Below, piece by piece: positions 1-33,577 of a DNA stretch of 33,577 nt (position 1 is the stretch's first letter; every line of letters begins with the position of its first letter). The translations under genes and the position numbers were made by a program. The notes beneath the pieces are model-generated. The model made no database searches. It was not told the origin of the DNA and saw only the letters and a list, made by a program, of their open reading frames with translations. The stretch is from Sphingomonadaceae bacterium (GTDB lineage Bacteria; Pseudomonadota; Alphaproteobacteria; Sphingomonadales; Sphingomonadaceae), in contig JAHDBR010000023.1 in NCBI GenBank assembly GCA_020630295.1, positions 1 to 33,577 of the forward strand, read 5' to 3'.

Positions 1-710
1 GCATCGTCATTGGCATCTTCATTGGCACCACCGCTGGCGACGCCATCTGCCCGCAACCCGCCAACGGTGCGGATCACTTGCCCGTCATAATACCCGTAGG
101 CCCGCAGAATATCGACCAACAACTGCTGATCGGACCGCGCACGCGCTGCGAGTTGGGCGATGCTGCCATCGTCTCCGGACAATTCGCGAATTGTCGACAA
201 CGCACGGAACCGGTCGACGAATTCATCCTGGATCGGAAAAGCCGCTTCATCCACCGGGAAAGCTAGAGCGAGTTCATCGCTAATTTCGACCAAGTCCGAA
301 TTTTCCATGCCCAGATTGGCGGGAAGTTCAGGTGCTGCAAACCGGATATCCTCGTCCGGCTCCAATTCCTGAATGGGTTCAATCTGCAGATCGTCGGGCC
401 ATTCCACCGCCAAATCGGGCAATTCCGCCATTGGCGAATCCGGAGCCAACTCTGCCGGATCAACCGAACTGTCCTCGGCTTCTACCGCTTCGAGAGTGCT
501 ATCACCGGTGTCCTGAACCGGAGGGGCGGCCTGATCCGCCGCCCATTCATCAGGATTTTCAACCGCAGCGTCAGGTATCAAATCATCAAGAGACAGTGGC
601 TGGCTTTGCGCTGCTGCGGGCGTGCCAGCAGACAGTGCCGCGAAAACGGCAATGGACGAAATACCGCTGCGCAATACCTTATTCGTTTGCCGGCATAGAT
701 TGCGGAGCAT
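1..710 (-). CDS. tamA: TamA-like outer-membrane assembly factor, N-terminal part (cut by window edge)
   Basis: This reading frame runs off the left edge, so only the first 236 codons are present. Residues 1-35 look like a signal peptide (basic start, hydrophobic core, Ala-rich end before Gln-Ser). Residues 37-122 hold 27 Asp/Glu and no Lys/Arg, an acidic Pro-rich linker. Residues 160-220 contain a segment with [14 protein letters not shown], which resembles the first POTRA repeat of TamA/BamA-family proteins. Such proteins insert beta-barrel proteins into the outer membrane, with POTRA domains in the periplasm and a C-terminal 16-strand barrel, which would lie outside the window. The ATG start overlaps the end of bpt by 32 nt, suggesting coupled expression. 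The call rests on the signal peptide and the POTRA-like motif; the family could also be plain BamA-like. Confidence 0.72.
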
Positions 711-1539
711 AGCTGTCAGGCTCGCCCTCTTTAGCAGGACCTGCCTGCGCTTTCGCATTGCCATCTGTTGCGCCAACGGTGTTGGAAATAAGCGCTGACT
801 GTTCTTCTTTCGACATACGCTGCCAACCGTCACGGGTAAGCCGTTCGATTGGCCGGTACCGAATTTTGTAGCGCATCCGGTCAGACCCTTCGACCCAATA
901 TCCGAGATAGACATGGGGGAGCCCCTGTTCTGCCGCTCTGCGGATGTGATCAAGGATAATATAATTGCCAAGACCCGACCTTGCTTCATGTTCCGGGTCA
1001 TAGAAGCTATAAATCATCGACAACCCGTCACCTTGCCGATCTGTCAGGCAGGCACCAACAAGGCGGCCCGGCTCTGAACCACTGGAAGGCTCTCTATATT
1101 CAATGACATAGCTGCTAACGGGAGTATGCTCAACCATATCTGCGTAATCGACTTCTTCCATCGAAGCCATACCGCCGCCGGGATGCCTGACACCCAGATA
1201 ACGCTGTAGAAGTTCGAACTGCTCTTCGGTCGCCCATGGCCGGCATTCGGTGGCAACCAGATCGCTATTGCGGCGCAAATTGCGGCGCTGCGTGGTGCTG
1301 GCGGCGAATTCATCGGCGACAATGCGGACGGATACACACGCATTACAGTCCACGCAGCTGGGCCGGTAAGCCACCGTCTGACTGCGGCGGAACCCGATCC
1401 GGCCAAGCGCCTCGTTCAGCTGATCGGCATGATCGCCCTTCAGCTCTGTAAACACCTTACGCTCAACACGCCCTTCGAGATAAGGGCACGGAGCAGGCGT
1501 GGTTACAAAGAAACGGGGAAAGCGAACCGGAGCGGTCAC
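679..1539 (-). CDS. bpt: Aspartate/glutamate leucyltransferase (Bpt)
   Basis: This is an aminoacyl-tRNA-protein transferase. It adds leucine from Leu-tRNA to proteins with N-terminal Asp or Glu, marking them for ClpS/ClpAP in the N-degron pathway. The N-terminal ATE domain is clear: [14 protein letters not shown] is followed by the paired-Cys motif [14 protein letters not shown]. The C-terminal GNAT-like half carries [17 protein letters not shown] and [20 protein letters not shown], typical of the family. A GTG at 1539 is preferred because it yields the family-typical N-terminus [10 protein letters not shown] and has GAAGGA about 12 nt upstream. An in-frame GTG at 1572 would add 11 residues. 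The C-terminal tail of about 35 residues is low-complexity. The 3' end overlaps the TamA-like start, so the two are likely co-transcribed. Confidence 0.93.
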
Positions 1540-1596
1540 GTCGGAAAATGTTCCTTCTGAATGCAGAATCACGGCAAGTGCGAAAGGAGGGACTAT

Positions 1597-1646
1597 GGCC
1601 TCTGGAGGCCGCCGGTAAAAGTCCCTTAACCATTAAACACGGTTAA
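1597..1646. promoter_or_regulatory. Intergenic region upstream of bpt with hairpin and CtrA-like half-site
   Basis: The gap between bpt and the threonine ammonia-lyase gene holds a perfect 6-bp inverted repeat, GGCCTC-TG-GAGGCC (1597-1610). Next comes an AT-rich stretch with TTAACCAT at 1626-1633, and TTAAC (1626-1630) is mirrored by GTTAA (1642-1646). TTAACCAT resembles the CtrA half-site described in Caulobacter. The spacing of the TTAA pair at 1633 and 1643 is 6, not the canonical 7. A single 8-mer is weak evidence. No convincing -35/-10 pair was found. Confidence 0.25.
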
Positions 1647-1710
1647 TTATTGATTACTTTGCACATTTCGTGACCTGCTGCTCCAAGATCGGACAGGTTT
1701 GGCAGCCAGG

Positions 1711-2940
1711 TTAATTCAGTTCGACCTGACTGACCTGATAGCCTTTGCCGCGCATCGATTCGATCAGGGCGTTGAGCTGATCTGAATCGCGGGCTTCGCA
1801 TTCAATGTCGGTCACCAGCCCTTTGGCCGGCAGCGTTGTGAAAATACGTTGGTGATATATCTCGATAATATTCACATTATGCGCATCGAATTCGCGCATT
1901 ACCTTGAACAATGCGCCGGGCCTGTCCTGCAGGGTAACCCGCAAGCGGGCCAGACGGCCAGATCGCGCCAAATCGCGCAGCAGGACATTGGCCAAAAGCC
2001 GCGTATCGATATTTCCGCCGCACAGGACGAGGCCGATATTGCGGCCAGCGAAACGATCCGGGTTGGCCAGCACGGCCGCAAGCCCGGCTGCGCCGGCACC
2101 TTCAACCACGGTTTTCTCAATCTGCAATAAGAGCGAGACAGCTTTCTCCAGACGATCTTCGCTCACCAAAAGAATATCATCGACCCGTTCAGCGATAATT
2201 TTAGACGTAAATTCACCCGGTGCCTTCACCGAAATGCCTTCCGCCAGAGAATCCCCGCCGCAGGGCAAATCCTGCCCCTTCACGCGCGAATACATGGATG
2301 GATACAGTTCGGCCTGTACGCCAATCACTTCCATATCCGGCTTTAATGCGCGCGCGACTGTTGCCATGCCCGACATCAAACCGCCGCCGCCAATTGGCGT
2401 GACTATGCAATCCAGTTCCGGTGCGTCCTCAAACATTTCCAGCGCGACAGTGCCCTGCCCTGCAGCGACATTGGGTTCATCAAACGGGTGAACGAAAGTC
2501 AGGCCCATCTCCGTTTCCAGCTTACGTGCATGGGCATAAGCCTCGTCGAAGCTTTCACCTTCCAGCACAACATTGCCGCCGACACTTTCGGTTTGCATGA
2601 CTTTCACAGTCGGCGTGGTGCGCGGCATCACAATCGTGACCGGAACGCCGAGGCGCCGCCCGTGATAACTCAAGCCCTGCGAATGATTTCCAGCCGAAGC
2701 AGCAATCACCCCGCGTTGTTTCTGTTCTTCGGTTAGATGAAGCAACGCATTCAGTGCGCCGCGTTCTTTATATGCAGCCGTAAATTGCTGGTTTTCAAAC
2801 TTGAGCCAAATCTGCGCGCCGGTAATCTCTGACAGAGTAATGCTGTGCATAGTCGGGGTGTGAACCACCGCGCCTTTAATCCGCTCGGCTGCCGCGCGGA
2901 CGTGGTCGATAGTCAGGAGATCGGTTGCTGTTTCGGTCAT
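1711..2940 (-). CDS. ilvA: Threonine ammonia-lyase (PLP-dependent, C-terminal ACT domain)
   Basis: This enzyme deaminates threonine to 2-oxobutanoate, feeding isoleucine synthesis or threonine breakdown. The fold-type II PLP domain covers roughly residues 10-320. The Schiff-base lysine is K58 in AAYKERGALN, the asparagine loop is ASAGNHSQG (81-89), and the phosphate-binding glycine loop GGGGL is at 184-188. Residues from about 335 to 409 form a single ACT-like domain (VTLQDRPGALFKVM), matching the medium-length form of the family rather than the long biosynthetic IlvA with two regulatory domains. The ATG at 2940 gives the usual short N-terminus; a GTG at 2952 is also in frame. The gene stands alone and is divergent from the dehydrogenase at 3075. 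Effector control through the ACT domain is inferred. Confidence 0.93.
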   Translation of the reverse strand: MTETATDLLTIDHVRAAAERIKGAVVHTPTMHSITLSEITGAQIWLKFENQQFTAAYKERGALNALLHLTEEQKQRGVIAASAGNHSQGLSYHGRRLGVPVTIVMPRTTPTVKVMQTESVGGNVVLEGESFDEAYAHARKLETEMGLTFVHPFDEPNVAAGQGTVALEMFEDAPELDCIVTPIGGGGLMSGMATVARALKPDMEVIGVQAELYPSMYSRVKGQDLPCGGDSLAEGISVKAPGEFTSKIIAERVDDILLVSEDRLEKAVSLLLQIEKTVVEGAGAAGLAAVLANPDRFAGRNIGLVLCGGNIDTRLLANVLLRDLARSGRLARLRVTLQDRPGALFKVMREFDAHNVNIIEIYHQRIFTTLPAKGLVTDIECEARDSDQLNALIESMRGKGYQVSQVELN

Positions 2941-3074
2941 AACATTGCGCACTATGCGAAAACGGGCGGTTGGGAAATACGCTATTGGCGCAATCGCGCA
3001 TCAATCTGCTTTTGGGCGCGAAAGCTGGGGCATCGCCATTTGCTTTGCTGAAGAAACGCCTTAATCCCGTCGGC

Positions 3075-3968
3075 ATGACAAAATCACACAATATCGCGTT
3101 TCTTGGCCTCGGCGTTATGGGCGCACCGATGGCTGCGTTTCTGGCCAAGGCTGGCCACCAAGTCACCGCATATAACCGGACCGCCAGCAAAGCTGAAACG
3201 CTTGCCAGTCGGGTGTCCGAAGACGGACTTCAGATGCGCACTGCGCTTTCTCCGGCGGATGCGGCGCGGGAAGCCGAAATTGTGATCTCCTGTGTCGGCA
3301 ATGACGATGATCTGGCCCAGATCTTGGAGGGCGAAGATGGTGCTCTTGCTGCTATGGCAGCGGGCACATTATTCATTGACCATACCACCGTATCCCCGGA
3401 CATGGCACGAACCGTTGCAGGATGGTGCGCAGAGCGCGAGCTTGACTGCCTTGATGCGCCCGTATCCGGCGGACAGGCAGGTGCCGAAAACGGAACGCTG
3501 GCGATTATGTGCGGCGGGACCGATCAGGCCTATATGCGCGCCGAACCAATCATGCAGGCTTACGGCAAAACGATTATCCATGTCGGCGATGCCGGCGCCG
3601 GGCAAACCGCTAAAATGGCCAATCAGATGTGCATCGCCGGGGTACTTGGCGGGTTGAGCGAGGCGGTCCGGTTGACGCAAGCATCCGGCGTTGATCCGGA
3701 TAAAGTGTTGGCCGCGATTTCGGGGGGTGCCGCGCAAAGCTGGCAAATGGAAAACCGCTGGCAAACGATGGTTGCAGACGAGTTTGATTTCGGATTTGCG
3801 ATCGACTGGATGCGCAAAGATCTCGGCTATGCCCTCGCAGAAGCAGACCGGCTGGGCCTCGACAGTCCGGTATCGAGGCTTGTCGATTCTTTTTATGCCG
3901 ATATTCAGGCTATGGATGGCGGCGGACGCCAAGATACCAGCGCTTTGATCCGCAGATTACCGCGGTGA
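3075..3968 (+). CDS. NAD(P)-dependent beta-hydroxyacid dehydrogenase family protein
   Basis: This 297-residue protein belongs to the 3-hydroxyisobutyrate dehydrogenase / tartronate semialdehyde reductase superfamily. The Rossmann motif GLGVMGAPMA lies near the N-terminus. It is followed by the substrate-binding signature DAPVSGGQAGAENGTLAIM and by HVGDAGAGQTAKMANQM, whose lysine corresponds to the catalytic Lys of the family. The C-terminal helical part contains FDFGFAIDWMRKDLGYAL, also typical. The substrate cannot be fixed: 3-hydroxyisobutyrate (valine catabolism), glyoxylate or succinic semialdehyde reduction are all possible. An upstream extension to 2970 is open, but this ATG gives the proper start just before the first beta strand. 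The amidohydrolase gene follows 42 nt after the stop, so an operon is plausible. Confidence 0.88.
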   Translation: MTKSHNIAFLGLGVMGAPMAAFLAKAGHQVTAYNRTASKAETLASRVSEDGLQMRTALSPADAAREAEIVISCVGNDDDLAQILEGEDGALAAMAAGTLFIDHTTVSPDMARTVAGWCAERELDCLDAPVSGGQAGAENGTLAIMCGGTDQAYMRAEPIMQAYGKTIIHVGDAGAGQTAKMANQMCIAGVLGGLSEAVRLTQASGVDPDKVLAAISGGAAQSWQMENRWQTMVADEFDFGFAIDWMRKDLGYALAEADRLGLDSPVSRLVDSFYADIQAMDGGGRQDTSALIRRLPR

Positions 3969-4010
3969 TCGATGATCGCTTTGGAACGACTTGAACCGGT
4001 TATGGGAATT

Positions 4011-5672
4011 ATGATGATAAAACGCCTTTGCTCTGCGCTTGCCTGTGCGGCCGCTTTTACTGCGACCCCCGTTCTTGCTGACCAGATTGTCGACAATATT
4101 CAGGGTATCCGCATCGCCGATGACGGGTCGGCGCAACGTTTCACCGCTTTGTGGATCGATGATGATGGCCGGATAAAACAGGTCATTGAACAGGGTGATG
4201 ATATGCCCCGCGCGGATTACCGCGTGGATGGCAAAGGCCGGTATGTCATCCCCGGTCTGATCGATTCGCATCTACACGTCATGGGCATCGGATTTGGCGC
4301 GCTGACCCTTGATCTCTCCGGTACGAATTCGTTGGCTGAGGCGCAGCAACTGATTGCGCAATATGCTGCCGAGAATCCCGGTGCGCGGTGGATCATCGGA
4401 CGCGGCTGGAATCAGGAGAAATGGGGGCTTGGGCGGTTTCCAACTGCTGCTGAACTTGACGCTGCGGTTTCCGATCGTCCCGTTTGGCTGGAACGCGTGG
4501 ACGGCCATGCTGGCTGGGCCAACACCGCTGCAATGAAACTGGCGGGTGTGACGGCTGCTTCCAAATCACCCAGCGGAGGGCGTGTCGAGCGTCTGCCGGG
4601 CTCACGTACCCCGTCAGGCATTTTTGTCGATAATGCCGCCGCGCTGGTGCAATCTTCCGTTCCCGCTCCGCGTCCGGAGGACCGTGATCTGGCGCTCTCC
4701 AAGGCGCAGGATATTCTGTTATCCTTTGGCATCACCGCTGCGGCGGATATGGGTACGACGATAGAGGATTGGCAGTCTTTCCGGCGCGCAGGTGATGGCG
4801 GATGGCTGAAGGTCCGTATCATGTCCTATGCAGCAGGTGTCGAGGCAATGGAACTGATCGGCGGCCCCCGCCCCGGTCCATGGCTATATGATGATAAATT
4901 GCGCCTCAACGGTGTGAAGCTGTATCTGGATGGTGCGCTGGGATCGCGCGGTGCTTGGCTGAAACGTCCCTATTCAGACGATGCGGGCAATACGGGCCTG
5001 CCGCTGCAAACCTCGGCCCAATTGCGCAATTTGATGAGCCGCGCAGCGCTGGATAAGTTTCAGCTCGCGATTCATGCAATTGGCGATGCGGCGAACAGTG
5101 AAGTCCTGAGCGCTATCGACGAGCTTACCGCGACTTACGAAGGAGACCGACGCTGGCGGATTGAGCACGCGCAAGTCGTAGACCCGGCTGAAATTGCGAA
5201 ATTTGGCGAGAACGGGACGATCGCTTCGATGCAGCCCGTTCACCAGACATCGGACAGGACCATGGCGGAGGCACGGCTCGATCCGGCGCGTCTAACCGGT
5301 GCCTATGCATGGCAAACCATTTTCAACACCGGCGCACCGCTGGCGTTCGGGTCCGATGCGCCGGTGGAGTCGCCAGACCCGTTCGCCGGCCTGGCGGCAG
5401 CCATTTCGCGCACCGGTCCGGATGGAGAGCCATTTGGCGGTTGGCGAATCGAAGAACGGGTCAGCCGCGCGCAAGCCCTTGCCGGCTTCACTTCCGCTGG
5501 TGCCTTTGCCGGTTTCGCCGACGGTCGCTTCGGGAAACTTGCCGCAGGCGAGCGTGCTGACTTCGTATTCATTGATCAGGACTTGCTCCTCGCTTCGCCC
5601 GAATCTATTCGCAATACCCGTGTCTTGGAGACATGGGTTGGAGGTCAGAAAGTTTTCTCAGCTACCAATTAG
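4011..5672 (+). CDS. Exported YtcJ-type amidohydrolase (amidohydrolase family 3)
   Basis: This 553-residue metal-dependent hydrolase has an apparent N-terminal signal peptide (MMIKRLCSALACAAAFTATP, then VLA), placing it in the periplasm. The metal ligands H87 and H89 sit in IDSHLHVMG. GVKLYLDGALGSRGAW carries the lysine typical of the family. AIHAIGDAA and IEHAQ supply further His ligands, and FGSDAPVESPDPF supplies the catalytic Asp. Relatives include N-substituted formamide deformylase and many uncharacterised exported hydrolases, so the substrate is unknown. Frames open further upstream (3972, 4002), but starting at 4011 places the signal peptide correctly. It probably shares a transcript with the dehydrogenase gene before it. 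No hairpin terminator was seen directly after it. Confidence 0.87.
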   Translation: MMIKRLCSALACAAAFTATPVLADQIVDNIQGIRIADDGSAQRFTALWIDDDGRIKQVIEQGDDMPRADYRVDGKGRYVIPGLIDSHLHVMGIGFGALTLDLSGTNSLAEAQQLIAQYAAENPGARWIIGRGWNQEKWGLGRFPTAAELDAAVSDRPVWLERVDGHAGWANTAAMKLAGVTAASKSPSGGRVERLPGSRTPSGIFVDNAAALVQSSVPAPRPEDRDLALSKAQDILLSFGITAAADMGTTIEDWQSFRRAGDGGWLKVRIMSYAAGVEAMELIGGPRPGPWLYDDKLRLNGVKLYLDGALGSRGAWLKRPYSDDAGNTGLPLQTSAQLRNLMSRAALDKFQLAIHAIGDAANSEVLSAIDELTATYEGDRRWRIEHAQVVDPAEIAKFGENGTIASMQPVHQTSDRTMAEARLDPARLTGAYAWQTIFNTGAPLAFGSDAPVESPDPFAGLAAAISRTGPDGEPFGGWRIEERVSRAQALAGFTSAGAFAGFADGRFGKLAAGERADFVFIDQDLLLASPESIRNTRVLETWVGGQKVFSATN

Positions 5673-5734
5673 GTGCAGTGCAGCATCAATTGGTCGGGAA
5701 TCAGCAACGGTTCGCCGGAAATACAGAAAATTTT

Positions 5735-5763
5735 TTGAACTTTAACCAAACTGAAACGATAAT
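5735..5763 (+). promoter_or_regulatory. Candidate sigma70 promoter (TTGAAC-N17-GATAAT)
   Basis: A -35-like TTGAAC at 5735-5740 and a -10-like GATAAT at 5758-5763 are separated by exactly 17 nt. This is the best promoter match noticed in the window. Transcription would start near 5770, about 220 nt before the start codon at 5989. A weaker pair, TTGGCA (5899) and TATGGT (5924) with a 19-nt spacer, could give a much shorter leader. Confidence 0.5.
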
Positions 5764-5869
5764 TAGACAAGTGCAATGTGTGTGCGGCTTTGTAAAAAAA
5801 TCCGTTACACGCAAAGGACTTATGAAATTTTCAGGGCGCGGTGGCCCGGGAATTGTTAACTAGGATAAG

Positions 5870-5887
5870 TGTTACATTTCGGTAACA
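5870..5887. promoter_or_regulatory. Inverted repeat TGTTAC-N6-GTAACA
   Basis: Two perfect 6-nt arms (5870-5875 and 5882-5887) flank a 6-nt spacer, an 18-nt dyad of the size bound by a dimeric repressor or activator. It lies between the candidate promoter and the small peptide gene. No regulator can be assigned from sequence alone. Confidence 0.35.
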
Positions 5888-5919
5888 TAAGCGGGAGTTT
5901 GGCAACAGATTTTTGCTTG

Positions 5920-5945
5920 CCTCTATGGTCTGACTACCGTAGAGG
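5920..5945 (+). promoter_or_regulatory. 5' leader hairpin, 10-bp stem with one G-U pair
   Basis: CCTCTATGGT (5920-5929) pairs with ACCGTAGAGG (5936-5945) around the loop CTGACT. There is one wobble pair and no mismatch. It is not followed by a T-run, so it is not an ordinary terminator. It sits about 44 nt before the start codon, and the 3' arm contains the Shine-Dalgarno-like TAGAGGAG. It may be a translation or RNA-stability control element; a protein-binding dyad is the alternative. Confidence 0.4.
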
Positions 5946-5988
5946 AGCCCCTGAGATTAATTATAGAGAGCTCTAAGGAGACGATTTG

Positions 5989-6222
5989 ATGAAGTTCCGT
6001 AACCTGCTTGCTGCAACTGCAGCTGTTTCGCTGGCAGCATCGCCAGCACTGGCGCAAAGCGCTGACGCTGACCGTGCTACTGCACCTGTAACTGGTGAGA
6101 GCGCACTGGGTGATGACGCAGGTGGTGCTGGCATCATCCTTGCGATCCTCGCAGCTGCTGCGATTATTGCTGGCATCGTGATTGCCGGTGGTAACGAAGA
6201 CGATACACCAACTAGCCCGTAA
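5989..6222 (+). CDS. Small exported single-span membrane peptide, unknown function
   Basis: This 77-residue protein starts with a convincing signal peptide (residues 1-22, ending ALA before Gln-Ser). A short polar Asp-rich stretch follows, then one hydrophobic segment rich in Ala, Ile and Gly (about 46-68: GIILAILAAAAIIAGIVIAGG), and an acidic tail, NEDDTPTSP. The Gly/Ala-rich helix would favour tight helix packing. I recall similar short proteins with acidic tails ending near Ser-Pro in sphingomonads, without known function. The ATG at 5989 is chosen over the adjacent TTG because TAAGGAG lies 8 nt upstream. It is a single gene with its own apparent promoter and terminator, suggesting high or regulated expression. 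Confidence 0.85.
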   Translation: MKFRNLLAATAAVSLAASPALAQSADADRATAPVTGESALGDDAGGAGIILAILAAAAIIAGIVIAGGNEDDTPTSP

Positions 6223-6246
6223 CAACGGTCTAAGTTGAACAATTAG

Positions 6247-6274
6247 ACGGGGCCATTTTTGGCCCCGTTTTTTT
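6247..6274 (+). terminator. Rho-independent terminator of the small peptide gene
   Basis: A perfect 8-bp stem, ACGGGGCC / GGCCCCGT (6247-6254, 6261-6268), with the loop ATTTTT is followed by a run of seven T ending at 6274. It lies 24 nt after the stop codon. Confidence 0.92.
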
Positions 6275-6442
6275 GTGCCGGTTTTCAGCGCAATCGGACG
6301 CTGGCGACATGGTTTGCGAAATAATTGGTACCGGGGACGCTGATCTACATGGTCCCGGCATCGTCGCACCCAAGAGTGTCTATCTGATAGGTTTGGATTT
6401 ATAACTGATTGCCGGGGACATGATCCGTGGCGAGACACACCG
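6275..6442. other. Convergent intergenic spacer before tatC
   Basis: No gene was seen. CCGGGGAC at about 6332 and GTCCCGG at about 6352 can form a bulged hairpin, and CCGGGGAC recurs near 6413. None has a clear T-run on the minus strand, so a tatC terminator cannot be named with confidence. Confidence 0.3.
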
Positions 6443-7240
6443 TTACGTATCGGTGCTTTCTTTGTCGCCATCACCGTCGGTCTTTGCCTTCTTGCGTTCC
6501 GTAAACCGCATAATCAGCAGCGATCCTTCAAACAAGAAAACTAGCGGTACCGCCAATATGAGCTGGGATCCCGGATCTGGCGGCGTCACAATCGCAGCAA
6601 CCGCAACAACCAGAACAATTACGTAGCGGCGCGCACCAGCCAGTTGCTGACGGCTGACTATGCCCGCACCGTTCAATAAAAGCAGCAGAACAGGCAGCAG
6701 AAAACTGATCCCGAATGCCAGAATGAATTGCATTACCAGTGACAGATACTCACCCGCTGCGGGCAAGGCTTCGAGCGGCACGCCGCCAGTTACGCCTTCA
6801 AATCCGATAAACCACCGAAAGGCTGTCGGCATCACTACGTAATAGGCGAGCGCAGCGCCGAGAGTGAAAAGAAGCGGTGTCGCGATCAGAAATGGCAAAA
6901 ATGCCTTCTTCTCTCGTGCGTAAAGGCCCGGCGCAACGAACGCCCACAACTGGTTGGCGATAAACGGGAAAGTTAAGCAAAACCCGGCAAACAAGGCCAC
7001 TTTCAGTTCAACGAAGAACGCCTCATACAGCTTGGTATAAATCAGCCTCCCTTCCCCGGGAGGAAATGCGGCCTCAAGCGGTCGTACCAAAAATCCGTAA
7101 ACCTCATCGGCAAAATAGAGACCGATCACGAACCCGATAGCCAGTGCGATCACGCACCGCACGAGTCGCCCGCGTAGCTCAACCAGATGATCGAGCAGCG
7201 GAGCTTGCGATTCGTCGATGTCTTTGATCCCCAGTGCCAT
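6443..7240 (-). CDS. tatC: Twin-arginine translocase subunit TatC
   Basis: TatC is the polytopic receptor of the Tat system in the inner membrane; with TatB it binds twin-arginine signal peptides of folded proteins. The 265-residue sequence shows six hydrophobic segments. It also shows the N-terminal HLVELRGRL motif (18-26), the first-loop signature FVAPGLYAREKK (101-112) and a glutamate in GEYLSLVM (164). The basic and acidic C-terminal tail is cytoplasmic. It starts 2 nt after the tatB stop, in the order tatA-tatB-tatC downstream of scpB. Length and motifs are normal for the family. Confidence 0.97.
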   Translation of the reverse strand: MALGIKDIDESQAPLLDHLVELRGRLVRCVIALAIGFVIGLYFADEVYGFLVRPLEAAFPPGEGRLIYTKLYEAFFVELKVALFAGFCLTFPFIANQLWAFVAPGLYAREKKAFLPFLIATPLLFTLGAALAYYVVMPTAFRWFIGFEGVTGGVPLEALPAAGEYLSLVMQFILAFGISFLLPVLLLLLNGAGIVSRQQLAGARRYVIVLVVAVAAIVTPPDPGSQLILAVPLVFLFEGSLLIMRFTERKKAKTDGDGDKESTDT

Positions 7241-7242
7241 TA

Positions 7243-7653
7243 CTATGCGCTGCCTTTGTCCGGCGCATCAAGTGGCAGCGAAGGCTGATCTGAATCGTCT
7301 TCAGTTGATGTCTGTTGACCCTTTGCTTCGCCGGTGGACATTTCCGCGGCGCCATCAGCAGATGGCCCGTTTTGAGCGGTGTCTTCCTGCATTTCTGGAA
7401 GCGGTACCATCTCAGCAGCGGGGGTTTCCGCCATGATCTTGGCGTTCTGTTCCTGCCACTTCTTTTCCATATCTTCCATTTCCGCTTCGCGTACGATCGC
7501 GTCGAAACCGCTGCGGAATTGTGCCGATGCGCGGCGAATCTTACCGACCCATTTGCCCGCTGCGCGCAGCGCCATAGGCATATCTTTCGGGCCGATCACG
7601 ATGATCGCCACGATAACGAGTACCAATAATTCGAGAGCGCCAATATCAAACAT
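7243..7653 (-). CDS. tatB: Twin-arginine translocase subunit TatB
   Basis: TatB has an N-terminal membrane helix (residues 4-21) starting MFDIGALELLVLVIVAIIV. The TatB-typical IGPKDMPMALRAAGKWVGKIRR hinge and amphipathic helix region follows, then a charged coiled region and an acidic, Ser/Thr/Asp-rich tail of about 60 residues. The conserved Glu at position 8 and the GP hinge separate it from TatA. TatB couples signal-peptide binding at TatC to assembly of the TatA pore. The gene sits between tatA and tatC in one transcript, with 22 nt to tatA. Confidence 0.95.
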   Translation of the reverse strand: MFDIGALELLVLVIVAIIVIGPKDMPMALRAAGKWVGKIRRASAQFRSGFDAIVREAEMEDMEKKWQEQNAKIMAETPAAEMVPLPEMQEDTAQNGPSADGAAEMSTGEAKGQQTSTEDDSDQPSLPLDAPDKGSA

Positions 7654-7675
7654 ACGCGCGGCTGCGGGTCAGAAC

Positions 7676-7942
7676 TTACTTATTGCCGTCAGCGGGTGTG
7701 GAAGCAGAAGATGTCGGCGCCGCGTCTTTGGTGGCGCTTTCGGCTTGCTTGGCCGGACCTTCTATCTGACCTGATTTGGTGGCGGAGTTTTGACCGGCAG
7801 TACCGTCATCCTCGTTCATGCCCTTCTTAAAGCTATTAATTCCCTTACCAAAATCACCCATCATTTCGGAAATCTTCCCGCGCCCGAACAGCACAAGGAT
7901 GACGATTGCGATGATGATAAGTTGCCAAGGGCCAAGCGACAT
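7676..7942 (-). CDS. tatA: Twin-arginine translocase subunit TatA
   Basis: This 88-residue protein begins MSLGPWQLIIIAIVILVLFG, a single membrane helix ended by the Phe-Gly hinge (F19-G20) that defines TatA/E proteins. The amphipathic helix RGKISEMMGDFGKGINSFKKG follows, then a polar Ala/Ser/Thr tail. TatA oligomers form the translocation pathway. It is the first tat gene in the direction of transcription, 65 nt after scpB ends, and may be read both from upstream genes and from a promoter in that gap. Confidence 0.96.
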   Translation of the reverse strand: MSLGPWQLIIIAIVILVLFGRGKISEMMGDFGKGINSFKKGMNEDDGTAGQNSATKSGQIEGPAKQAESATKDAAPTSSASTPADGNK

Positions 7943-8007
7943 GATGCTACTTCCGTTCAGGTACAGACTGTTGTTCGGTTCAATATAGGGGCTTAGCGGC
8001 CCAAACG

Positions 8008-8709
8008 CTAGCGAGTCTCGCCAGATGCGTCATCTTCGGGACCGGCACCGGCAATTTGAGTGGCCATATAAGAAGGCGAATCAGCAGTCTCTGCGTCAGA
8101 TGTCACCTCTGAACCATCCGGATCTTCGCTACTGTCGCCGCTATCAATTAGCGCCTCGTAAGCATCATCGACCGGATCGAGCAGACCTGCGGCGCGCAAT
8201 TCATCCAGACCAGGCAAATCTTTGCGCGATGACAAGCCGAAATGCTGCAAAAATTCCGGTGTCGTTGCGTATATTACCGGTCTGCCGGGGACTTCTCGCC
8301 TGCCCGCAATCTTGATCCATTCGGCTTCCAGCAGAACATCCAGAGTGCCCTTTGCTGTTTGGACACCTCGAATGGATTCAATTTCCGCCCGGCTCACTGG
8401 CTCATGATAGGCGACAATCGCCAATACTTCGGTTGCCGCGCGCGAAAGGCGGCGGACTTGCTCCCTTTCGCGGCGCAGCAGATGCGCAAGATCGGATGCG
8501 GTTTGAAAATGCCATTTCCGGCCCCGCTCAACCAACCGGATACCGCGTTCCTGATAATGCGCGGCCAGCTCCTGCACCGCGACGCGTACCGATGCGATTT
8601 CCGCGTCACCCAAATGGCTGGCCAGCGCATCGAGGGACATAGGAGTTTCTGACGCGAACAGGGTCGCCTCGACTGCGCGTGTCAGATCATCGGGCTGGTT
8701 ACTGCTCAC
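8008..8709 (-). CDS. scpB: Segregation and condensation protein B (ScpB)
   Basis: ScpB is the winged-helix (kite) subunit of the SMC-ScpAB condensin, which organises and separates the chromosome. The two winged-helix repeats cover about residues 5-165, with AVEATLFASETPMSLDALASHL and VLAIVAYHEPVSRAEIESIRGV as recognisable family blocks. Also present is RREVPGRPVIYATTPEFLQHFGL, the conserved end of the second repeat. The tail from about 185 is acidic and unstructured-looking. The GTG start at 8709 overlaps the scpA stop in a GTGA junction, indicating translational coupling of the two condensin subunits. Confidence 0.95.
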   Translation of the reverse strand: MSSNQPDDLTRAVEATLFASETPMSLDALASHLGDAEIASVRVAVQELAAHYQERGIRLVERGRKWHFQTASDLAHLLRREREQVRRLSRAATEVLAIVAYHEPVSRAEIESIRGVQTAKGTLDVLLEAEWIKIAGRREVPGRPVIYATTPEFLQHFGLSSRKDLPGLDELRAAGLLDPVDDAYEALIDSGDSSEDPDGSEVTSDAETADSPSYMATQIAGAGPEDDASGETR

Positions 8710-9512
8710 GCCTTCACTCTCCGCAATCGCATCGGGCCAAATGTCTCTTCCTGCGCGATTTCCGCTTTGCCCATACGGGCAAGCTCGAGAGCTGCAACGA
8801 AGCTAGAAGCAAGTGCGGAACGGCGCAGCCGCGGTTCTGCGTGGGGCGGCAGAAACTCCTCCAGCCGCATCCAGTCCAGTGTGACACCCAACATGCTGGA
8901 CACCCGGTCCAGCGCGCTATCCAGCGACATAACCGGACGTTCGCGCACCATATGCACCGCGGGCGCCGTGCGGGCTTTTACCTGACCATAGCCCTGGATC
9001 AGCGCGTACATATCGCATTGCCACAGCATTTTTCGGTCTGTCCGCAATCCTTCAGGGTTTCCGCGCAGAAACACGTCTCTGTCAATCCGGTCACGTGCCA
9101 TCAACCGCGCAGCAGATTCGCGCATTGCGCCCAGCCGCTGCAGACGCAATTGCAGCTTTAGCGCCAGTTCTTCGGGACTTGGGTCTTCCTGCTCTTCCTT
9201 TGGAAGAAGCATCGATGATTTGAGGTAGGCAAGCCACGCTGCCATCACCAGATAATCAGCCGCCAGTTCCAGCTTCAGCGCCTCTGCGCGCTCTATATAA
9301 TCGAGATACTGATCGACCAGCGACAGGATTGAGATAGCGCGCAAATCCACCTTTTGACGGCGCGCAAGGTCGAGCAACAGATCAAGCGGCCCTTCCCATC
9401 CGTCCAGCTCCAGATAAAGTGCTGTATCCTCGCCCTCTGACGCAGCCGGTCCGATCCAGTCTTCGTCACTGGAACGCCCCGATTGGGAGAACATCAGTTG
9501 ATCCGTACTCAT
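8706..9512 (-). CDS. scpA: Segregation and condensation protein A (ScpA)
   Basis: ScpA is the kleisin that bridges the SMC heads and binds ScpB. After about 30 variable residues the family start LELDGWEGPLDLLLDLARRQKVDLRAI is clear. It is followed by SILSLVDQYLDYIERAEALKLELAADYLVMAAWLAYLKSSMLLP, the helical region that contacts SMC. The C-terminal winged helix ends the protein (SFVAALELARMGKAEIAQEETFGPM). Length (268) is normal. Its ATG overlaps the nagZ stop (ATGA) and its stop overlaps the scpB start, so nagZ-scpA-scpB behave as one coupled unit. Confidence 0.96.
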   Translation of the reverse strand: MSTDQLMFSQSGRSSDEDWIGPAASEGEDTALYLELDGWEGPLDLLLDLARRQKVDLRAISILSLVDQYLDYIERAEALKLELAADYLVMAAWLAYLKSSMLLPKEEQEDPSPEELALKLQLRLQRLGAMRESAARLMARDRIDRDVFLRGNPEGLRTDRKMLWQCDMYALIQGYGQVKARTAPAVHMVRERPVMSLDSALDRVSSMLGVTLDWMRLEEFLPPHAEPRLRRSALASSFVAALELARMGKAEIAQEETFGPMRLRRVKA

Positions 9513-10528
9513 GAAGAGGCACCGGTTAGTGCCAACAAGCTGTCACGCTTGGCCAATAATTCGGCTTTGTCGCCGCCACTCTGCGCGGATTCGGCCACCG
9601 CAAGAGCGCGTGATAGCCTCTGATGCGCCTTATCGGTCATTGATGGCAAGCGGTGCACCGTTTCCACCATATCATCCATCTTGGCCCAGCAATTCAGCAC
9701 CACATCGCAGCCAGCCGCAATCGCTTTTTCGGAACGTTCAGCTACGGTGCCGGAAAGCGCCTGCATATCAATATCATCGGTCAGCAGCAGCCCGTCAAAA
9801 CCGATCCGCTGGCGAATGATCGTTTCGATAATATATGGCGATAGCGTTGCGGGATTGTCTTGGTCCCATGCGGAAAACAGCAAATGTCCGGTCATACCAA
9901 CGGTTGCATCAGACAGGGCACGGAATGGCGCGATATCCAGTTCCAGTTCCGCGTCAGTGGCGGTCACAGTCGGCATCTCTTTATGGGTATCGCACATCGA
10001 GCGTCCATGGCCGGGCATATGTTTGATACAGCCCGCAACACCCGCCTTCGCCAGGCCGTCCAGAATGGCACGCCCTATCGCGGCGATCTGGTAGGGGTCA
10101 GAACCCAATGCGCGGTCACCAATAACATCATGCGCGCCGTCTTGGCGGACATCCAGCGGCGGATGATAGTCAACCGAGATGCCCATTTCGGCCAATTCGA
10201 GACCCATTGCGTGCGCATTCGCACGTGCGGCCTCAATCGCGCTGGCCGGTGCAGTCTGATAAAGACGGTCAAACGCCTCGCCAGACGGAAAATCCGACCA
10301 TAGTGGCGGGCGCAGCCGCGCCACACGTCCGCCCTCCTGATCAATCGAAACCAGCAGCCGGTCGCGGCCGTGAATCTCTCTCAGAGAATCGGTCAATGCA
10401 CGCAATTGTTCGGGCGTTTCGCAATTCCGGCCAAACAGAATATATCCGGCCGGATCGCACTCGCGGAAGAAGGCCCGCTCATCGGCGGTTAGCGTAGTTC
10501 CGGAAGTACCAAAAATTGCGGGTGTCAT
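9509..10528 (-). CDS. nagZ: Beta-N-acetylhexosaminidase NagZ (glycoside hydrolase family 3)
   Basis: NagZ removes GlcNAc from GlcNAc-anhydroMur peptides in the cytoplasm during cell-wall recycling; its products act in AmpC induction in bacteria that have AmpR. The GH3 TIM barrel is clear: SIDQEGGRVARLRPP (61-75), the NagZ-defining CIKHMPGHGRS (167-177) with the catalytic His, and LLLTDDIDMQALSG with the nucleophile D251. There is no signal peptide, consistent with a cytosolic enzyme, and the 339-residue length fits the one-domain form. The start codon follows a 129-nt gap after the SPOR gene. The ATGA overlap with scpA ties it to the condensin genes. Confidence 0.95.
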   Translation of the reverse strand: MTPAIFGTSGTTLTADERAFFRECDPAGYILFGRNCETPEQLRALTDSLREIHGRDRLLVSIDQEGGRVARLRPPLWSDFPSGEAFDRLYQTAPASAIEAARANAHAMGLELAEMGISVDYHPPLDVRQDGAHDVIGDRALGSDPYQIAAIGRAILDGLAKAGVAGCIKHMPGHGRSMCDTHKEMPTVTATDAELELDIAPFRALSDATVGMTGHLLFSAWDQDNPATLSPYIIETIIRQRIGFDGLLLTDDIDMQALSGTVAERSEKAIAAGCDVVLNCWAKMDDMVETVHRLPSMTDKAHQRLSRALAVAESAQSGGDKAELLAKRDSLLALTGASS

Positions 10529-10618
10529 GACGCAACGCTCGCAGTGTCACACCCTATGTGCAAGCGTAGTAACGCGTTCCAATGTGGAAAATCTGCGCTG
10601 GCCAGTTGGCAAGTGAAA

Positions 10619-10644
10619 GGCCGCGCTTCCCCCGAAACGCGGCC
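10619..10644 (-). terminator. Possible weak terminator or processing hairpin after the SPOR gene
   Basis: GGCCGCG (10619-10625) pairs with CGCGGCC (10638-10644), and an inner TTC/GAA adds 3 bp around a CCCC loop. On the minus strand only TTTC follows, so the terminator is weak or the hairpin may protect or attenuate the argS-SPOR message before nagZ. Confidence 0.4.
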
Positions 10645-10657
10645 CGTCAAAGTCAGT

Positions 10658-11380
10658 TCACTTTACCTGACAGGCGATACCATCAGATTTGAGTGCGCTA
10701 CACAGCTTGTTTGCGGCTGATGCGTCACCGGCAATTGCCTGCAAGCGGTAGACTGTGCCGATGTCGGCCTTGCCCTGCTCCACGCGGTATTTCACGCCTT
10801 GCAAAGCGGCTGTCTGACCGCGCAGAGTATTCCAACCGGCGACCGCACTTTCGCGTGTGGAAAATGCGCCAACCTGAACGGCAACGCCGCCGCTGGCGCT
10901 GGCTTGATCCGCCGAATCTGTCGAACTTACAGCGTCAATGCTCGGCTTCGGCGTTTCGTCCGCTAAACGACCTTCGGTGGTCTGCCCCTGCCCCACGCCG
11001 GGCGCAACATTGCCAGTACCTTCAAAGGTCTTGCCGCCTGCATCATCAGGACGCTCTTTTACCGGCCCCTCAGGCGCTTCGATAGTGCTGCCGTCCGCAA
11101 CCAGATCAGGATCGGGTCCGCGATTACTAAGCCACCAGATCAGTGCAATCAGGAGCGCAAGGGCCAACAAGGCGAGCAGAGCGAAGCCAACCAAACGGCC
11201 GGTATCATACCCGCCTTCATCGTCTTCATAATCCGAATCGAGCCAAGGCAGCGCCTCGTCTTCGTCCGCAAATTCCAGTTCTTCTGCTTCATGCGCTTCG
11301 TACTCACCCTCGTGAGAATCGTAATCTTCGCCCTCATACGGCTCATCACCGTTGCGACCGGTGTCGTGCTGAACCATCAT
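10658..11380 (-). CDS. SPOR-domain membrane protein
   Basis: This protein has a strikingly acidic cytoplasmic N-terminus (about 60 residues rich in Glu, Asp and Tyr). One membrane helix follows (about 63-86, GFALLALLALALLIALIWWL), then a periplasmic Pro/Gly/Asp-rich linker and a C-terminal SPOR domain (about 162-240, from VAVQVGAFSTRESAV to the end). SPOR domains bind glycan strands lacking stem peptides at the division septum, so a FtsN/DedD-like role in cell division is likely. The start is one of three tandem codons, GTG-ATG-ATG, right after the argS stop; GAGGAG in the end of argS serves as ribosome binding site, giving about 9 nt spacing to the ATG at 11380. It is co-transcribed with argS and nagZ. 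Confidence 0.88.
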   Translation of the reverse strand: MMVQHDTGRNGDEPYEGEDYDSHEGEYEAHEAEELEFADEDEALPWLDSDYEDDEGGYDTGRLVGFALLALLALALLIALIWWLSNRGPDPDLVADGSTIEAPEGPVKERPDDAGGKTFEGTGNVAPGVGQGQTTEGRLADETPKPSIDAVSSTDSADQASASGGVAVQVGAFSTRESAVAGWNTLRGQTAALQGVKYRVEQGKADIGTVYRLQAIAGDASAANKLCSALKSDGIACQVK

Positions 11381-11383
11381 CAC

Positions 11384-13144
11384 TTACATCTCCTCGACGG
11401 CTTCAACGCCCAATATGGCAAGACCGTTAAGGATAACCTGCCCTATCTGGGCCGCGAGGAAAAGCCTCGCGCCGCTCAAATCGGCATCCTGTGCCACGAT
11501 GAACCGTTTTTGCGGGTTGTCATTGCCCAAATTCCAGTAGGCATGAAACGCCCCAGCCAGATCATACAGATAGAACGCGATCCGGTGCGCCTCGCGCGCA
11601 GATGCGGCGGCTTCTACCATGCGCGGGAACTGCGCGGCCTGCTTGATAAGCTCCAGTTCTTCTGCGCCGAGCAGCTCGATATTCTTGACCGAAGGCGCAA
11701 ATCCTTCTGCGGCACCCTTGCGCAATGTCGAATGTATCCGCGCATGTGCATATTGCACGTAAAACACCGGATTATCTTTCGACGCTTCGACCACTTTGGC
11801 GAAATCGAACTCCATCTGGGCTTCCGGCTTGCGGGTCAGCATCGTGAACCGGACAACATCCTTGCCCACTTCGTCGACCATTTCGGCAAGAGTAATGAAA
11901 TTGCCGGACCGTTTGGACATCTTCAGCGGCTCGCCTGCGCGCATCAACTGGACCATCTGGACCAGCTTCACATCAAACGGAATTGGCGTGCCTTCGCCTT
12001 CGGACAAGGCAGCCACCGCGGCTTTGATCCGTTTGACTGTACCAGCGTGGTCCGCGCCCCATATGTCAATCAGCGCATCGGCATCTTCGGCCTTCTGCAT
12101 ATGATAGGCCAGATCGGCTCCGAAATACGTCCATTTCCCGTCCGATTTCTTGATCGGGCGGTCTTGGTCATCGCCAAACTTGGTCGAACGGAATAGCGGC
12201 AGTTCAACCGGCTCCCAATCTTCCGGAGGTGCTTTGCCCTTTGGTGCTTCTAGCACGCCATCATAGACCAGATCATGTTTGCGCAGCCATTCCTCTGCCG
12301 CTTCCGGCTTACCCGCCGCTTGCAGCGCCGCTTCGGAAGAAAACAGATCGTGATGGATGCCCAACAAAGCCAGATCATCTTTGATCAAGCCCATCATCTG
12401 CTCGACCGCTTCTGCGCGGAAGATCGGCAGCCATTCGTCTTCGGCCGCCGCTTGGTATTTATCGCCGAGCTCGTTGGCGAGATATTGGCCCACGGGCACC
12501 AGATAATCGCCCGGATACAACCCCTCGGGAATGTCACCGATGGTTTCGCCCAGCGCTTCGCGGTACCGCAAATGCGCTGAACGCGCCAAGACATCGACCT
12601 GTCCGCCAGCATCATTGACGTAATATTCGCGGATGACTTTATGTCCGGCAAACTCCAGCAGAGATGCCAGCGCATCGCCCACAACCGCGCCGCGGCAATG
12701 GCCCATATGCATCGGCCCGGTCGGATTGGCAGAGACATATTCGACATTCACCGTCGATCCGCCGCCCATATTGGACTTGCCGTAATCTTCGCCAAATTCG
12801 GCGATTGTGGCCAATTCGCGCAGCCATGCCCCATCGGCAAGGCGCATATTGATGAAGCCCGGACCGGCAATTTCCGCTTCCGTAATCTCAGGATCGGCTT
12901 GCAGCTTCTCGACAATTTTGCCGGCCAATTCGCGGGGATTGGTTTTGGCCTGCTTAGCCAGCACCATTGCGGCATTGGTGGCCAGGTCACCGTGGCTCGC
13001 ATCGCGGGGAGGCTCCACCGTCACATTACTTCGCGAAGTATCCGCGGGAAGCGTCCCTTCCATTTCAAGCGCGGAGAGAACAGCATCGACCTTCTCGGCG
13101 AAAGCGGCATGCAGAGTACGTGATTCAGGCGTAGAATAAGACAT
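11384..13144 (-). CDS. argS: Arginyl-tRNA synthetase
   Basis: ArgS charges tRNA-Arg with arginine. The N-terminal Add-1 domain covers about residues 1-110. The class I HIGH signature appears as HMGH (146-149) within SANPTGPMHMGHCRGA, and the KMSKS loop as KMSKR (408-412) followed by SGNFITL. The C-terminal DALR anticodon-binding domain (about 460-586) contains VQYAHARIHSTLR and ends with VLNGLAILGVEAVEEM. The 586-residue length is standard. The gene heads the minus-strand run argS-SPOR-nagZ-scpAB-tatABC; its stop is directly followed by the SPOR start. Confidence 0.97.
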   Translation of the reverse strand: MSYSTPESRTLHAAFAEKVDAVLSALEMEGTLPADTSRSNVTVEPPRDASHGDLATNAAMVLAKQAKTNPRELAGKIVEKLQADPEITEAEIAGPGFINMRLADGAWLRELATIAEFGEDYGKSNMGGGSTVNVEYVSANPTGPMHMGHCRGAVVGDALASLLEFAGHKVIREYYVNDAGGQVDVLARSAHLRYREALGETIGDIPEGLYPGDYLVPVGQYLANELGDKYQAAAEDEWLPIFRAEAVEQMMGLIKDDLALLGIHHDLFSSEAALQAAGKPEAAEEWLRKHDLVYDGVLEAPKGKAPPEDWEPVELPLFRSTKFGDDQDRPIKKSDGKWTYFGADLAYHMQKAEDADALIDIWGADHAGTVKRIKAAVAALSEGEGTPIPFDVKLVQMVQLMRAGEPLKMSKRSGNFITLAEMVDEVGKDVVRFTMLTRKPEAQMEFDFAKVVEASKDNPVFYVQYAHARIHSTLRKGAAEGFAPSVKNIELLGAEELELIKQAAQFPRMVEAAASAREAHRIAFYLYDLAGAFHAYWNLGNDNPQKRFIVAQDADLSGARLFLAAQIGQVILNGLAILGVEAVEEM

Positions 13145-13215
13145 CCCGCGCGCCTAGCCGAATTGGCCAGAATCGCAAGCAAACTTAGGCGGGTGGCGTG
13201 CCCGCGAACGCTGTC

Positions 13216-13866
13216 TTAGCGGGTGGCGTTATAGCCAAGTTGCGCTTCGGTAAGCTGGAAGCCCACCAGCAGTTCAAAAGTCGCCCGGTTGAGCGCAGCG
13301 CGCACTTGCGGATCGGCCAAGGGGTCCAAAGCGGCATCCGGATCACCAGCCTTACGGCGGCGCGTGATCTGGCGCTTGATATCTTCCGGCAGGGTCGCAG
13401 CAGCCTTATCAACAAAGGCACCGGCTTTTCCGCTGGCTTGCGCACGTTCCTGACCGTCAGCAAAAGTAACGGTTACAGTCCCGACCCGCTTTGCCTGAAT
13501 CGCTGAACCCCCTTGCAGGATGGTAGAGAAATACGGCAGTTCAACCGTCCGCGCACCGCGGACATCTGTCCGGCGTACCAGCACGTCAAACGTCGCTTCG
13601 CTATACACTTTCTCACCCGTTTCATTACAGGTGCTGCGCAAATTGGTGATGTTCGCCACCATATCGATTTGGTCAGCAGTGCGCGCAGTAGGCGTGCGGA
13701 ACACTGTGATATCACCCGTGTAATCAGGAACACCAACCGCAGGGCATGCAGAACGTACGGCTGTCACGCCCACGCCCTGACCGACAACAAGTTCACCTTC
13801 GCCAGCACAGCCTGCCAAAGCGGCAGCCATAATCGCGACAGAAAAAAGCGGGCGAGCGAGTGTCAT
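13216..13866 (-). CDS. Predicted lipoprotein of unknown function
   Basis: This 216-residue protein starts with a lipoprotein signal: MTLARPLFSVAIMAAALAGC, where LAGC is the lipobox and the Cys (residue 20) would be lipidated. The mature part looks like a beta-rich periplasmic domain (about 35-165) that includes a Cys pair. A charged helical end with RRRKAGDPDAALDPLADPQVRAAL follows. No family motif was recognised. The ATG at 13866 is chosen over an upstream in-frame codon at 13926 because it gives a proper signal peptide and has GAAGGA upstream. It is transcribed alone, divergent from ispH. Eleven bases of its 3' end are repeated just downstream. Confidence 0.8.
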   Translation of the reverse strand: MTLARPLFSVAIMAAALAGCAGEGELVVGQGVGVTAVRSACPAVGVPDYTGDITVFRTPTARTADQIDMVANITNLRSTCNETGEKVYSEATFDVLVRRTDVRGARTVELPYFSTILQGGSAIQAKRVGTVTVTFADGQERAQASGKAGAFVDKAAATLPEDIKRQITRRRKAGDPDAALDPLADPQVRAALNRATFELLVGFQLTEAQLGYNATR

Positions 13867-14014
13867 GCAATACAGTCCTTCACATTTATTCTCAGCGGCA
13901 CTAGCGATTGGCTCAGCATAGCCCATCTATGGCACAAAGACTTCCCGGCCCGTGACAGGCCAACGATTTTTCCGGCCCTAGCGGGCCACGCAGCAAAGCG
14001 CTAGAGGCCTGCAT

Positions 14015-14989
14015 ATGAACGCCCCATTGCAACCACAGAATATGGCCGCTGACAAGCCGGCCCTTACTTTGTTGATCGCCGCCCCGCGCGGGTTTTGCGC
14101 GGGTGTGGACCGGGCAATCGAAATTGTAGAGCGCGCGCTGGAACGGTACGGAGCCCCTGTCTACGTGCGCCACGAAATCGTGCATAACAAATTTGTCGTC
14201 GACGGTCTGCGCCAGAAAGGTGCTATTTTTGTCGAGGAACTGGACGAGGTTCCAGATGGCGCGCCGGTAGTATTCAGTGCCCACGGCGTACCAAAATCGG
14301 TGCCGGCAGAGGCCGACCGGCGGGGCTTGGATTATCTCGACGCCACATGCCCGCTGGTAAGTAAAGTTCACCGTCAGGCAGAACGTCAGATCGAAGCCGA
14401 ACGCCACATCGTGTTCGTCGGCCATGAAGGGCATCCCGAAGTGATCGGAACAATGGGGCAGGTGGCCGCAGGCCAGATGACTCTGGTTGAAACAGTCGAA
14501 GATGTTGCGGCGCTTGAATTCAGCGATGAAGAGCCATTGGCCTTTCTCACGCAGACAACCTTATCCGTCGATGACACATCGGAAATTGTCGAGGCATTGA
14601 AGGTCAAATTCCCCCACATCGTTGGGCCCAAGGCGGAAGACATTTGCTACGCCACCTCCAACAGGCAGGCCGCGGTCAAACAAATCGCGCCCAGCAGCGA
14701 TCTGGTTCTGGTAATTGGCGCTCGCAACAGCTCCAATTCCGTGCGGTTGGTGGAAGTATCCGAGCGATGCGGGACAGATGCCAAGCTGATAAGCCGGGCA
14801 TCTGATATTGATCCTGCATGGCTGGAGGGCGTTGGCACCCTCGGCCTTACTGCCGGAGCATCCGCCCCGGAACAATTGGTGCGCGAAGTGGTCGATCGGC
14901 TGGGACAATGGCGCACCGTAGAGGAGCATACGCTCGTCACTGCGGAAGAGAAAATGGTCTTCAAACTACCCCGCCAGCTAACCGAATAG
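14015..14989 (+). CDS. ispH: 4-hydroxy-3-methylbut-2-enyl diphosphate reductase (IspH/LytB)
   Basis: IspH performs the last step of the MEP isoprenoid pathway, reducing HMBPP to IPP and DMAPP with a [4Fe-4S] cluster. The three cluster cysteines are C28 ([16 protein letters not shown]), C112 ([13 protein letters not shown]) and C211 ([10 protein letters not shown]). The catalytic Glu lies in [14 protein letters not shown] (E142), and [13 protein letters not shown] is the C-terminal diphosphate-binding block. Length (324) is normal. Upstream lies a small hairpin, GGCCC-TAGC-GGGCC (13974-13987). It is the first gene of an ispH-thrB-rnhA operon, 12 nt before thrB. Confidence 0.97.
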
Positions 14990-15001
14990 GCCGGTGCTGC
15001 C

Positions 15002-15973
15002 ATGGCCGTTTACACTCATCTTGGCGCCGGAGAGCTTGCGGAACTGATCAGTCATTATGATGTCGGTCAACTTGTGTCTGCAAAGGGTATCGCCGAGGGT
15101 ATTTCAAACAGTAACTGGCTGATCGAAACGGATCGCGGGCGCTACATTCTGACTATGTACGAACGCCGCATCGACATTGCAGAACTACCTTTCTTCCTGT
15201 CACTACTGGATCATCTGGCGGCTAAAGGCTGCCCCGTGCCAGCAACTATCCATGACCGCGAAGGAAACGCTTATCGAATGATTGATGGCAAGGCCGTGGC
15301 CTTGATCGAGTTTTTGCCCGGCGTTTCTGTGGACGCGCCGACAGCATCTCAAGCATATGCAGTGGGTCAGGCGCTGGCGGCCATTCACCGCGCTTCAGAA
15401 GACTTTACCATGACGCGCGAGAACGATCTGCGCCCGTCCAACTGGAAAGATTTGCTGGAGCAATGCACGGCTGATGATATGTCTGCGATTGATCCGGATT
15501 TGCCGGATATTATTGCAGCGCACCTGCCCTCCCTTATGTCTAGCTGGCCAACCGAACTCCCCCGCGGAACAATCCATGCCGATCTTTTTCCTGATAATGT
15601 CCTGCTGCTGGATGACAAAGTCAGCGGGCTGATCGACTTCTATTTCTCTTGCTCGGATTTTCTCGCCTATGATTTGGCTGTCACCCATGTGGCATGGTCG
15701 TTCGTGGGCTCTGACACAGGGTTTTCTGCGGAGATCTCGGAAGCGATTTTGGGCGGTTATCAATCAGTACGGCAGCTATCTGCCGATGAAATCGCGGCTA
15801 TGCCTTTGTTGGCGAAAGGCGCAGCGATGCGCTTTATTGCGACGCGCACTTTCGATTGGATCGACACTCCGGCAGACGCGCTGGTGACCCGCAAAGACCC
15901 GATGGACTTCGTCAAGCGACTGCAATTCTACGACGAATCAGGGTTAACAGCCTTTGCCCCGCTGTCCCAATAA
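15002..15973 (+). CDS. thrB: Homoserine kinase (choline-kinase-like ThrB)
   Basis: This enzyme phosphorylates homoserine in threonine biosynthesis. It is the alphaproteobacterial ThrB of the aminoglycoside phosphotransferase fold, not the GHMP-kinase type of E. coli. The catalytic loop is H192-A-D194-LFPDN (192-199) and the metal-binding Asp is D212 in LIDFYFSCSDF. The N-lobe shows GISNSNWLIETDRGRYILTMYE, and FLPG lies in the hinge. The 323-residue length is typical. It sits between ispH and rnhA with gaps of 12 and 15 nt, an arrangement I recall from other alphaproteobacteria. Its product would feed the pathway whose end product the threonine ammonia-lyase at 1711-2940 consumes. Confidence 0.94.
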   Translation: MAVYTHLGAGELAELISHYDVGQLVSAKGIAEGISNSNWLIETDRGRYILTMYERRIDIAELPFFLSLLDHLAAKGCPVPATIHDREGNAYRMIDGKAVALIEFLPGVSVDAPTASQAYAVGQALAAIHRASEDFTMTRENDLRPSNWKDLLEQCTADDMSAIDPDLPDIIAAHLPSLMSSWPTELPRGTIHADLFPDNVLLLDDKVSGLIDFYFSCSDFLAYDLAVTHVAWSFVGSDTGFSAEISEAILGGYQSVRQLSADEIAAMPLLAKGAAMRFIATRTFDWIDTPADALVTRKDPMDFVKRLQFYDESGLTAFAPLSQ

Positions 15974-15988
15974 GACTAAGTAGGCACT

Positions 15989-16423
15989 ATGAAGCGCGTG
16001 CAAATATACACCGATGGTGCCTGTAAAGGTAATCCCGGCCCCGGCGGCTGGGGTGCGTTGCTGCGTCTGGGTAAGCACGAGAAGGAGCTTTCCGGTGCCG
16101 AAGCAGACACGACCAATAACCGGATGGAAATGACCGCTGCGATCAAGGGCCTGGAAGCATTGATCGAGCCATGCGAAGTCGATCTGTATTCCGACAGCAA
16201 ATATGTGCTGGACGGTATGACCAAATGGATCGACGGCTGGCAGAAACGCGGCTGGATCAATGCCAGCAAGAAACCGGTGCGCAACGCGGATTTGTGGCAC
16301 GAACTGATAGAAGCTGCGCGGACCCACAATGTGCAATGGCACTGGGTCAAGGGCCATAGCGGCCACCCGGAAAATGATCGCGTTGACAAACTGGCGAGCG
16401 ATGCAGCCGAGGCTATTGCCTGA
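15989..16423 (+). CDS. rnhA: Ribonuclease HI
   Basis: RNase HI cleaves the RNA strand of RNA-DNA hybrids during replication and R-loop removal. The four acidic active-site residues are visible: D9 ([17 protein letters not shown]), E47 ([11 protein letters not shown]), D69 (LYSDSKYV) and D130 (ENDRVDKLA). H123 lies in the KGHSGH loop. The basic protrusion region, [20 protein letters not shown], is present, as in E. coli type enzymes. Length (144) is standard. It ends the ispH-thrB-rnhA operon before a hairpin terminator. Confidence 0.97.
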
Positions 16424-16443
16424 AGGCAATCGGCTGCAGAACC

Positions 16444-16480
16444 AAAACAGGACGCAGCCATTGGCCGCGCCCTGTTTTTT
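16444..16480. terminator. Bidirectional terminator between rnhA and the DUF1508 gene
   Basis: CAGGACGCAGCC (16448-16459) and GGCCGCGCCCTG (16463-16474) form a 12-bp stem flanked by AAAA on the left and six T on the right. The two A/C mismatches on the plus strand become G-U pairs on the minus strand, so the hairpin is best for minus-strand RNA but serves both convergent genes. Confidence 0.8.
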
Positions 16481-16495
16481 AACAGACTAAGTTAA

Positions 16496-16678
16496 TCAGC
16501 CCTTTGTGGTGTCGACCACCTCGGCGCCCGGTCCGTTTTTCAAGACCGACTCAATCGCGTTCTTCGCACTGGCTTTCGAGCTGTAGCCCTCAGTCCACCA
16601 AATCGTTTCCGAATTGTAGATGAAATAGGACACGAACTCGCCCTTTTTGTTGTTACGAATTTCAAAACGATGAGCCAT
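16496..16678 (-). CDS. DUF1508 (YegP-like) small protein
   Basis: This 60-residue protein is a single copy of the domain found twice in E. coli YegP. It begins FEIRNNKKGEFVSYFIYNSE, has the characteristic second strand TIWWTEGYSSKASAKNAIESV, and ends in a short Gly-rich tail. The fold is a small beta-beta-beta-alpha unit, and its biochemical role is not known. GAGGAG lies 8 nt before the ATG. The gene is alone and convergent with rnhA, with a shared terminator. The length matches one-repeat relatives. Confidence 0.88.
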   Translation of the reverse strand: MAHRFEIRNNKKGEFVSYFIYNSETIWWTEGYSSKASAKNAIESVLKNGPGAEVVDTTKG

Positions 16679-16735
16679 CTGGCGTTCTCCTCTCGGTTAA
16701 TGTTGGGCGTACCCTAAAGGCTGCCTCACAAAAAT

Positions 16736-17836
16736 CTACCCAAAGCGCGCAGGTGCATATTTTGTTACATCAATGGACGCCAGATGACTGGGTATTGCCG
16801 TCGATAAAATCTGCGCCGCCATAAGTTCGGCTGCGGCAGGCGCTGTCTGAATGCCGAAACCGCCTTGCCCCGCAAACCAGTAAAAATCAGGATTGCGATC
16901 ATCAGCGCCATAGACGGGCAGCCTGTCTGCGGCGAAACTGCGCAGACCGGCCCATTTGTGTTCCACCGCATCAATTTGCCAATCGACCACCTTTTCCAGC
17001 TGATCAATTGCTTTTGCGACTGTAAGCTCGTCCGGTGCCGCATCACACGGTTCGCAGCGCGTTTCATCCTGCGGGCTTAACCAGATCCGGCCATTTTCGG
17101 GCTTGAAATAGAATTCTCCAGAAATATCCATCACCAGCGGAAGATCGGGCAACGGCTCAGGCGTGACGCGCAACTGGACCACTGTCCGCAACATCGGCCT
17201 AATGCCTAACGGCACAATCCCGGAAATCCGCGCTACTTGATCTGCCCAAGCCCCCGCTGCATTTACCAGCTTCGATACGCGGTACGCATCGCCCGCTTCG
17301 GTGGAAATTTGCCAACCGGATGAATCGTGCCGGGCAGATCCCAGTTTTGCCTGCGTCACGATCTGCATACCGTTCTTCGCCGCAGCCGAAAGATAGTGCG
17401 CATGCAAGGCAGCGACATCAATGTCAGAGCACGCAGCCTCCCATATCCCGTCGTTCCATTCTTCACGCAGTCCCGGAACTTTAGCAGCAAGATCGGCGCG
17501 TGACTTGCGCTCCAGTGTTACGCCCGTTTGGCTAAACCGATCGGCAAAGCCGTCCATCCGCGGCACATCAATCTCTCGGCCCACATAAAGAGCGCCGCGC
17601 CGGCCCAAGAAACCGTATTGTTCGAGAAAATCATATGACGCCAAAGTGAGCGGAACAATGTCCGGGCCGCCGTAACACTCTTCCCAGAAAGCTGACGAAC
17701 GACCTGTTGCGTGATATCCGGGCTGCTCTTCCGCCTCCAGCAGCAATACGGAGCCGTGCGGCGCAAGATGTGCGGCAAGGCTGGCCCCCGCCATCCCCGC
17801 TCCGACAATCGCAAAATCGAACTGCGTTTCATTCAC
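16736..17836 (-). CDS. FAD-dependent oxidoreductase, D-arginine dehydrogenase-like (DauA/DAO family)
   Basis: This 366-residue flavoenzyme has the GAGMAG dinucleotide motif (12-17) and PGYHATGRS (39-47). It also has NAAGAWADQVARISG (192-206), FYFKPENGRIWLSPQDE (242-258), WAGLRSF (295-301) and GQGGFGIQT (323-331). These match, from memory, the layout of Pseudomonas D-arginine dehydrogenase. The carboxylate-binding Tyr (Y55) and Arg (R217, R299) appear kept. The His and Glu that the Pseudomonas enzyme uses (H48, E87) seem replaced by Phe50 and a hydrophobic residue near 83, so a different, perhaps hydrophobic, D-amino or imino acid is likely. It starts with GTG, overlapping the stop of the upstream hydrolase (GTGA), so both are co-translated. 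The substrate is not established. Confidence 0.85.
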   Translation of the reverse strand: MNETQFDFAIVGAGMAGASLAAHLAPHGSVLLLEAEEQPGYHATGRSSAFWEECYGGPDIVPLTLASYDFLEQYGFLGRRGALYVGREIDVPRMDGFADRFSQTGVTLERKSRADLAAKVPGLREEWNDGIWEAACSDIDVAALHAHYLSAAAKNGMQIVTQAKLGSARHDSSGWQISTEAGDAYRVSKLVNAAGAWADQVARISGIVPLGIRPMLRTVVQLRVTPEPLPDLPLVMDISGEFYFKPENGRIWLSPQDETRCEPCDAAPDELTVAKAIDQLEKVVDWQIDAVEHKWAGLRSFAADRLPVYGADDRNPDFYWFAGQGGFGIQTAPAAAELMAAQILSTAIPSHLASIDVTKYAPARFG

Positions 17837-18792
17837 GCTGCGGCAGTAACCTTGTTCAGAAATTCCCGGATACGGTTCAAAGCCGTGTCTCGCACATCGT
17901 CAACTTCGCGCAAAATTTCATGATGTGCCTCCTTACCAAAAGCGAGCACTTCACCGTTGGGCAAACGCTCGGAAGCTGTAAGAATCGCTTTCATATCAAC
18001 GAGTTTGTCATTCGATGTACCGATCATCAACACCGGAGTTGTAACTTTTTCAAGCTTTCCGGGCTCGAACAATCCGCGCATCGACGCATAGGCGCGCTCT
18101 ACCCAGCCCCAGCTTCCCGGCCCGATGACAAGCTCTGGCCGGTGTTCTCTCCACCACAATTCATCCTGATAGCGGTCCTGATCATGCGTCAGCAGATTGA
18201 TCCGCCCGACAGGGATCTCGCCCGGCTTTTCGCTCCACTTCCACGCCTGCGTGGTCTTTCCTCGCAAACGCATCATCCACGCGGCCGCCCGGTGCATAAT
18301 GCTGTCCGGCAGGATATTGCCAAAAAAGCCGAGCATCGGTGCGGATAGAACCATTGCGTCGGGCGTAACCGCGCCTTCAACCAATCCCCGCAGCACCAGA
18401 TGGCCGCCCATCGAATGCCCCATCAAAATGCGCGGACCGGTCGTTTCTGCGGACCAGTCCGCCCAGAACGCACGCAAATCTGCAACCCAAGTCGAGAAAT
18501 CATCGATGTGGCCGGTTATCGGATCATCCCCCAACCGGCCCGATCCCGCCTGCCCGCGCCAATCCGCCGCCGTCACTTTCCAACCATCAAGGTGAAACCC
18601 GTTCAGCGTTTCTAGATATTTCTCATACGCATCGCCGCGACCGGGGAAAAACAGGATTGATCCGCGCACGGTACCGGCGGCGCCGGGCCAGTCGATCCGG
18701 CGTATTTTGTGACCATCACCGGCGACCCAAATGCTTTCCGTCGCTGCGGCGGGAATGGCCCTGCGATCAAATGCTGCGGCATTCGGCTGCAC
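17833..18792 (-). CDS. Alpha/beta hydrolase (lysophospholipase/monoacylglycerol lipase-like)
   Basis: This is a serine hydrolase of the PldB / Hydrolase_4 type. Its blocks are SILFFPGRGDAYEKYLE (oxyanion region), WKVTAADWRGQAGSGR, the nucleophile elbow GHSMGG, an acidic residue in GTSNDKLVD and the catalytic His in KEAHHEIL. No signal peptide was seen. Relatives act on lysophospholipids or monoacylglycerols; the substrate here is unknown. The start is uncertain: the GTG at 18792 is given, but a perfect AGGAGG lies five nt before an in-frame ATT (18810), and the frame stays open to a TTG at 18870. It is coupled to the FAD oxidoreductase by a GTGA overlap and is divergent from cpaA. Confidence 0.85.
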   Translation of the reverse strand: MQPNAAAFDRRAIPAAATESIWVAGDGHKIRRIDWPGAAGTVRGSILFFPGRGDAYEKYLETLNGFHLDGWKVTAADWRGQAGSGRLGDDPITGHIDDFSTWVADLRAFWADWSAETTGPRILMGHSMGGHLVLRGLVEGAVTPDAMVLSAPMLGFFGNILPDSIMHRAAAWMMRLRGKTTQAWKWSEKPGEIPVGRINLLTHDQDRYQDELWWREHRPELVIGPGSWGWVERAYASMRGLFEPGKLEKVTTPVLMIGTSNDKLVDMKAILTASERLPNGEVLAFGKEAHHEILREVDDVRDTALNRIREFLNKVTAAA

Positions 18793-18889
18793 TGTTTCAG
18801 CGTGGCTAATTCCATCCTCCTGCGTTTGGTTACTATTTAGTAAGCACTCGCCTGTAGCACGGACCCTCAAAGGATTTTTGGGGGCTTCA

Positions 18890-19381
18890 ATGCTAAGCGA
18901 ATATTTCCATTACGGGCTGCTGGTTGCATTGGCAATTGCGCTGCTGGTTGCTGCGTTCACCGATATGCGTCGCCGCCAAATCGACAACTGGCTCAACCTC
19001 GGTATTGCGATGGGTGCACCGCTTTTCTGGTGGTCCAGCGGTTTAGCGCTGTGGCCCGATGTTGCGCTGCAATTCGGCGTAGCGCTGGCAGCATTCGCAA
19101 TTCTGGCAGGAATGTTTGCGCTGCGCATGATGGGCGGCGGCGATGTTAAGCTGCTGACCGCGCTCGCGCTTTGGATCGAGCCGACATGGTTCCTCAAATT
19201 GCTACTCGTGATGGCGCTGGTCGGCGGAGTGCTGACTATCGTTATGGGCAGCTGGCACGTCATGCGCCGCCAGCGTGACCGCCTCGCCATCCCATATGGC
19301 GTCGCCATTTCCGCCGCAGGCCTTTGGGTTTTGGGCACACATTATTTTCCCGCCGCTTCGACAGCAGTCGGCGTTGGGTGA
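18890..19381 (+). CDS. cpaA: Prepilin peptidase CpaA/TadV
   Basis: This 163-residue integral membrane protein is an aspartyl prepilin peptidase of the short CpaA type, lacking the methylase domain of PilD. The catalytic Asp residues are D25 (FTDMRRRQIDNWLNL) and D85 in MMGGGDVKLL (the GxxD-like motif). Several hydrophobic segments surround them. It cleaves the leader of Flp-type prepilins and pseudopilins. The ATG at 18890 is chosen over a longer open frame reaching to 18731, which would run antisense over the hydrolase gene. It heads the Tad block; no pilin gene lies before it, although in Caulobacter pilA usually does. Confidence 0.92.
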   Translation: MLSEYFHYGLLVALAIALLVAAFTDMRRRQIDNWLNLGIAMGAPLFWWSSGLALWPDVALQFGVALAAFAILAGMFALRMMGGGDVKLLTALALWIEPTWFLKLLLVMALVGGVLTIVMGSWHVMRRQRDRLAIPYGVAISAAGLWVLGTHYFPAASTAVGVG

Positions 19382-19389
19382 ACCTGATT

Positions 19390-19397
19390 TTAACCAT
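19390..19397 (+). promoter_or_regulatory. CtrA-like half-site TTAACCAT upstream of cpaB
   Basis: TTAACCAT lies in the 86-nt gap between cpaA and cpaB, about 70 nt before the cpaB start. The 8-mer matches the CtrA half-site reported for Caulobacter, where CtrA controls pilus genes. One such 8-mer is expected about once by chance in a window this size, so this is only a hint. Confidence 0.3.
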
Positions 19398-19467
19398 TGG
19401 GTGCGTAAGCATCATTTTTGAAGAACGCCCGCAATACCGCCGGGCCGAATAGGGGGCTAGATTAGCC

Positions 19468-20562
19468 ATGGACAGGAAGAAGCTGGTTCTGCTGCTTGGA
19501 GCATTGATCATTGCGATCGGTACGGCGCTTGCAGCACGGAGCATGTTTGCAGGAGCATCCGCTCCGCAGGCTGAGGCAGCCGCACCAGAGCCGCAAGGAC
19601 CAAAGGTTCTTGTTGCGCAGCGCGGCCTCGCAGTTGGTACAATCATCACAGCTGACGCGATCAGCTATCAGATGTGGCCAGAAGAGCTCGTTCAGGACGC
19701 CTACTTTATTGATGGCGAATCCGATGTCTCGCAGCTTCTTGGTACGGTTGTCCGTCACCAGATCACGGCGGGTGAGCCGGTAACGCAAGGCTCTCTTGTA
19801 AAGCCCGGTGACCGCGGCTTCCTCGCAGCGGCGCTTGGCCCTGGTATGCGCGCAGTTACTGTGCCTGTATCGGCAAAAACCGGCGTTGGCGGCTTTGTTT
19901 TCCCGGGAGACCGCGTTGACTTGGTTCTGACCCAGTCGGTCAAGGGCGAAGGCGAATCGCTGAAAGCTTCCGAAACCATCCTGCGCAACCTTCGTGTGCT
20001 CGCAACCGACCAGTCGACCACTCAGGAAAAAACCGAGGCTGGCGACACTGTGGTCCGTGCGTTCCGTACTGTCACTCTCGAAGTCACACCGCGCATCGCC
20101 GAGAAAGTAGCCGTGGCACAGACCATCGGAACTCTCAGCCTGTCCCTGCGCTCTATCGCAGACAATCAGGGCGAGCTTGAGAAAGCAATTGCTTCGGGCG
20201 ACGTTAAAGTTCCCGATGACGCGACACCGGAAGAGGAAGAGGCGCTGATCCGCGCTGCAATGTCCCGCCCCAGCGACAAAGCTACCAGCTTTGTGACCGG
20301 CGGTGATGTATCACGCTTCCAACGCCGCACTGCTCCGCCAAGCGGAAAGGAAGCGCGCCCTGCACCAACACCGCCAGCGATCGGCGTACCTGCTGCAACA
20401 ACTGCAACACGCCCAGCCGGTCCAAGCGTCCGTGTGACACGCGGCAAGAACACGACCGAGGTTCCTGTATCGCGCGGCACAGGTGCCATGGTTTCCCAAT
20501 CACAGCGCGGCATTCAGGACGGGGCTGAAATCCTTCCTGTCGCCGGCGCGGTAGTACGGTGA
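19468..20562 (+). CDS. cpaB: Flp pilus assembly protein CpaB/RcpC
   Basis: CpaB is a periplasmic protein anchored by an N-terminal helix (MDRKKLVLLLGALIIAIG). It is thought to work with the secretin. Residues 46-115 form a SAF-like domain (VLVAQRGLAVGTIITADAIS). An RcpC/CpaB domain follows, about 118-240, with MRAVTVPVSAKTGVGGFVFPGDRVDLVLTQ as its signature. The C-terminal 110 residues are Pro/Thr/Ala-rich and likely disordered, ending in a conserved-looking short hydrophobic stretch. The 364-residue length is on the long side for the family. It is followed closely by cpaC. Confidence 0.93.
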   Translation: MDRKKLVLLLGALIIAIGTALAARSMFAGASAPQAEAAAPEPQGPKVLVAQRGLAVGTIITADAISYQMWPEELVQDAYFIDGESDVSQLLGTVVRHQITAGEPVTQGSLVKPGDRGFLAAALGPGMRAVTVPVSAKTGVGGFVFPGDRVDLVLTQSVKGEGESLKASETILRNLRVLATDQSTTQEKTEAGDTVVRAFRTVTLEVTPRIAEKVAVAQTIGTLSLSLRSIADNQGELEKAIASGDVKVPDDATPEEEEALIRAAMSRPSDKATSFVTGGDVSRFQRRTAPPSGKEARPAPTPPAIGVPAATTATRPAGPSVRVTRGKNTTEVPVSRGTGAMVSQSQRGIQDGAEILPVAGAVVR

Positions 20563-20641
20563 GGCGGCCATGACACAGAACCACCAATTCAACGATCCTA
20601 GCAACGCAATTGCTGCCAGTATCCAACCGAGAGGCAAGACC

Positions 20642-22255
20642 ATGAAACGTCGCCTAACTGCAACATTGCTGATGGCCAGTCTGGCTACAGCCCCCTTTGC
20701 CGGGATTACATCGGGAACTGCAAATGCGCAGTCGGTGATGAAACCCTCGACAGATATCGTATTGTCGATTGGCCGAGGTGAACTGGTCACTGTGCCCGGT
20801 GCGATGGCGGATGTGTTCATCTCCAACGATGCCGTTGCGGATGTGCAGATCAAGTCGCAGCGTCAACTTTACCTGTTCGGCAAAGCTGGCGGCGAAACGA
20901 CAGTCTATGCCAGCAACGCCCGCGGCGATATTGTTTGGTCGGCTAACGTCCGCGTTGGTTCAAACATTGACAGCATCGACCAGATGCTGGGCCTTGCCAT
21001 GCCGGAAGCAAACGTGACCGTTTCCACCATGGGCACGAACACTGTTCTTCTGACAGGCACCGTTGCCGCACCGGAAGATGCGTCCGAAGCAGAGCGTCTG
21101 GTTCAAGCATTTGTCGGTGAAGAAGCCAACGTCATCAGCCGCCTGAAAATGGCCACACCTTTGCAAGTCAACTTGCAAGTCCGGTTTGCTGAAGTCAGCC
21201 GCTCTCTGGTGCGCACGATTGGTAACAATCTGACCACGATCGACGGTTCTAACGGCATCCAGTTCGGTGTCGGGACCGGCCGCTCCGGCTTCTCCAACGT
21301 GTTTCGTCCTAACAGCGCAACAGGTGTTGGAAACCAGGTAACTGTCACCATTCCTGACGTGAATAACCCGGGTCAGTTTATCGAAGTGCCAGGTACTTCG
21401 ATCAATCAGATCACTGGCGGTTCAACGCTTGGGTTTGCCGGCAGCTTGCTCGGCCTCGACTTGCTCAGCGCGCTTGATCTGGCCGAACAAAACGGCCTTG
21501 TCACCACTTTGTCCCAGCCGAACCTGACTGCACTGTCGGGCGAGACTGCAGACTTCCTGGCTGGCGGCGAGTTTCCGATCCCGATTAGTCAGGGTCTGGG
21601 CACGACTGCGATTGAATATCGTAAATTCGGTGTCAGCCTTGCCTATACACCTACGGTTCTTGCCAATGGCCGGATTTCGATCCGCGTCCGTCCGGAAGTT
21701 TCCGAGCTATCGAGCCAGGGTGCGGTGACGTTGAACGGCTTCCAAATTCCGGCGCTTACCATTCGCCGTGCTGAAACAACTGTGGAACTCGGCTCCGGCC
21801 AGAGCTTCATGATCGCCGGTTTGATGAGCAATAATGCCCAGCAGACTATCGATAAGGCACCTGGTGTCGGTGATGTTCCGATCTTGGGCAATCTGTTCCG
21901 GTCGCGCTCCTTCCGTAAGGGCGAAACCGAGCTGGTTATCGTGGTTACGCCGTATCTGGTGAACCCGGTCAACGCGAAAGATATTGTGTTGCCTACAGAC
22001 GGCTTCCGCGCCGCAAATGAAGCGCAAAGTCTGCTCGGCTTCCGTGAAAATAACGGAGAGACCGGCGGCGAACGCTACAAACCGACTGCCCGCAACAAGA
22101 ACGCACCTCCACCAGAGGTATCGCGGATCGACCCTGCAGCAATCGCGCCAAGCGGTAACCCTGTATCCGGCCGTAGCGCCGATAATTCCAACAAGAAGCG
22201 CAAGAGTGCGAAATCCGCTGACGCGGCAGCCGCTCCTGGCTTCAGCCTGAAGTGA
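20642..22255 (+). CDS. cpaC: Tad-type secretin CpaC/RcpA
   Basis: CpaC forms the outer-membrane channel through which the Flp pilus leaves the cell. The signal peptide (MKRRLTATLLMASLATAPF to ANA-QS) argues for the ATG at 20642; an ATG at 20570, just after cpaB, would add 24 residues. The N-terminal BON-like/secretin N0 region (ILSIGRGELVTVPGAMADVFISNDAVADVQI) and the N1 part (about 75-170) are followed by LQVNLQVRFAEVSRSL. The secretin core runs to DVPILGNLFRSRSFRKGETELVIVVTPYLV. The C-terminal tail is Lys/Ala/Ser-rich. It overlaps the cpaD reading frame by a few nt. Confidence 0.94.
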   Translation: MKRRLTATLLMASLATAPFAGITSGTANAQSVMKPSTDIVLSIGRGELVTVPGAMADVFISNDAVADVQIKSQRQLYLFGKAGGETTVYASNARGDIVWSANVRVGSNIDSIDQMLGLAMPEANVTVSTMGTNTVLLTGTVAAPEDASEAERLVQAFVGEEANVISRLKMATPLQVNLQVRFAEVSRSLVRTIGNNLTTIDGSNGIQFGVGTGRSGFSNVFRPNSATGVGNQVTVTIPDVNNPGQFIEVPGTSINQITGGSTLGFAGSLLGLDLLSALDLAEQNGLVTTLSQPNLTALSGETADFLAGGEFPIPISQGLGTTAIEYRKFGVSLAYTPTVLANGRISIRVRPEVSELSSQGAVTLNGFQIPALTIRRAETTVELGSGQSFMIAGLMSNNAQQTIDKAPGVGDVPILGNLFRSRSFRKGETELVIVVTPYLVNPVNAKDIVLPTDGFRAANEAQSLLGFRENNGETGGERYKPTARNKNAPPPEVSRIDPAAIAPSGNPVSGRSADNSNKKRKSAKSADAAAAPGFSLK

Positions 22256-22266
22256 GAAAGGTGAAC

Positions 22267-22914
22267 ATGATGCCTATTGCAATCAATCGCAAACTAGCAG
22301 GTGCTCTGGCCCTCTCGCTTGGGCTTACCCTGGGTGCTTGTGGCGGAATGCCCAGCAACACCAGCTTGGAAAGCACTAAGCAACCGGTAGTTGAGCGTAC
22401 GAATTACACATTCGATGTCAGCTCCGGCAGAGGCGGCCTTTCCATTCCGGAACAGCAGCGTCTGGCTGCATGGTTCGATGCTATGGATCTGCGTTACGGT
22501 GACCGCGTTGCTATCGATGACCCAATGGTCAGCGGTGCAACCCGCGAAGCCATCGGTAAGCTGGCTTCGCGCCACGGTATCCTTCTAAGCGAAGGCGCAC
22601 CTGTGACTGCCGGTTATGTCAATCCGGGCAGCACCCGCGTTGTATTGACCCGGTCTACCGCATCCGTACCTGGCTGCCCCGATTGGACCGAAACGTCGGA
22701 TATGAATTACACCAACGGTACACGTCCAAACTATGGCTGCTCCATCAATGGCAACCTTGCCGCGATGGTCGCCAATCCGGAAGACCTGATCAATGGTCAG
22801 GCTGGCACCGGTCAGACAGTCGTATCGACGGGTAGCAAAGCTATCGACAGTTACCGCAATCAAGCACCAACAGGTGAAGGCGGTCTGAAACAGTCCGCAA
22901 CCGGAGGAGAGTAA
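22267..22914 (+). CDS. cpaD: CpaD family pilus assembly lipoprotein
   Basis: This 215-residue protein has a lipoprotein signal peptide ending in LTLGAC, so it should sit in the outer membrane beside the secretin. The CpaD core is visible: LAAWFDAMDLRYGDRVAI, SRHGILLSEGAPVTAG, and the block GCPDWTETSDMNYTNGTRPNYGC with two Cys. NLAAMVANPEDLINGQ ends it. The ATG at 22267 is preferred to a GTG at 22252 because AGAAAGG precedes it and the signal peptide is then of usual length. CpaD is thought to aid CpaC assembly or localisation. The stop is 3 nt from cpaE. Confidence 0.92.
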   Translation: MMPIAINRKLAGALALSLGLTLGACGGMPSNTSLESTKQPVVERTNYTFDVSSGRGGLSIPEQQRLAAWFDAMDLRYGDRVAIDDPMVSGATREAIGKLASRHGILLSEGAPVTAGYVNPGSTRVVLTRSTASVPGCPDWTETSDMNYTNGTRPNYGCSINGNLAAMVANPEDLINGQAGTGQTVVSTGSKAIDSYRNQAPTGEGGLKQSATGGE

Positions 22915-22917
22915 GCC

Positions 22918-24198
22918 GTGAACGCACCTTGGAAACCCAATGGTTCAGGCAACCGCGATCCGTTCGCCGCATTCATTTGCGACGAAGCCGCTCTGGATGT
23001 TCTGCGCCCCGTCGTAATCGAACTTGGCTGGCAGCCTGAAAAATGCGCCAAGGGCGGTCTGCGCAATGCAGTCCAGTCTTTGTCGGTTGCCGCCAGCCCC
23101 AACATTCTGTTGGTTGATCTGTCCGAAAGCGGCGATCCGCTGAACGATATCAACGCGCTGGCCGAGGTTTGCGAACCGGGCACAGTGGTGATTGCAGTCG
23201 GTCAAGTGAACGATGTCCGCCTCTACCGTGATCTGCTCTCCAGCGGTATCCACGATTATCTGCTGAAGCCGCTATCTGCCGGTCAGCTGCGCGATTCACT
23301 CAATGCTGCGCAAGCGGTATTCTCTGCGCCGCGCACTAGCGATCCTGATGCTGTAAAGCGTCACGTTTCAACGGCAATCGTCGGCACACGTGGCGGCGTT
23401 GGTGCATCTATGCTGGCAACCTCGCTCGCATGGTTGTTCAGCGACGAGCACAATCTGCCGACTGCGCTTCTTGATCTTGATGTCCACTTCGGAACCGGCG
23501 CACTCGCGCTTGATCTGGAGCCTGGCCGCGGTCTGACTGACGCAATCGACAACCCCAGCCGCATTGACGGCCTGTTTATTGAACGCGCGATGATCCGTGC
23601 GAACGATAATCTGGCTATCCTGTCGGCAGAGGCACCTATCAATGCGCCGTTGATGACCGATGGTTCGGCCTTCATCCAGTTGGAAGAAGAGTTCCGTCAA
23701 GCGTTTGAAATGACGATGATTGATCTGCCGCGCAACATGCTCATTAATTTCCCGCACTTGCTGGGTGATGTGAATGTTGTGGTGCTGGGTACGGAAATGA
23801 CGCTTGCTTCGGCGCGCGACACTATCCGTATTCTCAGCTGGCTGAAGACTAACGCTCCGCACGCAACTCCGTTGATTGTAGCCAATAAGGTCCAAAGCGG
23901 CGCAGCAGAGATCAGCAAGGCCGATTTCGAGGCATCGATTGAACGCAAGATCGATTTCACAATTCCGTTTGACCAGAAAGCGGCTGCGAATGCGGCCAAG
24001 CTGGGCCAAACCTTTGTGGAAGCAAACCGGTCGAGCAAAGCCACTGCAGTGGTCAAGCAATTGGCCGACCGTATCCTTGGCGCGAGCGAAGAAGGCGTTG
24101 AAGGCGAAGAGCCAGCGAAGAAATCGCTGCTCGGAAGCTTCGATCTGAAATCGCTACTCGCGAAAAAAGAAAAGAAACAGCCAGCGGAAGCTGAGTGA
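22918..24198 (+). CDS. cpaE: Pilus assembly protein CpaE/TadZ (atypical receiver plus ParA/MinD-like ATPase)
   Basis: CpaE/TadZ positions the Tad machinery, typically at a pole. Residues 15-130 form a receiver-like domain (FICDEAALDVL; LLVDLSES with D67; GIHDYLLKPLS with K117). The ParA/MinD-like domain starts at about 148. Its Walker A is GTRGGVGAS (156-164), lacking the usual Lys residues, as is common in CpaE/TadZ. It continues with LLDLDVHFGTGALALDL. The last 40 residues are Glu/Lys-rich. Start is GTG at 22918, 3 nt after cpaD. In other Tad loci the next gene is the CpaF ATPase; here a 79-nt gap and tadB follow. Confidence 0.93.
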   Translation: MNAPWKPNGSGNRDPFAAFICDEAALDVLRPVVIELGWQPEKCAKGGLRNAVQSLSVAASPNILLVDLSESGDPLNDINALAEVCEPGTVVIAVGQVNDVRLYRDLLSSGIHDYLLKPLSAGQLRDSLNAAQAVFSAPRTSDPDAVKRHVSTAIVGTRGGVGASMLATSLAWLFSDEHNLPTALLDLDVHFGTGALALDLEPGRGLTDAIDNPSRIDGLFIERAMIRANDNLAILSAEAPINAPLMTDGSAFIQLEEEFRQAFEMTMIDLPRNMLINFPHLLGDVNVVVLGTEMTLASARDTIRILSWLKTNAPHATPLIVANKVQSGAAEISKADFEASIERKIDFTIPFDQKAAANAAKLGQTFVEANRSSKATAVVKQLADRILGASEEGVEGEEPAKKSLLGSFDLKSLLAKKEKKQPAEAE

Positions 24199-24206
24199 TC
24201 TTTCAC

Positions 24207-24234
24207 GCGGCCGCGCCCGAAACGGTGCGGCCGC
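24207..24234 (+). repeat. GC-rich hairpin with two GCGGCCGC arms between cpaE and tadB
   Basis: GCGGCCGC at 24207-24214 recurs at 24227-24234; the 8-mer is its own reverse complement. With the inner GCC/GGT (one G-U) the stem reaches 11 bp around the loop CGAAAC. No T-run follows, so it is not a standard terminator. It lies in the only gap of the Tad operon where cpaF would be expected and may set differential expression of upstream and downstream genes. Confidence 0.6.
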
Positions 24235-24277
24235 TTAACCCACTATTGCGAAGAAATAGGAAAGGCAGGTTGATAGC

Positions 24278-25249
24278 ATGAGCATTCTACAGCTCCTGCT
24301 GGTAGGCGCCGGGATTATGTCCCTGTTGGTGGTCGGCTATATGCTGGTTGCCGGGCCCTCTGCCGCCAAGGAAAGTCAACGCCGCTTGCAGGCCTTGCGG
24401 TTCCGCCATTCGGAAAGCACCGACACCAAAGTGGAGTCGCAGCTGAAGAAGGCCATTGCATCACGCAAACCGAAAGTTCAGCACGCGGCCGGCTCTACAT
24501 CCCGGATTGATGCGCTGGCCATCCGGCTTGACCGGACTGGTAAGAATTGGTCCCTGTCGCAGTATTTTTATGCCTCGCTCGGCCTTGCTCTAGCGGTTGC
24601 CGTGCTGATGTACTTGCGCAGCGGTGCAGCGCTTCTGTCACTCGGCATAGGCGTCTTCATCGGTGCAGGCTTGCCGCATCTGGTGGTCAACTTCTTCATC
24701 AAACGGCGTACAGCGAACTTCAATGCGAAGTTCCCGGACGCGATTGAATTGCTGGTGCGGGGCCTGCGTTCGGGCCTGCCGGTTACTGAAACACTCGCAG
24801 TTGTTGCTCAGGAGCTTCCAGGCCCTGTGGGCGAGGAGTTCAAAGGCATCACCGAGCGGATCAAGATCGGTAAAACGATGGAAGAATCGCTGCAGAATAC
24901 TGCAGACCGTCTCGGCATCCCGGAATTCAACTTCTTCTGCATCACGCTGGCGATCCAGCGCGAAACTGGCGGTAACTTGGCAGAAACACTGTCCAACTTG
25001 TCGGACGTGCTTCGCAAGCGTTCGCAAATGAAGCTGAAGATTAAGGCGATGAGTTCGGAATCCAAAGCGTCGGCTTACATCGTTGGCGCCCTGCCCTTTA
25101 TCGTGTTCGGCATGATCTACTGGATCAACCCCGGATATATTGGCGGATTCTTTGAAGACGAGCGTTTGATCGTCACCGGCCTTGGCGGGCTTGTGTGGAT
25201 GTCGATCGGCGGTTTCATCATGGCCAAAATGGTCAGCTTCGAAATTTAA
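24278..25249 (+). CDS. tadB: Tad platform protein TadB (type II secretion system F family)
   Basis: TadB is one of two inner-membrane platform proteins on which the pilus is built. This 323-residue sequence starts with a membrane helix (about 3-25), followed by a charged cytoplasmic region. A membrane pair lies at about 97-135, and the T2SSF domain at about 150-280 includes FPDAIELLVRGLRSGLPVTETLAVVAQE and FCITLAIQRETGGNLAETLSNLSDVLRKR. Two further C-terminal helices end it. Length and order fit TadB rather than PilC, with a single F domain. It follows the hairpin gap after cpaE and is 15 nt ahead of tadC. Its normal partner ATPase CpaF is not encoded here. Confidence 0.92.
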   Translation: MSILQLLLVGAGIMSLLVVGYMLVAGPSAAKESQRRLQALRFRHSESTDTKVESQLKKAIASRKPKVQHAAGSTSRIDALAIRLDRTGKNWSLSQYFYASLGLALAVAVLMYLRSGAALLSLGIGVFIGAGLPHLVVNFFIKRRTANFNAKFPDAIELLVRGLRSGLPVTETLAVVAQELPGPVGEEFKGITERIKIGKTMEESLQNTADRLGIPEFNFFCITLAIQRETGGNLAETLSNLSDVLRKRSQMKLKIKAMSSESKASAYIVGALPFIVFGMIYWINPGYIGGFFEDERLIVTGLGGLVWMSIGGFIMAKMVSFEI

Positions 25250-25264
25250 GGAGGAGGGATACAG

Positions 25265-26272
25265 ATGTTAAATCAAGGTTCCGGACCAACCCTTCTCGGT
25301 GTTGATGTTATACTGGTCGGCACAATTCTGGTTGCCGTCGCAGCATTCGCGGTCATCGTGGCAATCTATGCCGCTGTGACGGTGAAAGATCCCATGGCCA
25401 AGCGCGTGAAAGCGCTCAATTCGCGCCGTGACGAGCTGAAGGCAGGTATTGTGACCGGTACGGCGAAGAAACGCGCCAGCCTGGTTCGCAAAACCGATCA
25501 AACCGAAAAGATGAAAGACACGCTTTCCGGGATGAAAGTCCTTCAGGAAAGCCAAGTCGCGGTTATCCAGCAAAAGCTGGCCCATGCGGGTTACCGTAAC
25601 AAAGAACTCGCGGTTCTGGTGATCGCAGCACGCCTTGTCATGCCAATCATTCTGGGCGGCCTCGGCTTCCTGATGATTTACGTGATCGACTATTTCCCTG
25701 AATGGGGTGATTTCAAACGCCTCGGCGCGTTCGCCGCTCTGCTTTTCGCAGGCTATAAGGGACCGGAAACGATCCTGAAGAACAAGGCCACGAAGCGTAC
25801 GACCGAAATTCGTAAAGGTTTGCCTGACGCGCTCGACTTGCTGGTGATTTGTGCCGAAGCCGGCCTGACCGTAGACGCCGCCTTTAACCGGGTGGCCAAG
25901 GAACTTGGCCGTGCGTACCCTGAACTGGGCGACGAATTTGCGCTAACCGCAATTGAACTCTCGTTCCTGACCGAACGGAAGCAGGCGTTTAACAACCTTG
26001 CTTACCGCGTCGATCTGGAATCGGTGCGCGGAGTGGTGACCACAATGGTCCAGACCGAACGCTACGGTACACCGCTGGCATCGGCCCTTCGCGTCCTGTC
26101 AGCCGAATTCCGGAACGAGCGGATGATGCGCGCTGAAGAAAAAGCGGCACGTCTGCCGGCGATTATGACGATCCCGCTGATCATGTTCATTCTGCCAGTG
26201 TTGTTCATCGTTATTCTGGGCCCTGCGGCCTGTTCGATCAGCGATGCATTCGCAGCGAAACCCGGACGTTAG
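25265..26272 (+). CDS. tadC: Tad platform protein TadC (type II secretion system F family)
   Basis: TadC is the second inner-membrane platform protein. The 335-residue protein has an N-terminal helix (about 14-37), a basic cytoplasmic stretch and a membrane pair at about 118-170. The T2SSF domain has GLPDALDLLVICAEAGLTVDAAFNRVAKELG and ELSFLTERKQAFNNLAYRVD. A C-terminal helix, IPLIMFILPVLFIVILGPA, ends it. ALDLLVICAEAGLT is a block I associate with TadC rather than TadB. GGAGG at 25251-25257 precedes the ATG. A long hairpin terminator follows at once, so the Tad operon ends here without TadD, TadE, TadF or TadG genes. Confidence 0.93.
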   Translation: MLNQGSGPTLLGVDVILVGTILVAVAAFAVIVAIYAAVTVKDPMAKRVKALNSRRDELKAGIVTGTAKKRASLVRKTDQTEKMKDTLSGMKVLQESQVAVIQQKLAHAGYRNKELAVLVIAARLVMPIILGGLGFLMIYVIDYFPEWGDFKRLGAFAALLFAGYKGPETILKNKATKRTTEIRKGLPDALDLLVICAEAGLTVDAAFNRVAKELGRAYPELGDEFALTAIELSFLTERKQAFNNLAYRVDLESVRGVVTTMVQTERYGTPLASALRVLSAEFRNERMMRAEEKAARLPAIMTIPLIMFILPVLFIVILGPAACSISDAFAAKPGR

Positions 26273-26292
26273 ATAGCCGGAAGGATACACAG

Positions 26293-26328
26293 AAAGGCCC
26301 CCGGAGCGTCATGCTTCGGGGGCCTTTT
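26293..26328 (+). terminator. Strong Rho-independent terminator of the Tad operon
   Basis: AAAGGCCCCCGGAGC (26293-26307) pairs over 15 bp (one G-U) with the arm at 26313-26327, loop GTCAT, followed by TTTT within TTTTC. It lies 20 nt after the tadC stop. The near-perfect A/T flanks mean it could also stop the convergent MarR transcript. Confidence 0.92.
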
Positions 26329-26352
26329 CTTTGGCCTGCATATAACAATAAA

Positions 26353-26790
26353 CTATTCTGCCTGCTGGCGGACTTTTTCGAGCAGTCGCATAAACTGCCC
26401 GCGTTCCTGGTCCGTCAATGGCTCCAGAAGGCTGGCTTCCATCTTGCGCGCCATCGGCACAACCTTGGCGTGGATCGCACGGCCTTCGTCGGTAAGCTCA
26501 AGGTGATGCGAACGGCCATCTTTGCGATTGGGTAAACGGACTACAAGGCCGCGCCCCTCAAGCACTTTACAGCCGCGATTGACCGCAACCTTGTCCATAA
26601 GGGTTTTCTCGGTCAGTTGACGCTGGGTCAACGCCCCCGCATCCCCCAGCATCGCCATGATCCGCCATTCGGTAACCTTCAGCCCAAAGGCATCATGATA
26701 AACGCTGGCAATCCGGTTGCTGACCGCGTTCGAAGCGATCGACAATTGATACGGCAAGAAATCTGCCAAGCTGAATTGCGTGTCAGTCAT
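26353..26790 (-). CDS. MarR family transcriptional regulator
   Basis: This 145-residue winged-helix protein has a dimerisation N-terminus (about 8-40) and the MarR DNA-binding block. The latter comprises LKVTEWRIMAMLGDAGALTQRQLTEKTLMDK followed by VNRGCKVLEGRGLVVRLPNRKDGRSHHLELTDEGRAI, where the wing DGR-HH-LTDEG is diagnostic. MarR proteins usually repress nearby genes and are released by a small aromatic or acyl-CoA ligand. It lies directly downstream of the crotonase gene (40-nt gap) on the same strand, so it may control the acyl-CoA genes 26831-29798. TAAT-N8-ATTA upstream of its start is a possible operator half-pair but is weak. Confidence 0.93.
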   Translation of the reverse strand: MTDTQFSLADFLPYQLSIASNAVSNRIASVYHDAFGLKVTEWRIMAMLGDAGALTQRQLTEKTLMDKVAVNRGCKVLEGRGLVVRLPNRKDGRSHHLELTDEGRAIHAKVVPMARKMEASLLEPLTDQERGQFMRLLEKVRQQAE

Positions 26791-26830
26791 AAACTGATTT
26801 CTAATGCAACCAGATTAATTGGCAAGCGCC

Positions 26831-27703
26831 CTATTTATATTCAGGTTCCTCCCACCACGGGTAGAAGTCCGGCATATCCTGCGTGACTTTGCCTGGGAAC
26901 TGCGGAGGCCGCTTTTCCAAAAAGCTTTGCACGCCTTCCATCGCATCCTTGCCGCGCGACAATTTATAGATAGAGCGGCTGTCCACGCGGTGCGCCATCA
27001 TCGGATGGTCTTCAGATGGCAAACGCCACAGCATCGCGCGTGTCATCGCAACGGACACGGCAGAGGTGTTTTCCGCAATTTCCAAGGCCAGCGCGCGCGC
27101 GACATCCATCAATTCAGCCTGCGGATGGACAGACCGGACCAGCCCCCCTGCCTTGGCTTCTTCGGCATCAAAGATACGCCCCGTCATGCACCATTCGAGC
27201 GCCTGTTGCGGCCCGACAAGCCGCGGCAAAAACCAGCTTGAGCACGCCTCTGGCACAATGCCGCGCTTGGCGAACACAAATCCGTAGCGCGCATTGTCCG
27301 ATGCGAGGCGGATATCCATCGGCAGCTGCATCGTGGCACCCACACCCACCGCCACGCCATTACAGGCGGAAATAAGCGGTTTGGTCGACTGGAACATCCG
27401 CAACGTAATGCGCCCGCCGCCATCGCGGACAATTTCATCGGAAAGATCAGTGACCTCGGTCGCGCTCGAAAAAGGGCGCGCACCGTCATCAGGCGTCAGA
27501 TCGGCCCCGGCACAAAATGCGCGGTCCCCTGCTCCCGTAAATATCACCGCCCGGATATTGTCGTCCGCATCGGTATCATCCAATGCATCGATCATTTCCT
27601 GCATCATTACGCGGGTATATGCGTTCATCTTTTCAGGCCGGTTCAACGTGATCGTCGCAATCGGCCCGTCTTTTTCCAGCAAAATCTGACTGTAATCGCT
27701 CAT
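26831..27703 (-). CDS. Enoyl-CoA hydratase/isomerase family protein (crotonase fold)
   Basis: This 290-residue crotonase has the CoA-binding start ITLNRPEKMNAYT, the oxyanion loop FTGAGDRAFCAGADL and the second loop NGVAVGVGATMQLPMDIRLAS. In canonical hydratases two Glu lie in the second loop and the following strand; here those positions read Thr124 and Ala145. Instead a Glu sits in GIVPEACSSWFLPRLVG (E152), as in yeast/peroxisomal Delta3,Delta2-enoyl-CoA isomerases. It may thus be an isomerase rather than a hydratase. The C-terminal helices (GVQSFLEKRPPQFPGK) are normal. GGGAG precedes the ATG. A terminator separates it from the SDR gene upstream. Confidence 0.88.
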   Translation of the reverse strand: MSDYSQILLEKDGPIATITLNRPEKMNAYTRVMMQEMIDALDDTDADDNIRAVIFTGAGDRAFCAGADLTPDDGARPFSSATEVTDLSDEIVRDGGGRITLRMFQSTKPLISACNGVAVGVGATMQLPMDIRLASDNARYGFVFAKRGIVPEACSSWFLPRLVGPQQALEWCMTGRIFDAEEAKAGGLVRSVHPQAELMDVARALALEIAENTSAVSVAMTRAMLWRLPSEDHPMMAHRVDSRSIYKLSRGKDAMEGVQSFLEKRPPQFPGKVTQDMPDFYPWWEEPEYK

Positions 27704-27731
27704 CTGTCCAACTCCCGCATATACTATAACG

Positions 27732-27761
27732 AAAAAGGGCCCCGCCTCAGCGGAGCCCCTT
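27732..27761 (-). terminator. Terminator after the SDR gene
   Basis: On the minus strand a stem with arms GGGGCTCCGC and GCGGGGCCC, containing one G-U pair and the loop TGAG, is followed by TTTTT (plus-strand A run 27732-27736). It lies just past the stop codon of the SDR gene at 27773 and separates it from the crotonase gene, which probably has its own promoter. Confidence 0.8.
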
Positions 27762-27772
27762 CGGTTGATCGC

Positions 27773-28558
27773 TTAACGCGGTGCCATACGGATGGCACCA
27801 TCAAGCCGGACATCTTCACCATTGAAGTATCCGTTCTCGATCATGGTGCAGGCCAGATGCGCATATTCTTCCGGATTGCCAAGGCGTTTCGGGAATGGAA
27901 CCGATGCTGCCAAGGCGTCCTTCACCTGCGGCGGCGCTGCATTCATCAGCGGGGTGTTGAAGATGCCTGGCAGGATCGTGTTTACCCGAATACCTTCTTG
28001 CATCAGATCGCGTGCAATCGGCAGAGTCATGCCAATTACGCCGCCTTTAGACGCAGAGTAAGCTGCCTGCCCGATCTGGCCGTCTTCACCGGCAACCGAT
28101 GCCGTATTCACAATCGCGCCGCGATCCCCGTCTTCGCTCACCGGATCCAGCGTCATCATACCGGCAGCCGATTTTGCGATACAGCGGAATGTGCCAACCA
28201 GATTGATCTGGATCAGCCAGTTGAACGCGTCGAGCGGGAAGTGCGAAATCTCGCCCGTATTCCGGTCACGTTTCGCGGTTTTGATCGCACTGCCTGTACC
28301 GGCGCAATTTACCAGAATACGTTCCTGACCATGCGCCTCGCGCGCCTTTGCAAAACCGGCATCTACGGATTCGTCGCTAGTCACGTTTACTTCGCAGAAG
28401 ATGCCGCCAATATCCGCAGCCACGGCTTTGCCTTTCTCTTCCTGAAGGTCAAAAATCGCAACTTTCGCGCCTTTGGCTGCCAATGCGCGGGCGGTGGCTT
28501 CGCCCAGACCGGATGCGCCGCCAGTAACAACTGCGGGGGTGTTCGAACCTACTTCCAT
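27773..28558 (-). CDS. Short-chain dehydrogenase, 3-hydroxyacyl-CoA dehydrogenase type-2-like
   Basis: This 261-residue classical SDR has the cofactor motif VTGGASGLGEATA (11-23), with D37 after the second strand favouring NAD. It carries NCAGTG (84-89), the catalytic Ser-Tyr-Lys S154, Y167 and K171 (YSASKGG), and RVNTILPGIFNTPLM. The insertion KTAKRDRNTGEISHFPLDAFNWLIQINLVGTF resembles the HSD17B10 (type-2 3-hydroxyacyl-CoA dehydrogenase) group. That group acts in fatty-acid and isoleucine catabolism. Its neighbour, the thiolase, would cleave the 3-ketoacyl-CoA product. Both lie in the same direction, 67 nt apart. Substrate chain length cannot be decided. Confidence 0.87.
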   Translation of the reverse strand: MEVGSNTPAVVTGGASGLGEATARALAAKGAKVAIFDLQEEKGKAVAADIGGIFCEVNVTSDESVDAGFAKAREAHGQERILVNCAGTGSAIKTAKRDRNTGEISHFPLDAFNWLIQINLVGTFRCIAKSAAGMMTLDPVSEDGDRGAIVNTASVAGEDGQIGQAAYSASKGGVIGMTLPIARDLMQEGIRVNTILPGIFNTPLMNAAPPQVKDALAASVPFPKRLGNPEEYAHLACTMIENGYFNGEDVRLDGAIRMAPR

Positions 28559-28625
28559 GATGAATTCCTTATGTAATGCGGATTAGAAAAAGGGGATTGA
28601 TCGGCTAAAAGCCTATTGAGCAAAA

Positions 28626-29798
28626 TCAGAGCGATTCAACAATCGTAACATTGGCGACACCGCCGCCTTCGCACATTGTCTGAAGGCCGTATTTCTTGCC
28701 GCGTGCTTTCAAGCCATGAACCAATGTAGCCATAAGTTTTGTGCCGGATGCACCGAGCGGATGACCCAGCGCAATGGCGCCGCCATTCACGTTCAGTTTT
28801 TCCGGATCGGCGCCGGTATGTTTTAGCCAAGCCAGCGGAACAGGCGCAAACGCTTCGTTCACTTCGTACAAATCAATGTCATCGATCTTCAGGCCCGCCC
28901 GCTCCAGCGCTTTATCTGTGGCGAATAGCGGTTCTTCCAGCATGATTACCGGATCACCTGCGGTCACGGTCAGATTATGAATCCGTGCCAACGGCGTAAG
29001 GTTATGCGCCTTCAGAAACTCCTCCGATACAACCAGAACCCCGCTGGATCCGTCGCAAATCTGGCTGGCGCTGGCGGCAGTAATTGTGCCTTCCTCGCTC
29101 AGCAGTTTTACCGAGGAGATACTTTCCAGCGTCGCATCGAAGCGGATGCCTTCATCGACTGTATGCTGATCTTCGCCCTCAGGTGTTTCGATGGTGATCG
29201 GGACAATCTCGTTATTGAAAGCGCCGCTTTCCGTGGCAGCGATTGCCTTCTGATGGCTTTCAAGTGCGAACTGATCGAGGTCGCCTTTATCAAAGCCGTG
29301 CTTCTGCACGATCATCTCAGCGCCCATGAACTGGGAGAACATGATGCCGGGATATTTCTCTTCCAGACCGGGTGATTTGTAATTGCCCAGCCCTTCTTTC
29401 ATGTGCAGCGTAATGTTGGAACCCATCGGGACGCGGCTCATGCTTTCAATACCCGCCGCAATGACCGCATCCTGCGTGCCGGACATAACCGCCTGTGCCG
29501 CGAACTGGATGGCCTGCTGCGATGATCCACATTGCCGGTCAATCGTCACCGCAGGGGTTGATTGCGGCAGATGCTTGGAGGCCAGCACCGCATTACGCCC
29601 GACTTGCATGGCCTGCTGCCCCGCTTGACTGACGCAGCCCATCACCACATCATCAATCGCGTTCGGGTCCACCCCCGTCCGCTCCATCAAAGCGTCGAGC
29701 GAATGCGCAGCCAAGTCAACCGGATGGACCCCGGCAAGCCGCCCGCCGCGCCGTCCGCCTGCGGTTCTTACTGCATCAACGATATAAGCGGTGGCCAT
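28626..29798 (-). CDS. Acetyl-CoA acetyltransferase / 3-ketoacyl-CoA thiolase
   Basis: This 390-residue thiolase has the catalytic cysteine C90 in IDRQCGSSQQA, the NEAFA block, the conserved H346 in GGAIALGHPLGASG and the second Cys C376 in TMCEGGG. It is close to the acyl-CoA acetyltransferase group used in beta-oxidation (FadA-like) rather than the biosynthetic PhaA, but this cannot be settled from sequence alone. CAGGAG precedes the ATG. It is the first gene of the minus-strand acyl-CoA cluster, divergent from the 2OG-oxygenase operon; together with the SDR and crotonase it would supply the last three steps of acyl-CoA degradation. Confidence 0.94.
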   Translation of the reverse strand: MATAYIVDAVRTAGGRRGGRLAGVHPVDLAAHSLDALMERTGVDPNAIDDVVMGCVSQAGQQAMQVGRNAVLASKHLPQSTPAVTIDRQCGSSQQAIQFAAQAVMSGTQDAVIAAGIESMSRVPMGSNITLHMKEGLGNYKSPGLEEKYPGIMFSQFMGAEMIVQKHGFDKGDLDQFALESHQKAIAATESGAFNNEIVPITIETPEGEDQHTVDEGIRFDATLESISSVKLLSEEGTITAASASQICDGSSGVLVVSEEFLKAHNLTPLARIHNLTVTAGDPVIMLEEPLFATDKALERAGLKIDDIDLYEVNEAFAPVPLAWLKHTGADPEKLNVNGGAIALGHPLGASGTKLMATLVHGLKARGKKYGLQTMCEGGGVANVTIVESL

Positions 29799-29848
29799 GA
29801 AATCGACTCCTGAGAAGGGTTACTTAGTTAGCTATGTTTGATCTGAAC

Positions 29849-29876
29849 GGGTTAGCATTGCAGCCTCGCCCGTCAA
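29849..29876 (-). promoter_or_regulatory. Candidate promoter of the thiolase gene
   Basis: On the minus strand TTGACG (29871-29876) is followed after 16 nt by TAACCC (29849-29854). The -35 is good, the -10 poor, as is common in alphaproteobacteria. The start codon lies about 50 nt further on. A duplicated TAGCTAAC / TAAGTAAC-like stretch lies between them. Confidence 0.3.
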
Positions 29877-29978
29877 GCATAGCTTTCCGTTTGCGTCAGC
29901 TCCGCCTTGCCAACATCGCTGTCGGGTCGTTATTGGCTAAGCCATAATTTTCATTGCCTGAGGCATTCCAGAAATCAC

Positions 29979-30722
29979 ATGGTCAAAAAGCTGTTCGAGA
30001 TTAATCCGGCCCTAGACAGGGCGGCACTGGCTGAAGAGTTTGCGGCCAACAGGCGTGTTCAGGTCCGCAATGTTCTGACCGATGAAACTGCGCGCGAAGT
30101 TCGCGGCATCCTGGCCGGACACACGCCTTGGGGTATTGCAATGCAGGCCGGCATCGCAGACCCGCCCGGCCCGCAGCAAATACACGCACCCGAACTGCGC
30201 ACCGATGCCGGTAAGCAAAAGGCACAACAACTGGCACAGGCCGCCTATGGAGCCGTTGCGCAAGGTGATTACGCATTCCAGTTCGGACAATATTCGCTGG
30301 TTCAGGGCTTTCAGGAAAAATGGGACGAAGGCGGTCCGCACGATCTCCTGCTGGAACATCTGAATGCACCGGATTACCTGCAATTGGTGCGCGATGTGAC
30401 CGGCATACAGGAACTCGTCAAAGCGGACGGTCAGGCAACCGTTTTCGCGCAGCAGCAATTCCTTGGTCATCACATTGATAGCCACGTCGCCGAAGGCTGG
30501 CGCGTTGCCTATGTGCTGAATATGACAATTGATGACTGGAAGCCCGACTGGGGCGGCTATCTGCAATTCTTTGATGATGATGGAGACGTGGTTCAGGGAT
30601 ACCGGCCGCGCTTCAATTCACTGAACCTGTTTTTGGTGCCCTGCCCGCACGCAGTCTCATTTGTGCCGCCATTTGCACCTGTCGGTCGTTTTGCGATCAC
30701 CGGCTGGCTCCGCGACAGGTGA
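29979..30722 (+). CDS. 2OG-Fe(II) oxygenase, Tpa1/Ofd1- or prolyl-4-hydroxylase-like
   Basis: This 247-residue protein has the 2-oxoglutarate dioxygenase facial triad. H165-I-D167 lies in GHHIDSHVAEGWRVAYVLNMT, H224 in LVPCPHAVSFV, and the 2OG-binding R237 in GRFAITGWL. The spacing and the block DWGGYLQFF resemble the COG3751 proline-hydroxylase group, whose eukaryotic member Tpa1/Ofd1 hydroxylates ribosomal protein Rps23. No signal peptide was seen, so it is probably cytosolic. The ATG at 29979 is chosen over an open frame to 29907, which shows no protein-like sequence. Its stop overlaps the GTG of the next gene (GTGA), so the TPR protein is translationally coupled. The substrate is unknown. 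Confidence 0.86.
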   Translation: MVKKLFEINPALDRAALAEEFAANRRVQVRNVLTDETAREVRGILAGHTPWGIAMQAGIADPPGPQQIHAPELRTDAGKQKAQQLAQAAYGAVAQGDYAFQFGQYSLVQGFQEKWDEGGPHDLLLEHLNAPDYLQLVRDVTGIQELVKADGQATVFAQQQFLGHHIDSHVAEGWRVAYVLNMTIDDWKPDWGGYLQFFDDDGDVVQGYRPRFNSLNLFLVPCPHAVSFVPPFAPVGRFAITGWLRDR

Positions 30723-32410
30723 GCAAAACCGCGCCTCAACAATGGCACGCGAAGGCAACATCGGCGCTGCAAAGCGGCGGTGCAGAGGCGGTGATGCCGG
30801 TTGCGCAACAAGCGCTGAAAGACCATCCCGCTGACACGGCCCTGATCAACAGTTTCGGAAATCTGTTCATGCAAGCCGGGGAGCCAGCGCAGGCGGCCGA
30901 ATATTTCGCCAAGGCAGCACAGCTTGAACCGCAGACCATCGATTTCGCCCTCAATCACGCGATCGCTCTGACTGCGCAAGGCCATAACGAGGACGCGATT
31001 GCAGTCATGGTTCCGCTGGAAAATCAAGGCCGGAGCTCCGCTCTCTTTTGCTCCGCACGCGGGAATGCGGAACGCGGGGCGGGAAATCTGGACGCGGCGG
31101 CTGTGTGGTATGACCGGGCTATTGCGTTGGAGCCGCGCCGGGCCAAAGCCCTGCATGGCCGCGCACGTATCGCAATCGAGCGGGGCGAAGCGGATGCGAG
31201 GCAGAGATTTGACGCTGCTTTGGCCGTAAATCAGGGCGATCCGGACCTGTGGCTCGGCCGCGCCCAGACACTGGAAGTAGAAGGCGACATTGCGGGTGCG
31301 CGCCAGATCGCGCAATCGCTGGTCGATCAGGCGCCGCAATGGCTGGAGGGCTCACGCTATCTCGCCGCCTTGCGGTTGGCCCAGGGAGAGGCGGACCCGA
31401 CCTCCCATTATGGTTCTGCCATTGCCAAGCTGCCACAAGATCCAAACATTCCCTATGCATGGTGCGGCGTGTTGGGCAGTCTGGACGATAACGCAAAAGC
31501 CGCCGACATTGCCGCAGAGGCGCGCAAAGCCCATCCGGATACGCAGCAGTTCGCTTTGTTAGAGGCCCTCCATTCCGGCGCAGCGGGCGACGATGACCGG
31601 GCCGAGGCGATCTTCAAAAAGCTCACGATCCAGAATGCAGAGCGCTGGCTGCATGAAGCACGGCACCGTATCCGGCTGCGCGACTGCACGCAGGCCGTAT
31701 CGCTTTTGGAGCAGGTTCTTGAGGCCGATCCGGACAGCATCTCCGCATGGGCGCTATTGGGTGTAGCATGGCGATTGATGGACAGTCCGAACGCCGATTG
31801 GCTTTACAGACAAGGTGGATGCTCTGCTTTGCTCCCTCTTCCCGAAGCCGATGCGGTCTTGCCGAAGGTGATGCCGATTTTGCACGAATTGCATGACGGC
31901 TCCCCGCTTCCGCTAGGGCAATCATTGCGCGGCGGCACGCAGACGCGCGGCATATTGTTTAACCGGCTGGAGCCTGAACTGCGCGAGTTGCAACGGTCTA
32001 TTCTGGACGCGGTCGAGCAATACCGCGCCGGCCTTCCTCCGGCTGATGACCGGCACCCCCTGTTGCGCCACCGAGATGCACCTTGGCGAATGGAAGGGTC
32101 CTGGTCTGTCAGGCTGGCGGCTGGCGGGGATTATCATGCCGCGCATATTCATCCTCAGGGATTGGTTTCCTCAGCGCTGTATCTAGAGCTACCGCCGGAA
32201 GACGCGAGCGATCCGAAAGCAGGCTGGCTGGAACTTGGCCGCCCCGCCAGCGATTTGCGCACCGGTTTGGAGCCCCTTGAAACTATCGAACCACGCATAG
32301 GCCATCTCGCGCTGTTCCCTAGCATCCTGTATCACGGTACGCGGCCGTTCTCCGGCGCGCAAAGGATGACCGTGGCATTCGATATTTCGCTTAGAAAAGG
32401 CACTGCATAA
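30719..32410 (+). CDS. TPR protein with C-terminal putative 2OG-Fe(II) oxygenase domain
   Basis: The N-terminal 380 residues of this 563-residue protein are alpha-helical tetratricopeptide-like repeats (for example ALINSFGNLFMQAGEPAQAAEYFAKAAQLEP and AAVWYDRAIALEPRRAKALHGRARIAIERGEA). They suggest protein-protein binding. The C-terminal 110 residues match the 2OG-FeII_Oxy_5 (PF13759) pattern. H476-I-H478 lies in YHAAHIHPQGLVSSALYLELPPED, H539 in LFPSILYHGTRPF and R549 in QRMTVAFDIS. The family carries HxH rather than the usual HxD. The GTG start overlaps the stop of the upstream dioxygenase, and its TAA overlaps the methyltransferase ATG by one base, so it is the middle of a tightly coupled operon. 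The client protein or peptide is not known. Confidence 0.85.
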   Translation: MSKTAPQQWHAKATSALQSGGAEAVMPVAQQALKDHPADTALINSFGNLFMQAGEPAQAAEYFAKAAQLEPQTIDFALNHAIALTAQGHNEDAIAVMVPLENQGRSSALFCSARGNAERGAGNLDAAAVWYDRAIALEPRRAKALHGRARIAIERGEADARQRFDAALAVNQGDPDLWLGRAQTLEVEGDIAGARQIAQSLVDQAPQWLEGSRYLAALRLAQGEADPTSHYGSAIAKLPQDPNIPYAWCGVLGSLDDNAKAADIAAEARKAHPDTQQFALLEALHSGAAGDDDRAEAIFKKLTIQNAERWLHEARHRIRLRDCTQAVSLLEQVLEADPDSISAWALLGVAWRLMDSPNADWLYRQGGCSALLPLPEADAVLPKVMPILHELHDGSPLPLGQSLRGGTQTRGILFNRLEPELRELQRSILDAVEQYRAGLPPADDRHPLLRHRDAPWRMEGSWSVRLAAGGDYHAAHIHPQGLVSSALYLELPPEDASDPKAGWLELGRPASDLRTGLEPLETIEPRIGHLALFPSILYHGTRPFSGAQRMTVAFDISLRKGTA

Positions 32411-33321
32411 TGACTTCTTCCCACGATGCCGCATGGACCGATTTTTGGGCTCAAAACCAGAATGCCGGTCAGGGCGGCGGATGCTTGCCTGCCAAGTGGC
32501 AGAGCATCGAAACTGCGCAGCGCGCCATGTGGGATGCTTTTGCGAAGGGTCTTCCGAAAGGCGCATCGGTGATTGACGTTGCCACCGGAGACGGGCGCGT
32601 GATGGGATGGCTGCTGGCCAAGCGCCGCGATTTGAAGCTTATCGGCGTCGACATGGCCCCGCAATTGCCCGAACCGCCCAAGGGCACCAAAATTCGCGGC
32701 GGCGTGTCTATGGAGGCACTGCCATTTCCGGATGGCAAGTTTGCATCGGCCACCAGCCAGTTCGGCTTTGAATATGGCGATTTGGAAAAAGCTGCGGCAG
32801 AGCTGGCGCGCGTGGTGAAGTCGGGCGGCAAGATCGGCATTATGACGCACCGGATCGACGGCCCTATTCTGGCGCACAACCTTAAGCGCCGCGCCCAGAT
32901 TGCATGGGCGATAGACGAGCACGAACTTATCGAAACCGGTAAGCGCAGCCTGTCACTGCGCGCCAGCGGGCTTCAAACAATGTCACCGAAACTCAATGAA
33001 GCACCTGCGGCTGGCGCGCGGATCTTCGGGCAAGGATCAGCGGCATGGGAAATTGCCGAGGCGGTTCGGCAGAGCCTAGTGATGGGCCGGCGGGATGATC
33101 CCCGCAATGTCGCAAAACTGCTGGATACGATCGCCGACAAGGCACGCAACGAAATGGGGCGTATATCTTCGCTCGAAGCGGCGTGTCAGCAGACTTCGGA
33201 CGAAGACAAGTTTGCGGCGGCTTTGCAAGCAGGCGGCCTACGACAACATTCGGTCGAGCCAGTATGCGAGGACGGCAATACCGGGCCCTTTGCCGATTTC
33301 AGAGTCCTGAGAGCCATCTAA
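32410..33321 (+). CDS. SAM-dependent methyltransferase (class I, type 11-like)
   Basis: This 303-residue protein has a Rossmann SAM-binding motif I, VIDVATGDGRV (54-64). Motif II contains LIGVDMAP, the post-motif block is MEALPFPDGKFASATSQFGFEY, and ELARVVKSGGKIGIMTHR is motif IV/V-like. The layout matches class I methyltransferases of the UbiE/type-11 kind, but the second half (140-303) is helical and not family-diagnostic, so the substrate could be a small molecule or a protein. The ATG overlaps the stop of the TPR-oxygenase gene (TAATG). It is the last gene of the operon; a GCCCC-ATTT-GGGGC stem at 33380-33393 lies 58 nt downstream but lacks a T-run. Confidence 0.8.
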   Translation: MTSSHDAAWTDFWAQNQNAGQGGGCLPAKWQSIETAQRAMWDAFAKGLPKGASVIDVATGDGRVMGWLLAKRRDLKLIGVDMAPQLPEPPKGTKIRGGVSMEALPFPDGKFASATSQFGFEYGDLEKAAAELARVVKSGGKIGIMTHRIDGPILAHNLKRRAQIAWAIDEHELIETGKRSLSLRASGLQTMSPKLNEAPAAGARIFGQGSAAWEIAEAVRQSLVMGRRDDPRNVAKLLDTIADKARNEMGRISSLEAACQQTSDEDKFAAALQAGGLRQHSVEPVCEDGNTGPFADFRVLRAI

Positions 33322-33577
33322 CCCGTCGCATTAGTCCGACTGCTGCTACGCAGTTCAAACGCTCCATTCCGCTAAGTTCGCCCCATTTGGGGCCAAAGCA
33401 CGCGCACCGCGAGATACGCCGCTGCCTGCCAATAGCGATAATGCGTCCGCCTAATGCGCATCGGCATTCAGCACGCCAGCTACGACATTTGCAGCAGGCA
33501 AAGAAAAAGGGCGGCGGACCAAGTCCACCGCCCCAATTCTGTGTTTTCGCTTTCGCGGCTTTAAGTTCTTAGAACTT
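33322..33577. other. Intergenic region at the right edge
   Basis: No gene was recognised. It holds the weak stem at 33380-33393, a minus-strand terminator (33501-33533) and the dyad AAGTTC-TTA-GAACTT at the very end (33563-33577). A minus-strand reading frame ending Lys-Phe-stop at 33569-33571 could be the tail of a gene lying outside the window, but two residues are not enough to call it. Confidence 0.4.
33501..33533 (-). terminator. Minus-strand Rho-independent terminator
   Basis: The minus strand reads an 11-bp stem GGGCGGTGGAC / GTCCGCCGCCC (one G-U, loop TTG; plus-strand 33509-33533) followed by TTTTTCTT. On the plus strand the same arms have a mismatch and no T-run, so it ends a transcript coming from the right of the window. 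Confidence 0.82.

Follow-up and report, generated by a model that had tools for sequence, protein, structure and literature searches.

A trio of two 2OG oxygenase genes and a methyltransferase gene is linked to a TonB-dependent receptor gene in sphingomonads

Two different 2OG-Fe(II) oxygenase genes and a methyltransferase gene (OxyA, OxyB and MT; Table 1) lie in tandem near the end of the window, the whole stretch of 33,577 nucleotides that was analysed from a Sphingomonadaceae bacterium. We found that this trio is linked to a convergent gene for a TonB-dependent receptor (TBDR). The linkage is well supported: the next mapped family after the trio was a convergent TBDR (PF07715 and PF00593) in 70 of the 70 scorable loci, less than 300 nt away in 65 of these, with a convergent gap of mostly 83-277 nt. 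The linked receptor is large, at about 1000 residues. This association suggests a chemical modification of either the receptor or its imported cargo. We tentatively propose, at slightly less than an even chance, that the trio is a cytosolic modification module dedicated to the TBDR and that it acts likeliest on the receptor polypeptide before export. Both the client and the chemistry are what we infer.

Table 1. Features of the trio and of the receptor gene end in the window (positions counted from the first nucleotide of the window)
Feature	Position	Strand	Description
OxyA	29979..30722	+	single-domain 2OG-Fe(II) oxygenase, 247 aa
OxyB	30719..32410	+	TPR superhelix and PF13759 2OG oxygenase domain, 563 aa, GTG start
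MT	32410..33321	+	class I SAM methyltransferase, 303 aa
Intrinsic terminator of the TBDR gene	33508..33534	-	GGGGCGGTGGACTTGGTCCGCCGCCCT then TTTTCTTTGC; alignable with the post-receptor terminator of relatives
Last two codons and stop of the TBDR gene	33569..33577	-	AAG TTC TAA (K F stop); KF-stop also in five relatives

Conservation of the trio and its neighbourhood

The earlier note had described overlapping genes with GTGA and TAATG junctions, and the open reading frames lie as it had placed them. OxyA and OxyB overlap by 4 nt (junction ...AGGTGAGC; GTG of OxyB at 30719, TGA of OxyA at 30720-30722), and OxyB and MT by 1 nt in TAATG (TAA of OxyB at 32408-32410, ATG of MT at 32410). The overlapping junctions point to a co-translated operon. 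Because no evident signal peptide was seen when the three translations were inspected by eye, the enzymes should be cytosolic. The earlier note had also delimited the system to 29979-33321; the three genes do lie there, but the convergent TBDR gene, whose 3' end lies at the window edge, belongs to it as well. That receptor partner had been missed on first reading.

A profile search of genome contigs with the OxyA alignment gave 80 loci, mostly from Erythrobacteraceae and some from Sphingomonadaceae-type genera; the 80 genomes come mostly from one family, so the loci are not independent. OxyB stands directly downstream of OxyA in 73 of the 80 loci and MT follows OxyB in 56, and the trio noticed in one genome is thus conserved in others. 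In four of the seven OxyA loci without an adjacent OxyB, the contig ends too early; in the other three (L201, L213, L230), OxyB is truly missing from the position directly downstream. The trio junctions in relatives are mostly overlapping or nearly so, chiefly with overlaps of 4-19 nt. This arrangement is not chance. MT is an optional member, present in 56 of 73 OxyA-OxyB pairs and missing, for example, from Porphyrobacter and Croceicoccus loci. Erythrobacter sp. NAP1 and Pontixanthobacter rizhaonensis are examples of strains that have the trio and the TBDR gene. Within the genus of the window, one genome (G003) has neither OxyA nor OxyB and another (G002) has no OxyA.

The receptor linkage extends beyond these loci. 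In thirteen relatives with the trio, plug domains number 16-29 per genome of roughly 3 Mb, too few to account for the linkage; from this density we estimate chance adjacency of a TBDR at about 1% per neighbour. The left flanks vary by lineage (thiolase/SDR/ECH, ClpB, or neither), whereas the OxyA-OxyB-(MT)-TBDR core is kept. Across the order, a TBDR lies within 3 kb of OxyB in 43 of 51 loci, a set that includes the trio genomes of the window's family; the remaining 8 have no nearby TBDR, and the same is true of many more distant PF13759 homologues. Pairing of OxyB with a TBDR also occurs outside the order, at the class and phylum levels (L240, L242, L245, L246, L247). In the tree, most of the adjacent TBDRs group in a single branch, apart from most second TBDRs of the same loci. 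A Gibbs search returned a motif upstream of the receptor gene, which may be a candidate Pho box or an inverted repeat. Co-regulation of the trio and the TBDR is not implied, because a convergent pair has no promoter in common.

The contig of the host genome stops at 33577 and cuts the TBDR gene, and no close copy of the relatives' receptor was found in the host assembly. In relatives, the receptor lies between ClpB and MT together with a small secreted two-cysteine protein of about 180 aa, termed c2, which is divergent from the TBDR. In the host, 13 bases separate ClpB from the edge of contig C61, towards which the 3' end of the gene points. Judging by this synteny and a short homologous stretch, the most probable place of the receptor and c2 is the assembly gap that separates contigs C61 and C2, where the two genes together would span about 3.7 kb. 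Loss of the receptor from the host genome was also considered; the KF-stop, the terminator and the position of ClpB at the C61 edge favour the assembly gap.

Domains and predicted active sites

Two different 2OG oxygenases, a TPR scaffold and a methyltransferase had been recognised from the letters, and the domain matches agree (PF13661/PF13640 in OxyA, TPRs and PF13759 in OxyB, Methyltransf_11 in MT). For OxyA, the PF13661 match has an E-value of 5e-16. Residues H165, D167, H224 and R237 are invariant in an alignment of 50 relatives (50/50) as well as in 29 of 29 sequences across the order. The first three are the predicted HxD...H triad, which had already been pointed out and aligns with that of OGFOD1, and R237 is the predicted 2OG-binding arginine. 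The AlphaFold2 model of OxyA (pLDDT 95) matched Tpa1 (3mgu, E 2e-10), PPHD (4j25/4iw3), OFD1 and PHD2, with PolD also among the matches. In a profile comparison against the PDB, human OGFOD1 (4nhx) came first and the Pseudomonas EF-Tu hydroxylase PPHD next. The alignment of the iron ligands to a 2OG pocket was thereby borne out; Tpa1 and PPHD, the best structural matches of OxyA, are both prolyl hydroxylases that act on proteins.

The residue three positions before the first histidine ligand is tyrosine in prolyl 4-hydroxylases (P4Hs) and leucine in prolyl 3-hydroxylases (Leu152 in OGFOD1, Leu156 in Tpa1p), although it is not by itself decisive for regioselectivity (PMC4396695). OxyA has Leu162 there in 50 of 50 relatives, so the tyrosine typical of the P4Hs PPHD and PHD2 is missing. 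With OGFOD1 and Tpa1, OxyA shares the HxD...H triad, the 2OG-binding arginine and the leucine in place of the P4H tyrosine, but neither their R-x-S motif (OxyA reads RFAITGW, with A at +2) nor their tandem two-domain architecture (OxyA has 247 residues in one domain). We therefore regard OxyA as prolyl-hydroxylase-like and outside the OGFOD1 subfamily, since it lacks the second domain and R-x-S.

OxyB consists of TPRs (about residues 1-365) and a PF13759 domain (461-555), as had been suggested. The domain covers profile positions 2-101 of 101 (E 1.6e-17; 64.2 bits against a curated cut-off of 27), and it carries the HxH...H pattern that had been read in it as well as the downstream arginine of the family. 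All 55 aligned relatives have H476, H478, H539 and R549. The three histidines recur in 2rg4/3bvc, in which the arginine aligns as well, and in a second PF13759 protein encoded by the same genome. From this conservation and alignment, H476, H478 and H539 are predicted to be the iron ligands. The AlphaFold2 model of OxyB (pLDDT 94) has about eleven helical hairpins followed by an oxygenase fold. Foldseek searches with this model retrieved OGT, SPINDLY and human AspH (about 490 columns) with low TM-scores, which are probably explained by differing superhelices. The Pfam search gave no PF05118 match in OxyB, and its likeness to AspH is at the fold level only.

The class I methyltransferase assignment of MT holds at the level of generic models: Methyltransf_11 scored 35.9 bits (cut-off 21.2), Methyltransf_25 was also over its cut-off, and PF01209 was barely over (23.6 against 20.1). 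Motif I (VIDVATGDG, with D56 and G60) and the acidic D81 are kept in the alignment. The family has unusual invariant stretches of its own, SQFGFEY and THRxDGPILxHN, together with H147 and N157. No NCBIfam family model matched MT above its cut-off. Assignment as a UbiE/MenG ubiquinone-type methyltransferase was rejected (36.7 bits against an NCBIfam cut-off of 158.35), as was that as a LahSB-type RiPP methyltransferase, where E 5e-4 reflects generic methyltransferase similarity.

Possible clients of the module

A protein client is the most economical reading. Protein hydroxylation is favoured because OxyA folds like protein prolyl hydroxylases and has the prolyl 3-hydroxylase leucine, and because OxyB resembles AspH and OGT. 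The sister families of the order bear on the client as well. Among them, OxyB is accompanied, directly or at a short distance, by TPR-sulfotransferases (PF13469; L112, L119, L129, L132-L134) and TPR-Asp/Asn hydroxylases (PF05118; L119, L149), and homologues of OxyA and MT occur in varying combinations with these TPR enzymes beside TBDRs. That the TPR arm is common to these TPR enzymes while the catalytic heads are exchanged suggests that they serve polypeptide clients of one kind with different chemistries. These partner enzymes with different heads (PF13759, PF05118, PF13469) meet the same type of receptor, which favours the receptor itself as the client.

In the mechanism that we propose, OxyA, OxyB and MT would act in the cytosol, where the TPR groove of OxyB would hold an extended polypeptide, likeliest the not-yet-exported receptor or the adjacent small secreted partner. 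Both oxygenases would hydroxylate side chains of this client, OxyA probably those of proline, and MT would methylate the same client, perhaps on the new hydroxyl or on an acidic side chain. The modification could tune receptor assembly, stability or binding of ligand or metal. Since the receptor is exported, enzymes in the cytosol could reach it only ahead of Sec translocation; modification at this stage is unusual, which counts against the receptor as client. It counts against a protein client in general that small molecules, too, are substrates of PF13661-type folds; PolD is among the structural matches of OxyA. A wider version, in which TPR enzymes with interchangeable heads, OxyA-like enzymes and MT form a modular system that decorates TBDRs before export and differs by lineage, is a possibility that we consider unlikely, at somewhat under one chance in three.

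Cargo chemistry is the alternative that survives best, with a probability of little over a quarter: the enzymes would make or break a small molecule or peptide, such as a metallophore or a natural product, that the TBDR imports. Such TBDR linkage is seen in siderophore loci and in loci combining uptake with catabolism, metabolites are common substrates of 2OG oxygenases, sulfotransferases and methyltransferases, and PolD-type nucleoside enzymes are structural neighbours of OxyA. However, the annotated conserved neighbour clusters included neither an NRPS or PKS nor an inner-membrane permease or a gene dedicated to catabolism, and an unsystematic look noticed no precursor-peptide gene, the mark of a RiPP cluster, between the genes or in the MT-TBDR gap. 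Three separate catalytic domains fused to TPRs also favour a polypeptide client over a metabolite.

The client could instead be c2, working with the receptor as a ligand-binding subunit at the surface or in the periplasm, although we judge this improbable, at roughly one chance in eight. The small protein, usually in one copy, was found in 113 of 149 genomes and pairs with the TBDR order-wide; the two are duplicated together in the Porphyrobacter loci L206, L222 and L225. Against this, c2-TBDR pairs also exist where OxyA and OxyB were not found, for example in G003, and several trio loci of the Aurantiacibacter group are without a nearby c2. A role of c2 as a type VI secretion component was rejected, the similarity to VasI being sub-threshold.

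That the genes are passengers of a stable chromosomal region, held together without joint function, is very unlikely at about one chance in twelve. The whole region (ClpB, thiolase, SDR, ECH) is indeed syntenic in many lineages, but the core is kept where the flanks have changed (e.g. Aurantiacibacter, Croceicoccus, Sphingosinicella), the junctions overlap in most genomes, and OxyB and TBDR genes occur together in other families and outside the order. Least probable of all is hydroxylation of a translation factor or ribosomal protein with an accidental TBDR linkage: the solved relatives nearest to OxyA in sequence and fold do act on uS12 (Tpa1/OGFOD1) and EF-Tu (PPHD), but the system is dispensable in the window's genus (G003, G002) while uS12 and EF-Tu are universal, and accidental linkage would not yield 70 of 70 loci.

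Novelty and comparison with known systems

All the domains are known, and the proteins all belong to broad known families, so the system is not categorically new. In the openly accessible literature, we found no publication that links bacterial prolyl-type or TPR-fused oxygenases to TBDRs, and within that literature the receptor-linked combination and the swapping of heads on TPR arms appear undescribed. Few clients are known for the prolyl-type and TPR-fused oxygenases of bacteria, and a fixed receptor partner narrows the question of the hydroxylation target to one membrane protein. If receptors are indeed hydroxylated, sulfated or methylated before export, this would be an undescribed layer both of outer-membrane biogenesis and of nutrient or metal uptake by marine and freshwater sphingomonads.

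Among characterised enzymes, Tpa1p/OGFOD1, the prolyl 3-hydroxylase of uS12, shares with OxyA the fold, the profile match, the HxD...H triad, the prolyl 3-hydroxylase leucine and a conserved tryptophan after the last strand. OxyA differs in having one domain without the C-terminal DSBH, in being bacterial and encoded beside a receptor gene, and in having R-x-A rather than R-x-S; the structural alignments show 16-21% identity. The Pseudomonas EF-Tu prolyl 4-hydroxylase PPHD (4iw3/4j25) is, like OxyA, a single-domain bacterial enzyme with the same fold and triad. Its P4H tyrosine contrasts with the invariant Leu162 of OxyA, its gene context is different, and identity is about 20%.

The catalytic domain of OxyB belongs, by score and by HxH...H, with the solved but uncharacterised PF13759/TIGR02466 oxygenases (2rg4, 3bvc), from which OxyB differs by its long TPR superhelix, an extra conserved segment before the domain and the tie to a TBDR. 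OxyB shares its architecture with human AspH, which also combines TPRs with an oxygenase and, like OxyB, is without the acidic iron ligand. AspH binds iron through two histidines only (PMC4543633), whereas OxyB has three predicted histidine ligands and is not homologous at the PF05118 level; AspH resides in the ER and acts on EGF domains.

Secreted protein and motif beside the receptor gene

The small secreted protein c2, encoded divergently from the TonB-dependent receptor gene (TBDR), is about 180 aa long, and C51, R60, C63, D65 and W144 are invariant among the homologues gathered in alignment A6. Its similarity to VasI is sub-threshold only. The divergent placement of c2 adjacent to the TBDR was seen order-wide, also in genomes without detected OxyA/OxyB (the Tpa1/OGFOD1-like and the TPR-PF13759 oxygenase), and in Porphyrobacter loci c2 and the TBDR are duplicated together.

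Most of 67 loci carry a conserved motif, TGTNNCNNNAWTGYCACA, about 160-200 nt 5' of the TBDR start, with a Gibbs score of 927 as opposed to 416 for shuffled sequences; elsewhere in the same genomes it is scarce (0-2 copies). It may be built as an inverted repeat or else as a direct repeat of 11 bp. An inverted repeat within the window, TGTTACCGAAATGTAACA, looks like the receptor motif, yet its occurrence is within what chance would give for such a pattern. It lies between an amidohydrolase gene and an ORF adjoining tatC.

Features discussed, with their coordinates
Feature	Location	Strand	Remark
c2 representative	L095:4912-5478	-	
TGTNNCNNNAWTGYCACA example	G004:C1:268621-268638		upstream of TBDR
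TGTTACCGAAATGTAACA	window 5870-5887	-	TGTTAC-N6-GTAACA
Amidohydrolase gene	window 3972-5672		
ORF	window 5923-6474		
PF13759 protein	G000:C68:62600-62932		215-aa frame
PF13759 protein	G000:C7:2810-3115		229-aa frame
OxyA-homologue array	L128:5084-7236		
OxyA-homologue array	L135:9548-11073		
OxyA-homologue array	L136		

Related enzymes elsewhere

The TPR arm is absent from both further PF13759 proteins of the host genome. In related families, enzymes that join a TPR arm to a sulfotransferase (PF13469) or an Asp/Asn hydroxylase (PF05118) domain adjoin OxyB/TBDR, at loci L119, L112, L129, L132, L133, L134 and L149. OxyA homologues also occur as tandem pairs or triplets distant from any TBDR, with a threonylcarbamoyl-AMP synthase gene nearby in L135 and L136; one genome (G108) holds eight copies.

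Secretin and T2SSF-type genes in the window

A secretin and two T2SSF-type proteins are encoded consecutively at 20570-26272, a region that looks like a Tad/Flp pilus cluster.
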